Below, in pieces: positions 1 through 64,000 of a stretch of DNA of 64,000 bases. Position 1 is the first letter of the stretch, and each line of letters opens with the position of its first letter. Source of the stretch: Vanrija pseudolonga (Eukaryota > Basidiomycota > Tremellomycetes > Trichosporonales > Trichosporonaceae); contig NC_085855.1 of NCBI RefSeq assembly GCF_020906515.1, positions 806,001 through 870,000 of the forward strand, read 5' to 3'. Both the position numbers and the translations under genes were made by a program. Below the pieces are notes generated by a model. That model worked only from the letters and a program-made list of their open reading frames with translations, was not told where the DNA came from and ran no database searches.

Positions 1-877
1 TGCCGTGCGACGCCTTGACCCAGCGGGCGATGTGGGCGTCGATGTCGGGGACGTGCGAGTACTCGTCCTTCTCGGAATACAGCGCGAGGGCCGGCGCGCT
101 GAGCTTGCCAAAGCTCTGGTCGAGGGGGTGGACGTGGATTCCGTCCGCCGTGTCGGGAATGTCGGAGGAGAAGTAGTCGTCGTCGCCTCGCGGGGACAGC
201 AAGCTGACGGCACGGTACGCCGTCAGCCGCAGCCCGTGGGCGTCAAACGCATAGTCGAGCACCGTGTCACCCTTGCCCTCGGCGAGCAGCTTCTCGGCGA
301 GCGGCAGCTGGTCGAACCACGGCTTGGTGTCGTCCTGCAGGATGAAGTGCTCCCGGTCCGATACGGGCGCCTGCATGATGCCCCCGTCGGCGTCGGCGCG
401 CCGCGTGAGGTAGTGCAGCACGTCCTGGCTGCCGGTGCTGTGGCCCATCACCACCACGGTCTTCGCGCCCTGCTTGCGCAGGTGGGTCACGAGCGCGCCG
501 AGCTCCGCGACGTCGACGTCGAGCGAGGAGCGGCCAAAGTTTTCGTACGCCGACGACCAGTGGGTCTGGACGCTGAGCACGAGCGAGCGTCAGCGAGCGA
601 GCGCGAGGGAGGGTTAACAGGGGCACAGGTGACAGCCCCAGCCGCCCACACAGACTCACAGCTTCCACCCAATCTTCTCGAGCTCAGCGCTAAGCTTGGG
701 CGTGTACGGCACCCCGCCAAGCCCGTTCGACAGCCCGCCGATAAACACGACCGCCTTGGGCGAGTCGAGCGCGCCGGAGACAAAGTACGGGTAGGTGCGG
801 TACGGCGAGTCCTGGGCGGCGTAGAAGCCCAGCTGGCCCGCGAGGAGGGTGTTGGTCGGCGGCGCGGGGGTTGCCAT
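1..877 (-). CDS. DUF1749 (UPF0613) alpha/beta hydrolase, 3' end cut by window edge
   Basis: Exons read 877-660 and 572 to beyond base 1; the 659-573 intron has a GTGAGT donor and CAG acceptor and gives a continuous frame. The N-terminus holds the family block around VFIGGLSNGLGGVPY, and the second exon has the nucleophile elbow VVVMGHSTGSQD, with Ser as probable catalytic residue. Later segments (FILQDDTKPWFDQLP; ALYSEKDEYSH) match the DUF1749/UPF0613 pattern, a fungal and plant family in which some members are annotated as siderophore esterases. The Met at 877 is chosen because the homologous N-terminus begins there. The C-terminal catalytic His region lies off the window. Substrate is unknown. 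Confidence 0.75.
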
Positions 878-1328
878 GGTCGTCGTGTCGTGGGTTGCGG
901 AATGGGGTGTCGAGACGTACAATACGTCGAGAGGTGAGTGAGTGAGTGGGTGACTCGAGTTGGGCGCCGTTCGTGGTGGACGGAGCGGCGACTGATGTCG
1001 TGAGGAGGTGTGACGCCATCGAGCGGATACCGGGCCGACATCACGTGCGCGTGGACGGAGTCGTGAGACTACATGCAGACCATGATACTGCAACGACTGC
1101 CCGCCTCACACGTATGCATTGCTCTGTGAGGTCTGTGTATAGCTGATCGTGCCGAGGCCGCCGCGGCGTGTGTCCCTCCGCAGCTCCGTCGCCGCCGCCC
1201 GACCCAGCCACAGTGGCACCGACACCCTCGCGCATCTCGCCAGGCGTGTCGCCATCGATCGACCGGCGTCTTCACCTCCTCCTCACCTGTACCCCCCTCC
1301 TCGTCTGTCCTCCTCCCACTCCACTACA
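878..1328. promoter_or_regulatory. Divergent intergenic region
   Basis: This 451-bp stretch separates two divergent hydrolase genes and must hold both promoters. It has pyrimidine-rich leader sequence just before the + strand start at 1329. I saw no clear TATA box or other gene. Confidence 0.4.
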
Positions 1329-1976
1329 ATGGCGACCTCCGACCTCCTCCTCTGGCCGTCAGACACAGAAGCAAGAGTCCACGTCCACCACCCTGTCTCC
1401 GCGCCACGGGCAGCGCTCGTCATCTTCCGCGGGGGAGGGTACGCGACCGCGCGCGGGTCGGGCGGGGACGCCGTGCCGTGGGCGACGGGCGCCGGCTTCG
1501 TCGCGGTACAGGTCGACTATGGCGCCGTCGAGCGCGGCACCCACTTCCCGCGTAACGTGCAGGACGGCGCGCGTGCCGTGCGGCTGGCGCGCTCGCTCGC
1601 CCCCTCGTGGGGCGTAGACAAAGTCTACGTCCTTGGCTTTTCGGCCGGCGCGCACCTCGCCTCGCTGCTCGCTACGGGCGCCAACTTCCCCGCTGCGGTC
1701 GACGACGACCTCGCACACCTCGCTTCGCGGCCCGACGCCGTCACGCTGTCGTACGGCGTGCTCTCCTTCGTGGACGGGTACAGCGCCGGCAGCTACGCCG
1801 GATCAGTGGACAACTTCTTCGGCAGGGCGGTGTCCGAGGCCGAGCGGCGCGAGTACTCCCCCGAGCTGCTGGTCACGGCCGCCACCCCGCCAGTCTGGGT
1901 GCGAACGGCGTGTAGGACCAGCAGTTGGCGATCTTGTGCTCGACGCAGCCCTCACAACGGAGACCGTGTACGATAA
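1329..1976 (+). CDS. Alpha/beta hydrolase (acetylesterase-like), C-terminally truncated
   Basis: An intronless 215-residue frame begins MATSDLLLWPSDTEARV. It shows the oxyanion-type motif VIFRGGGYA and a nucleophile elbow GFSAGAHLASLLA near residue 105, typical of BD-FAE/acetylxylan-esterase-like hydrolases. Homology-like sequence stops at about residue 190 (TAATPPVW). The expected strand carrying the catalytic Asp and the final His block is absent and is replaced by a short Arg/Ser-rich tail, which is antisense to the next gene. Family members normally run 250-300 residues. The gene is therefore probably a truncated, non-catalytic remnant or sits at a rearrangement junction near base 1900. 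It converges on, and overlaps, the - strand gene ending at 1873. Confidence 0.6.
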   Translation: MATSDLLLWPSDTEARVHVHHPVSAPRAALVIFRGGGYATARGSGGDAVPWATGAGFVAVQVDYGAVERGTHFPRNVQDGARAVRLARSLAPSWGVDKVYVLGFSAGAHLASLLATGANFPAAVDDDLAHLASRPDAVTLSYGVLSFVDGYSAGSYAGSVDNFFGRAVSEAERREYSPELLVTAATPPVWVRTACRTSSWRSCARRSPHNGDRVR

Positions 1977-2566
1977 CGTTCGCCGGGTCGAGGTCGCGTG
2001 CAATCTCATAACAGAAGCGATAGATACGCTCCTTGGGGTGGCATGGCTGCCCGAAGACGAAGAGCGCGGGGAAGCCCGCCGTCATGGGCACCTCGTCCAC
2101 CCTCCAGCCCTTGAGCAGCGCAAGCACGACGCACGCCGCCACCTGGTTGGCGGTGAGCGGCGCCCTGTGCGCCCGCGCGGGCGACACCTTGTGCCAGATG
2201 TGCGAGCGCGCGGCCTGGAGGCGGAACTTGGAGTGGCCGTCGGCGCGGATGCCGTCGGGAGGAAGGGTGAGGAGGTCCTCAAACACCTGGGGGTCAGCGT
2301 GACGTCGTCGCGGCATGTACGGCACTCACCACCTCGCCGGCCACGTTGGCACCATACGCCTCCTTGAGGTCTGCGAGCCGCTGGAGAAGGGGCAGCACGT
2401 CGATGCCCTCGATACGGTGCCACGGGACCTCGCCGTCGAGGAAGCGCGCGAGGTCGCCAGTGATGGTGAAGCGCGTGCCGTTGGCCACCTGCCACTGCAG
2501 GTGCGGGCGGCGGCCGTCGTCGGCGTCGCCGATGGGCTGGGTGACTGTCACGCGGCGGGCGGCCAT
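1873..2566 (-). CDS. Unknown protein, two exons
   Basis: Exons 2566-2330 and 2286-1873 are joined by a 43-nt intron with GTGAGT donor, CTGAC branch site and CAG acceptor, giving 216 residues that start MAARRVTVTQ. I do not recognise the family. The protein has no signal peptide or membrane helix; it has a hydrophobic stretch around VAACVVLALLKGW and a Cys-containing segment (RCEGCVEHKIANC) near the end that could bind metal. The last roughly 10 residues are antisense to the hydrolase homology region, so the natural stop may have been lost. Its 3' end overlaps the truncated hydrolase by about 104 bp. Confidence 0.5.
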
Positions 2567-3218
2567 GGTGGTGCGAGTTGGGATGAGCTGACGGGAGAGA
2601 GACGCGGCTCGAAAAAGGACAGTGAGCAATGGGCAATGATAGGGGAGACGGCGAGGAAGACGGGGTTTAAATGGACAGGGGGGCTGCCGGCCAGCGACAG
2701 TCACCCAGCCCAGCCGTCTTCCTCATCTTCCTCGCCTTCCTTTGCGTGACGCGACTGGTCTACCACGACACACCCTTTGGCCCCCGACACGCCCAGTACA
2801 CGCTGCACGCGAGCACTTACTGCTGCTCGTCGTGTGGCCAAGTGCACTCCTCATGCTCCTCATGGCAATCCCACCGGTGCCACTTGCTTGATTCGGCTCG
2901 ACGCGGCTCAATGCGGCAACGTCGATCAGTTACGGCCCGTGTGTCGTGTCGTGTGCGCGGCGTGCTGGCCCCCTGGCCGGCCTGGTCGGCGGTGCGTGTC
3001 CCCGCCGTATGTGTGTGTGTGCAGCCTGCAGTGTGCGGCGTGCAGCGTGCCAGGTCAGTCGCCCAAGAGGCTTAAAGGACCCCGTCAACGCAAAGGAACG
3101 GTCAGCTCGTCAGTGAGCCCCGCCCTGCCCCACCCCACCCCACCCAACATGTCTAACCGATGCAGGAATAATGTACAGATTGCCAAGAAACAAATGCAGT
3201 GAGCCCACCCGCCCACGC
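2567..3218. other. Intergenic region, no gene seen
   Basis: These 652 bp hold the promoter of the - strand gene starting at 2566 and the 3' flank of NOP53. A CCCCACCC-rich run lies at 3125-3150. No conserved frame or RNA gene is visible. Confidence 0.4.
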
Positions 3219-4626
3219 CTACTCAAACTTCTTCCACGCGTGCTTCTCGTACTCCTTTGTACGGCCAGCGCGGCGCTTGGGAAGCTGGGGCACACGGGGC
3301 TCGAGGAGCGCGCGGCGCTGCAGGGACAGGAAGCGGTCCTTGAAGAGGTTGCCCTCGGGCTTGACCTGGCGGAGCGACTCGGCGAGGTCCTCGCCAAGCT
3401 GGACAGTGACGGCGCCCTTGGCGACGCGGTGCTTGCCAATCTTCTCGCCGCCCGTGAAGCCGAGACGCTCGCGCTGCGCCTTGGCGGCCTCGCGGGCCTG
3501 GCGCACGTCCTCGGCCGCCTGGCGGCGCTCCGCGGCGCTCTTGCTGAACGTCTTGGCGGCGGCCGTCTCGCGCTCGAGCTTCTTGCGGATCTTCTCGTCC
3601 TTGAGCGCCTGGGCAGCGACCTTGGCGCGCAAAGCCTTGTTGCGCTGCGCCTGCGTCTTGCGCTTCGTAGGTTTCTTGGGCGCCGGAGCGTCCGAGTCGG
3701 ACGCGTCGGACTCCTCCTCCTCGTCGACCTCGCCGCGGCCGACCCTCATGCCGTCGACAAAGTCGTCCGTGTTGATACGCTCCGTGGCGCGGCGCGAGTC
3801 GACGACCTGGCCGAGGACGGCAACCTCCTCCTCGGCCTTCTTCTCGACCTGGATGCGCGAGAGCTCCTCCTCGACCGCCTCGCCAATGAGCGCGGCGTGC
3901 GCCTCGGCGGCAGGGTTGTACGAAGTGCCCGTAACTGGGACCTCGTCGGCGCGCTGGCTCGCGATGGCCTCGAGGCGGATAGCACGCTGCCTCGCGATCG
4001 TGATGGGCGCCTTGACCTTGGGCTTGAACATGCCCTCGGCGCCAAAGCCACCAGCTGGGGAAGGAGCAGCCGCTTTGGATGCCCAGGCGTCCGTAAGCTC
4101 CGAGGTGTCCGTCTTGCGCACGTCGGCGGAGGAAGCCGCGTCGATTGTCCTCCTCGCGATGCGACGCATACGGTTCTTCTCCTTGGCAGTGACGATCTTG
4201 GCCGGCGCAGCAGTTCGTGACGTCAATGATGGGACCGCAGAGCGCTCCTGCAGGACAGCGAGCGAGCGTAGTGGCTTCTTGGCCTTGACCTTGCGCGCGA
4301 CTGCAACCGTCAGATGTTGCACGCGACACCACCAACTCACCCTCGACGTCTCCCGTTGTGTCGATCGTGAACAGGTCATTGTTCTGTTTATTGGCGACCT
4401 TGCCGCCCGTGACACGCTCCTCGGCGCGAGCCTCCTCCAGAGCCTCCTCCTCGGCACGAAGGTCGACATTCTTGCGCCATGCCTTCTTGCCCTTGCGGCT
4501 CGACTGGCTCAGCTGGGCGGGTGCGCCGAGGTCGACAGCCTTGCCCTTGCCCTTGGCCTTTGCCGAGCCCGACGGGCGGTCGTAGGGCTTTGATGTCGTC
4601 GTGCTGCGCGAGCTGCTTGGGCGCAT
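3219..4626 (-). CDS. NOP53: Ribosome biogenesis protein Nop53 (GLTSCR2/PICT1 family)
   Basis: Exons 4626-4341 and 4300-3219 encode 455 residues. Family landmarks appear in order: GKKAWRKNVD near the N-terminus, LAVLQERSAVPSL, VPVTGTSYNPAAEAH in the middle, and LFKDRFLSLQRRALLEPR followed by a basic C-terminus. Nop53 is a nucleolar 60S assembly factor that docks the exosome-associated helicase Mtr4 for 7S pre-rRNA processing. A short acidic/serine patch (EEEESDASDSD) precedes a long charged helical region. The intron is 40 nt. The gene is divergent from mS29, with 244 bp between starts, so the two ribosome-related genes may share a promoter region. Confidence 0.88.
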
Positions 4627-4870
4627 TTTGTGTGAGTGTGATGGATGAGCGTCGAGCGTCGAGCACAAATATGCAGCTATAGATGCAGCGTCCTCGACGT
4701 GAGTGACCTCCACACGCACAATCTGAACTTTTAATATTTTGGCAGTGTTTCTTTTCCAATTTATCCGAAAAAGTACCACACCCCTGTCGGCTTGATCGGA
4801 ATCGACCTCCAACTGTCACTGAAAGTACTGAAAGATCACAAAAGTGTAGTTCAGACCATCGCACAACACC
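4627..4870. promoter_or_regulatory. Shared promoter region of NOP53 and mS29 genes
   Basis: The 244-bp divergent gap is AT-richer than its surroundings, with an A/T tract at 4728-4780. It is the only place for the promoters of these two ribosome-related genes. No specific factor site is claimed. Confidence 0.45.
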
Positions 4871-6364
4871 ATGTCCGGCCTCATCACCCAGCTCTCGCGG
4901 AGCTTGTTGTCGGGATCGTCGGCGTCGACGTCGCGCGCGCTCTCGACCTCGGCCGTCGCCGCCAAGGCTGCCGCGGGTGAGCAGCTCGCGCTTTTCTCCA
5001 ATCAAGAACAATCGCTAATGAAGCAGTCAAGCCGTCGACAGCGGCCAAGAAGCGCAACAACCCCTCGGCCAAGGCCCGTCAGGCCAATGCGGCCACCAAG
5101 GGTGGTGGACGCACCAAGGTGCGCAACGGCGTCGCGTCAGAGTGGTGTGGCAGCTAACAATCGCGCAGTCGACCGGCCTCGCGCTCAAGACGACGCTCGC
5201 TAGGGAGCCTGCCGACCTCACCGACCTTGTGCAGCTCTACCCAGTGAGCCGAGGCTTTGTTTCTACGCGGCGGACGCTGACACGTACACCCAGGAAAGCG
5301 TCATCCCTCTGAATGTCGGCAAGGCCAGCACCTTCCCTCGCAACACGTACGACCAGCTCAAGACGTTTGGTCTCCCTGTGCGCCTCGAGAAGGAGCTGGC
5401 TATCGGATCGCCCGCGTCGGTTGTGCGCCAGGCGACCCTTGACCTCGTCCAGATGCTGGAGAAGAGCAAGGGCGGCTCGTCAAAGAACGCGCGCTTCCTT
5501 CTCAACGGTGTCCGTGGATCGGGCAAGAGCACCCTCCTTGTCCAGGCCGTGTCTTACGCCCTCGAGTCGGGCTGGATTGTCCTCTACGTGCCACGAGCCG
5601 AGAAGTGGGTCGACTCGACGGCGCAGTTTTCGTACAACGCCGCCTCGCAGACTTTCCACCAGACCGAGACTTCGGCCGGCCTCCTGAGCAAGTTGCACTC
5701 TGTCAACCGCGACCGTCTCGCCACCATCACCCTGCCCGAGGCGCTCACGTTCAACGAGTACAAGTTTGCTGCTGGCTCCAAGCTCGACGAGCTCGTTTCT
5801 GCTGGTTCCAAGGAGGAGCTCATTGCCGTTCCTGTTCTGGAGAAGGTTCTCGAGATCCTTGGCAAGCAGACCCAGATCCCCATCCTCGTCGCCATCGACG
5901 ACGTGCAGACACTGTTCGGCACGACAAAGTACCGCACACCGACGTACGAGCCGATTGAGCCCTACTACCTCTCGGCTCCTCGTCTCTTCCTCGACTACCT
6001 CTCGGGCCGGAAATCGTTTGCCAACGGTGCGATTGTCACGGCGCCCTCGTACACCAAGACAACCATTCTCCCCTCGGTCAACTTCTACAAGGGCTTTGAC
6101 ATCCAGTCACGGACGCCCATCACCGAGTACACCAAGTTTGACGAGCACCACCTGGCACACGCCGAGTCTGGAATCAAGAAGGTCGAGATTCCGTTCGGTC
6201 TGAGCGGCGCCGAGGCTGTCGCCATGTTCGAGCTCTGGACCCGAAAGGGCTGGGTCTCGAATGGCGCCGACGACGTCTTTATGGGCGGATTCACGGCGGC
6301 GGCGGGCAACCCCCTCGAGCTCGCACGGGGGTGGACCGTCTCGCACCAGTCACACATTGCGTAG
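4871..6364 (+). CDS. RSM23: Mitochondrial small ribosomal subunit protein mS29 (DAP3/Rsm23)
   Basis: Exons are 4871-4976, 5027-5118, 5169-5243 and 5294-6364, giving 447 residues. The N-terminus (MSGLITQLSRSLL, rich in Ser/Arg/Ala) looks like a mitochondrial presequence. A P-loop GVRGSGKST sits near residue 160, and a Walker-B-like stretch ILVAIDDVQTLF follows, as in DAP3/mS29, the GTP-binding protein of the mitoribosomal small subunit head. The motif KTFGLPVRLEKEL before the P-loop is also typical. Three introns of about 50 nt cluster in the first 430 bp. The C-terminus (NPLELARGW) fits the family. Confidence 0.88.
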
Positions 6365-8242
6365 GGAGCATGAGCAGGGCGATAGCATAGATCAGCATGG
6401 AGATTTGCACTGGCATGGGGGTTCCGGGGAGGAGGGTGTAGGGAGATCGGGAGAGCGGCGGTCCGAGCGTATGGCAACGGAGCGCAAGCGGTGTTTGTCA
6501 GGCTCAGAGGCGGCATATAATCTTGTTGTTGGTGACTGCTCGTGCGAGTTGCTCGGTGCTGTTGCGTGGACGCCGTCACCATCAGCATGCAGGTGCAATG
6601 ATGAGCTCGAGAGAGTCGTCCATCTCATGTCAGTTCAGCCGACGGGGCTAGATCAGTCGGTTATGACTGTTAACCCGGCCTTGATTCCTTCCTTCCTCGG
6701 TATGACCGAGAGGACTGACCGCGAGACTGGACAAGTGAGCAAGTTGTCGTCACAGTGGCGAGCGGTGCGAGCTGGCTTCCTCTGAACGCGCTGCGGGGAA
6801 GCCTTGGCATGTGGAGTGGAGGATGTGGGGAAGACAACAATCAGAAGCAGCAGCAGCTGTGGTGGTATGAGGTCACGCGCCATCTCTTCAGCAGCGGCAG
6901 CCGTTTATCGGCACGCATGAGAACGGCCCACCCGACGGCCAACTCCGAGAGATAGCAGATCAGCAGAGTGAGATGGTGGGCGTGCACGACCTCCACCTCG
7001 CTGCGCTGATCCGACCGCGCTGCCGGTCGCATCATCGTCCGCGGCTAGCAGACGGAGGTCAGGAGAGCGGTGGATCGGTGGAAGTGTGTCGGGGCAAAAC
7101 AAGCAGCCAAGGGAGTCGCGGGTTCGGAACCTGCCCGCGGCATTGTGGGCGTGTGACCACTTGCTGGTGCCTCCACCTTTTGGATTCTTGGAAATTGACA
7201 GTGCGGAGCGCCGCACGTCTGTTGCCCGTTCCTAATTGGATTAGGCGGCGATAAGCTTTGTTGGGTGGCCTGGCTGTCGTCGATCTACTTGCAGCCTACG
7301 CAGGCAGGCATAGGAGCAGAGCAAGCCAGCGCAAGCCTCTCAGCCCCGCTTGAATACGTCACGAGCGTTTCGTGTCCCGACCTGTATGCTGGCTCTGGCT
7401 GCAGTGCTGATCACGGATGTCGCTGACCACCGGCCTCCGTCTCTGTCCATGGACGACGATTTTTTTTCCAACAATTCCTCTCGAGCCCAAGTTTAGTTTC
7501 CAACAATCCCCATCGACCTCCACCAGCGAGCGAACGACACTGCGCACATACACCGCACAGCGCGCGCGCACGATAATAGCTGGGTTATCCGGGCGCACAG
7601 GGCGATTGGGTGGCCAACTCCGGTGTGCTATCAACACCGGGGAATGCGTCGCGCGACCAGTTGCGAGGTGGTGGTGGTGTGTTCGAGAAGGATGGTGTTG
7701 ACGGCGTCGTTCTTGACAGCATGCATCGAACGCGCGGTGATTTCTCGCACTGTAGTTTGGCCGTAATGCATGTATCCACTGGCAGTACGGGTTGGGCCGA
7801 CGACGGCCGAGTGAGAGCTGGGTAGTGGTGCGTGCCCCGGCTATGTCACCTGCCATGTAACCCGGAAGGTGGAGGTGACTGGGCCAGGCGTGGCATCCAA
7901 GGCAAGGCTTTCTCCGGCAGTGGCCCATTCCGGAACTCCGCCATGTCCACCCAACCAGGTGGGACAATTCCGGCCGTGCGACGCTGCCATCCCAGCCTGG
8001 CTGACGCGCTAATGGACTACTGGCTGGGTACTGCCTGGCAATCAAACCCGGCTACAACGGCCACGCCGGCCACGCTTCCCCCCCTGCCTTCCCCTCCGGC
8101 CGTTCTCCCGCCAGCCAGTATGCGCCCCAACGACGCCCGACTGGCACTACATATACCAAGGCTGCTCTGGACACGACCCACCTTGACACCCCCGGTTCAC
8201 ACTTTTCCATCGCCTACTGCAAAGCGAACCACGCATACAACA
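6365..8242. other. 1.9-kb intergenic region upstream of malate synthase
   Basis: No frame with family resemblance or C-ending codon bias is present. The region holds the 3' flank of mS29 and an unusually long upstream region for malate synthase, a gene normally under carbon-source control. A TATA-like element (CATATA) lies at about 8148. Regulatory sites are not individually assigned. Confidence 0.4.
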
Positions 8243-10194
8243 ATGTCCCTCCCTGCCGGCCTCAACATCACCCTCCCCATCCCCAAGGGCGGTGAGACCA
8301 TCCTCACCCCCGACGCCCTCAAGTTCCTCACCATCCTCCACCGCACTTTCGACAAGCGCCGCCGCGAGCTTCTCGAGAACCGCAAGAAGGTCCAGGCCGA
8401 GCTTGACAAGGTGTGTAAGCCGCTCGGAAGCGTGCAGCAGGCAAGCTAGTGTTTGCTACCTGCCACGCCCCGGCCGCCACTCGCACGCCAATTCACACAC
8501 TGACCATCACCCCAGGGCAAGCCCCTCACCTTCCTGCCCGAGACCAAGGCCATCCGCGACGAGGTCTCATGGCACTGTGCTCCCCCCGGCCCCGGTCTCG
8601 AGGACCGCAGGTGAGTGAATCCGCGCGACGGCCACAACGAGGCGTAGTTCGTTCCGAGAGGCGTTGGTGGTGGTGTGCACTGGCCGGGCCAGGTGACCAC
8701 CACCACCCGCTCTGGTTCCGAAATGACGCATCTCGGCAAAAGTGGCTTTTGGCACCCGTTAGCGATGGAATTCGAGGCACTGACTTCCGATCCCCAGGGT
8801 TGAGATTACCGGTCCCACCGACCGCAAGATGGTGATCAACGCCCTCAACTCGGGTGCCAAGACGTTCATGGCCGACTTTGAGGACTCGAACTCGCCCACA
8901 TGGTCCAACATGGTCCTCGGCCAGGTCAACCTCCGCGACGCCAACCGCCGCGAGATTGACTTTGCCATCAACGGCAAGGAGTACAAGCTCGTCGAGAACC
9001 CCGCTGTCCTCCTCGTCCGCCCCCGTGGCTGGCACCTCGAGGAGACCCGTGTCATCATTGACGGCCTCCCCATCTCGGGCTCGCTCTTCGACTTTGGTCT
9101 CTACTTTTTCCACAACGCCGCCGAGCTCATCAAGCGCGGCTACGGCCCCTACTTCTACCTCCCCAAGATGGAGCACCACCTCGAGGCCCGTCTCTGGAAC
9201 GACGTCTTCCACCTCTCCACCTCGTACCTCCGCCTCCCCCAGGGCAAGATCCGCGCCACCGTCCTCATCGAGACCCTCCCCGCCTCGTACCAGATGGAGG
9301 AGATCCTCTTCGAGCTCAAGGAGCACTCGTCGGGCCTCAACTGTGGTCGCTGGGACTACATCTTCTCGTTCATCAAGCGCCAGCGTGCTTGGAAGTCGGC
9401 CGTCTTCCCCGACCGTACCGACGTCACCATGACCGTCCCCTTCATGGACGCCTACGTCCGCCTCCTCATCCAGACCTGCCACAAGCGCAAGGTCGCCGCC
9501 ATGGGCGGCATGTCGGCTCAGATCCCCATCAAGAACGACGCCGCCGCCAACGAGAAGGCCATGGCCAAGGTCCGCGCCGACAAGCTCCGCGAGGTCACCG
9601 CCGGCCACGACGGCACCTGGGTCGCCCACCCCGCCCTCGTCAAGATTGCCATGGACATCTTCAACGAGAACATGCTCGGCCCCAACCAGTACTACGTCCG
9701 TCGTGAGGACGTCCACGTCGCTCCCAAGCAGATCTCGGACCCCAAGGTCCCCGGTGCTATCACGGAGCACGGTGTCCGCGAGAACATCTCGGCCGCTCTC
9801 TCGTACTGTGCCGCCTGGATCTCTGGAAATGGCTGTGTCCCGATCAACTGGCTCATGGTGAGTGATACTCTCGCTTATCCAAGGACTGCGCTGACGCTAC
9901 GGGCAGGAAGATGCAGCGACCGCGGAGATCGCTCGTGTCCAGCTGTGGCAGTGGGTCAAGTACGGTGCCAAGACCAACACTGGCAAGACGATCACGGCGG
10001 CGTACCTCAAGCCCATCTTCGACGAGGAGGCCCGCGAGGTTGCCAAGATCCCCGGCGTCTCGGCCAAGAACGTCGAGATTGCGCGCAACTACATGGAGAG
10101 CCAGGTCAAGGCCCAGTGGCCTTCCGAGTTCCTCACGTCCGACCTCCAGGGACACCTCGAGGGCGGCGCTGTCGTGCCCAAGGCCGGCCTGTAA
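8243..10194 (+). CDS. MLS1: Malate synthase (glyoxylate cycle)
   Basis: Exons 8243-8410, 8516-8610, 8798-9857 and 9907-10194 give 536 residues, the usual length. The enzyme condenses glyoxylate and acetyl-CoA to malate. Recognisable blocks include [39 protein letters not shown] and [20 protein letters not shown], then [23 protein letters not shown] and [11 protein letters not shown]. The active-site Arg (VRPRGWH), the Glu in the LIETLPA strand and the Asp of GRWDY are all present. The C-terminus is KAGL, which lacks the basic residue at -2 of a standard SKL-type peroxisomal signal, so targeting is uncertain. Codon bias is extreme (almost all C-ending), implying high expression. Confidence 0.95.
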
Positions 10195-11278
10195 AAGAGC
10201 GAAACGACGTTAAAAGGCACCTCAGCAGTTGTGACTTGTATGTAATAGCGCCAATGCATTGTCTCGGTATTGTGAACGAGTGGGAGATCGAGGACGAACG
10301 CGAAAGAGGACAACGTTGAACGAGGACGACGATTTGAAGGAGCGCCACACTCGAGCTCAGTCTATTCTCACGTAATTACAGGCAGGCACTAATAACTAGT
10401 TTGAAACGGGATCAAAATGTCAACAAGAGGCGGAAGCAAAATAACACGTGTTGGTGGTGCCCCGCAATTGCCTTCTCAGCCAGGCCCACCCACGAAATGA
10501 TTGCAGGACGCAGCAAGCTCTTATCTTCCCCGTCTTATCTTCCTCGTCCTCTGCGGCATGCAGAATGTCCCCAGGCGCCATGGGGCACCCACTCACGATG
10601 GGGCAAGTACAGAGATCTACAGGAACAGCTGCGATCCTCCAGCGGGGCCACCAACTCGGCTTGGACGGACAGAGGAGCCGCCAACTGCCCGGAGTGTGTG
10701 CATGTGGGTGGTGTGTGCGCGCGACACACACAAGAGGAGACCGACCCTACCCCCCGGAACCCGTCGCCTGACCCCTCGGGACCGGATTCTTGCGGACTCG
10801 AACCGCCGACCTGTGCCGTGTGGAGCACAGGATTCGACACCCGCTTGGCTAGCGGGTGCGATGTTGAGAGGCGGGGTTCCTTCGATATAGGGGACCGCAC
10901 CTACCACACCCGCTGACATGACACTGAACGCACTCATTTCACCCCCTTACTGTTGGGCTGCTGGGACCACTCGTTCGCTCGCCCACCTCACCTTGGCGGC
11001 CGTCGTTTATCGGGTTTATAAATACCTACTCACTCGCAGGAAGCTCCCCGGTTTATTCTTGTGGCCTGTTGCCCACCGCACCATAAAAATAGAGGTCTCG
11101 GAGATCTGATGAGATTAACGTGCCGAGAGTCAGCTTCATTCTTATCTGATTTCAGTTGAAGAATGCTAAGAATGGACAGAATCTGGAGAAATCCTCGTAC
11201 CACGCCTCCTCGTGCCAAGAAACAACTTCGCATTTAACAATCTACCCATACTACTACTACTAAACTGCTTCTCTTCTC
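10195..11278. other. Intergenic region between malate synthase and MFS permease (3' ends face each other)
   Basis: The 1.1-kb stretch lies between convergent genes. It contains a tRNA-like segment near 10787-10862 (listed separately) and no convincing protein gene. A CTACTACTACT run lies just beyond the MFS stop codon. Confidence 0.4.
10787..10862 (-). other. tRNA-like segment with A-box- and B-box-like motifs
   Basis: On the minus strand TAGCCAAGCGGG resembles a Pol III A box and, 35 nt on, GGTTCGAGTCC matches the B box. Between them CCTGTG/CACAGG could form an anticodon-arm-like hairpin with a 10-nt loop. The 5' and 3' acceptor strands do not pair and no T-run terminator follows, so this is probably a decayed tRNA or a coincidence, not a working gene. 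Confidence 0.25.
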
Positions 11279-13090
11279 TTACACAACCTCGCGCTTCTCC
11301 GAAAGCTCCTTCTCGCCGTTCTCGTTGTGCTCGACGTTGGGCTTGTCGTAGCCGGCAGGGGGCGCCGAGTGGCCCGAGTGGCCGGCGTACTGGTCGACAG
11401 TCGTCGAGGCGAAGAGACGCGCGGGAACCTTGTTCTCGAAGAGAATGTCGAGCTCTCCGTATGTGCGTCCCTTGGGCTCGGGAAGGCAGAAGAAGGTCCA
11501 GATGACACAGAGGAGACAGAAGCCGGCCCAGAAGAGACCAGTCTTGGCGCCCCAGTTGAGAGCGGTGGGGTTGAGGAACTTGGGCATGATGACGTTGTTG
11601 ATAATACCGACAACGTTGTAGAGGCCACGGGCGAGGACGACAGTCTTGGCACGGAGACGAGTGGACGAGACCTCGGCGACAAGAGAGTAGCAGACGGGAC
11701 CGACGGAAAGGTCGTAGACGGCAGTGTAGATGAGGAGCATGGCACCAATAGCCCACTGAGCGCCAGTGTTACCCCTGGTGACAATCTCGCCGGCGGCGTC
11801 GTAGGTGGGGCCCTTAGTGAAGCCCATGCAGCCGATGACGAGGAGGAGGACGAAGAGAACACAAAGACCGTAGAGGTAGATCTTGCGGCGACCGACGTGG
11901 GGCATGAGGAACCAGGCGCCAATGGTACCGACAAAGCCGAGAGCGTACTGGGCGAGCGACATGTTGAAAGCGTTCTCCTGGGCAAGGCCGGCCTGGCGCA
12001 GGAAGTAGGTCGAGTAGCCCATGAAAGTAGAACCGCAGAGAGCCTGGACAGCCCAGGTGCCCATGGCAACCATGGTACGGCGACGGTCGACGCCCTTGAA
12101 GCAGTCCCAGTACGAAGTTCCCTCGGACATGGACTTCTCGAGGGCGTTGGTGTGGACCATCATGGCAACCTGGGACTCGACAAACTCGTCGGTAGGGTTA
12201 GTGTTGAGGCGACGGACCATGTGGCGGGCGCCGTCGAGGTTACCGCGGCGAACCTCCCACCAAGGCGACTCGGGGGCGAAGAAGGCGCCGATGAGGATGG
12301 GAACGGGAAACACCCACTGGAGGGCGAAGGGGAGACGGTAGGCCCACTGGCCCTTGATGTCGAGCATACCGCGGAGAACGCCCGAGGCGATGAACTGGCC
12401 GATAACCCAGCAGAGGTTGACGTACGCAGTGAGGTAGGGGCGGAGGGCGACGGGAGAGACCTCGGAGGCGTAGGCGGTCGTGAGGGTCTGGAAGATACCC
12501 CAAGGGATACCGCAGAGGATCTCACCGGCGAGCAACATCTGAATGTTGTGGGCGAAGAAGAGGATGAAGATGAAGCAGATCATGATGATGAGCGAGCCGA
12601 TCATGGTCTTCTTGTAGCCGAACCTGTCGCTGAGCACGCCGTTGAGGGCGAGACCAATGATGGAGCCGACCTGGGCACCGTTCGAGAGACCCGTCTGCCA
12701 CGCCGACGTGAGCTGGGGGTTGCCGTGCTGGTCAATGACGGTGCCGTACTTGTAGTTGAACTGGTCCTGGGCGTAGAGCGAGCCGAGGAGGACAAGGTCG
12801 AAACCCTCCATAATGCTGAGCGGGGTGTTAGCACGGACACGGGCGAGAACCCAAAATCAATCTGCGACCTACACAGCAGCCGAGAGCAGCATCGACCAGG
12901 CAATGGCCTTGGGGTAGCGACGGAGACCCTCGCGGATCGTCATCGACTGCTCGGTGGCCGTGGCGACCTTGGCGTCCTCGACGACCTGGTCGTAGTCGGC
13001 AATGCCATCGCGGGCCTTGTTGAGGTGGTCAACGTCGGCGGCGATCGAGCCACGATGCTCTGGCTTGAAGATTGACTGCTTGCGAGACAT
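11279..13090 (-). CDS. MFS sugar transporter, alpha-glucoside/maltose permease type
   Basis: Exons 13090-12873 and 12815-11279 encode 584 residues. The intron falls in the first transmembrane segment, where the joined frame reads LLSAAVIMEGFDLVLLGSLYAQ, exactly the start of the alpha-glucoside permease core. The MFS loop motif DRFGYKKTM, the PESPWW block after TM6, 12 predicted hydrophobic segments and a charged cytosolic C-terminus are visible. Both termini are cytoplasmic, and the N-terminus is acidic/charged (about 60 residues). The role is proton-coupled uptake of maltose or related glucosides by family; the exact substrate cannot be read from sequence. The coding region is strongly C-biased. 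Confidence 0.87.
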
Positions 13091-16000
13091 TGCAAGTGGT
13101 GGTGTGGGGAGGGGGGTGGGGCTCTCATACCCCGATGGAGTCAGGTCTTTTATAAGTCTCTGCAAAACGGTTTGCGCTGCTCAGCCATTTGCCCTTGTTG
13201 TCATCGGGGCCGGCCGAGCTGCACGCGCGGGCCTGCAACAGGGACAGGGGGGCAGGGAGATCGCTGCGGCGGGGTGGACTGCAGCCGAGTGTGGGGCTCT
13301 GCCACTCGCTGCAGAGGGACCGGGTCAGCGCGAGAGGCGGACCACAGGCGACGCTGTCGTCGTCTCACGGGGGTTGCTGCTTTTTTTTTTTGGTTTCCAG
13401 TCCCCTTCCCCGAGCGCCAAGCGCCCTGGGTCCCCATGGACATCCTAAACCCGCTGCGTGAGCGCAGTGTTGGGCAGCCGACAGCTCCTCCTTTGGCGAC
13501 AAGCCGAATCAGTGGTTGCTCCTGAAGGTTGAGGTGGGTTGCGTCACTGTGGGGCCGGCTGACAGGCACTCTGTCCATCTACAGCCGTCCACGCCGCCAC
13601 GCCCGCCCCTCTGTCGCCTGTGGACGAAAAAGCTGCTCATTTGGCATTTCCCTGCATAACATGTGGTTCGGTTACAAAGCTTGGTAAACGGCAGGGTCCC
13701 AGAACCCCACCCGACGCCTCTCAATCGTCGCAGACTTCGGAGCCCACCGAGCCCTCCGGTCCTTGCCCTCCCCCACCCCGTGGTCTTGGCGCCCTCCCGC
13801 CAGGCGAGTATGGCGCACAAACGCCGCAGCCTGGATCTTTCCTTGGTGCGCCGTCCAACGTGTTCCCACAATCAGATCTTAACCAAGCGAGAAGGTCTAG
13901 AGCTGAAGCTTGGTACACACCAATGTGGTCACATGAGATGATCTACATGCCCCGCCGTAATGAGTGGAGCGCGAAGTGCAAGCACGTTACGACGTCCCCG
14001 TTGTTTGTCCGCCACCACCACCTGACTGCGCCGTAAAAAAATCTGCACAGTCACCACCCCGATATGCTTGCACGCCATCAAGAGCCCACGTTTGCCCATG
14101 CATCCGACCTCGGCCGCCCTCCGCTATCCGTGCCATCTCGGTGCGCCTCCGTGCCCCAGTATCGAGCCGGCGAACCCGGCGCCGTTCCGAGATATGCACA
14201 ATCACAGCACGGAGCCTCGCCGGGGTCCGTGTCAGCGGCAGTGCACCAAGCCAAGGCCAACCAACCTCAGGGGCCAAATGCCGAGCCAGGCACATCAGCT
14301 GGGCAGCACCTGGGCGGCAACATCACTTGGGTGGGCCAATGGCTAAACTATTGTCCGGGTGCGATGCGCGACACGATTTGGCATCGAAATACACGCACAG
14401 TCAACGTAGTCGGTCAACATCGCCAGATGCCGGAGTGGCCGCTGGTCATCGCTTTTCTGCCCTGCGCGAGTCTATTTGCGTGGAGGTGGCGGATGGAGAC
14501 ATCCTACGCTGGGGTATGGCTTGAGGTACGCTTTGCGTGCTCGCTGCGCCGGACTGCACTAGACCGTTGATGCAGATCGGTCGACTGCTGTCCGGCGCAG
14601 CATGCATCGAATGATCACCGACGCGATCGTGCTGCTGACCTCCTAGGACCATTCGAGCCGAAGATCTCGGGTACAGTCGCCTCGCTCGCGGCGAAATCGA
14701 TCACGTCTTGGCGCGAGGTCGCTACAAGTGCCGTTGGTAACCGCGCTGCGGTCCGCCGTCCCTGGAGCGAGAAGACAGTTCCGCAGGGTCCGGCTACGGG
14801 GCGTCTAAACGAGGCGACGCGGTCTGAAACAGGCGCCCGATTCGTGATTAGGGCCTCAAGCGCCGACAGCAGCCGTTTCTGACCTCGGTGTTGGCGTCGG
14901 CTCGTCGGTGGCGGCCCGTCAACTCGTCGGTGGCTGCCCGCCACGCGGAACTCGTGGCGAACCGTTGGTCGTAGTTCTTGGCTCTTACTTGGCTGCCTAG
15001 AGTGGCACTGTCCGTTCCGCTTTTCCCGTCACCTGATCTGTAAACGTTGTGCCAAGTCGTGCCACACAAGTCACGAGATGGTGCGTTGGGGCACCGTGGG
15101 TTGCATGGAAATAGGCGAGCACGGCTCTGGGCACTGCGAAGTGACGGCACAAGGTGAGCACGGCTCTGCTCCCCATCCCCGCGAACGGATGGGACGCTGA
15201 CTGGGGTGCAAGCGGGGCTGTTGGGCAGTTCGGCGGGGGTCCGATCTGCCGAGGTATGCAATACGAGCCCGAGAATCAGTACCACCGAGACTTGGTGTCC
15301 GCCTGGGTTACGCCTGGGTGGACAAGTTTCGAGCTCTGCACGTGGGAGCGGCACCTGTGCCGCAACCATGGCTTGGGTTGGTGTCCACCTCGTGGCTGTC
15401 CACCTCCTGCCAGATTCTTCGCTCAATGCTGTACGCCCTCGGATTTCCCCAGGTAAGTGCAAGGCGGCGAGCGGCGTCTGCCTGTTGTGGTGCGGTGGTC
15501 TCAAGTGTTGGTCGACATTGAACTACTGGATGTCCGGATGTCGCCCGGTACCTGCCATCATTCGATCGACATATCTAGCTTATCCATCTACCGTGAGCCC
15601 GGCAGAGCGCCGAGGATCTCAGCCCACCGGAATGCGCCTGGACTCTTGCTAGCCCATATCTCGTATCTCTCCAGCGCCAATGGGCTTTGTGCGGGGTCCC
15701 AGCTCTCCAAGGCATCTGAGCTTGGGAGCTGGGGAGGATAACAGCCCCGCCGGAGTCCCACCGAGTATAGGCCGAGGACGGTTGGCGCTACGATGCTTGG
15801 CGGATACTACCTGCGCACGTGGAAGGGCGACCAGCATGCAGCATGAGAAATGCTCTCGCTCCGGCTCCGAGAGAGCGCTGCTAGGAGACGTCTGCTGACG
15901 GCATGCTGCTCATGAGGCGACATGGTGTGTGGTCGGTGGGTCTCGGGAGCAACAGCCTCACCAAAGGGCCACGAGCCAGCTACCAACAGCCCCGTGGTTC

Positions 16001-16305
16001 ACGGCAGTGTCCACTATCTGAGCCCGCCCTGCGCCTCGTCGTCACCACGTTGTGCCAAGCATCTTGATGGCCATCAGCCATGACTTCGCCACGCAGCGCG
16101 CACTGGATGACGCAGGGCCGTCGTTCAGCAGTGGGTGGCGGTGTGGTGCGGGTTCCTGGTTGTGAAACGCGACCCGCGCCGTAGTCACCACCTACCGGCC
16201 TATATCTCTGAGGCCGGGTTCACTGACTACCAAACACTCACTCGCTCACCACAACACCACAATCCCGGTCGGCCGACCTCCATCCACTCCCACACCAGCA
16301 CCACA
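13091..16305. other. 3.2-kb region without a recognisable gene
   Basis: Several stop-free frames of 100-220 codons exist on both strands (for example 13964-14524 + and 14848-15504 -), but none has the local codon bias, splice signals or family resemblance. Short repeated phrases occur (a GAGCACGGCTCTG motif at about 15118 and 15157; CTCGTCGGTGGC repeated near 14905-14930). A poly-A run lies at 14034-14041. It could hold a fast-evolving gene, a long RNA or decayed sequence; I cannot tell. Confidence 0.35.
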
Positions 16306-16557
16306 ATGACACAACCACCCAAAGAGTCCTGGTGGCAGAAGCTGCGGCGCGGCTCGGCGCCCCCAGTCGACCCGGCCAGCGTCAACGAGCTCGTCGCGCT
16401 CGGCTTTCCCTCTGACGCCGTCGTAGCCGCGCTGAAGAAGAGGAACGGCGACCTCGAGATGGCCAAGCACCAGCTCTACCACGACAAGGGCAACCACCGC
16501 GAGCCCGAAGACAACCCCGGGTGCAAGGTCTGCGTCGAGATGGACCTTGCGGCATAG
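16306..16557 (+). CDS. Small UBA-like/CxxC family protein A (83 aa to first stop)
   Basis: The frame begins MTQPPKESWWQKLRRGS and contains a UBA-type three-helix pattern, VNELVALGFPSDAVVAALK...NGDLEMAKHQL (residues about 26-58), with the conserved GF loop. It is followed by HDKGNH and, 10 residues later, CKVC. UBA domains bind ubiquitin; binding here is inference. The N-terminal SWW-KLR-GS-P block is shared with protein B, 1.2 kb downstream. Translation stops at a TAG (16555-16557), but the same frame continues without a stop for 81 codons (next entry). This is the first of six related genes in 5.2 kb. Confidence 0.65.
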   Translation: MTQPPKESWWQKLRRGSAPPVDPASVNELVALGFPSDAVVAALKKRNGDLEMAKHQLYHDKGNHREPEDNPGCKVCVEMDLAA

Positions 16558-16803
16558 TACAAGGCCCAACAGGAGTCGGCCGACAGGCTGCGCAAGGCCG
16601 ACCAGAAGGCGCAAGAGGCCGAGCGCGAGCGCGCCAAGATGCGCAACGCGGTCGACTACGCCAAGTACCAGGACAACCGCGGCGCGAGCGCCTATCTGCC
16701 TCCTCAGGACCGATACAACCGTCGGAAGGTCGTCGGCATCCAGAGCGAGTCAGAATTCGCGGCGGCAGCCAACAGTGGGCTGCATAGAAAGTACGGCAGC
16801 TAG
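16558..16803 (+). other. In-frame extension of protein A beyond its TAG
   Basis: Directly after the TAG the frame stays open for 81 codons to a TAG at 16801. It encodes a charged coiled-coil-like segment (QQESADRLRKADQKAQEAER) and then a Tyr/Arg-containing tail (LPPQDRYNRRKVV). Codons keep the C/G-ending bias of real genes. There is no start codon placed to make this a separate gene of sensible size. Protein B has the same design (UBA-like, CxxC, coiled coil), so the extension is most likely part of the ancestral protein, reached by readthrough or RNA editing, or newly cut off by a nonsense mutation. Confidence 0.55.
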
Positions 16804-17501
16804 AGATGGCTGCAGGTTCGATAGGTCTGGGTGTTGTACAGTACGCACCGATGTTATCATGTACTGTTGGGTGGCGGAGGATTGATCGGCGCACGGTCTA
16901 TCTCCATTATGCTTACAGGGGAGCCCTGATTGCCCGGGCGCTTTGGCACCGGCTTCGCTTCGCTTCTGTCCTATCGCGCCGCGCTCAGTTCGTACTTGCA
17001 GCATAGTCGACTGCCGTTCCAGGCCAACGAAGCGCTCAGCAAAGGCGCTCGGATGCTTGCTGACCTTCTCGGCGTCGGCAACAAGTGATTGGAGTTCCGA
17101 CGGCGCGTGGGAGACAGGTCCGCCCCGTCACGCCCCTTCAAACTCGTCCAAAGCCGGCCCCAGCGTCATCGCCATGCACCTCGGCGCTCGGCTAGGTCAC
17201 AGCCACAGTAGCACCGGCGACGGCCGTCGGAGGACGTTGCGGATGCACCCGATGACGCAGAGGGCGTTAGCCGTCGTTGCCGAGGAGGTGGCGGTGTGGT
17301 GCCTGGAGCCATGAAACACAGCTGGTGGGTAGTCAACTGACAGTCCTAAACGTCATACAGAGTGGCCACGATAGTGATGCCATTGGAGTTACAAGTGAGG
17401 AGCGATGCCAAGCCAGTCATCGGAGTACCCAGGATCTAACTCTGACACCGAGCCGTCAAACGCACTATCAACGGACACCACCCCCAACACCCAGACCAAC
17501 A
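16804..17501. other. Spacer between family genes A and B
   Basis: About 700 bp with no supported gene. It presumably holds the 3' flank of gene A and the promoter of gene B. The leader just before gene B is rich in CACC/ACCC, as in gene A. Confidence 0.35.
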
Positions 17502-17702
17502 ATGACACAACTACCCGTGCAGTCGTGGTGGCGAAAGCTTCGCAACGGCTCGTCGCCCCGCGCAGACTGGGACAAGGTCGACGCCCTCGTCGGCATGGGC
17601 TTCCACCCCGACAAAGCGGTCAAGGCGCTCAAGATATCCAACGGCGACGTCCAGCGCGCCACCGACCAGATGCTGCACGACCAGGGCCACTTCAACGCGT
17701 AG
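17502..17702 (+). CDS. Small UBA-like family protein B (66 aa to first stop)
   Basis: The frame begins MTQLPVQSWWRKLRNGSSP and is closely related to protein A. It has a very good UBA consensus: VDALVGMGFHPDKAVKALK...NGDVQRATDQML. HDQGH follows as in protein A, but a TAG at 17700-17702 intervenes before the CxxC. In the same frame the expected GCPIC lies 10 codons past the TAG. The gene reads in the same direction as A and C. As annotated to the TAG it is a bare UBA-like domain. Confidence 0.6.
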   Translation: MTQLPVQSWWRKLRNGSSPRADWDKVDALVGMGFHPDKAVKALKISNGDVQRATDQMLHDQGHFNA

Positions 17703-18140
17703 CAGACACCCACAGATGGCTGTCCGATCTGCAGCGAGATCTACGTCAAGGAGCAGAGACGGATCGAACGCCAGATCCTTGCAAAGCAGCGCCTCGCCGA
17801 ACATGAGCAGAAAGTCATCGAAGAGGCCCGACTGAAGGAACAGCGCAAGCAAGAGGCCAAGGAAGCCAGGGATCAGTACCTAGAAGCCAGGGCACAGTAC
17901 CTGCGACACCAACGCGAACACCCCCACTGCTGCTGTGGTCACCACGGGCCAGGGGGTCCCACTCCCGGACACAGCGACTCGTTCCACGAGTCCATGCACA
18001 ACTCGGCCCACGAGAACGCACACAACTTTGCACTCAGCTCTACCGCCGCCGCCTCCGCCGCCGCTATGGCTGCCGTCGCCGACGCTTCGCCGCCGTCGTT
18101 TAGCGCTCCCAGCAACACCTTCCAGCCGGCTCCAGCATAA
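17703..18140 (+). other. In-frame extension of protein B beyond its TAG
   Basis: After the TAG the frame is open for 145 codons to TAA at 18138. It supplies the family CPIC motif, then a long Glu/Arg/Gln coiled coil (IERQILAKQRLAEHEQK and onwards, about 60 residues). A Cys/His cluster HPHCCCGHH follows, then a His-rich stretch and an Ala/Ser/Pro tail. The order of parts matches the post-stop extension of protein A. High GC at third positions argues against random open frame. Confidence 0.55.
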
Positions 18141-18322
18141 CGCCCCCTAAACTACCTCAACCATTGTATTCTCACATGTGTATTCGTACCCAATGTATCA
18201 TTGACCAAGCTGTCAGCAGCAAGGCTTGGAGGTGGTCGTCTGGCTCCGTAAACAGTCTGTCGATCCGCATGGCCACCGCTTGCTAGGCTTAAACGAAAGC
18301 TTCCGAAGAAATAAACATCCCA
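18141..18322. other. Short spacer between gene B and the tRNA pair
   Basis: About 180 bp of unassigned sequence between the TAA of the protein B extension and tRNA-Val. Confidence 0.3.
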
Positions 18323-18408
18323 GGCCACTTAGCTCAGCTGGTTAGAGCGCATGCTTAACACTTGAAGCGTTACGCATGAGGTCGGCGGTTCGATCCCGCC
18401 AGAGGTCA
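18323..18408 (+). tRNA. tRNA-Val(AAC) with 12-nt intron
   Basis: A box TAGCTCAGCTGG and B box GGTTCGATCCC are canonical. The anticodon stem CATGC/GCATG pairs after removal of a 12-nt intron (18361-18372) that begins right after the base 3' of the anticodon, the normal eukaryotic position. The loop TTAACAC gives anticodon AAC. The T arm GGCGG/CCGCC is perfect. The acceptor stem has one A-A mismatch (position 5-68) and one G-T pair. No T-run lies between this gene and the tRNA-Glu that starts 18 nt later, so the two may be transcribed together. Confidence 0.88.
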
Positions 18409-18426
18409 CGGACTAATCTCGGTCTA

Positions 18427-18514
18427 TCTTCGCTAGTATATCGGTTAGTATAACCGCCTCTCATTAGAGAGATTCAAATCGCGGTAGAGCAGGGTTCGAC
18501 TCCCTGGCGGAGAA
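18427..18514 (+). tRNA. tRNA-Glu(CTC) with 16-nt intron
   Basis: The acceptor stem TCTTCGC/GCGGAGA pairs fully with one G-T. The A-box region is TAGTATATCGG and the B box is GGTTCGACTCC. The anticodon stem ACCGC/GCGGT forms once the 16-nt intron 18464-18479 is removed, leaving the loop CTCTCAC with anticodon CTC. A T5 run at 18532-18536 and a T4 at about 18544 are probable Pol III terminators. Splicing would need the SEN endonuclease, whose subunit Sen2 is encoded at 58.4-60.1 kb. Confidence 0.9.
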
Positions 18515-18531
18515 AAGCACAAGTGATTAGC

Positions 18532-18547
18532 TTTTTGATTAGCTTTT
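18532..18547 (+). terminator. Pol III terminator after the tRNA pair
   Basis: Two T-runs (TTTTT and TTTT) begin about 18 nt after the tRNA-Glu 3' end. No T-run separates the two tRNAs. Confidence 0.6.
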
Positions 18548-19026
18548 CGCCTGACTCTTGTTCTAATCGGGTCCGGACCCGGGTCTCACTCAACTCCAAG
18601 TTATACTCCCGCACGCTGGTTGATACCTCGATCTTCATGATGCTCTTGTCGCCACACACTCACATACAGAGACCTACAATGCTTATCCCGCGATCCGGCG
18701 AGCCCCCTCATGGTGTTGCTATTCTCCTTGACAGCACACCTTGACAGCACACAGCTTGGAACGAAGGCGCGGCCGCAAGAACCTTTGCCATGTAAAGCCT
18801 CAACATGTATCGCTCCCCACTTTCACCCAGCCGACGTTGCCGAAGCTTGATGTCATGCAGTGTCCATCCAAGCAAGGCACAACACTGCGTCCCGCTGCCA
18901 TCACAACATCGCTTATGTGCGGGTACTGCTGTGTTACCGCCAGACTGAGTAACATGCACGATACATATGGTCAGCTGGTGTTGCAGTACTGAACAGGTCG
19001 CCACCCGCAACACACACATACACGCC
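18548..19026. other. Spacer upstream of family gene C
   Basis: About 480 bp without a supported gene; it must hold the promoter of the + strand family gene starting at 19027. Confidence 0.3.
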
Positions 19027-19458
19027 ATGCCACTCGCGCGCACAAACTCCCACACTACGACGCTGTACAGCGCCACATCGAACACCTCGACGCTGGTGGC
19101 ACGGAGTCCATCCCCCAGCCCCGCTGCAGCCAAGGACACGGACGCTGCCATCTCCAAATCCAAGGGCCTCGGCGCGAGGTTCAAGAGCAAGCTCAACGGG
19201 TACAACAACGCCTCCGTCGTCACGCTCGTGAGCGAGGGTTTTGACGAGCCAGATGTCCGTCAAGCGCTCAAGGCGGCGAGGGGCTATGAGAAGGACGCGC
19301 GCAGTTGGCTCAAGCACACTCGCGACCACGTACCGACAAAGACGTACCACGCCGACTGCATCGTCTGCCATGCGGCGCTCAACAAGGGACCGGACTGGGT
19401 CAACCGTCATGGCTTCCTCGCGCCACCGGCGGTGTTCAGCGGGATGAGTGCCAGATAG
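19027..19458 (+). CDS. UBA-like/CxxC family protein C (143 aa)
   Basis: The intronless frame starts MPLARTNSHTTTLYSATS, a Ser/Thr-rich leader shared with proteins D, E and F. After a Pro/Ala linker it has the UBA-like core VVTLVSEGFDEPDVRQALKAA (residues about 62-95), with the GF loop kept. The motif HTRDH follows, then 10 residues and CIVC. The tail is about 22 residues. It converges on gene D with 85 bp between stops. The Ser/Thr-rich leader is not a signal peptide. Function is unknown; the UBA-like fold suggests, but does not prove, ubiquitin binding. Confidence 0.7.
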   Translation: MPLARTNSHTTTLYSATSNTSTLVARSPSPSPAAAKDTDAAISKSKGLGARFKSKLNGYNNASVVTLVSEGFDEPDVRQALKAARGYEKDARSWLKHTRDHVPTKTYHADCIVCHAALNKGPDWVNRHGFLAPPAVFSGMSAR

Positions 19459-19543
19459 CCGCTGCTCGCCACAACACCTCGAACCACTAGAGATACATGT
19501 AGCAATATAATGTTCCCATCGGGATGTACAACCTTCCAACCTC

Positions 19544-20011
19544 CTACCCGCGCCGCTGCTCGGGGGACGTAGGCAGCCCGCTGTGCCGCTCGAGGGACAT
19601 GCGCTCAAATCCGGGCGGCAGAGCAGACAAGGGCCTGCCGTAGTTGATAGATTCGACCGTTGTCGTCGCGTGTGGCTGGCGAGAAAACTCGCAGGCGGGG
19701 CAATTGGGGTCGAGGCGCGCCTTGTGGTCGCGCAGGTGGGTCAGTCCGAAGCGCGCGCGCTCCTCGTCGTTGTTCAGGCGGCCGAGGGCCCGCTTTGCGA
19801 GCGCACGGTCAAAGCCCTCAGCTACGAGCCGCTCAAGCGCGGGGTTCGGCGGGCTGATCTTGGCCTTGAGCTTGTCCGCCAGACTTGGGCGCCGGCCGTC
19901 GCCCCGCGCCTGCACTTCCGGCGCGGCGTCGCGCGCGGGCACGATGGTCGACGTGTCGGAGAAGACACTGAAGAGCGTGTCCGTGTTGGAGGTGGTGCGC
20001 TCGAGTGACAT
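19544..20011 (-). CDS. UBA-like/CxxC family protein D (155 aa)
   Basis: The frame starts MSLERTTSNTDTLFSVFS, the leader typical of the - strand trio. The UBA-like core is ALERLVAEGFDRALAKRALGRL (about residues 68-100), followed by LRDH, a 9-residue gap and CPAC. The C-terminal tail is longer (about 45 residues) and repeats the word MSLER inside it (FERMSLERHSG). A TATA-like GATAAATAC lies about 40 bp upstream on the minus strand. No intron is needed. Confidence 0.7.
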   Translation of the reverse strand: MSLERTTSNTDTLFSVFSDTSTIVPARDAAPEVQARGDGRRPSLADKLKAKISPPNPALERLVAEGFDRALAKRALGRLNNDEERARFGLTHLRDHKARLDPNCPACEFSRQPHATTTVESINYGRPLSALPPGFERMSLERHSGLPTSPEQRRG

Positions 20012-20218
20012 GGTGATATGTGGGGTGCGGATGACGCTGGGATCCGCACGGTATTTATCAGTCACTCTTGAAGTGGTGCCGAGCCGAGCTGTCTCAAACG
20101 AGCAGTGCCTGGGCTGATTCAAGCCACCACGACGATACCCGCACCACACGCCTCATGTCAACAGCAGCTCGCATCGCATAATACAACGTCGACATTTATA
20201 CAGACAGCATGCTAGCTG

Positions 20219-20656
20219 CTAGGCCCCGCCGGTGCCACCACCAATCATGATCCCATCCAAGGCGCCCATGAACCTCCCCTTCTTCTTAGGCTTGTAACCA
20301 CACAGCGTGCACTGCTCGTCCGGCGCGCCGAGGTGATCCCGGCCGTGGGTGAGGACGAGGCGCGCCTTGGTCATGTCGCCCTTGGACGCGTGGAGCGTCG
20401 AGAGGACCTGCCCCTGCTGGAAGCCGGCTGCCACCAGCTCGTCAATCTTGGCTTGGGTGACGCCCTTCCCGAGCTTCGGGGCCTCGAGTGACCGTCTCGT
20501 GTCGGCTGATGTATCGTGCACTGGTGGCCGGTCGCCAGTTGCCTCGTGCAGAGGTCGCCGGTCGGCCGGTTGCCCATGCGCGGGAACGATGGTCGACGTG
20601 CGCGACGTCGTGCTGTAGAGCGTTGTGGTGTTAGAGGGCGTGCGTTCGAGTGACAT
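20219..20656 (-). CDS. UBA-like/CxxC family protein E (145 aa)
   Basis: The frame starts MSLERTPSNTTTLYSTTS, nearly identical over 18 residues to proteins C, D and F. After a linker rich in His, Pro and Asp comes the core IDELVAAGFQQGQVLSTLHAS. HGRDH and CTLC follow, separated by 9 residues. The tail is basic (KPKKKGR) and ends in a Gly-rich stretch. The spacing and strand fit a tandem duplication with D and F. Confidence 0.7.
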   Translation of the reverse strand: MSLERTPSNTTTLYSTTSRTSTIVPAHGQPADRRPLHEATGDRPPVHDTSADTRRSLEAPKLGKGVTQAKIDELVAAGFQQGQVLSTLHASKGDMTKARLVLTHGRDHLGAPDEQCTLCGYKPKKKGRFMGALDGIMIGGGTGGA

Positions 20657-21079
20657 TGTGTTGGTACTGGTGATGCGTTGTATCAAAGCTGAGGCCATGC
20701 GTGCGGCTTATGTTGCATGAGGTTGAAGCTTAGCCGCTCTTGGCACCCCGGATGATGTTGGAGTAGCGGTGCAGCTGGTCACGCGGTGGTTCCTAAGCTC
20801 GCTCGGCATATGTACAGGCGTCGTGCCAAGCCGTCGTCATCGTCCTCGGCGCCGTCAACCGCGCTGCATCATCCACAGGCACGAGGAGGCGGTGAGCATG
20901 TCCGGTTGCATCGGCTGCGTCGGGACGTGCAGGACGTGGGTGGCGTCGACGCAATGGTGGAGCTGAAGCTTAGGGTGGGCACCTCTGCTGGCCCCAGCCG
21001 CAAGTGGCCACCAGCTTATGGTCTGCATTATAGTGAGGATGAATACAACAGTATAGACACGACTCTGGCTGCGTAGCGC
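20657..21079. other. Spacer with a possible decayed family fragment
   Basis: This 423-bp stretch holds the promoter side of gene E. At about 20878-20895 a 16-bp block on the minus strand is identical to the part of gene F encoding the helix before its RDH motif. No open frame surrounds it, so it may be a fragment of a lost paralogue. Confidence 0.3.
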
Positions 21080-21460
21080 TCATCCGTACGCCATGCCGGT
21101 CAACGACATCGTCGTCGTGCCCTTCTGGTTGGCCTTGCGGAGGTTCTTGACGCCGCCGACGCGGCAGATGAAGCACCCTTGATCGGGCGTCGTGGTGTGG
21201 TCGCGTTCGTGCACGAGGAGGCGGTGCGAGTAGTCCACGTCGCCATGGGAGTACTTGAGGGCGTTGCGGACCGCGTCCTCGCCGAACCCCTCGGCGACGA
21301 GCGTGTCGACATCGGTCTGGAGGGGGATGCCGAGCTTGTTGTTGAGCTTGCGTTTGAAGAAGCCTGGCGGCTTGGTTGATGGCCCCGGAGCCACCGTGGT
21401 CGTGTTGGAGACGACCGAGGCCAGGGTGCCAGTGTTGGAGGGTGCGCGTTCAAGTGACAT
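21080..21460 (-). CDS. UBA-like/CxxC family protein F (126 aa)
   Basis: The frame starts MSLERAPSNTGTLASVVS. A short basic linker (FFKRKLNNKLG) leads to the core VDTLVAEGFGEDAVRNALKYS...GDVDYSHRLL (about residues 50-84), then HERDH and CFIC 10 residues on. The tail is short. A TATAAA at 21504-21509 lies 44 bp upstream. It is the last member; beyond it the divergent neighbour is the uL18 ribosomal protein gene. Confidence 0.7.
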   Translation of the reverse strand: MSLERAPSNTGTLASVVSNTTTVAPGPSTKPPGFFKRKLNNKLGIPLQTDVDTLVAEGFGEDAVRNALKYSHGDVDYSHRLLVHERDHTTTPDQGCFICRVGGVKNLRKANQKGTTTMSLTGMAYG

Positions 21461-21503
21461 TGTGGTGTGGGTCAACAACACGGTACAATGCATGAGGCGT
21501 CGA

Positions 21504-21509
21504 TTTATA
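21504..21509 (-). promoter_or_regulatory. TATA box of family gene F
   Basis: TATAAA on the minus strand, 44 bp before the ATG at 21460. Confidence 0.5.
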
Positions 21510-21740
21510 AGTAGCTGTAGCTCATCTCCGGGGGCCAAGGTGTCCAGGAGAGATGTGCGGGTTGGTGTCGGGAGGTGGGCGGCGCCACTGCTTGGTATTG
21601 GCAACAGACATGTCAAGCGGATCAACACTCAGATGAATTGGGGACCCCGCATCAAACTGCCACACATCCCCACGTGGCCGGGGTTATGTTTCGGCGAAAA
21701 TATGAATTTGGTCGCTATGCCCTGGTGCGAGGATTCACAG

Positions 21741-21800
21741 TCCTGGCTGGGGGTCGCTGGCTGGCAGGCTCACTGGCTCACTGGCTGGCTGGCTGGCTGC
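21741..21800. repeat. Imperfect GGCT/CTGG microsatellite
   Basis: CTGGCTGG units recur with interruptions over about 60 bp, upstream of the uL18 gene. Confidence 0.75.
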
Positions 21801-21879
21801 ACGCTGCGAGGGTCGCAAAGAGTTTCAACTTTGAGGCAGTTGAAGGCTCTCTCGTCCATCAACCAAAAAACGGTCCAAG

Positions 21880-23134
21880 GTGAGTACTGCAACCAGCTTC
21901 AAAGCAGCAGCGAGCGACGGCAAGACGACGGGCATGAGGAGGGCGATGTGGACAGCGTGGATGCGAGGCGCCGGTGCTCGACGCTGGGCCGATCCGCCAG
22001 GCTCGTCGGCTTTTGCGGTCGTGTGCGGTACGCGGGGAGGACACTGGGAGAGGGCGCGATGGCGAGCAAGCCGGCCATCCCGGTACCCACTCGCGTTGCT
22101 GGGAGGAGAAAACTTGACACGTCGTCTTACGCCGCTCGCTACTTTGCTGGATTCGCAACTCGGACCTCTCTAACTGTCTCTCAGATGCCTTTCGTCAAGA
22201 CTGTCAAGAACAGCGCCTACTACTCGCGCTTCCAGGTCAAGCCCCGCCGTCGTCGTGAGGGCCGCACCGACTACTACCAGCGCAAGGTGCGTAATGCTTG
22301 CGACCAAGGCTTTGCGTTGCAGTTTGCTAACCCCCACTCCAGCGCCTCGTCGCCCAGGCCAAGAACAAGTACGCCTCGCCCAAGTACCGTCTTGTCGTCC
22401 GCTTCACCAACCGCCAGGTGATCTGCCAGATCGTCTACGCCAAGCTCACCGGTGACGTTGTTCTTACCCACGCCTCGTCCAAGGAGCTCCCCCGCTACGG
22501 CATCAAGCACGGTCTCACCAACTGGACCGCTGCCTACGCCACCGGTCTCCTTGTCGCCCGCCGTGCCCTTACCAAGCTCGGCCTCGCCGACAAGTACGAG
22601 GGCTTCACCGAGCCCTCGGGTGAGCTCGAGCTCGTTGAGCCCCTCGGCGACGACGAGCCCCGCCCCTTCAAGGCCTACCTCGACGTTGGTCTCCGCCGCA
22701 CCTCGACCGGCAACCGTGTCTTCGGTGCCCTGAAGGGTGCTTCGGACGGTGGCATCTTCATCCCCCACAACACCAAGCGTTTCCCCGGCTACGACCCCGA
22801 GACCAAGACCATTGACGCCGAGGTCCTCCAGAAGTACATTGTCGGTGGCCACGTCGCCGAGTACATGGAGTCGCTCGAGGAGGAGGACGACGAGCGCTTC
22901 AAGAAGCAGTTCGCTACCTACCTCGCCGACGACATTGGATCGGAGGACATTGAGGAGCTCTACTCGGCCGCCTACGAGGCCATCCGTGAGGACCCCTCGT
23001 TCACCCCCACCGAGAAGGACACTGCCAAGTGGACCGCCGAGTCGAAGAAGCTCCGCCAGGTCCGCCTCACCAAGGAGCAGCGTCGCGAGCGTGTCGAGGA
23101 GAAGATCGCCGCCTGGAAGGCCGACAACGAGTAA
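21880..23134 (+). CDS. RPL5: 60S ribosomal protein uL18 (L5), with 5' UTR intron
   Basis: Coding exons are 22185-22286 and 22343-23134, giving 297 residues, the standard length. The protein begins MPFVKTVKNSAYYSRFQVK and has the family blocks TDYYQRKRLVAQAKNKY, YGIKHGLTNWTAAYATGLL and DGGIFIPHNTKRFPGYD, with the usual Lys/Arg-rich C-terminus. It binds 5S rRNA in the 60S subunit with uL5. The ATG follows directly on a CTAAC...CAG acceptor, and a GTGAGT donor at 21880 defines a probable 305-nt intron in the 5' leader (21880-22184), common for fungal ribosomal protein genes. Codon bias is extreme. Confidence 0.95.
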
Positions 23135-24064
23135 TCGTTGGTCTCTTGGGTCCATCATTGTTCTCTGTACTAGCCTGGGCATCGAGACATGCATCATCGT
23201 GTCCGGAATGATTGAGCTTATGGGATTACTGATTGACGCAAAGTACGTTCGGGCGCGGGGCGTTAGGGGAGGGATGGAACTTGGCGGCGAGGAAGGTGAG
23301 GAGAATTTTGGCTGTGAGCGTGGCGCTGGGTGCGAAATGATGCCTGTTGGTGGCACCCGGAACCAAGACGGACGACGCCCTTGATGACAGTTGATCGGTA
23401 ACATGGTGGAATCGACAATCCATTCCAATGCTCATGCTCGTCGTCGTTGTCAGCGAGTAACAGTCCGAGTAGCAGGATGCGTGTGCACAGGACAGACGCC
23501 GCCAAGCCTGCCTGGCTCGAGCACGATGCCTCTCCGCGCGCGTCCATGCGCCGCGAACGGGGCATGAGGCAGGGTCGAGCCAGCCATGTCAGTCAGCCAA
23601 GTCGGACGATCAGAGGCCTGTTCGCGAGCGAGGGAGCGCAATGTTTCGCTGCAGAAACGAGTGGCCGAGTCACGTCATGGAATGGTCATGCACGATGAGG
23701 TCGCTTGCGTGTATGCGCTCGTCACCCTGCCGCGGTGCCGCCGGCTCCTCCTTCCTCCCTTCTTCGCTGCCGGTCCGGCGCCCCCGTTCGCCGTAGCTGC
23801 GCACGCCCGCCAGCCGCCAGCCGCTAGCGAGATGGCAGCATTGCAATGTGGGGGTCGGCGCAGGCCCGCAGGACGCAGTAGCGCTCCACCTTCCCCCACC
23901 TTCCCCTGTATATAATCTTTGCGCCCTCGGCCTCGTCGCTCACCAACCAACTCTCCAACACGCACTAGAATCCAACCTTCTTCCCTGCCTTCCAACTGTC
24001 GCAAGATAGCCCTCAAGACAAGCAACACTCGTTCACCAACCCACACTCATTACCCACATCAACA
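23135..24064. promoter_or_regulatory. Upstream region of the repeat-peptide gene
   Basis: The 930-bp stretch has no coding frame of note. A TATATAA at 23909-23915 is well placed for a transcript with a roughly 120-nt leader ending in CACATCAACA before the ATG at 24065. Confidence 0.5.
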
Positions 24065-25251
24065 ATGAAGCCCGTCCTCATCACCATCCTCGCCGCCTTC
24101 GTCGCTGGCGTCGTCGCTGTCCCCGTCCCCGTCCTCCTCCCGCGTGAGCCTCCTCCTTCCTTCCCCCGTCTCTACGGCCCGGCACGGCTCACACCCCCCA
24201 GCCACCACAGACTTAGACGTCCGCCAGATCTGGGGCGGAAGTATGTCTAGCCACTGGGAGCGAGCACTGACTGCAGACCCGCCTTACTGGAAGCGCGAGG
24301 CCGGGCTCCTTCCTACTGAGATGGGTGAGTAGGCCTTGGTGGTGATGTGCTCCGTCGTCGTGCCCCCTCCTCCTCTCCTCCACCTCCCCGCCCCTCCCCT
24401 CACCTCCCTTGAGCCTCGGCCGCGGCCACCCCGGCCCCCGAGGTGGCACTCATGCTCCCTCCTCCTCACTACCATGGAAGGTGGATTCTCTAAGTCAGGC
24501 GGGCGGCCAATGCACCCCGGTTCGGATAGAGGAAAGGAGAGAGGGAAACTGCGCAGTCGGGATCTGCGTGCCACAGCACCGCTCCTGTATCGTGGACACG
24601 AGGATGTGGCTGACGACCCAGGCGACGAGAAGCACCAGGACGGCTACTGGCGTGACGGTGAGCGCCACGATCTTGGCAGCGAGCACGGCTGAGTTCAAAG
24701 ACACCCGTATCTACTGGAAGCGCGACTGGCCTACCGGCGGCTGGTGGTTCCCCGGTAAGTGGCCTCTGTTTGGGGGTTCGATGCCACCCACTCATGTACC
24801 CAGGCCCCGTCTTCTGGAAGCACACGGCCGACGCCTCGGCCACCCCCGATGCTCAGACTGGTATCTGGGGTGGCGGTGAGCTCGTGATGGGACAGGAGTG
24901 TCGCTGACTCACAGCTCCTCCTCACTGGAAGCGCAACCCTGATGCCGAGGCCGGCCCTACCTCCACTTCCAATCTCGACGCCCGGCAGTGTGGTGGTATC
25001 TGGGGTGGTTGTGAGTGTGCTAGGAGGTAGAGAATCATAGCACTAACACGCCCTCCCAGCTCCTCCCTGCTGGAAGCGCGCCGCCGGGGCCGAGGCGGGC
25101 CCCACTTCTGACTTCGAGTCTCGCCAGACCGGCATTTGGGGCGGAGGCGAGTGCATTGAGATGGCAGCAGTCTCCAGCATTACTAACTCTCCCAGCCCCT
25201 GCCTATTGGAAGCGTGAGCCGGGGGCCCTCATCACCGCCACCAGTTCATAA
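24065..25251 (+). CDS. Secreted Kex2-type repeat-peptide precursor, one peptide repeat per exon
   Basis: Exons 24065-24143, 24211-24240, 24277-24324, 24622-24657, 24701-24754, 24804-24875, 24915-25010, 25060-25146 and 25196-25251 give about 185 residues. MKPVLITILAAFVAGVVA is a signal peptide. The rest consists of units in which a short peptide ending in Trp is followed by KR: QIWGGNPPYW-KR, QTGIWGGAPPHW (followed by KR), QCGGIWGGSPPCW-KR and QTGIWGGAPAYW-KR. KR fits Kex2 cleavage; the Arg before each Q is a possible second site. Spacers such as NPDAEAGPTS follow. All introns are phase 1 and, in the clear repeats, interrupt WGG|xPP at the same codon. The last intron starts with GC. Exons 4-6 hold diverged units (GYWRD, RIYWKR, VFWKH). 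The second exon could begin 9 nt earlier, and exon 4 is the least certain. The mature role is unknown; a secreted signal is likely. Confidence 0.7.
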
Positions 25252-25868
25252 ACACCACCCTCAGCGGCTCGTAAGTGCTTCCCTCACCCCGCTTTGTTGG
25301 CGGCTGATCGAAGCCAACACCAGTAAGCACCTCCGACACTCCTCTCGACGCCCCATCCAATGGTCGCCCCTACATCGGCACCAGACACCCTCCCCACTCC
25401 TACCGGAGCCCCCTCTCACCCTCGGACCTCTTGTGTTTTAACAAAAACTCGGACAATACCTCCCCTAGCTCTTGCCTCGAGAGCCTCTCCCTCGTAAACG
25501 GCTGGCCCTGAGCTGGCCTCGCACACCCATGCACGCTGAATGGTGCCGCGCGCCTCCCGACCAGGCCTCCTCCTCCACCATGCTGTAGTCATTGTATTCC
25601 TGTGATAGACAATTGATGTCAATCCAGTACCGTGCATGCAGAGTGCGAGGGGGAACAACGGGTTGCCTGATGCCCCAACAATGGAGTGTCTGTCGCCACA
25701 GCGTTTCAGGAACACGCCGCCACTGGCCGACGACTGACCTCCGCCGAGCGAGACGAGCGACCCACCCTGAACCACATACAACTCTTGCAATTGCAACCAC
25801 CACCCACTCTCCCTTTGCCAGTGTCTCATTCACCACCCACCCGTCCATCCGCAACCGCCTACCACCCG
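25252..25868. other. Intergenic region
   Basis: About 620 bp between the repeat-peptide gene and the Mediator-like gene. It holds a 3' flank and a promoter; no other feature is recognised. Confidence 0.35.
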
Positions 25869-27114
25869 ATGGACGCGCCCAAAAACGGAGAGAGCAGCCG
25901 CTCAGCAATGGACACGGATGCGGCAGAGCCGACTCTGGCCAGCGGCACCGGAGGAGCAGGAGCAGCACCACCAGCCGCCCGCGCCGTGCCGGCTCTCATC
26001 CTGCCAGACTGGGACCGTGAGTGTCTAGCAATGCCATCCTGCGTGCGCCAGGCGTGAGCGTATGCGCCGCCCTACCACGCAGCGACGCGTTCCAACCCAG
26101 CACGTACACACGCGCTCACACCCACCCGCAGCCCTCCCGCCAAAACACCTCCACTCGTCGCTCGACCTCATATCCCTGCTCCACCTCGACGGCCTGTACA
26201 ACTCGTACGTCCGCCCATACTTTGACCCGGTGCCCGAGACGGACGACGAGGGCGGCGCCGACGGGCACGGCGCCGCGGCAGGCGGCCGCGACAAGCCGGT
26301 GCGCCCGCGCAAGAAGCAGGGCTTGAGTAAAGGCTACGTGGGGTTGTTGGAGGACTGTATCGGTGAGTTACACCATCGCCTGCGTTGCGCCAGCCAACTC
26401 CCACTCACGCGTGCCCCAGACCCCGTGCCTATGGGCAGCCAGGCCGAGCACTCGCTCCTCCCGCTAGTGGGCGAGTGGCTCGACCCTCCGCGGCCGCTGG
26501 GCCCCGACGAGATCCCCGAAGGCACCATTACGCTCATCTCGGCCGACATCCTCGCGTCGGCCAAGCTCGAGGTGGGGCTCAAGCAGGACGGCTACGCGGG
26601 GGGCGAGAAGCTCGGCGTGCGCGAGGCCGAGGAGCGGCGGCGGCGCAAGAAGCAGGCGCGTCTCAGCCAGTCGGTCGCGCCGGACCTGCCCGACCTCGCG
26701 CTGCCGTCCCCGACGGGCGGGGCACCCCCGACGCCGATCGCGCCGCCGAACCGCGGGCGCGGCACGCCGTTCACTGCGCCGCGGCGCGGAGGAGGCCCGC
26801 CTGGCTCAGGCGGCGGCGGCAGCGGTAGGCCGCCATGGCCGCGCGCGTCGGCACCGCCGGGCCACGGGCCAGGATACCGCCCCAACCCGGCAGGCGTGCG
26901 CCCCGGCACGCCGGGCACGCCGACCCCGCGCGGCGGCCCAACGCCCGGCACGCCTGGAGGCGGTGGCACGCCGCTCAAGCGGCCCGGCGACGGCGCGTAC
27001 CCCGCCGCCGTGAAGAGAATGCGTCCGCACGGCGGCGGTAGCCGCAGCGCAAGCCCCGCAGACGTTGGCGTCAAGGCCATGTTCAAGGGCCATCGTCGGA
27101 CCGAGGAGCCATAG
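25869..27114 (+). CDS. Mediator complex subunit 19-like (Rox3 family), tentative
   Basis: Exons 25869-26016, 26132-26362 and 26420-27114 give 357 residues. The conserved-looking core lies at residues about 52-150. It runs LHSSLDLISLLHLDGLYNSY, then KKQGLSKGYVGLLEDCIDPV and a Leu-rich GEWLDPPRPLG stretch, which resembles the Med19/Rox3 pattern of a short helical block followed by a Lys/Tyr motif and DCxDP. A coiled basic segment (EAEERRRRKKQARL) follows, then a Gly/Pro/Arg-rich disordered tail with repeats of TPGTP type and a basic end (VKRMRPHGGG). By family it would act in Pol II transcription in the nucleus. Because the core is short, other nuclear regulators cannot be excluded. Confidence 0.5.
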
Positions 27115-27545
27115 GCGTGCGCGCAGGCTTGGGGACGAGGAGGAGGCGGGAGGCGGCGACCGCGCACAGAGAGTGCCATAGACTGGGCTCTTGTCCCGTG
27201 TTGATGTATCGATATCATCCAGACACCACTCACGCCCAATGTCATTTGCCATTCATTGCATACAGCTTACAGCAGGCCTGCGCACGCGCGCAGACGACTC
27301 GCAAGAATAGGATAACGCAAAACAAGACGACGACAGCATGTGTGTACCGCTAGAGATGAATCAAAATCTACCTGTGATTATCGATCGCAACAAGTACAGA
27401 CTCGAGTGTGTGGTGGTGGGTATGAGAGTGCAAAAGGAAAAAAGTGGGAGAGAGCGGCAGGGTTGCGCACGCCAAGAATTATTGTTGATTAGGCAGAGAC
27501 AAGCGCAAGGACCCGAGGAAACCAAAACCAGCTGGGGGAGCGTGT
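27115..27545. other. Intergenic region between convergent genes
   Basis: About 430 bp shared by the 3' ends of the Mediator-like gene and the CBM48 gene. No gene is visible. Confidence 0.35.
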
Positions 27546-30500
27546 CTAGTCCTTGTTCTTCTTGAAGGCGGCCTTGAGCTTGCCAAAGAAGCCAGACTTG
27601 CGCTTCTTGAGCTTGGCAGCGTGCTCGGCGGCAGCGTCGGATGCCTGAGTGGCTGACTGCGAGACCGACTGCTGGGCGTCCTTGGCAAAGTTGCTGACGG
27701 CGTTGCCAGCGTTGGTGGCAGCGCCGGAGGCACCGTTGACGGCGCCAGTGGCGGCGTCGCTGACGGCAGCTGGTGTCGAGGCAAGGGCGCTAGCGGCGGG
27801 GGTAGTGGCCTCCTTGGCAGAGTCAAAGGCGCCGGAGACAGTCTTCTGGGCCGAAGAGCTGACGTTGCCAGCGGCGTCGGTGGTAGCGCCAACAGCCTTG
27901 CCCGCGGCGTCGGTGGTGGCAGTGGCGCCCTGGGAAGCGGCGCCAGTGACGTTGCTAGCGGCGTCCTTCGAAACGGTAGCGGCCGAGTCGACAGCACCAC
28001 CAGCAGCACCGGCAGCGGCACCAGGGGTGGAAGCAGCAGTCGTGTAAACACTGCCAGTAGCGTCCTTGGCCTTGTTGAAGACGTTGCCGCCAAAGTCGCT
28101 AGCCTTCTGAGCACCGCCAGTGACACCGGCAGCGCCGTCCTTGGCGAGGGTGGTCGCCTTGTCAGCGGTAGCGCTGAAGGCACCCGTAGTGGCATCGGCG
28201 GCACCCTTGGCCGAGTCGGTAGCGGCCGTGGCCGTGTTGCTGACAGAGTCGGTCACGCCGCTAGGAGCGTTGGGAGTAGTGGCCGAGGAGCCGGTGACCT
28301 TGCCGAAGGCACCCTTGATGCCGCCAGCAGCCGACTTGGCGCCGTCAGTGGCGGTGGAAGCAGCGCCCGAGACGGCACCGGTTGTAGCGTCGGCGGCCTT
28401 GTTGAGGCCCGCGGTGGCACGGTCAGCGGTACCCTTGGCAGCATCAGTAGCACCAGAGGTAACGCCACCGAAAGCACCAGAGGCACCAGAGCCGAGGCCG
28501 CTAACGGCACCGGTGGCAGAGTCGACGGCCTTGTTGGCAGCACCGGTGGCGGAGTCGATGGCCTTGTTGGCAGCACCGGCGGCCTTGCCGGCGACGTCAC
28601 CGACGGCGCCAGTAGCCTTGCCAGCGGCGTCGCTGGTAGTCTTGGACACGCCGTCGAGAGCAGCGGGGGTGGAGGGGGCAGAGCCGGTGACACCGCCAAC
28701 GGCGGCAGTGGCCTTGTCGGAAACGCCCTTGGCGGCATCAGTAGCGCCGTTGGCAGCGCCGGTGGCAGCGCCGGTGGCAGCGTCCTTGCCCTTGTTGGCA
28801 AAGGCAGCGGCGCCGGCAACGCCGGCAGCACCAAGGCCAGCGACGGCGGCAGTGGCACCGGCAATGGCACCCTTGTTGGAGCTGGGGGCCTCAACAGCCT
28901 TGTCGGCAGCGGCGGGCGCAGCAGGGGCAACGTCAGCGGCGACGGCCTCGGGGGCGGCGACAACGGGAGCAGCAGCGTCGGTGACAGGAGCGGCAGCGTC
29001 GGCAACAGGAGCGGCAGCGTCGGTGACAGGAACGACGGGCTCGACGGGGGCGGCAAGGGCAGCAGCGGTAGCCGAGCTGACATCCTCGGGCGCAGACGTG
29101 GCAGCGGCGTCAACGGCCTCAACAGGAGCGTTCACGGGAACAACGGGGACGCCTGTTGCTGTTAGCACGGGCGTAGAGAGCCACACAACTGTTACTCACC
29201 GGTAGCAGGGGCAGTGACCTTCTCGGCGACCTGAGCGACAGGGGCCGGAACCTCGGGCTTGTCGAGGCCCTGGACGACGTTCTGGAGCTGGTTGACAGCG
29301 TCAACGGGAGGAGCCGAGCCAGCAGGCGAGACGGCGTCGGTAGGGCCGTCGACCTTGGGGAGCGAGGCGACGTCGATGCCGCGGTCCTTGGCGTCCTCGA
29401 CGGAGATCTGCCGCGAGTCAGACACGCCATTGAGATCCAGTGATCTACTCACAGGAGCGGGCTTGGCAACGTCAATGCCAGTGGCCTTGGTGGCAGCGAC
29501 GGCAGCACCGCCGAGAGCGGCGGCACCGGCAGCGGCGATACCGCCAATGGCGCCAGCGTGCGACGAGACGGTCTCGCCAACAGACTTCTGGGTCGCCTCG
29601 GGGGCGTCGGCAGCAGGCGTAGGGACAGTGGCCTCGAGGGTGGCGGGCTCAGCGACCTTCTCCTGCGCGGCGCCGAGGGAAGGCTCCGAAGACGGCTGGG
29701 TGGCAGGGGTCACCTCGGCGGTGCCGTGGGTGGCAGCGGCGGCCTTGGGCTCGGCAGCAGTGAGGGAAGGCTCCTCGCCCTGGGCAGGGGCCGCGACGAC
29801 CTCGGACTTGGAGGGGGCCGTGTAGACCTGCACGGTCGCAGTTAGTACCAGCGCGCGCTCTGGGCGGCGGCATGTCGTCACTCACGTTGTTCACGTTTCC
29901 GTGCTCATCTAAAACACTCGTGTCAGTGATACGGCTCACACTCGACGCATCAGCCGCGCAACGCACCAGTCTCGGTCGCCTCGGTGTCGTGGATCTTCCA
30001 CTCGCCGTCGACGATGAACTTGAAGGTGATCTTCTCACCCCAAGGAAGGGGGACCTTGCCCGAGAAGGTGCCATCCTCCTGCCTGATCAAGGCCGTGTCG
30101 GATTCTGACCAGTTGTTGAAGTTTCCGGCGACGTTGACCTGTTGTCGTGTAGTAGCATGTCGTTGGAATCGGCCGTTCCGAGCCAAGGGTGGAATGTAAC
30201 CGGGGGAATCACGTCAAGATAAAAATCAAAACGGGTCACGCCAGTCGGTTGTAACCAAGTGGAGGTGGGTGGGCGCGATCCAGGTGGGGATGGCAATCAC
30301 ACGGGGTCAGCGCAGTGTTCCAAAGGAGGCGTGAACAGAGTTCGGAGGACAGAAGCAAGCAGCAGAAGCGAGCAGTGATGGGCGTGCAGAGTACGAGAGA
30401 GTACGCCATGCACACATGGGGGTTGTGGGTGTATTTTCGTCACGCTTCCTCGGATGGAACAGTGTGGATGTGGGGAGATTGGTGTGTGTGTGTGTTTGCT

Positions 30501-30565
30501 CAAGGACGACGTACCGTGGTCGGCCCGGCGACCCAGGTGAAGGTCGCAATGTGCTTGTCGCTCAT
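27546..30565 (-). CDS. CBM48 (AMPK glycogen-binding) domain protein with long Ala-rich repeat tail
   Basis: Exons 30565-30515, 30138-29967, 29908-29886, 29827-29453, 29407-29200 and 29152-27546 give about 811 residues. The first three exons form a CBM48/AMPK1-CBM fold (residues 1-85): HIATFTWVAGPTTVNVAGNF, then NWSESD and VPLPWGEKITFKFIVDGEWK, with the carbohydrate-contacting Trp residues in place. This resembles yeast Mdg1/Crp1. The remaining 700 residues are Ala/Gly/Thr/Val/Lys-rich with 11- to 15-residue amphipathic repeats (ATGAANKAVDSATGA type), like LEA or perilipin-type lipid-surface helices. The C-terminus is conserved-looking and basic (RKSGFFGKLKAAFKKNKD). The 376-nt first intron carries a GT microsatellite at about 30481-30496. 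The protein might link glycogen or signalling to a membrane or lipid surface; that is inference. Confidence 0.78.
30481..30496. repeat. GT dinucleotide microsatellite in intron 1 of the CBM48 gene
   Basis: A GTGTGTGTGTGTGT run lies inside the first intron. Confidence 0.7.
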
Positions 30566-31265
30566 GTTGTTGTTGTGGTAACGCGGTAGTTGATGTGCCT
30601 ATCCTAGTCTGTAAATGGGAAGAAGTGCAGTGCAGCAAGACTAGAAAATGCACGGCAAGTAGTAGTGTTGGATGGAAGGATGGAGGGGGGGGGTGTGGGG
30701 CAAAGAAACGACTAAGGAGGCGGCGGGTGGGTGGAAAACCACCATGACTTGCAGCATGACTGACGACTGCGGCTGCTTGCTACACTTGCTCGGCCGGCCA
30801 AAATTGCCAAGAGTGGCAGTCGTCATGTCGGGTGGCGGGTCAAAAAGCTAACAAACTCACCGCCCGCACAAGAGCACTGCAAACCCACACACGTCTTACT
30901 CTTCTCAGTCGCAATGCATTGCATTGCCTCGCCGTCCACTGCCCCTGGATCCAGCCGAGTGGGCCCTGGGCCCGACTAACCGTGGCTGCTAATGCCGCCC
31001 CCACCGTGCCCAGAGCCTCGACTTTGTAATTGTAATGCTGCCCTTCGACTCCACGCGCTCCACCCAACAACCTTCAGGGATTAGGCGCACCCAACAATCC
31101 TAATCAAACACTGCCGCGCCCTTTACGCGTCGTGTCGTAAGGCATACGTCTACACTTTCAACCTTCTTCTATCCATGCAAGATTGATGTATAGCAGAGAA
31201 TCACTCGTCGTTAGTGCCCAGTGCCACCATGCTCAGATGCTACTCTCCACCGTGTGTCTCTCTCT
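30566..31265. other. Intergenic region
   Basis: About 700 bp between the CBM48 gene start and the ZIP transporter stop, both on the minus strand. A G-tract lies at 30685-30693. No gene is seen. Confidence 0.35.
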
Positions 31266-32906
31266 CTACTCGTTCCAAGCAATGACCGCCTGAGGGTGAC
31301 GTCAGTGGTGATCATCAGGGGACGCGATAACGCGTCTTGTTCGCGACTCACCATGCAAAACACGCCGAACGCCATGGCGGCGTACTACACCCCATTGTCA
31401 GCAATTGCACTGCGCACGTCGACAAAGCACACTGCGCTCACCTCCTTGAGCGCCTGCTTGGCGCTGCGCGACTCGTCGAGGAGCTCGGGGATGACACTGA
31501 CGCTGGCAATGTAGAGGAAGCCTAAAAGTAATACGCGTCAACGCCATGGCACAAGCCTCCCCAGGGACATTGGACTCACCACCTGCGGTCATGGGAATCA
31601 CCAGCTCGCCGCCACCAACAGAGGTGCCAAAGAATCCCTCGCCAACCTTGAGCGCAGAGTCGACGTTGCCCGATCCAGTGGTCTCTGCGATCCAAATACC
31701 AAGGAAGGTGCCAACGAACGCACCGACGGCCGTGAAGAACTGGGAGCCCATGGCCTGCCACTTTGTGAAGCCAGACTTGATGAGGATGGAGTAGTCTGCA
31801 ACCTATCACACGTGTTAGCAATGCCGCTGTGTATTGGAAAGCCACGACCGTGGCGCCCACCGCCTCCGCCAACGTACCTCGTGAGGGATCTCGTGGCAGA
31901 ATGTGGCGATCGTGGTGACGGCGCCAAGTTGAGGGCTCGAGTAGAAGCTGGCCGCCATGGCGAGGCCGTCGGTAATGTTGTGCGTAAAGTCGCCAAAGAG
32001 GTTAAGATAAGCCGAGAGCTTGAGCGAAGCGTTGGCCTCCTTGGGCTTCTCGGCCTCGACAACCTCGGCCTTGTCGTCGCTGCCGTTCTTGCGCTTCTTG
32101 AGCTCGCCCTCCGACTTCTTGACGGCCGTCGACTCGCCGTGCGAGTGACCGTGGTTGTGGCCGTGACCGTGGCTGTGGCTGTGACCGTGGCCTCCCTCCT
32201 CGTTACCAGCCGAGTAGTTGAGCACACGCATAGTCTTGTCCAGGACGAAGAAGGCGGCGAATCCGAGGAAGATAGCGCCGCTTGGGCGAGTTAGCCGCAA
32301 TCACCCCGCCAGCCGATAAACAACGACCACCTACCCAATAACAATGTTGCGCTTCTCCTCAACGACAATCTTGCGGCCCTCCTCGTGGTCGCCCTCGCCG
32401 AAGAATGCATGGGGGACGAGGTGGAGGAAGACGTCGCCGAGGAGACCACCGGTTGCGAACGCAATCATGGTATTCAACGACGAGGGCTCCAGGTCAGCGG
32501 GGACGGCCGCGAGGATAAAGTTGGGGATAGACGAGATGTAGAAGGTGCCGAGGACTGAGTGTGTCAGTGGCTAACGGCGATAGCTGGCCTCCAGCCTAAA
32601 CACACTAGAGTTGTACGCAGGGCTCTTGAAGGGGAAGAGGAACTCGAACACGGCGCGCATGGTGGTCGAGTGCTCGTTGCTACCGTGGGGCGCCTCGAAG
32701 ACGGTCTGCGCCTGGGCGGGGGGGTCAGATCAGATTTCGCCGGCCTGCCGCCGTCTTATCATGCAGCAGCATCTCCCGCAAGCGGGCAAGCAAGTAGCTG
32801 TACTGACCTTGGAGTCGGCCGACACGCGGGTCGCGAAGCACAAGGCGACGGCGACAGCGACGGCGATGAGACGCGCGCGCGATGCTCGTAGTCCGAGGGC
32901 TGGCAT
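31266..32906 (-). CDS. ZIP zinc transporter, KE4/SLC39A7 type (Yke4-like)
   Basis: Eight exons: 32906-32808, 32711-32606, 32554-32335, 32280-31878, 31802-31580, 31521-31442, 31384-31352 and 31289-31266, giving 395 residues. A signal peptide is followed by the ZIP core. HLVPHAFFGEGDHEEG lies in the first half. A His-rich cytosolic loop (GHGHSHSHGHGHNHGHSHG) precedes the metal-site helices HNITDGLAMAASF and ATFCHEIPHEVADYSILIK, which carry the HN..D and HE..HE residues of the binuclear zinc site. KE4-type ZIPs release zinc from the ER/Golgi to the cytosol. All splice sites are GT-AG and in phase. The C-terminus is AVIAWNE. Confidence 0.88.
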
Positions 32907-33874
32907 GGTGCGTGGGTCGTGGTGTGTGGTCGAGTGGAGAGGAGTGATGGAGGAGTAAATGTTGTGTACGATCTACGTGTCAACGGCAATTGATCGCGGG
33001 GTCGGTGACATTGTTACGGCGGACAGTGGACGGCGGACGGCAGACAGTCGCGTGGCTGCCTGCTGACGTCCCGATCGACTTTTGAATTTGTTCCCGCGGG
33101 CACCCCTTCCCGCGACAAGTCGAGGCAGGCCGGCCAGTCACTCAGCGTCAACCTTCCGAAACAAGATTATTCGTTTTTGCGTCAACTTGATGCGATGGCT
33201 GGACAACGGCCAAGAGTCGGAGTCATCCAGGTTACAAGATTGTGGGGAGAGGGAGATGGACACCACCGAGGCAGAGGGATACCAGTTGCTGTGGCACTTG
33301 CAGCGCTTCTTCCGACGGACAGAGCAACACGGAGGTTTACATAGGCACGGCTGACGGGCGGGCGAGTGGAGGCCCAGGTGAGCGAGTTGGTTCACCAGCA
33401 GAAGTCAGTCGAGCAGCACCAGCCAAGCACGGCAGAGAGCGCCGGTGCTCATGAGTCCATCCAGAGCATGCCTTCGGGCCCCTTGCTCCTCCTCCTCCCC
33501 AGGCTGAAGTAAGCCCCATCATCTCTGAGTCGTGGCATGACGTCAGGCCGAGCGAGGTGCAGAAAACGGCCGCCGCTCCATATTGTTTGCTGTTGTCGGC
33601 CGGCGCCAAACAAGGCCAAGCCCGCTCGTTCCTGGCCGCTGAGGATTTGCGGCACAACGGGCAGTTTGTGAGCAGTCAGTCAGCCGAGACGAGCCACCCT
33701 TGGCACAAGTTGGGCGGCAACAGCGTGACCATCTTGACATTGTACTTAGTTTCTCGACGCGCCCCGCACGACCCGACCGTTATAATACGCGCACGATCGC
33801 ACGACCCGGCCTCGAGCATTATAATACGCCGTACTGTACGTAGTACGCCGATCCGCCGAACCAACCCCGCCGCC
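32907..33874. other. Divergent intergenic region
   Basis: About 970 bp with no recognised gene. ATTATAATACG and TTATAATACG elements at about 33779-33830 are TATA-like and sit just upstream of the small gene at 33875. Confidence 0.35.
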
Positions 33875-34190
33875 ATGTCCGCCGCTCCCAGCCTCGTGTG
33901 GCGCGCAAAAGAGACGCTCTGGTTCCTCCTCACCACGCCCATGGTGCCCCCCACGCCGGGTACGGGCCCGGTCGAGATGTCGCCCATTGACGAGTTGTCG
34001 CCTTCGGCGTTGGCACCGCCGCTTGCCAGCCCCGCGTCGTCGCGCTCCAGCCAGAGCGACGCGAGCGTCGTCGAGCTGCCGCCTGCTGAACTCGGCGCCG
34101 TGCGCGCCTTGGTGCGTGTGCCCTCTTGCCCCCTTCAACGCCGCTGACAGACGCCAGATCGAGGACGCGACGCAGACCAAGGCGTGGTAG
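33875..34190 (+). CDS. Small protein of unknown function (89 aa)
   Basis: Exons 33875-34111 and 34158-34190 are joined by a 46-nt intron with GTGCGT donor, CTGAC branch site and CAG acceptor, giving a protein that ends IEDATQTKAW. The N-terminus (LVWRAKETLWFLLTTPMVPP) is amphipathic and could associate with a membrane; the middle is Ser/Pro/Ala-rich and probably disordered. TATA-like ATAATACG elements precede it. I do not recognise a family. The short second exon makes the model tentative. Confidence 0.4.
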
Positions 34191-34450
34191 CCCTCCCTCC
34201 CTCCCCCCTCTCCTCCTGTACACCACCACACTGTTGTTCACTAGGGCCCTACACGCGCCAGCCTCAGCCCCCACCGCACACACAAACACGCGCCACCTCA
34301 TACACGCAACTCATACGCGCCATACACGCGCCCCCACACCCTCCACACGCCGCCCCGCAGCAGCCCTATAATATACTCGCATCCAGCATGGACGTAATGT
34401 AATATGCAAAAGTAATGATGATTGATCCTACACCAACTAATGGTACACGT

Positions 34451-36904
34451 CTACACTTCGAGACCGTCGTTCTCGTCCACATCGCCCTTGCCGGTGAGGT
34501 CGAGCTTGCGCTTGCGTCCGCCAACGTCGCCGAGACGGGCGTCCCGGCTGACCTTTTCGCGGAGAGCGTCGACATCGACCGAGTCGGCGTCGTTGGCCCA
34601 CTGACACACGAGGTGGCGGCCCAGCAAATGTGTGTGCTTGAGGGCGTCCATGGCTCGCTGCGCCTCGGCGTGCGTCGTAAACTCGAGGAAGGCGAAACCA
34701 CGGGAGGATGACGAGCCAGTGGCAGACAGAGTGGCCTTCTTGGGCAGACGGAGCGACTTGAGCGTACCGTACACGCTGAACAGGGCACGGACGTCCTTCT
34801 TGGTCGCCTCGAATGGCAAGTTCTTGACCAGCACCTTGGTGCCCTTGGTCTTGCCGGCCATCTCGCTGCTGCTGCCCTTGGTCTTGGACTCGCGCTCCAC
34901 CTCGTCGGCGCCGCGCTGAGCAAACTTGACGTCCAGGGCGTGTCCATCGACCTCGAAGCCCTGCAGACCGCCAAGAGCCTTCTTGGCATCCTTCTTGGTC
35001 TGGAAGCCGACGAAACCGTAACCCATCGAGAGGCGAGCGCCAGGCTTCTTGGGGTCAGGCTTGGTCTGAACACGGGCAAACGAGAAGCCAGGAAGGGAGG
35101 AGAGCACAGAGGAGAGGCGCTCGGTCGTCGTAGCCCAGGCGAGGTTCTTGAGGAAGAGGGTCGCACCAGCCTCGTCCGACTCGGCAGGCTGGTCGCGGAG
35201 CGCCTCCTCGGCCTCGGCGACCTTCTCGGCCAAGCGAGCGCGCTCCTGTGCCTCCTTCTCGGCTGGCGTCGAGATCGTGTCGGGGTTCTTGAACATGCCC
35301 ACAGGTCCCTTCTCGAGGTAGATGACGGCGTTGCCGAGGCGGCGGTACGCCAGTGCGCGGAAGGCGCGTCCGGCGTCCATTGCGTTGGCAAACTCGATCA
35401 CACCAAGGGTGCCAGCAGGAGGGAGAAGCACGCGCTTGAGGTCACCGTGAGGAGCGAAGAGGTCCTGAAGCGCCTGGATAGTGGTGCCGTAGGGAATGTT
35501 CTTGACCAGAATGGTGGTCTGCGATCGGGGAACCTTGGGCTGCAGCGACTCGACCACAATGCCCTCCTTCTCAAAGTACTCCTTGGTCTCGGCGATCACT
35601 TGCGTCTCGGCAAGGGCCAGCTTGACGGCCGGGCTGACGTCGTCGGCATCGTTGCCGCTCAAAAGGTCGGCCTTGGACACACCCATGCGGTCGGCGACTG
35701 ATGCCGCGACGGCGTCGCTCTGATGCTTCGTCAGTGCTGCCCAACCCCTGCGCGTCTGTCCCACTCACGTTCATGTACATGCTCGCCCAGTTGACACCCT
35801 TGGCGCTGTCCGCTTTCCGCTTCTCGTCCACAGTGTTCTTGACCTCTCCGCGCGCCAGGGCAGCCTTGCCGAGGACCTTGCCGTTGGTCACAGCGTCGGC
35901 ATTGGCGGCGGCAGCGGCCTGCTGACCAGGGCGAGCACGGCCAGGGAGAACGTGGAGCAGTCGGCCCTGGAAGGTCGTCTTGTCGAGGGTGCGACGGGCC
36001 GAGAGCGCGTCCTCGGCTTCCCGGAAGAGGATGAACGCAGTGCCGAGAGGCTCGCCAGTCTGCTGCGAGACTGGCATGTGGACATCGACCACGGGCCCGA
36101 ATCGCTCAAAGTGAGCCTGGAGGCCCTCGGCCGTTGCGATGAATGCGAGGTTGCGGACGAACAGGCGTCCTGTGGAGAGGATAAGGGCGTCCTCGGGGTC
36201 GACCTTCGGTGCTGCTGGCTCGTCGCCGTCGTCTCCAGCGATCGCCTTCTGGCGGCGAGCGAGCCATGCCGCGTCATCGTCGTCCTCGTCGCCCTCGCCG
36301 GCCTCATCTCCAGACTCGGCCTCAGGCGTTGCCCTCTCCTTGCCCTTGCTGCTGGCCTTGGCCTTGGCAGCCTTGGTGCCCTCGGCGACCCAGCCAGCCT
36401 CGCCTGGAACCGCCGCCGCCGAGTGGTCCACGGCGGTTGGGTCAACACCCTTCATCACGTCCATGAACTCCTTTAGCCGCTTCGAGGGTCCGGCCTTGGG
36501 CTGGGGTGTATCCTGCTCCTCCTCTTCTGTCTCCTTGGAAATCTTGGCCCGCTTGGCGGGTTTGGGTGCCAGAGGCTGTCGGTTGTCAGCCTTCGCGTGA
36601 CTTTCACAACCTACCTCATCGCGCACAAAGTCGACCTTGACCTTGCCGCCGCCAAACACAAAGCTGCCGTCAAACCACTCCTTGGCAGCCTTTGCCTCGT
36701 CTTCGGTGCTGTAGCCGACGAACGCGAAGCGGCGCTTGGGCACGAGCTTGGTGTCGGTCACGAGGGCCGACTTGAGCGACTTGGGCTCGGTGAGCTTGGC
36801 CTTGAAGCCGTCGGGCGTGAGCGACGGTGGGAGGTTGAGGAAGATTAGTCGAGACCTGTGTGTGTTAGTGGTCTGGCCCCGTCGCAGCTGACCTCTACTC
36901 ACAT
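34451..36904 (-). CDS. MRD1: Multiple RNA-binding domain protein Mrd1 (RBM19)
   Basis: CDS segments are 36904-36903, 36855-36615, 36575-35769 and 35719-34451, giving 772 residues. Five RRMs can be followed by their RNP motifs: SRLIFLNLPP...KRRFAFVGY; GRLFVRNLAF...GTAFILF; TTILVKNIPY...GVIEFAN; ATLFLKNLAW...GYGFVGF; TKVLVKNLPF...RGFAFLEF. An acidic segment lies between RRM1 and RRM2. Mrd1 binds U3 snoRNA and pre-rRNA in the 90S processome for 18S maturation. The start codon is split by the first intron as AT|G: genomic AAT|GTGAGT and CAG|GTCTCG join to ATG TCT CGA. Intron 2 (36614-36576, 39 nt) is stopless and a multiple of three. Confidence 0.9.
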
Positions 36905-37253
36905 TGTATCGCTGTCTAGGACGATATTGTTGTTGCAATTCTCAGGCTGGACTTGAATCGCGAGGTCAACTCTGAAATCTTGAAGTGGAGGTGGGGATCG
37001 TCGAGCTATTACATAATCCATAATATTACATAACCATTTACCACGTGGCCTTTCAGAGTGCCACACCAAATTGCCGAATCTCCGGCCAGCTTTCGAAAGA
37101 TTCTGAGCCCGCCTGGGTGGTCGCCTGCAGTGGCTGGGGACTGTGGCCGCTCGCTCGCCAGTCCTCGTCCCTCCTGTCCGCTCGGTGCTCGTACAACAGC
37201 TCGTCTACCTCACCTTCAACACCTCCTATCCATCAAAAAACACATCGCCCATC
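36905..37253. promoter_or_regulatory. Divergent promoter region of MRD1 and eS19 genes
   Basis: About 350 bp between two ribosome-related starts, locally AT-rich around 37005-37045. It includes the noncoding part of MRD1 exon 1 and the eS19 leader ending CACATCGCCCATC. No specific factor site is claimed. Confidence 0.4.
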
Positions 37254-38282
37254 ATGCCCGGTGTTCGCGACGTCTCGTACGTGTCAAGCAGGACCGCATC
37301 AACGACAAGGACGCCGACGATCCCCAACCCGTTCCAAGCGTGAATACGCGCGACACGAGACACTTGAAAAGCTAGCTGGGGGACAAAAATGTTCAGACGG
37401 CTCTGGCGACCTCGAGCTACGCGCTCAGAGGGCCTGCTGGGGACGGCGAGAGCGTGTACACACTAGGGGGAAAACATACAAAAGTCTCTGCCCGTTGGAA
37501 CGGGGAAGGAATCCGGATCGTCGCATGTTGGATGCGGTCTGCGAGTATCCTCAGAGATCAGAGTGCTGACTATCGTGCGTCTGCTGCGTACTTCTTGACC
37601 TTTGCCCTCTCCGCTCGCCCATCACCACGACACGCACATGCGTCCCGCCCAACAGTGCCGAGGAGTTCATCAAGGCCTACTCCAGCCACCTCAAGCGCTC
37701 GGGCAAGCTCGAGATCCCCACCTGGGTTGACATTGTCAAGACCGGTGCCCAGAAGGAGCTTGCTCCTTACGACCCCGACTGGTACTACGTCCGTGCCGGT
37801 GAGTCGAGCAAGCACGTGCAGAGGATGGGAGCGGGACGCGGGAAGACGTTGGTCAAGCTGGTGTAATGTCGCTTGACCAGGTCGAAAAACCTGTCACTCC
37901 TCAACCTCTGCCCACCTCCCGCCAACACAATGTACTAACCCCCACAGCCTCGGTCGCCCGCCACATCTACCTCCGCAAGCACGTCGGTGTCGGTGCCCTC
38001 GCCAAGCTCCACGGCACCAAGCACCGCCGCGGTGTCCGCCCCGGCCACCACCGTGACTCGGCCACCGGTGTCGAGCGCTCGGTTGTCCAGGCCCTCGAGA
38101 AGATTGGTGTCCTTGAGGCCCACCCCGACGGTGGCCGCAAGATCTCGCAGGACGGCATGCGTGACCTTGACCGTATCGCCACCGCCGTCCTCGAGGCCCA
38201 GCGCGAGGAGGAGGAGGAGGAGTCCGAGGAGGAGTCTGAGGAGGAGGAGGACGAGGAGGAGGAGGCTGAGGACGACGAGTAA
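37254..38282 (+). CDS. RPS19: 40S ribosomal protein eS19 with acidic C-terminal extension
   Basis: Exons 37254-37276, 37656-37798 and 37948-38282 give 166 residues. [56 protein letters not shown] and GSLAKL-type [14 protein letters not shown] segments are the eS19 fold. The enzyme-free structural role is in the 40S head; loss of the human orthologue causes Diamond-Blackfan anaemia. The body ends at [13 protein letters not shown] as usual, but then about 28 mostly Glu/Asp residues follow ([19 protein letters not shown] and on), an unusual tail for this protein. The first intron is long (379 nt) and could house a small RNA. Confidence 0.92.
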
Positions 38283-38882
38283 GCCCCTCTCCACATGATA
38301 GCGGGTACTTTGTCATGAGATTCCACCTACATTGCACTGGGATGTTGGGCTGTTGAGGGGTGTTGCGTTGAGGTTTACAGGGGCGACTAACTGGGCAAAC
38401 GGTGAGGAGGGGACTGCTGGAACATGGGGCGTGGCCACAGTGTGCGGGTGAGCAGGAGGCCAGTCTGGGGCAAACTCTGCATGGAGCATATGGGCGTACT
38501 CTGCAACCTGGGAGTCCGGTCGCTAATCTCTTGTGAGGCAGTCAGATTTTGTGTTTCCAAGGGCTCCTCTGGCCAACTAGGAGCGTGGCTCTTCGGCGTA
38601 GTTACCGAGTCCTGTGCAACCAGAGAGCAGATGAAAGAAGTGGCATATCCCTCTCCAATACCCTTATCGAAATGCATCCCATGCGAGAGAATCGAGTGCT
38701 CCTCGAGCAACCGACACTGGCACACGGGCAAGCTAGGCGAAGCTGGTCGGCGGTAGACCTGCAACCTCCCACCACGCCCGCCACACCCAACGCGGGGACC
38801 CCGCATATCATCACGCACAACCCATCTCGCTCGCGCCCATCGCACCAATCTCACCATCTCCCACCCGTCCACACCAGCACGC
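38283..38882. other. Intergenic region
   Basis: About 600 bp between eS19 and the HIT gene, both on +. It holds a 3' flank and a promoter with a C-rich leader; no further gene is visible. Confidence 0.35.
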
Positions 38883-39503
38883 ATGCGCTACCTCTCGTGC
38901 TTTGGACGCCAAAAGCGGCCCCCAGACAATAATGACGCGGAGCGCGCGTCCCTCAACGGCGGCGACGAGGCGTACGTCCGCGGCTGCGTGTTCTGCGACG
39001 TGACCCGCGAGCGGGGCTTCAACATCGCCTACGAGGTGGGTTTGGCGCCGCCGCTCTGCTGACGACTGACGACAGGACGACGAGCTCATCGTCTTCCATG
39101 ACCGCTCGCCTGCTGCCCGGGAACACCTGCTCGTCATCCCGCGGAGACACGTGTCGACGGTGCGCGAGCTGCGCGCGCCCGACGCGGCGTTGAGTGAGGA
39201 GCTGGCAGAAGGCGAAGAGCTCACGCCCCAGTCGAGCGCATGTTCGCCCGCGCGCGCGCGCTCCGCCCCGGCCCCGACGTGCGCATGGGATTCCACATCC
39301 CGCCCTTCAGCAGCGTGCACCACATCCACCTGCACGTGCTCGTGCCCCCGCTCAAGTTCAAGGGCGTGCTCAAGTACCCCGTCGCGCCGGGCACGGACGG
39401 CGGCAAGGGCTGGTCGTGGTTCGTGACCCCCAGCCAGGTCATCAGCATCCTCGAGGCCAATGGGAGGGTTGGTCTCGGACCGACTGCGGGCAGAAAGAGC
39501 TAG
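38883..39503 (+). CDS. HIT-domain protein (HINT3-like)
   Basis: Exons 38883-39035, 39076-39193 and 39232-39503 give 180 residues. CVFCDVTRERGFN starts the domain, DDELIVFHDRSPAAREHLLV and IPRRHVSTV follow, and the histidine triad is SVHHIHLHVLVPP near residue 128. This class hydrolyses nucleotidyl-phosphoramidates or related AMP conjugates. The third exon is joined through a 38-nt intron with GTGAGG donor, restoring RMFARARALRPGPDVRMGFH. After the triad come about 50 further residues with a WSWFVTP segment, as in fungal HINT3-type proteins. Confidence 0.85.
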
Positions 39504-39713
39504 ACGCGAGTGCACAGAGCGAGAGAGAGAGAGACCTAGCTAGACGCGCCGCTGGATACCGACGCACGGACGGCTGCAACATACCCAGCATTGCCATAGG
39601 TTACCGACGCGCAGTGGCCACCACAAAGTATTATAATTACATACATGCCTGTCAATAGAAGTGTCTCGCGGTGGGGAGAGGGATGCAGAAACGGGGGGTT
39701 ATCACACTTGCCA

Positions 39714-40883
39714 CTAGCCCAGCACGTTGAGGTTCTTCTTGGCCTTCTTGGCCTTCTTGACTTCCGTGACGGTGCGGAAGTTGCGCCAGTTGCCGACGCG
39801 CTCTTCGCGGTTCTCTGCAGGGAGGCAAGTCATGTAAGCGGCACGGGAATAGTCGGGGAGAATAGCGTCAGCACTTGTCTCTTACGCGGTAGTAGACAGG
39901 AAGTGGGAGGAATGGGAGTTGTGATGTGAAGCAACAACATCGACGAGACGGTGACGACCGAGCTTGTCCTGTGGAGGAGATGTGGTAAGTCCTCGTCCCG
40001 AGGGACAGGCAGCGGTGACCATTGAGCAGAAGTGTAATGACAATGCTACTCACCTTCCCACTTGACTTGCTCCTCCTTTTTGCGCTTCCGGTTGGCGACT
40101 TCGGCTTCTTGGCGGGCGCGCTCCTCTCCCTCATTGGCGTGGGCAAGCTTTGTTCTCCTGCATCAAAGTCAGCTAGTGTCGACAGCCGGTACTAATGCCA
40201 CTCACCTTCGCTTCGAGAGCTCATCCTCGACAAACAACTCCTTGGCTTGGGTGCGAATCTGAGCCTCAAACGACGGCGTGAGATTGGCCAGACGGGGGTC
40301 GTCGGTGGTCACGCCGAGTGAGTAGCCTGCGCCGAGCACACTGCGATGTGAGCTCTGAGTTTTGCCCAAGGTGCTCACCTCTTAAGCACCAAAGTGCGAG
40401 CATAAGTCATGATGCCGTCAATCTCTTCACGCTTAGACTTCTCCAACAACTGGCCCTCAGCCTGTAAAGTCAGAAACTGAACGTGGTCCCATGAAGAGAA
40501 TTGCCTTACCTTTTTAAGCAAGTCAAACGCCTGTGAAGGGGGAATCGAGTCAGCACAAGGTTCACAAAGACGCACGCCACGCACCTCGTCACCACGCTCA
40601 TGCTTGAACTTGTCCGGGTGGATCAGCAAGGACTTCTTACGATACGTCTTCTTGACGGTCGAGTCGTCCGCAAAGATTGGAAGGTCAAGGATATCGTACG
40701 GGCTGGGCGTCAGTCATGGGTCGAAGGGCGTATGCGACGACTTACTTGAGCTTGAATGCCCTGATGATACGTTCGACCTGGGTTGTCAACAAACCTGTTG
40801 CTCGAAGTGGAGACAAGACTTACCTCGGCTTCACGGGCAACATCACCAGAGGTCTGCTTAAGCACACTATCGACAGTAGACAT
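39714..40883 (-). CDS. J-domain protein, DNAJC8/Spf31-like
   Basis: Eight exons: 40883-40824, 40777-40746, 40702-40585, 40530-40510, 40461-40379, 40340-40206, 40157-40054 and 39814-39714, giving 217 residues. The J domain starts NPYDILDLP and has the HPD motif in LLIHPDKFKHE, with a 7-codon exon (AFDLLKK) closing it. A charged coiled coil (EGEERARQEAEVANRKRKKE) and RVGNWRNFRTVTEVKKAKK follow, the DNAJC8 signature, a family associated with spliceosomes. It is divergent from the TFIIF alpha gene, with 306 bp between starts. The last intron is long (236 nt) and contains an 83-nt segment bounded by splice-like sites that would shift the frame. Confidence 0.82.
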
Positions 40884-41189
40884 TGTTGCTGCTCTTGCCT
40901 TGGTGATAAGGGTACAGAGGAGCGCGAGATGGAGTGCTTGATGCAAAGTCGTCGAAGAGAGAACAACAACAAGAGACTTTGGCGGCGAGTGACGAGCGGC
41001 ACTCGTTGTTGGTGGCGAACAATGGGCGACTGACTGACCGACAATTGCCTGTTGCGGAATCAAATTCCACCACCACAATGCGTTTGGCCACCCACAACCA
41101 CCACCATCGAGGTCGACTTGAACGCATCCTCTCGTCTCTCTCTAGTCGTGTTCATTACACTTCTCCTTGGCCAACGAGGAGCTCCAGAC

Positions 41190-43539
41190 ATGGTCGACCC
41201 AGCCTTCTTCCTCAAGAAGAAGACCAGGCCAGGTGCATCCCGCACACCGAAGCCTCCTGCCGGGTCTGCGACTGCTGCTGGACCTTCAGCCCCTCGTCGG
41301 CCACCACCCCCTCGTCCTGGCGCGCCGCCGGGACGTCCTGCTGGCCCACCCAAGACTGACGCTGTCAAGGCAGAAGTCAAGGATGAGGCCAATCCAAACA
41401 TCACCGCCATCCCGATCTACTCGGCCGAGCCAGGCTCTGGTCTGCGCTACAACTTTATGCGACTCAACTCGACGCGCGACGTTGACCCGTCCAAGATTCC
41501 CGCTCCCATTCTTATGAACCGCAAGCAGCCTGGTCCCAAGCAGCCTCCTCAGTTTGCTACCGACGCAGAGGGCAAGATCATTGGCCGCTACGTGTACGAC
41601 GACCAGGGCAAGCCCGTTCTCGACGAAGACGGCAAGCCGGTCGTTGAGAAGAGGAACGAAATGGACATGTCGCTTGTTGGCACAGCCCCAGGCCAGTCTG
41701 GCAAGCGCCGCGGCAAGCGCAACATCAAGGAGGTGTTCCATCAAGACGTCGAGGTTATCAAACTCCGTCGCGAGGAGGCGCACCCTTGGGTCTTGGAAGC
41801 AAAGAATCCGTCGGGGGACAAGCCGGCTCTACCTGAGCACTGGGTGGGCCGCATGCGCGACGGCTTGACGCTACCCACCGTGCTTCTCGTCAACGACGGA
41901 CAGAATGCGAACTTTACAATGGTCCCGCTCGGAAGGGAGTATCAGTTTGAGCCCGAGCGCCCATTCAAGATCATGGATGCCGACCAGGCCAACAAATACG
42001 TGAGTGAACTGGCTGCGGCTCAACTAACAGGGCAGTACGAGATGCAGACCAAGTACAAAATCCACGACCGATGGGGTCAGCGACAGGAGGGCGCGGGTCC
42101 CTCGGGTTCGCCGGCTCCTGTCAAGGCTGAGGACATGCGCCGGCTCGAGGACCGCGCACAGCGTCTCGAGTGGAACATTATGAGCAACAAGGGCACCATT
42201 CCTCGTGCTCCTGTCAAGCGCGAGCGTTTCGACGACGACTACGTCCGCGAGCGCCGCAACATTGGCCGTGGCCTCGAGGGAACTGCAGACGAGGAACTTG
42301 ACTTTGATGTCAACGAGGAGTTCCAGGATGACGAAGACAGCAACACCTTCTACCACAACAAGGAGGAGGACGAGGAGAAGAAGCTGCAGGAGGTGGGTTA
42401 GGCGAGGTGGCCCGTGGCAATCGTTATTGACGCAGATCATAGGAGCGTCAAAAGCAGGAGTACCGTTGGGCAAACGCCAATGTTGGCGACCGTCCCCAGA
42501 TTGATGGGGATGATGACGACGACGACTTGTTTGGCGACAAGTTGACGTCCGAGGGCAAGCGTCTGAGGAAGATGATGCGCAAGCGTGCGCATGGTGAGGA
42601 CGAGGACTTGTATGAGAGCACGGACGAGTCGGTGAGTCTCTCTTCTTTGAGTGTTTGTGGCTTACGGTTCAGGATGACGACAGCGATAGCGAAGCCGAGA
42701 AGGAAAAGGAAAAGGACAAGGACAAGGCTCCTGGATCGGCCGAGCGCCCGAGTCGTGCTGGGTCGAGGGCGGGCTCGCGTGCTCCAGGAGAACGCGAGCG
42801 TTCGTCTGGATCGCCCAGCCGTCGCCTCCAGCCTCCCACGCCCGACCGCGCCGGCTCTGTCCCCTCTGGATCCGGAGCTGCCTACTTGGCGAAGCGTGCC
42901 GCGTCTCGTGGTGCCAGCCCTCGGCGCAGCAGAGCCGGGTCGCCTCTTGCTCGGGGCTCCTCTCCCGAAGGCGGACGCAGTGGCAGCCCGTTACCCAACG
43001 GCCGTGCCAACTCGCCTGGTGTGTCGTCGTCCCTCGCTCGCAGTGGCTCGCCTGCGCCTTCGCAGGCTGCTCGTGAAGGCACTCCCGGTGCCGCCGGCGC
43101 GCCCAAACCCAAGTCCAAGTCTGCCAAGCGCAAGGCCACGTCCGAGTCACCGTTGCGTGACACACCCACCAGCACGCCCGGTTCTTCAGCCCCGTCGAAG
43201 CGCAAGTCTGCCGAGGACAGCGCATCGCCAGGTGCGCCTGGAACGGACGGTGCTGGAAGCTCTGCGCCAAAGAAGAAGAAGAACCGCGGCGGGTCGTCGA
43301 CGCCAGTGCCCGAGGTCGTGCCGTTCCCCGGCATGATCGAAGCCGACAAGGTTCTCAAGTGGCTCCTGTCCCAGAAGGACCTGTCCAACATCCCTATGCC
43401 CTCTGCCATTGCGGCCTTCACCAAGCAGATCCAGATCAACACTGAGGAGAACAAGAAGCTCTTCTTAAGATACATCAGGCAATACACGGAGAACGGGGGC
43501 CAAGGGGCGCTTCGCGTCAAGTCCCAGTACCTCCCATAA
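41190..43539 (+). CDS. TFG1: Transcription initiation factor TFIIF subunit alpha (Tfg1/RAP74)
   Basis: Exons 41190-41999, 42036-42392, 42443-42631 and 42673-43539 give 740 residues. After a Pro/Ala-rich lead comes the dimerisation region: IYSAEPGSGLRYNFMRLNS, then RREEAHPWVLEAKN and GREYQFEPERPFKIM with KYKIHDRWGQ. An acidic region (DFDVNEEFQDDEDSN) and a Ser/Arg/Pro-rich low-complexity region with SGSP repeats follow. The C-terminal winged helix begins EADKVLKWLLSQKDLSNIP and ends LFLRYIRQYTENGG. TFIIF escorts Pol II to promoters. The first intron is 36 nt, stopless and a multiple of three, so an unspliced product would stay in frame. The ATG at 41190 is chosen since MVDPAFFLKKK starts the plausible protein. 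Confidence 0.87.
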
Positions 43540-43740
43540 ACCACACACATGTACCCAGTAGAGATTGCGGCGGGGATGATGTAGCTGCCGCTGGACACAT
43601 AGAGTAAAGCAGGTAGTGCAGTCGAGTTTCAAGTGCCTGTTAGTTGAGAAACAACGTGTGACTGCAACGCAACTAGCTATTATGCGATGAATGATACATC
43701 AAACTGCATGCCCGGGAGCCCCTATCACATGACAACGAGC

Positions 43741-44385
43741 TTAAGCCGAGGCGGCGGCAGCCTTGGGCTTGGCCGAGGTGCCCTCACGGAAACCGTTCTT
43801 GAAGCGACGGTTGACCGACTTGAGGTGGGCGGCACGGCCAGTGCCGGTGGTCTTTCTGCGCTTGGCCTTCTGGCCCCACTCGAACGAGCGGAGCTTGGCG
43901 GCGGGGTAACCACACTGAGCACAGGCTGGGGACGTTAGTGGGGTGTGCCGTACTAGCGGTCGACAGGAGGTGGTGTTGGTTCGGCGGTGGTGTTGGTTCG
44001 GCGGTGGGTGTTGAGGTAGACGTTGGCCGGAATGGGCGAAGTTCTGCTCAGACGCCAAAGGTTGTGAAAACCTTCCTCCAAAGCGCAAGCTGAATCGAAG
44101 TTCTCGAAAGTGCTTTCGTGCAGTGTGCGCTCGTCTTGCCGCCCAAGTCCTCGCTCCGGCTTGGCATGTCGACCTCGTCCACCACCATGTCCAGTCGCTC
44201 CGTCGACACCATTGCCTCCCGTCGACCTCGGCCTCAAAACTTACTGTGCTTCTGCTTGTGGAACGAGCGGTTGCCGCAGCGGCGGCAGAGGGTGTGCGAC
44301 TTCGAGTGACGCTTACCGCTGTGGCAAGTGTCAGAGGCATGGCCATCGACTGCTGGGTTGCAGCAACTCACAAAGAGGGAGTACC
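43741..44385 (-). CDS. RPL37: 60S ribosomal protein eL37 (first codons not located)
   Basis: Exons found: 44385-44372 (14 nt), 44318-44245 and 43925-43741. Spliced, they read [20 protein letters not shown], then [20 protein letters not shown], with the CxxC...CxxC zinc site. The C-terminus is [21 protein letters not shown]. The family starts MTKGTPSF or MGKGTPSF, so a first exon with only the first two or three codons must lie upstream on the minus strand; I could not find a matching ATG/donor in 44386-44900. The 14-nt exon is a true microexon. The intron before the last exon is long (319 nt) and carries a perfect 17-bp tandem duplication at about 43971-44004. Confidence 0.85.
43971..44004. 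repeat. 17-bp tandem duplication inside an eL37 intron
   Basis: The unit GGTGTTGGTTCGGCGGT (or a rotation of it) occurs twice head to tail in the long intron. Confidence 0.6.
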
Positions 44386-45978
44386 CTGTTAACGATCGGG
44401 AGCCAGACCAGGTCAGAGGACCTTCCGTCAGCTACTGATCCTTACGTGCCCGCGGCACTCTCGACGCCCATAATACTTGCCTTACCCCTGCGATGGTCAG
44501 CGCTGTTCAATGCAAGAGAAGGGGACGTTACCACTGGCCTGCTGCGGCGGCGGGCCAGCACGACTCCGAGGATCCTTCCTTTCGCTCCAACCATTTCTAG
44601 TTCTCATCGCGTCGGGTAGTCTGCGCTCGGCGTGCGTGCTGTCGTCGTCCGTCGCGGCGGTCGTGGTCCCCGTTGTGGCTGTACACACATTTTTGATGAT
44701 GTTTTCTTGACGAGTGGAATGAAGCACTGATGGACAAGTTGAACACCAAGGGCACACTGCGCGACGCAGGGAGGGGGCAGGCGACGAGCTGCTGCCGCCA
44801 GTGGTCGCCTGCACTCCAAGAACGCGAAATCTGGTCGACGGGAGTAAAATAGTTTCTGCCATCCTCGGCGTTACTGACGGGTATTTGTAAATCTAGGTGA
44901 CCGTGGGAAAGCATAACACTTGACTACCGTGGGATATTAAGACTCGCTTCTTTGTCGTTTGGGTGGTGGCCCTGAATCACTTCCATAATTAGATTCATTG
45001 CAGCAGGCGTCTCGAATGACAGTCGCGGTGCCGTTTGAAGGGGCAACCGCCAATTGACACACTGACAGGTCGCTCAGCAGCGCAAGATCTGCCCCGGCGA
45101 CGAGCCGCAACGAGCCAGCCAGCCCAACCAGCACCGCCACGTCCATAGCTTCCAGGCGCGCAGCCAAGCCCTGGTGGTGAGGCATGGCGTCGTACCGTTG
45201 GAAGTGCGTGTTGCGCTGAGGGTGCCCATTGACGTGCTGGCGTGTCGCAAAGCAAGTACTGGGTGCTCGTGTCGCGAGAAGCCAGCAGCAGTCATATGGG
45301 CGGCGACTCGCAGCTGTCTACATCACCAGCAGCAATCATCAGGCGACATGAAACTGGGCAATGCAGTGTACGACAGGGACAGCTGCGTCCTGAGTCGAGT
45401 GGCCGATCACACTGAGCCGAGCTCGACGACCACATCCAAGGAATCATATGGGCGCTGCGTGCTGCCGGCTGCCGGCTGCCCCTTTGAGACGTCGACTAGA
45501 TGTCGACTACGGCGTAGAACAGGGGGGGCACAAGGGCATGCCGACGTGCCCTTGGCAGTCAGTCTGTTGCAGACGGCGCACGGCAGACGGGCAGCGTTCG
45601 GTTGGGCACATGAAAGCACCCCCCTTTGTGCCCCGTGTTGCTAAAACGGGACCGAGTCAGAGGCACTCGTTACGCCTCGTGTCGTCATAACCTTAGCTTC
45701 CGCCAGCCAGCCAGCCAGCTAGCCAGCCAGCAACAGCAGATGGTGGCCATGCCCGCTTCCGCGACGCGAGTGTGTGCACTCGGCAGCAGCAGCATCCAAC
45801 AGTACGAGACGCCCGCCCACCTGGCACGCCATGCCGCCAGGTCATTGACGGGCCCCTTCGTGCTCGCTGGACTGCCTCTGACGTGCCCATAAAAGGAGGC
45901 CTGCTTGTTGTTGTTCCCATCCATCCACTCTCAACTCTTCCTCAACCCAACTCTACACCAAAACAAACAACAACAACA
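44386..45978. other. 1.6-kb intergenic region
   Basis: It should contain the first exon and promoter of eL37 (minus) and the promoter of the CipC-like gene (plus). The leader before 45979 is a CAA-rich run (AAACAAACAACAACAACA). No further gene is supported. Confidence 0.35.
45701..45731. repeat. CCAG microsatellite
   Basis: CCAGCCAGCCAGC units with one interruption; the complement of the unit found at 21.7 kb. Confidence 0.75.
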
Positions 45979-46552
45979 ATGGGTGAGTAGTCGTGGTTGT
46001 CGTCGTGCCTCGTCGCACGCACCGCGCTGGGTTGTCACCTCCGTCGGTGCCACCCACTTCCTTCCCAGGCTCTCACCACCATCTCACCTCACGCACTAAC
46101 CCATCCAGGCCTCCTCGACTTCTTCAACGAGAACCAGGTCAACCAGACCCTCAACGCCGACCCCAGCAACCCCGACCACCAGGGCCACCTCTCGCACGAG
46201 CTCATCGGGTGAGTTGGCGTCGGCGTCGGCGTCCCCTCTAGCCACCAGACTACCGCTGACACCCACGCCAGCGGCGCCGCTGCCTTTGCCGCTGCCCGCG
46301 CGTACGAGCAGAAGCAGGCCCGCGACGGTGCGCCCCCCAACGTGAGTGGTGCTGTTGTTGCGCTCAGTTACAGCCCCTAACACCCCCCCGCAGCACCAGC
46401 TCGCCAAGGAGCTCATCGCCGCCTTTGCCGGCGCCGAGGTCGACAAGCTCATCGAGACCAAGGGCCTCAACGCCCTCGACCGCGAGAAGGCCAAGCGCGC
46501 CGCCCAGCAGCAGGCTGAGCAGGCGCTCGCCCAGTCGGGCCAGTTCAACTAG
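45979..46552 (+). CDS. CipC-like stress/antibiotic-response protein (DUF3759)
   Basis: Exons 45979-45982, 46109-46208, 46272-46341 and 46394-46552 give 110 residues. MGLLDFFNENQVNQTLNADP, HLSHELIGGAAAFAAARAYE and HQLAKELIAAFAGAEVDKLI with ETKGLN form the DUF3759 pattern of CipC-like proteins, small fungal proteins often among the most abundant under stress; biochemical function is unknown. The first coding exon is only ATGG, with the intron starting at the fourth base of the coding sequence. Strong C-ending codon bias and a CAA-rich leader suggest high expression. Confidence 0.85.
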
Positions 46553-46950
46553 GCGACCTAGTTGGGTTTGTAGCGTAGCAGTCGTTTGTAGCAGCAAAAG
46601 GATGAAGATGAACGTGTGACAACGAAGGAAGGTGAGGCGGTTGCAGGTTGTGCATAGAGGACTGAGCTGCTGCCTGCGTTAGACGCCGAGTCAAGCAACG
46701 TCGCGGCAATGTTACAAGATGTAGACGAAACGGAGTGTCAACGAGATAACGTTTGCCGCTGCACATTGAATCAGTACGATCAGTCATATCAGCACACGTC
46801 GGCCAACACGGCGCTGCGGCGGACGCGACGACGCGACGCGATGATCAACTTGCCGCTCCATGCCGCCCCCCCGCCGTCCTATTAATACCCACGTCACCCC
46901 CCACGACACCTCCCAATCTACGCTGCATCTCTCTAACCCGATCGCATAGT
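46553..46950. other. Intergenic region between convergent genes
   Basis: About 400 bp shared by the 3' ends of the CipC-like and PheRS beta genes; no gene is seen. Confidence 0.35.
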
Positions 46951-49162
46951 TTACAACAAGGGCTCGACGTTGAGCTCGAGCACCGAGGCCGGGCGGGTGA
47001 GCTCAAACTTGCCCAGAACAGATGGGTGGAGGATACCCAGCGAGCCGAGCTTGATGTCGCGAGACGCGCCGGGGAGGGCCGCCTTGAGGGCGCCAGCAAC
47101 AGTGTTGAGCACGCCGCCCTCGGCCTTGGCGGGTGCGGCGTCAGGCTTGGGGCGGTAGAAGACGTTGGCGGCACGGCCGGGGAGGTAGGTCTCGTCCTCG
47201 GCCTCGGCAATGTAGTAGCCGTACGCGGCCTCGCTCTCTGCCCGCTCGATGAAGGGAACGGCGAGGATCTGCATGATGCGGTCCAGAAGACCGTGGACAA
47301 CCTCGAAGCCGGCCTTGCGGTCGAGGTAGACGGCACCGAGGTTGCGGAAGTTTTCAGAACCACGCTCCTGCTTGGGGTTCTGGATGGCAACGTCCGACAC
47401 CTCGAAGACCTTGAGGGGCAGGGGCAGAGCCTTGTTCTCACGGACAGTCTTGAGGAGACCGGGGATGAGCGACGTTCGGACAACCTGGAACTCGACCGAC
47501 TTGGGGTTGGCGAGCGAGATGGCGTAGTTGCCAGGGTCCTTGCGGTTAAGCCAGCCAAAGTTCTCGTCGTGCGAGCAGAGAATGTAGGGGAGCGCCTCGG
47601 TCCAGCCAGCCTGGGCACACTCCTTGCGGAGGATGTCACCGAGCTTGTTGATGGGGAGGGGCTTTCCGACCGTCGACGTCCGGGGAAGGGCAGTGGGGAG
47701 GTTGTTGTAGCCGTAAGCAATGGCCAGGTCCTCCATAATGTCACACTCGTGGAGAATGTCAGGGCGGGTGCAGGGCACGTCGACGTCGAGGACATCGGCG
47801 TCGGTGGCCGAGGGACGAGCCGAGAGCGACATGCGGGTCAAGAGCTTGGCCTGCTGCTCGCGCGTGAGGTCGAGGCCGGTGGCGGCGTTGATGTACGAGT
47901 GCGAGGCAGTCGTCTTGCGGGGCGCGACGCTGGGGGTGATGATGGTCTTGCCGTCGGGGAGGTGGACCTTGACGGGCTCAACCTGGAAGGGCACCTTGCA
48001 GTACTCGGAGAACATGGTGGCGACCATCATGATGACAATGTCGAGCTTGGTCTGGTCGGTGGCAGTGGTGTCGATGAAGATGTTCTTGGTCTTGCCAGGG
48101 ATGATCTTGGAGTCTGGAGATGAGGTCAGCAGTAGTTCACCCAACCACACGGCGGCACCTACGCTGCGAGTTGATGATGGGCGGCATGGACAGAACGCGG
48201 TCCTGCTTGTCGTAGATGATGGGGTATCCGGGTGCGTCACGGATGATGTGCAGGTACTTGCTCAGATGCCTGTCCTGGTCGTAGAGGGGCATCATCTCAG
48301 CAGCAGTGTAGACCGTGTCCTTGTTGAGCGGCGCGAACTTGATCTGGTGGGGGTCCTTGCACTGGTAGCTGGGGGGTGTTAGTTTGACTGCCGCCGAGGG
48401 CGCGGGGACTAGTCCCTCGCCCACAGTACCCACCGGAACGGGCCCTCGATCGTGTCCAGGTCGTGCGTGCCGATGGCGACAAAGCGGCGCTGGCGACAGA
48501 GGTTCTGGTGGAGCTTGTCCTGGAGGTCGATGAAGGACTCGTACTCGAGCTGGTTGAGGGGGCGAGCGAGGCGGAGGACGGCGCCGGCGAAGAGGGGGCG
48601 GAGGGGGGAGGTCGAGGGCTCGACGTAGGCCTCGATCAGCTGGGCGGGCTGAGCGAGCGTGTACGCCGGCGGCGCCTCCTTCTCGAGGAAAACGCGGAGC
48701 GCGCGGGCGAGGCCCTCGATGCAGAGCAGGTCGTAGCTGGGCAGCGTCAGCGAGGGATGCAGAGGGTACACCACAACGACCTACCGGTTGGCAGGGATCT
48801 CAATCTTGAGCTGAGGGGCAGCCGTCTCCTGGCCGGCCTTGCGCGCGGCCTCGACCTCCTCGGTCGTCTGTGTCGCGTCAGCAAGCTACACCGGCGGCAC
48901 CGTGCGCGCGCCGAGCCCCGCCCGCGCTCGAACAAACCCACGTCCTCGTCCAGCTCGATGCCAAAGTCGAAACAGAGCTCGTCAAACTCCTTGGTGGCTG
49001 CGGGTGTGAGCGGAGCTGCGTGCGCCAGACTGGTACAAGACAACTCACTGTACTCGCGCTCCAGGCGGCGGTAGAGGTCCGCCTTGTCGACGCTGATAGT
49101 CGGCTGCGGGGGTGTGAGTATGCATTGGGCAAGTGTCAGCAAGCGCCCCCGTCACTCACCAT
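46951..49162 (-). CDS. FRS1: Phenylalanyl-tRNA synthetase beta subunit, cytosolic
   Basis: Exons: 49162-49160, 49103-49049, 48997-48942, 48867-48785, 48736-48434, 48368-48163 and 48113-46951, giving 622 residues. The N-terminus [15 protein letters not shown] and the block [20 protein letters not shown] are eukaryotic PheRS beta; the editing-like region ([20 protein letters not shown]), the B5-type region ([20 protein letters not shown]) and the catalytic-like C-terminal part ([35 protein letters not shown]) follow. With the alpha subunit it charges tRNA-Phe. The first exon consists of the ATG alone, followed immediately by an intron. Confidence 0.93.
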
Positions 49163-49485
49163 ACTTCCGCGTCGCTTTTAAGTGTCTAGGTGGTGTAGAG
49201 TAGCTGGTCTATAGAGCCCGATGCAAGATGTCCTCGACGAGATCAAAGCCGCAGACATTTCAGTTGGACTCGAATTGGACGAGGTTGCAGGTGGTGGGTG
49301 AACGTGTCACGTGGTTGTGGCGGAGCCTTGCTGGGGTGAGATTCGACTCGGCTTCAGTAGTAGCGTCGACCGCGTTTCATCCCGGAGCCGCTGTCCGTCC
49401 GCAACGCACGTCATGCATATGATGGGAAAGACTGTGTAGTAATGGAAACATGCACGTTGGCTACATGAGTATGGGGATGACGGCC
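49163..49485. promoter_or_regulatory. Promoter side of PheRS beta
   Basis: About 320 bp between the FRS1 start and the stop of the PDI-like gene (both minus). No gene is seen. Confidence 0.35.
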
Positions 49486-50975
49486 TTAAAGCTCGTCGTG
49501 GACCGAGCGCTCCTCGTCCTCGGCGGCCTCCTCCGGCTCGGCAGCGGCGGCGTCAACCGGCGTGCCCTCGACGTCCTCAGTAGAAGCTGTCTTCTTGCTG
49601 ACAGTCTCGGGTTCCTCGACGGGAACAACAAGCTGCTCCTCCTCCTTGCCAGTGACATCCTCGGGCTCGGCAGGAGGCGCCTCCTCGACGGGAGTGCCCT
49701 CGTCAGCAGCCGCAGCCTCGGCAGCCTTCTTCGCTGCGAGCTTGGCCCGGCGCGCCTGGTCGCGGCGCTCGGCCTCATCGAGCTTGGCCTGGCGCTTGGC
49801 GCGGCGCTCCTTCTCAGCCTCGGCTTCGGCGGCAGCGTCGGCTGAGGCCTTGGCGGGCTCGCTGTCCTCAGACTTCTCAGCCTCCTCAGACTTGTCCGAC
49901 TTCTTTGCCTTCTTGCTCTCCTTGGGCTTCTCCTGAGCTGGTGGGGCATTGCCGTCAACGACCGACTCCAGCCACTCGAGAAGTGCGTTGAACTTTAGGG
50001 CGCCTGTGGTCAGTTCAGCGCGCCCGGTCCACACCCACCATCGTACTGGACCACCTTGGTCTTGCCAGTCTCTCCAGCCTCCCAGAAGACGACACGGGCA
50101 GTGTCACCCGAGTCGTTCGCGTCGTACACATCAACAGCAGACAAGACGCTGTGCTTGGGAGTGTCTCGGATGTAACCGAGAACGGCCTTGTTGTCGTCAG
50201 CCCAGTTGCGACGCGCCACACCGCCTCTTGTCTCACCTGGCTCTGGAGGCGGGCCGCGAGCACCTTCCACAGGAATGGAATCGACGGCGCCGAGGGGTGG
50301 ATTAGCAGAGCATGGGGCAGCGCCGGCTTCTGCAGTGTCGATCTATCAGCCAAGTGCCGCGGAATGCATTCGCCCGCCGAAACCCACCTCGACCAGGAAC
50401 TTGTCCAGAACCGAATCGACGTCGTCGGCGGTGGCCCGGAGTTTGCGGACGCGATCGGGGATCAGAAGCTTTGCGTACTCGATCAGGTCACCCCGCTGAC
50501 GTTGACCATTGTAGTCGCGCGGGGCACTCTTGTTCGCGCGGGGGAATACCTTGATGGTCGGGAATCCTTGGATGCCGAGCTCTCCGCACAGCCCCTTGTT
50601 CTGAGCCTGGTCACAGTCGACGTAGTAGAAGGGGATGAGGGGGGACAGAGAGGCAGCGGCGGCGGTGTATTCGGGCGCGAGATTCTTGCAGTGTCCACAC
50701 CTAGGAGGCTGTTAGTGCAAGAACGTGCTCGTCATCTTGTGACAACGTACCAAGGGGCAACGAAAGCCACCAACTAATCGCTTCATTAGCATCGCTCGAA
50801 TGAACGTGGGCGCGGGCGGGCGAGGCGCGTTACCAGGTACACTTACCGACGCGTGCTCTTTGGCCATGACTTTCTTGAAGGTCTTTGCGTCGAGCTCGAT
50901 GGCTGGCTCGCGGTACATGCCCGCTGCCACCAGCAGGGGTGCGGTGACCAGTGCCACTAGGGTGGTGAAGTGCAT
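49486..50975 (-). CDS. Protein disulfide isomerase-like protein with HDEL (Mpd1-like)
   Basis: Exons 50975-50847, 50773-50751, 50700-50388, 50329-50237, 50186-50039 and 50003-49486 give 407 residues. The signal peptide is MHFTTLVALVTAPLLVAAG. A single thioredoxin domain has the active site APWCGHCKNLAPEY, split by an intron inside the Trp codon, and the cis-Pro motif GFPTIKVF. A second domain without CxxC follows (VLGYIRDTPKHSVLSAVDV). A long charged Lys/Glu/Ala helix (about 110 residues) leads to HDEL, the ER retrieval signal. It should form or isomerise disulfides in the ER lumen. One CGHC plus HDEL matches Mpd1. Confidence 0.87.
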
Positions 50976-52870
50976 GTTGTTGGCCGAGACTATGAAGATG
51001 TTGTTGTTGTTGCTATTGACTTTGGAAAGTCAACCCCGCCAGCAAGCAGCAGCGTCGCGTCAGGCCGTCCGTCGTCAGTCAGCAGCCAGCCGAGCAGCGT
51101 GGACACTGGACGTGGAGGTGCGTGGAGGTCCGTGCCTGATTGTCTTATGTAATCAAAAGTGATCGAGACAAGTGGACCCGAGAGAATGGGATGTGGCTGC
51201 TTGGAGGATGATGCACTTCCCGCCTCTGGTCGCCAGCTAGGTGCTAGCTGGGTAGCTGGGTACCTGGTTGGTCGGATTTGGGAATGGGAGCAGACTTGGG
51301 CAAGCTGGGCAGGCCGGGGTGGGCAACTCGGTGGCGGCGGCGGCGGCGGCAACAGAGCAGCACCCATACGCACCCACACACGCACGCACGCACCGACCTC
51401 ACCGACTCGGGCGGGCGCTGACGAATGCGTGAAGAGGTGGGACCAGGGGGCCGAATTAGGCGCAACCCGTACCGCTCAGACGACGACGGCACAGAACGGC
51501 ATACACGGCATGCACGGCATGGCGTTTAGACACCTTGTACGCAGGCACACGCTGCTGCTACCTAACGGCCGCAACGCAACCAGTGCATTGCCCAGATGCA
51601 GCAGCAGCCAAGCCCCGCAGCCAGGCCGCACACTGCCGGCTCGGTGGGCCCGACCCGAACCTGACCTGACTTGAGCGAGGCAGTCAGCCGAGGACGAGGT
51701 GACCCAAGCCGAATGCTGCCAACGAATCAGCCGCTTCCCAAAGAGCGACATTCGTGGTGTGGCGACGGCGACTGACAAGGGACTGACGGGAAGGGGGGCA
51801 GAGGCCACAAAGGCCACTATCCACCCCCACCTGCGAGGTCATGCTGCATGTGCTGGTCCCCTCTTGCCTCGTTTGGTTGGTGGGTGCCGTGGATGGTTGT
51901 GTCGCCTCGGTCGGTGTGGTGGTGGTGGGGGGTCACGCAAGCCTTCGTATGTCTGTTGCGTTCCCCTTGCATCCATCACGCCGTCAGACAGCCCCCGTAC
52001 TCCCTCTGCCAGCCGCCGCGGCTCCACTCCACTCAGCCAGCCCAGCCCAGCACGCACACAGTCGCACACCCACACGCCCAACCATCACCGCTTGCATCAT
52101 TGTACGCACGCCTCTTGCAGACATTCCGATTTCATTCCAACACCGAAGCCGAACACCCCACCCACTTGCGTGCATAAACCTTGTGTGGCCCTGTAAATCT
52201 GCATCGAGGAGAGACAGAGAGGGCAGTGCAGTGCTGCAGCAACTGCGCGCGACCCACGACTACATTAAACGACACCCTGTGGCCTTGCTTCCCGGTTGGC
52301 TTGATCACTTGGTACTACTACTGTACTACTGCTGCACCCCCTCGCAACCCGATAATTCACCGCCCGCCGCCTTATCACCCTTTTGAACGCGAACAAGTGC
52401 GCGCACGCGGCCGCCCCGCTTAAGACCGTCCATCCCACGACTGGTAGTGTGGCCAGCCAAGCCATCAAATCTACCACCCTCCCCCCTAGCCCTGCCCTGG
52501 CCAGCCAGCCCAGCACCCGGCGCCGCCGCCGACCCGTTGCCTGAGCCTGCGCCGCCCACCGACCCGCTTAGCACCCACCGCCTGCCTGGCTTGCCTGCCT
52601 GCCCCCGCACCCCCCTAGAACACTCTGCCTGGTTCGACTCGTCGTCGCCCCGTTCTACCCCCTTATCCATCCATCCACCACTTGACTCAGCACGCATCCA
52701 TCCACCCACCCGACCCAGTCATCCCATCAACCCCCCCGTGTTACCCATATCTATTTCCTATAACAACACTCACACTTTACTCTCTGCTACTCCAACTCCC
52801 TCCTCGTTCCTTCCTCTACCACCACCACCAACACACCACCCACCACAACCCCCCAACACATCCACACACA
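50976..52870. other. 1.9-kb divergent intergenic region
   Basis: Long region between the PDI-like gene and the AN1-like gene. It has no coding frame with local codon bias. From about 52640 it is a C/A-rich, G-poor stretch (CCATCCATCCACC, CACCACCACCACC) typical of a long 5' leader. The size suggests an extensively regulated AN1-like gene. Confidence 0.4.
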
Positions 52871-53621
52871 ATGTAAGTCCTTCAAAACACACTCCCTCGC
52901 CGCACACTGGTGGCAACACGGCACCACACAACCCACAAACACAAACCTGTCACGCCGAGCCACCAGTCGGTTGGGGGGGACACCCCCCCTCGTGTGACCA
53001 ACCCACCCATTCACTCCCATGCTTGCCAAACCATGGTGGCAACAGCCACATCGCCGGCGACCTCAATGCAGGCTGCAGCGTGCTCATCCCCTCTCCCTCC
53101 TTGCATACCATCGCCCCCGTGTAGAAACCAGTGCTGACGCCGCTTCCCCCTCCCCGTTCCAACCGGCTCGCGTACACATCCCCATCACTTCCCTACCCGC
53201 ACACGCACTCGATATCTCGCCGCCTTCCTCACCCCTTGTGACCGCCCCATTCACAGGCCTGCCAAGAAGCGCTGCCAGTTCCGTGTCATCTACAACATCC
53301 CCGTGTCGCCCACGGCGGACGCCGCGCCCACCACCGATGGCGCAGACGCCAAGCCGGCCATGACTGCGAACCCGACCCAGTGCCCCTCGGCTGCGCTCAA
53401 GATTGCTGGCGACTGCCCCCACTGCAGCAAGGTCTACTGCAGTGCTCACCGCACCCCCGAGACACATAACTGGTGAGTTCTGACGCGGTGATTGAAGAAC
53501 CTGTTTGGCTGACGATTACGCCAGCTCCGGCATGCAGGCCTGCCGTGATGCCGCGTTCCAGGCGAACAAGGAACGCCTTGAGCGGGAGCGTACCGTTGCC
53601 AGCAAGATTGCTAGCAGCTGA
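52871..53621 (+). CDS. AN1-like zinc-finger small protein (104 aa)
   Basis: CDS segments 52871-52872, 53257-53472 and 53525-53621. The start codon is split AT|G by a 384-nt intron (AT|GTAAGT ... CAG|GCCTGCC) giving MPAKKRCQFRVIYNIPVSP. Zinc ligands follow the AN1 order: CQF near residue 7, TQCPSAALKIAGDCPHCSKV, YCSAHRTPETHNC. The C-terminal helix ERLERERTVASKIASS is charged. AN1 proteins act in stress response and ubiquitin/proteasome-linked quality control; here the function is by family only. The gene has a C/A-rich leader and a very long upstream region. Confidence 0.78.
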
Positions 53622-54666
53622 GCGTGCGTCGACGGTTGTCGTCGCACGAGGTTGTTCACCCAGGGACAATGGTGTTTTAGAGGGCCCGAAGGCATCGGGC
53701 TCACCCCCCACCCCACTCCATTCTCGACCTCGAACCCATCATTCCACCTCATCGACACACCCCGCAATGTGTAGTTCGTTGTAACCAGTATACCATTCCA
53801 CCAAGCCCACTTTAATGTAGAACGTAGAATGAATGTGTTTGTTATTGTACGTATACAAAGCCTCGGTCGTGAATCGGCCCGATGGCCTGCGTAGCAAGGA
53901 CGTGTGTGGTTGTGTGGCCAGACGGCCCAAAGGCGGTCCTTGGCTGTCTGGATGGCGGCCAGTGGGCGTGGGTGGGTTGTCGCCTGCCCATCCGCCCAGA
54001 CCGATTACTAGTCTGTCCAGCTCGTCCAGATAAGCCCATGCCATGGACCATGGGCACACGCCAGTCGTCGCCGAGAGGCAAGGGAGGGGAGGCATGTAGT
54101 TACGCTTGTCGCTTGTAGCAGTCAGTAGCAGCTGGAGCTCATGACTGGCCCAAATGCGATGCATTGCATTGCCTCGCCGCCGTCTCGTCTCTGTCATGTA
54201 ATCAGCATTTGAAAGTGGGTTCGCGTTTAGGTGGCGACACGGCGGGCGGCGGCCCGGAAAATGACGTCGACGATGAGCCAAGTATGGGCTGCACTGCCCG
54301 CCATTACAGACGACTGCCAAGTGACGCCAGCGACGAAGCCCCATCCCACCCATCCCGGCGGCCTCGGTCTCCATCTCCACTCGGCCAGCCGCATCATCAT
54401 CGCTCCCCATCGACGAGCAAGCCAGGACGACGAGCTTGCATCGAGAACTCTTCACCCCAGACATCGCCTCCAACGCCTTGCACGACGCGGTCGACGCGCT
54501 TTGGGCAGCAAAGTATCACGATCAAGTCATTGCCGCCCAGCACCGCAATCCCAACCCACAAGCAAGCAGACCAAGCCCGTCCTAAACTTCCGGCCTTTGT
54601 ATTTCAACGTTTCAGAACCATCATCATCATCTTCACCACCCAGCTTCAACTTTCTCGCGACTCACG
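53622..54666. other. Intergenic region
   Basis: About 1 kb between the AN1-like gene and the PX-protein gene, both on +. Open frames are random in composition; no gene is supported. Confidence 0.35.
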
Positions 54667-57600
54667 ATGGCTACACCAAACGTAGCATACGAGGCGCGCA
54701 AGCCCAAGAATCGTCCAGAGCGACCCCTACCCCCTCCTCCAAAAGAGGAGGCCGATGTGGCCTTGATCGACGCGTTCGATTCGTCACAACAGTACACGTC
54801 CCCGCCCTCCCCGCCAAGCGGCCCAGTCACAGCTCCCCCGCCACCGCCTGCAGACGACGAGGTCGAGCACTTGGATGGCGGCAACGGTGTCGAGGGCACG
54901 GGCGACGAGGCTGGGGCAAACGACGCGTCGACAGCGCCAAAGCGGGTCCGGCCCCCCGTGCCCAAGACGACGGCTGCGCATCTCAACCCATTCCACACGA
55001 CCCTCCCCAGCAGTGACCTCACACCACCAACAATCCTCACGCCCCTCCGCGCCCATTACCTCAAGAAGACGCTCGTCAATCAGCAGATTGCGCATGAGCT
55101 CGGCCTGATCACCGACCCCATTCTTGGCGCAAATGCCCTCGGCCTCCTGGGATCGCCCTTTGTGATTCCAGAGTCGGCCAAGCAGGATGTGGTGGCACGT
55201 GTGGGCCAGGCTGGCGGCACTGGCCTTGAAGGTGGAATCGATCTGCCATTCCTGCGCTACATGTTTCACCAGTTCTTGCTGCCCTTCCCTTTCCTCGCCA
55301 CCGCGCCCCCATCGTTCTGGTCACAAAAGGTTCAGCCCTTCCTGTCGAGCTTCCTGGCCACAACGGGCGTAGCGGCACACAGCACGCTTACCCAGGAGGA
55401 CCAGGAGATCGCCGAGAGCCTAATGACCAAGGACGAGAAGAAGGAGGCCGAGGACAGGCGCAAGATGTGGAACAAGGTCGAAAAGCACCTCGGCCTCATG
55501 ATTGGCGTCGGCGTCAAGCTCACCTCCGGCGAGGAAGTGGTGCGTATCGGCCAGAGCGAGCTTCGTCGCATCGAAGAGGCGCAGGCAGCACGAAAACGCA
55601 AGTGGGCCGAGAAGCACGCGCACCAGGAGACCTTCACCTTTGACGTCAATGTCGTTGGAGTCCGCGTAGTCTCTGAGAAAGGCCGGATGCGCAGCAAGAG
55701 TCACGAGGTGGGTAGTGGCAACCTTGATTCATCTGACAACGCCCAGGAATTTATCATCCGCACGCAACGAACCGGCCATCACGACGTGTTCGTGTCTCGC
55801 CGATATGGTGACTTTCGTCGACTTGCCGAGGAGCTGCGCGTCCTGTTCCCGGACGCACTCTTGCCCAACCCGCCACCCAAGGACAAGTCGTCGGCCGCCC
55901 CTCCGCCTCCCCAGGCCGTTCAATCGTACTACTCCGCCTACAACCCCCTGCGCGTCATCTACGGTAGCAGCCCAATGCCTTCTGGTACCAGCACGCCCAG
56001 CAGAACAGATGGCACGTCTCAGGCTCTCCCCGATGCCCCGATCCCAGCCGCTCCACTCTCAAGAGAGAAGAACCGTCTCACTCTCCGCGCCTACATCCAG
56101 TCGATCCTCGCCATGCCTGAAATCGCCAACGCGCCGATCATGCGTTCTTTCCTTCTATCCAGCCCTACCGTTCTGACCCCACCTGAGGCAGCAGACATTC
56201 AGCGACGCCTCGAGGCGGACGCTGTGCGTGAGGAGGGTCGAAGGCGGTTCCGCGAGGAGGCTGAGCGACGAGTTGAGGCACTTCGCGAGGGCCTGGCCCA
56301 GTTTAAGGGTGATGTCCTCACGAAGGAGGGAGGTTTGAAGAGCGTGTTTGAAGTCGTCAGACGCGTCGAGCTTGTCGAGGACCTGCCACCAGCAGAGAAG
56401 AGCGTGCTTGAGTGGGGCCGAATCTCGTGAGTACCTTGTCTTCTGGACCAGCTGACCCCAGCCTCGCTGCCACCATCTTCCAGATCTACGTCGCGTCAGA
56501 CACTGCGTCGGAATCATTGACGTCGCTCAAGCGACTCCACGGCATCATGCCATACTTTGTCCTCAAGGGCATTCTCAGGATCTCCAACCCCATGGCAATG
56601 ATCCGCGGAGTGCTCGATCTCTTCTTGGCAAGGCCTTTCGGCGGTCAGAGCCTGCTTCAAAAGTAGGCCTCGCGCTGCTGAGCCACTGCTAACCTCTCAG
56701 GATGTTCTCACAGTCCTTGACTGAAGACGTGCGATACCTCGCAGAAGACATTCAGGCGGTTCAGGACAAGATTGACGATCCTGTCCTGTGCGAGAAGATT
56801 GAGCAGTATGTTTCGGCGCCTTTCGACATTCAGGAAATCTACCGACAGGATGCTGGTGAGTGTGTGAGCCCACACATCAGCTGACTCTCCCAGTCGCCGA
56901 GAACACGGAGCTTCTCGTCGTCATTCTGCGATCGGCAGAAACCCCAATCTTGTCTCGCCCTCAGATCCAGCGCGTTGCGCGCGCGTCAAAGGCCTACAAG
57001 GAATATAAATCGTGGCAGGCGGACCTCAGCGACTCGGACGACGACGAGGGCCCAGACAATGACGACGCATGGCTGTTCGAGGACCTCAACATTCTTATGA
57101 AGCTCATGATGAGAAAGAAGGAGAAGGAGGCGCTTGTTGCCTTGATCTTCGAGGTGAGGACTATGGGTCATTTGCTTGCTGACATGCCAGGGCGTGACCG
57201 CCGAGCTGCTCAAGGACATCATCACCATCTTCTACTCGCCCCTTGCCACTGTTTACAAGGCAGCCAGCATTGCCGACTCTCTGGGCGACCTGCAGGCGTT
57301 CATCAACGACATGATCAAGACAGTTGACCAGGTGGAAGAGCGTGAGTATGGCGTCGTAGACTCGTGTGCTTACACTGTGCAGTTTCGGCCGAGGACCCCC
57401 AGCGTACTGTCCAAACCTTTATCGACCTGGTGCAGCGCCACGAGCAGTCGTTCTACTCATTCGTGCACAATGTCCACTCCAAGGGTCAAGGTCTGTTTGA
57501 CGCCCTCATGAGCTGGATCGAGTTATTCCTCTCGTATGCTCAGAAGGGCCTCCCACAACAGTTGGACCTCGAAGTGCTCCTCCCTCACAGCGGCCCTGAG

Positions 57601-58381
57601 CGAGTTGCTATCCTCAAGGAAGTCGACGAGGTCGCTCAGTACCACTACAAGCTCAAGGTGGCGCACGAGGAGAAGATTCGCCGCCGGTTCCAAGGTGGAG
57701 GCGCCGGGGACCAGCAGTCTGCCGAGGAGGCAGCACTCGTCAATTCGGTGCTGCAGAGTCTCAGCCTTGCCGAGAGCACTGTGGGATCGGCAGGAGAGAT
57801 TGCCATGGAGGAGGAAGAGGAGAATTGGGATGAAGACGACGAGGACGACGACACCATTGATGACACGGCGAGCGAGGCCAGCTCCATTCAGTCAGCGTCG
57901 GTGATCAAGCGGCCACCTCGTGGACCTTCCTCGCTCGGCGCTGTTGACGACAATCTCAGCCAGAAGCTCGGCCGGGTTACGCTGTCTCCTCCAGGCGACG
58001 CCAACAGTAGCAGAAGGAGCTCTGCAACCTTGGCACCGCCCGAGGACCAGAACCTGAGCAAGAGGAGGAGCTCTGGCTCGCTCCGCACCTCTCTCGACCT
58101 GATCCGCAACTCTACCAAGACTCGCACGGGCAGTGGTGGTAGCGACACGCCCCCACCGCCGCCTCCCAAGGACACCAAGCCTCACCCGCCACCTGTCAAG
58201 GTCAAGCGACACCGCAAGCCGAAGCGGACACACGTTTTGCTCCCACCTCCAGAGACGCCAAACATTGAGGCACTACGACCTCTGTTTGTGGCAGTTGTGA
58301 GTCGTGTGGTAACTACAGAACGGCATCTGCTAACCAATCCAGGTCGAGCCCCTACTCGTCGTCAAACCCCTTAGCCAGTAG
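54667..58381 (+). CDS. PX-domain protein, Lec1/Ypr097w-like (PXB + PX + DUF3818)
   Basis: Eight exons: 54667-55707, 55747-56426, 56462-56662, 56701-56855, 56894-57153, 57191-57341, 57383-58296 and 58343-58381, giving 1146 residues. After a Pro-rich lead, the PX-associated PXB region (LTPPTILTPLRAHYLKKTLV...FLRYMFHQFLLPFPFL) precedes the PX domain (HDVFVSRRYGDFRRLAEELR), which in this family binds phosphoinositides. The helical DUF3818 half follows (HGIMPYFVLKGILRISNPMA; AYKEYKSWQADLSDSDDDE). Yeast Lec1 is linked to ergosterol and lipid-droplet organisation. The C-terminal tail is Ser/Pro-rich. The first intron is 39 nt, stopless and in frame. Confidence 0.87.
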
Positions 58382-58428
58382 AGTCATATATCCGGGTCTA
58401 TAGCACATGAGATAGCATAGGAAGTTTT

Positions 58429-60083
58429 CTAATATGCCATGAGAAGGCTAGTCGCGCCTTCGTGCTGGTCCGAAGCGGGTCTTATGTTGTCAGCTATTGC
58501 ACGCCGCGGCCGACTCACCAGAGACACCTCGCGCACACTGTACATGCCCATCAACGTCTTCATGTCAAGCTTGCGGGGGTCGAGGCCGCCCGACGGCAAG
58601 CGCATCCTCGCGGGGAACGACGCAATGGACGGGATGGTGATGTAGGTGATGATCACGGTCTGAGCCGTCAGCCACCTCCCTTCTTTACAAACACCCACCT
58701 TCATGACCAAAGAGTTGACACGCATGATCGTGTTCATCCACTTCCAGCTCATGCGCTCAGTGTACCAATCAGTCTCAGCGTATGGGCTGGCGGCGCGGTC
58801 CCCGTCGTCCATGTACACGGGGACCATGAGGAGTGAGAAGGCCGAGTGGGAGAAGACGGGTCCGCGGCGGTACAGCAGCCAGTCGACGCAGAACTTGATG
58901 CCCGAGCGGACCACCCACCCGAGGGAGCGGTAGTGGTGGTAGCAGGCGTACGAGACGAGCAGCGGGTCGTCGGGGTACAGCGCTGCGGGGGGCGCGAGGG
59001 AGAGTGCCGGGTTAGGCGGCGAGAGGAGGAGGGGGAGGACGGCGGTGGGGGGAATGTAGGTGTCCTGCGGTGTGAGCTAGCTCCGACGACGACACCTCAG
59101 CTCACCGTAGCAGGGTCGAGGATCTTGAGCACGCCCAGCGCAGAGGCCAAGAACCACGCCTCCTCAAAGCTGAGCTGAAGGTGCTCAAACTCTTCAACAG
59201 CGAGCGCGGCCTCGTCGTCTGACGGCTCAGAGTCGCTCGACTCGGCGGGGGGCGGGGGCGGTGGCCGGGGGGCCGGTGGTGCCGACCCCGGCGCCGGCGG
59301 GGGACGCCGCTTGAACCCCCGCTTGTTGCCGCGGTTACGGTTCGCGTCGGGCCGCGCCGGGCGCACGAGGAAGGTCTGGGCATTGAGCGTTGTCGTGCCG
59401 GGCGGCAGCGCGGCCGAGTAGTCTGTCGTCGCGAGGGAGAGGGTCGAGCCGGTCGGCGACGGGGGTGCGGCGACGTCGGCGTCGACGTCACCACCTTCCT
59501 TCGCCTCGGCGTCACCCGCTGCGCCGTCAGCCGCCTCTGTCGCAGGCAGCGCGCCGGTTGTCAGCACCGCCTCGGCCTTCTTGGCCGCCTCGAGCATCGC
59601 CGCCGCGCGGTCAATCTTGAACTGCTTGCGCTCGCGGCGGCGCTGGTCGCGCACCTGCTCGGCGGCGAGCGTGTTGCCTCCGCGCAGGATATCGACGCGG
59701 CGCTGGCGCCAGCTCGGCTCTGAGCGCGAGAGGGAGCCCTTGCCAAAGAAGCCGCGGTTGAAGAGGGTCGCCATGTCGCGCGGGTTGGTGACCCAGACCG
59801 ACTGGCTCGCGGGGTCGAGGACGCCGATGCAGGTTGGGACTTCAATCGCGCGCGACGCGCCAGCACTGGTTGATGACGAGAAGGAAGACAGCAGCGAGGG
59901 GGCCGCGGCCGACGACGACGACGAGGAGGCCTTGGACGCAGGGTGCAGCGGCGACGTTGGGAGCAGGATCGGCAGCGGCGTGCCGTATTTCTTGAGGTTG
60001 GACGCGTACTTGCTCCGCCCGCCCTTGGCCTGGAACCCCGGCGCGGGCGGTGGTGGGACTGCTGTGGGGATCGGGCCGCTCAT
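58429..60083 (-). CDS. SEN2: tRNA-splicing endonuclease catalytic subunit Sen2
   Basis: Exons 60083-59106, 59064-58699 and 58659-58429 give 524 residues. The catalytic domain near residues 365-460 reads YHHYRSLGWVVRSGIKFCVD, then WLLYRRGPVFSHSAFSLLMV, with the Tyr, His and later Lys region (SWKWMNT) of the Sen2/Sen34 nuclease fold. SVWVTNPRDMATLFNRGFFGKGSLSRSEP near the N-terminus is the Sen2-specific block. It cuts the 5' splice site of intron-bearing tRNAs such as the two in this window. A long Ala/Pro/Glu low-complexity linker separates the parts. It is convergent with the PX gene, 47 bp apart. Confidence 0.9.
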
Positions 60084-60300
60084 GTGTGGTGGGATGGAGA
60101 AGTGATGATGGAGATGGCGGTGCTGTAACAACTTGACATTGTGAGCGGCAAAGGCGTTTCCAAAATATTGGCGGAGCCCCGGGTCGACCGAGTCAAGTGC
60201 TCAACCCCCGCCACGGTCCGTACCCATCCACCACCACCGCAGTCTGCAACACATCGTACTATGCATATATACCACGCATACGACGCCCCACACCCTATGC
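60084..60300. other. Short spacer between SEN2 start and SNF5 stop
   Basis: About 220 bp, holding the SEN2 promoter and the SNF5 3' flank; ATGCATATATACC near 60258 is TATA-like. Confidence 0.35.
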
Positions 60301-62006
60301 CTATCGCCGGCGCTTCGACGTCGCCAGCGTCCTCATCATACGACGCGCCTCGCGGTTTCTCTCCACCTCGCGGCGCTCCATCTCCTCGGTCGTGAGCTCG
60401 ACAAGCACAGGGCTGAACTCGTCGCGCTCCCACCAGTCACGCCACACACCGACCAGGCCCTTTGGCCCGTGGCGGTGCGTCGTGCGAGGGATACCGCTCG
60501 GCCCAGACTTCTCCCACTTGGCCTGCTCCTGCGGATGCGTACGCGCAAACAGGTCGAGCTCGAGCGCATCGCGCTTGTGCTTCATGAGCTCCTCGTGGAT
60601 GGCGTGCGCGACGAGCGGCACAGCCTCGCCCGTGAGACCCAGCTCGGCGCAGTAGTGGCGCGCAAACTCTGCTGGGGGCAGGTTGGATGACAGGTCCCAC
60701 TCGATGCGGTCGCGAAGGACGTGCGTGTTGATCTGGACGTCGAGCTACGCTGTCAGAAAATGCTCTTACTGTTCCCACTCACGTTGATGACGATGCGACA
60801 ATCGGGCTCGGCAAACGTCGCCTCGCCATTCTCATCCACCTCCATGCTCTCGCCCTCGCCATCAGACCACACGACCTCCTCAGGCGTGGCGTCTTCCGTT
60901 CCAAGGTCGATCACGACGGTGCTCTGCGCCTCCTCCAACTGCGCCTGGATGAGCTCGGCCAGCGTCTCGGCGTGCTGAACCGGGATGCCCAGGTCCTCGC
61001 AGAACACGGTCGCAAACTCGAGGGGCTTGTAGAACGGCTCGTTGGCGTTCCACAGGAATCTGTCCTTGATCTTGATACCCGTCTGGTCCCCAGTCGGCGA
61101 CGGCACGTCATAGTCGACCGTGATCGGCACGAGCATCTCTGGTCGTTCGGCCTCGGACGCGAGTAACTCTTCCGGCCTGCATTTATCAGCGCCAGCGCTC
61201 CACAACACCACTTACACAATCTTGTGCTTGGTCACCCGCGCAATCTCCGACTTGACGCGCTCGGCGGGCACGCGATCTCCAAGCCATGTCCATCCGCGCT
61301 CCAGCTCCGAGTGCTTCTTCTTGATCCGTCCGATGCGCATGCTCGCCAAGTGGTCGGCGCTCAACCCCGTGTCGCGACGGCGTCTCCGTTCTCCATAGTT
61401 GTCGTCTTCGGGATCGCTGGCGGCCTCGCCGATCTCCTCCTCGCTGCTCTCCTCTTCCTCTTCGGATTCTTCCTTCTCCGCGTAGTTGACGCGTCCTGCT
61501 CGGCGGCCGGACAGTGTCGTCGTCGTGGATTTCCGAGACAGGTGCGGTGCGGGGCTCTCGATCCGTGGGGTAGACTGACCCGAGCTGCGCGCGCCAGCGA
61601 GCTCGCGGTCGAGCTCGGCAAGAAAATACTCGCGCTCCTTGGGACCACCAGTAACTGTCTCTGGCTGCACAAGTGTCGTGACACCAGTTCGCATGCGCGA
61701 CGGGTACGTCGTGAAGAAGCCCTGGGTGACTGGCGTCGACTGGAGCGTGTGATCAAAGGTGCGCTGGCCTGGCGGGGCGAGGAAGAAGCCAAGCGGGCCC
61801 GGGGGGTACGTCTCTGGGTAGTAGACAGCCTGACGCGGTTGTGGGGCTGGTGCTGGCTGCTGATGGACTGGCCGTTGCTGCGCCTGCGCCATCAACACCT
61901 GCTGAGCTTGCTGGTATCCGGCGGGGAGCGCGCCTGGCTGGCGTGTCGGGGTCGCATATTGTTGATACGGCGCGCCTGGAGCTACCGGTCGATAGTAGGT
62001 TGTCAT
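60301..62006 (-). CDS. SNF5/SMARCB1-family chromatin remodeller subunit (Snf5 or Sfh1)
   Basis: Exons 62006-61216, 61176-60783 and 60744-60301 give 542 residues. The N-terminal third is Gln/Pro/Tyr-rich (YQQAQQVLMAQAQQRPVHQQ), then an acidic segment (EKEESEEEEESSEEE). The SNF5 domain has two repeats: EMLVPITVDYDVPSPTGDQ through FATVFCEDLGIP, and CRIVINLDVQINTHVLRDRI through AEFARHYCAELGL. A basic/Trp-rich C-terminus (GPKGLVGVWRDWWERDEF) follows. The subunit anchors SWI/SNF or RSC remodelling complexes to the nucleosome acidic patch. Exon 2 to exon 3 joins through TAG|CTCGACGTC in phase. The ATG at 62006 is used because the preceding codons lack features. Confidence 0.88.
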
Positions 62007-62861
62007 GGGGAGCAAAGTGCAAGAAGGTTGAAAAGGCGAAGTCGAAGCGAGACAAGTCGTGGGCAAACAAGGAGGTGGATGTCGATGGCGGAAGTGGTTT
62101 TGCGTGGTTAGCAAAGGACTACACAGATGCTGATGGAACGGAATGGGCGGATTCGAGGCGAGGCGAGGCTACGGCGCGACGGATGGCTGGCGGATGGAGG
62201 CAACAAAGGCGCGTGGCGTCGATGTTGTGCGTCTTGTTGCATCCTTCGCATCCTCCGCCCGCCTCGCGCGGCGCCAATGCCAATAGCCCCGACGTTGGCA
62301 GCGTGGTAGTGGCCATTGCGCCGAATTGGGACAATAATCCGCGAGCCGCAACCTAAACCAACTCACGTTTGTATCCCACTGGCAGCGCATTCCCGCGCGA
62401 CGACGATGTCGGGGTACGCGTCCGGGTGCCGTAGGACATGGTGCTGCTCGTGGCGTTTGTTGTTGGCGTCTCCAATCGGCTCGCGGTGCCACTGCTGTTG
62501 TGCGCTGTGACCTTGTCGAGAGACTGGCCGTGCTGGATGCGTTGATGCTGTTGATGCTCGATGCTTGCTGCTGCGTGTGCGTGCGTGCGTGCGTGCGACT
62601 CGCTTCACGTCCTTTACTTGCTGTTGTGCGCTGCTAGGTACTTCCTGTTCTAGAACCACGTGTAAAAATGGGGTGGCTGGATAAGTTGACCACGCGAGGT
62701 GCCCTGTGCCTGCTGCCTTATGTCATCGGTCCCAGCCGGCAGCCCGGCTCTGAATAAGTCGACCAGAATCCATGTCGTCGGGCCGACCCATCGCCGTCGC
62801 TCTCTCGACTTGATCTCACTCACCACTTGGACGCTTACTCTTCCTCAACACCACCCTCAGC
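62007..62861. promoter_or_regulatory. Divergent region of SNF5 and riboflavin synthase genes
   Basis: About 850 bp between divergent starts. A GTGC/GCGT tetranucleotide run lies at 62575-62597. No gene is supported. Confidence 0.35.
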
Positions 62862-63592
62862 ATGTTCACTGGCCTTGTGAGTCGCGCCAAGCCGGCCAGG
62901 ACTGTACTAACCCCCGCCCCCAGGTCGAGCACGTCGCGACCATCTCGCACGTCGAGCCGTCGACCGCGACGACCGAGCACATCATCACGCTGTCCGACGC
63001 CGCCCCGATCCTGGGCGACTGCCACATCGGCGACTCGATCTGCGTCAACGGCGCATGCCTCACCGTGCTCGAGTTTGACGCCGACTCGTTCAAGGTCGGC
63101 CTCGCCCCCGAGACGCTCGACCGCACCTACCTCGGCAACCTTGTCGCCGGCGACAAGGTCAACTGCGAGCGTGCAATGGCCGCACACACCCGCTTTGGCG
63201 GGCACGTCGTCCAGGGCCATGTTGACGCTGTCGCTACCATCAAGGCGGCAGTTCCCGATGGAGCGTCCATCCGGTACACGTTTGCGTTCCCCGAGGACGC
63301 GGCCCACCTCATGCCGTTTGTCGTCGAGAAGGGCTTCATTACCGTCGACGGCGCAAGCCTCACCCTCACCCAGATCGACGACGCCACGCTCTCGTTTGGC
63401 ATCATGCTCATCGCCCACTCGCAGTCAAAGCTCACCCTCACCAATAAGAAGGTCGGCGACCCCGTCAACATTGAGACCGACTGTGTTGGAAAGTACATCC
63501 TCGGCAGCGAGAGCCGTATCGCTGGTCTGGTCGAGCGCGTCGTCGACCGCCGTCTCGCCGAGCTCGGCGTCTTGACCCAAAAGGCGGCCTAA
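62862..63592 (+). CDS. RIB5: Riboflavin synthase (lumazine dismutation)
   Basis: Exons 62862-62876 and 62924-63592 give 227 residues, the usual length. The enzyme makes riboflavin from two 6,7-dimethyl-8-ribityllumazine molecules. Both lumazine-binding barrels show their signatures: MFTGLVEHVATISHVE with GDSICVNGACLTV, and RFGGHVVQGHVDAVATIKAA with KGFITVDGASLTLTQID. The active-site Ser/His region and the C-terminal helix for trimerisation (LVERVVDRRLAEL) are intact. The first exon holds five codons. Confidence 0.95.
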
Positions 63593-63709
63593 GGGTTTGG
63601 GCTGTTGGGGTGTTCTGGGATTTACATGTAGGCATAGCAGTTGACCAAGCATGGAGGATGCGATATGCATGTTGTGTACACAGTGTCTGCTACGCGGCGA
63701 CATACATTA

Positions 63710-64000
63710 CTACTGGGGAAGGAAAGGCTGCAGAGCCTTCTTGAACTTGACTGCGTCCTCCTTCTCCTCGGCCTGGGACAACACCGTGTCCTTCCAGTTG
63801 ATACGGTGGTGCAGGCCAAGCAGGCCGCTGAGCACCAGGCTGAATTGCGTAAGCTATGGCACATTGTAGATGGAACAACTTACCGTCCAAATTGCAGGTC
63901 AAAGTTGCCCTTGAGCAGGTGAACCAGCTTGCGGCCATCGGGGCATTCAACCTTGAAGTAGTTACCGGTGGGCCCAACACGCGCGAGGGCACGCTCAGGC
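63710..64000 (-). CDS. C-terminal end of an unknown protein (5' part off window)
   Basis: Two exons are seen: 64000-63884 (partial) and 63839-63710, joined by a 43-nt intron with GTAAGT donor and CAG acceptor. The protein end reads TGNYFKVECPDGRKLVHLLK and then GNFDLQFGRLVLSGLLGLHH, finishing ALQPFLPQ. I do not recognise the family from this fragment. It converges on the riboflavin synthase gene, with about 118 bp between stops. Confidence 0.6.

Follow-up and report, generated by a model that had tools for sequence, protein, structure and literature searches.

Six related, real genes in Vanrija pseudolonga (A to F, positions 16306-21460 of the window, i.e. the whole 64,000-nucleotide stretch that was analyzed; Table 1) probably encode UBA-zinc-knuckle adaptors of a Vanrija family, two of which (A and B) were recently truncated. 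A prior sequence-only reading had described six small genes, three on the plus strand and then three on the minus strand, and the frames found have exactly this layout. Also confirmed were the shared features it had listed: a UBA-type block with a GF loop in all six frames, the pattern MTQ-P--SWW-KLR-GS common to A and B, the MSLER start of D, E and F, and the Ser/Thr leader that these share with C (which itself starts with MPLAR). Its view of all six as complete frames holds for C to F, each a single frame, but not for A and B, each of which carries one in-frame TAG.

Table 1. Features of the six-gene cluster (positions in the window).
Feature	Position	Strand	Description
Gene A (LOC62_07G009175 in NCBI)	16306..16557	+	ATG to in-frame TAG (16555-16557); 83 residues; SWWxKLR motif, UBA, HHCC module
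HHCC module of A	16480..16533	+	H59, H64, C73, C76
30-nt GT...TAG stretch	16528..16557	+	left out of A's NCBI protein, in the manner of an intron
Frame A past TAG	16558..16803	+	81 codons and terminal TAG
Gene B	17502..17702	+	ATG to in-frame TAG (17700-17702); 66 residues; up to the stop UBA and H-x3-H, without CxxC
Frame B past TAG	17703..18140	+	145 codons and TAA; CPIC, charged stretch, His-rich tail
tRNA gene	18322..18409	+	read by hand as Val(AAC); 12-nt intron
tRNA-Glu(CTC)	18427..18514	+	16-nt intron
Gene C	19027..19458	+	143 residues; MPLAR Ser/Thr leader, UBA (EGF loop), HTRDH...CIVC
Gene D	19544..20011	-	155 residues; MSLER leader, UBA (EGF loop), HLRDH...CPAC
Gene E	20219..20656	-	145 residues; MSLER leader, UBA-like (AGF loop), HGRDH...CTLC
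Gene F	21080..21460	-	126 residues; MSLER leader, UBA (EGF loop), HERDH...CFIC; basic GFFKRKL segment

The proposed relation to UBA domains was borne out by three lines of evidence: i) under the Pfam UBA profile (cut-off 22.4 bits), A and B scored above the cut-off (34.2 and 31.2 bits), D and F slightly below it (20.0 and 20.7 bits, both reaching it in a six-frame search) and C weakly (15.1 bits), E had no match, and 22 of the 28 family sequences matched UBA at E <= 1; ii) the family profile matched solved UBA domains, the best being NUB1 (1.1e-14); iii) AlphaFold2 predicted three UBA helices in F and in A (modelled with its stop read as Trp), the two members for which the structure prediction suggested for A to F was run. 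In the latter model, frame A past the TAG forms a long stalk helix. Both models matched known structures; since the match lists were filled by the UBA part, the HHCC module and stalk may yet have a known fold. An M/L-G-F/Y loop is the rule for ubiquitin-binding UBAs. Such a loop, picked by hand, occurs at 13 of the 29 family loci including A and B, and the usual M/L-G-F is missing in C to F.

Directly after the UBA stands a motif of two His and two Cys (H-x2-4-H...C-x2-C, termed HHCC), which is present in 25 of the 27 family members scanned (counting B as read across its stop), far above the shuffled sequences (mean 0.16, maximum 3). The two members without a scored motif are C6_1994, where it is absent, and C6_2034, whose CxxC lies past the pattern limit. 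HHCC follows 16 of the genome's 26 Pfam UBA matches, all 16 of them members of one family; by eye, none of nine other UBA matches is followed by it, four of these frames stopping early. The earlier description of the motif needed some correction: its "one or two His" are two in all six (H-x4-H in A, H-x3-H in B to F), its spacing of 9-10 residues to the CxxC widens to 7 to 10 (measured between the second His and the first Cys, with hand counts for A and F), and the CxxC attributed to all six is found in A and C to F but not in the 66-residue B, whose CPIC lies past the stop. Family-wide, the His-to-Cys loop is very variable (4-19 residues in the pattern scan). These data support a compact two-His, two-Cys site adjoining the UBA, which would plausibly bind zinc. 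A CxxC by itself is also known as a redox motif, so these residues might instead be structural or redox-active (e.g., in a disulfide or thiol exchange) without any metal; however, H-x2-4-H remains paired with C-x2-C across loops of 4 to 19 residues, a pattern that is more in keeping with metal ligation than with redox chemistry and makes the non-metal reading rather improbable.

The window's six genes are part of a larger family: the V. pseudolonga genome contains 29 or more of its loci, with 13 adjacent pairs within 10 kb, and its proteins are mostly short. A weak match at C3:2113057 was dropped on reading, and a further genome match lies at C1:3550779. One relative (C7:2248382, minus strand) combines UBA-HHCC, a long coiled-coil-like stretch (our own reading, Pfam matches there being weak) and a C3HC4 RING in a single protein and is a probable ubiquitin ligase; no RING was found in A to F by a Pfam scan with E up to 10 (A and B read to their stops). 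The family had been thought possibly undescribed. Indeed no published description was found in the literature searched, which covers few subscription journals, and "UBA" and "ubiquitin" are absent from the main text of PMC12820176 and PMC7026411, but several members already carry the UniRef label "UBA domain-containing protein". Matches in protein searches were the window's own, named Vanrija, or "lgn" proteins; as the search needs shared five-letter words, wider relatives may exist beyond Vanrija.

Orthologues were found for F, E and B in V. albida (locus tags 008964, 008965 and 008968) and for A, B, D, E and F in a close relative, while word-limited searches found neither A, C and D in the former nor C in the latter. 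These orthologues speak against a recent gain and loss of genes, the rapid turnover that had been suggested around a tRNA pair. The pair itself is real, with two tRNA-like genes located within the cluster; for the first, ARAGORN called Leu(taa) or Asn(att) at 18323-18409 versus Val(AAC) by hand, and a tRNA search with bacterial settings found only this one of the two. The stops in A and B are clearly recent.

Each of the two frames has exactly one internal stop. In the close relative lysine stands at both stop positions and both frames are uninterrupted; V. albida also has lysine at B's, and neither frame shows a frameshift against the relatives. Past the stops, the frames of A and B are the best coding frame of six and about as similar to the close relative as intact neighbour genes are, although B's frame gives a weak coding signal there (0.04 per codon). 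Of 4000 sequences per length generated by a Markov model of the local intergenic DNA, 299 were free of stops at 82 codons, 46 at 146 and 6 at 228. Taken alone, the open frames are therefore moderate evidence, and stronger evidence comes from the relatives' proteins.

Several ways around the stops were considered and rejected. The 30-nt stretch missing from the NCBI protein of A contains both the stop and the second Cys of its CxxC, but as an intron its 5' end would be unusual, inspection by eye showed no branch-point-like site (CTRAY), and the close relative keeps the residues; the gap is probably an annotation artefact. For B's stop, inspection by eye gave no plausible intron. Reassignment of TAG is contradicted by A, C, D and E, whose frames all end with this codon, and the hand-read Val(AAC) tRNA adjoining B has an anticodon that does not read TAG. 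In an MFS search, TGA or TAA lay inside four of ten matches and TAG inside none; the former fit introns, and this search carries little information on in-frame stop use.

Could the TAGs be leaky, so that A and B are made mostly as short products (UBA or UBA-HHCC) and partly at full length with the stalk? The single stop per frame and the coding quality and similarity of the sequence past it would suit such a scheme, as would B's stop context (CAG ACA), which matches the yeast readthrough consensus CAR-NBA. Programmed readthrough, however, is recognized by a conserved stop with coding sequence beyond it; here the coding sequence is present while the relatives' lysines show that the stop is not conserved. 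Moreover A's context (TAC AAG) falls outside the consensus, the z values for RNA structure at the two stops (0.03 and -0.60) show no excess, TAG is not reassigned, and B's signal past the stop is weak, all of which leave leaky TAGs unlikely. Assembly errors are less likely still: the stops are known from one assembly and the NCBI model of A already bends around its stop, but two separate substitution-type differences would be needed, and the remainder of both frames is open and aligned with the relatives.

A more serious contender, which we rate at slightly under an even chance, is that A and B are young pseudogenes whose function is wholly gone in this strain. Premature stops in two neighbouring sister genes that are missing from the close relative are what it would predict; the motif that is best conserved in the family is cut in half in B, and A is less conserved past its stop (65/81) than before it (77/83). 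Neither frame, on the other hand, has acquired a further internal stop or a frameshift, and the complete UBA-HHCC core survives in truncated A. This reading overlaps the preferred one of recent truncation, under which the short products may or may not still work.

Under the preferred reading of UBA-zinc-knuckle adaptors, the shared module is a predicted three-helix UBA whose third helix ends in H-x2-4-H, followed by a short loop and then by C-x2-C, with which the next segment begins. These two His and two Cys would most likely hold one zinc ion, stapling the UBA to the segment behind it (in C to F a short variable tail, but a long charged stalk in A and B at full length). The UBA would be the likely binding head for ubiquitin or a ubiquitin-like partner, or perhaps for another partner in C to F, which have no M/L-G-F loop, and the leader or aromatic-basic segment together with the tail would set the specificity of each copy. 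The RING-bearing relative points to work around ubiquitin ligases. By gaining its stop A would have lost the stalk and kept the whole UBA-HHCC, while B would have lost both CxxC and stalk. A bolder and quite doubtful extension is that UBA-HHCC is a new metal-stapled reader unit and the RING-less copies a detachable receptor set for the RING protein. If so, some 28 heads, some with coiled-coil-like stalks, would either dock onto the RING protein or compete with it, giving a variable E3 system in one yeast genus; the joint loss of docking stalks by A and B would then reflect that a stalk is of no use once its partner is missing.

In yeasts, ubiquitin-reading proteins are usually few and old. Were ubiquitin and zinc binding true, the module would be a small testable reader with a natural variant series, including a RING-linked one, and thus a way to ask how ubiquitin adaptors multiply. 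The case of A and B further illustrates that a public gene model can conceal a stop codon by dropping part of a conserved motif.

Compared with known systems, the family shares with UBA/TS-N domains (PF00627: NUB1, Cbl-b, Ube2K, Usp5, Ddi1, Mud1) the three-helix fold and GF loop, by profile and prediction, yet differs in its HHCC (absent by eye after the nine other UBA matches here, with four early-stopping frames) and in the lack of M/L in the loops of C to F. The N-terminal HHCC zinc domain of integrases likewise has H-x3-H and then C-x2-C on a small helical unit, a likeness of pattern only: the family's spacer is shorter (4-19 residues), a UBA lies ahead of it, and the Pfam scan of A to F gave no integrase match. 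UBZ domains, ubiquitin-binding zinc fingers with a two-Cys, two-His site, would also resemble it in tying a small zinc site to ubiquitin reading, but in the family the His pair precedes the Cys pair, the reverse of the UBZ order, and the site lies behind a UBA fold that is distinct from it. Finally, while A to F differ from UBA and RING ligases of the Cbl-b type in having no RING by Pfam, C7:2248382 joins UBA-HHCC and RING as these ligases join UBA and RING, the UBA being C-terminal and the RING central in Cbl-b.

Nearly all scanned proteins of the family carry a UBA domain followed in order by H-x2-4-H, a loop and C-x2-C, a putative zinc knuckle (HHCC). The motif was found in 25 of the 27 members scanned (shuffled mean 0.16, maximum 3 in 2000 shuffles), B being counted only if read across its stop and C6_2003 only through a His within helix 3. 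The two exceptions are C6_1994, whose frame contains no CxxC, and C6_2034, whose CRIC comes too far downstream to fit the pattern; two later finds, C7_2362 and C7_2363, have HHCC by eye. Because the family profile itself included the motif, a sample of 26 Pfam UBA matches (E up to 0.1) was taken: 16 were followed by HHCC, nine were other UBA proteins and one was C6_1994. HHCC was not seen in those nine; four of their frames stop a few to a dozen residues past the UBA, which leaves only five in which the motif could have appeared. A short aromatic-basic segment precedes the UBA at 19/29 loci (loose pattern, no control).

Moreover, C3_4037 (region L036), C6_1980 and C6_1981 (L039) have an apparent second His-Cys stretch near the C-terminus, ending e.g. 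in DGCTIC, NGCDQC or DDCDVC, with weak second profile matches in two of the three; these stretches seem to resemble the HHCC unit repeated without a UBA.

The V. pseudolonga assembly (24.9 Mb, 9 contigs) was searched using F, A, B, four further members and Pfam UBA as queries, and the regions retrieved were then scanned with HMMs; at least 29 family loci emerged. Contigs C6 and C2 carry ten and five of them, C5 three, and C3 and C4 a single one each, while C7 has the six of the A-F cluster plus three more. Neighbouring pairs at most 10 kb apart numbered 13 (random mean 0.33, maximum 4 in 5000 draws). Nine of the ten C6 loci, C6_1994 among them, lie within 56 kb as a second, larger cluster, some in tandem (L025, L026, L038, L039; G000:C6:1979001-2039000). 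The suspicion that the family was undescribed apparently held, but this genome-wide extent had been missed. One of the loci encodes a protein that also has a C3HC4 RING (50.7 bits, across one intron removed by hand). Against the core profile it did not outscore ordinary UBAs, so its kinship rests on HHCC and on a tree place flagged for long branches; this UBA-HHCC-RING protein (L043, G000:C7:2248001-2252000, minus strand), with its UBA-HHCC at the N-terminus, could be the founder or a partner of the small proteins.

Features and orthologues discussed in the text
Feature	Location or source	Strand	Remarks
tRNA	18322-18409		by hand Val(AAC) with 12-nt intron; ARAGORN: Leu(taa) or Asn(att)
tRNA-Glu(CTC)	18427-18514		16-nt intron
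tRNA-Asp, most likely a false call	10782-11225	-	350-nt intron; ARAGORN with long introns allowed
UBA, HDSH...CAIC, long coiled-coil-like stretch, C3HC4 RING	C7:2248382-2250472	-	RING read across one intron
A orthologue P0005	'lgn' relative		165 aa, uninterrupted
B orthologue P0004	'lgn' relative		214 aa, uninterrupted

The sequence-only reading of six small genes (16306-21460) sharing a UBA block and a His-Cys motif was right about the module but overlooked stops in A and B. C, D, E and F are single uninterrupted frames; A runs 83 codons to a TAG and 81 further codons to a terminal TAG, while B runs 66 codons to a TAG and 145 further codons to a TAA. With codon scores trained on 13 family members other than those scored, A scored 0.35 per codon before the TAG versus 0.29 after it, where the other five frames were all negative; B scored 0.29 before versus a weak 0.04 after, which still topped all six frames.

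Protein search recovered A and B orthologues from an 'lgn' source, both with lysine where A and B have TAG; the same longest contig (8,561 bases) was given for both, which probably share it in a close relative within Vanrija. In V. albida, P0007 (Q8F55_008968), the orthologue of B, likewise has lysine at B's stop position; its start as annotated falls within the UBA. With gaps set aside, residues identical to the 'lgn' relative were 77/83 before and 65/81 after the stop in A, and 50/66 and 103/140 in B, while the intact neighbours gave 127/155 (D), 127/142 (E) and 109/126 (F). On these comparisons, the stops seem to be recent and restricted to V. pseudolonga or to this strain.

The NCBI protein of A (P0006, LOC62_07G009175, Vanrija pseudolonga) has 155 aa. 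Missing from it are precisely the ten codons of 16528-16557, a 30-nt GT...TAG segment treated as if an intron; with it go the second Cys of the CxxC and the TAG that interrupts the frame. This gap is probably an annotation artefact, and other automatic gene models may conceal stops likewise.

In a tree of 42 rows and only 69 columns, with 14 of 39 inner branches open, A joined B (95/96), C, D, E and F grouped with C5_2648, C5_2649 and C2_4350 (90/89), and each orthologue found neighboured its V. pseudolonga copy. Near-consecutive V. albida locus tags (F 008964, E 008965, B 008968) suggest a corresponding cluster there; word-limited searches, not proof of absence, did not find A, C or D in V. 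albida or C in the 'lgn' relative. Rapid turnover around the tRNA pair, as proposed earlier, was overstated: the duplications behind A, B, D, E and F had taken place before the 'lgn' relative split off, and it is the two stops that are clearly recent. The flanking genes are ordinary: those to the left encode malate synthase and a sugar transporter, and to the right lies one for a ribosomal protein bearing an L18 C-terminal domain.

As judged from sequence, the family members are most likely adaptors, in which a UBA head would be joined by a zinc staple to a variable tail. The UBA loop has the usual form in A (LGF) and B (MGF) and reads EGF in C, D and F and AGF in E; therefore C-F may bind ubiquitin weakly, or another partner. 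Known so far from Vanrija (order Trichosporonales) and close relatives only, the family is real, apparently without a name, and a variant of the UBA kind.
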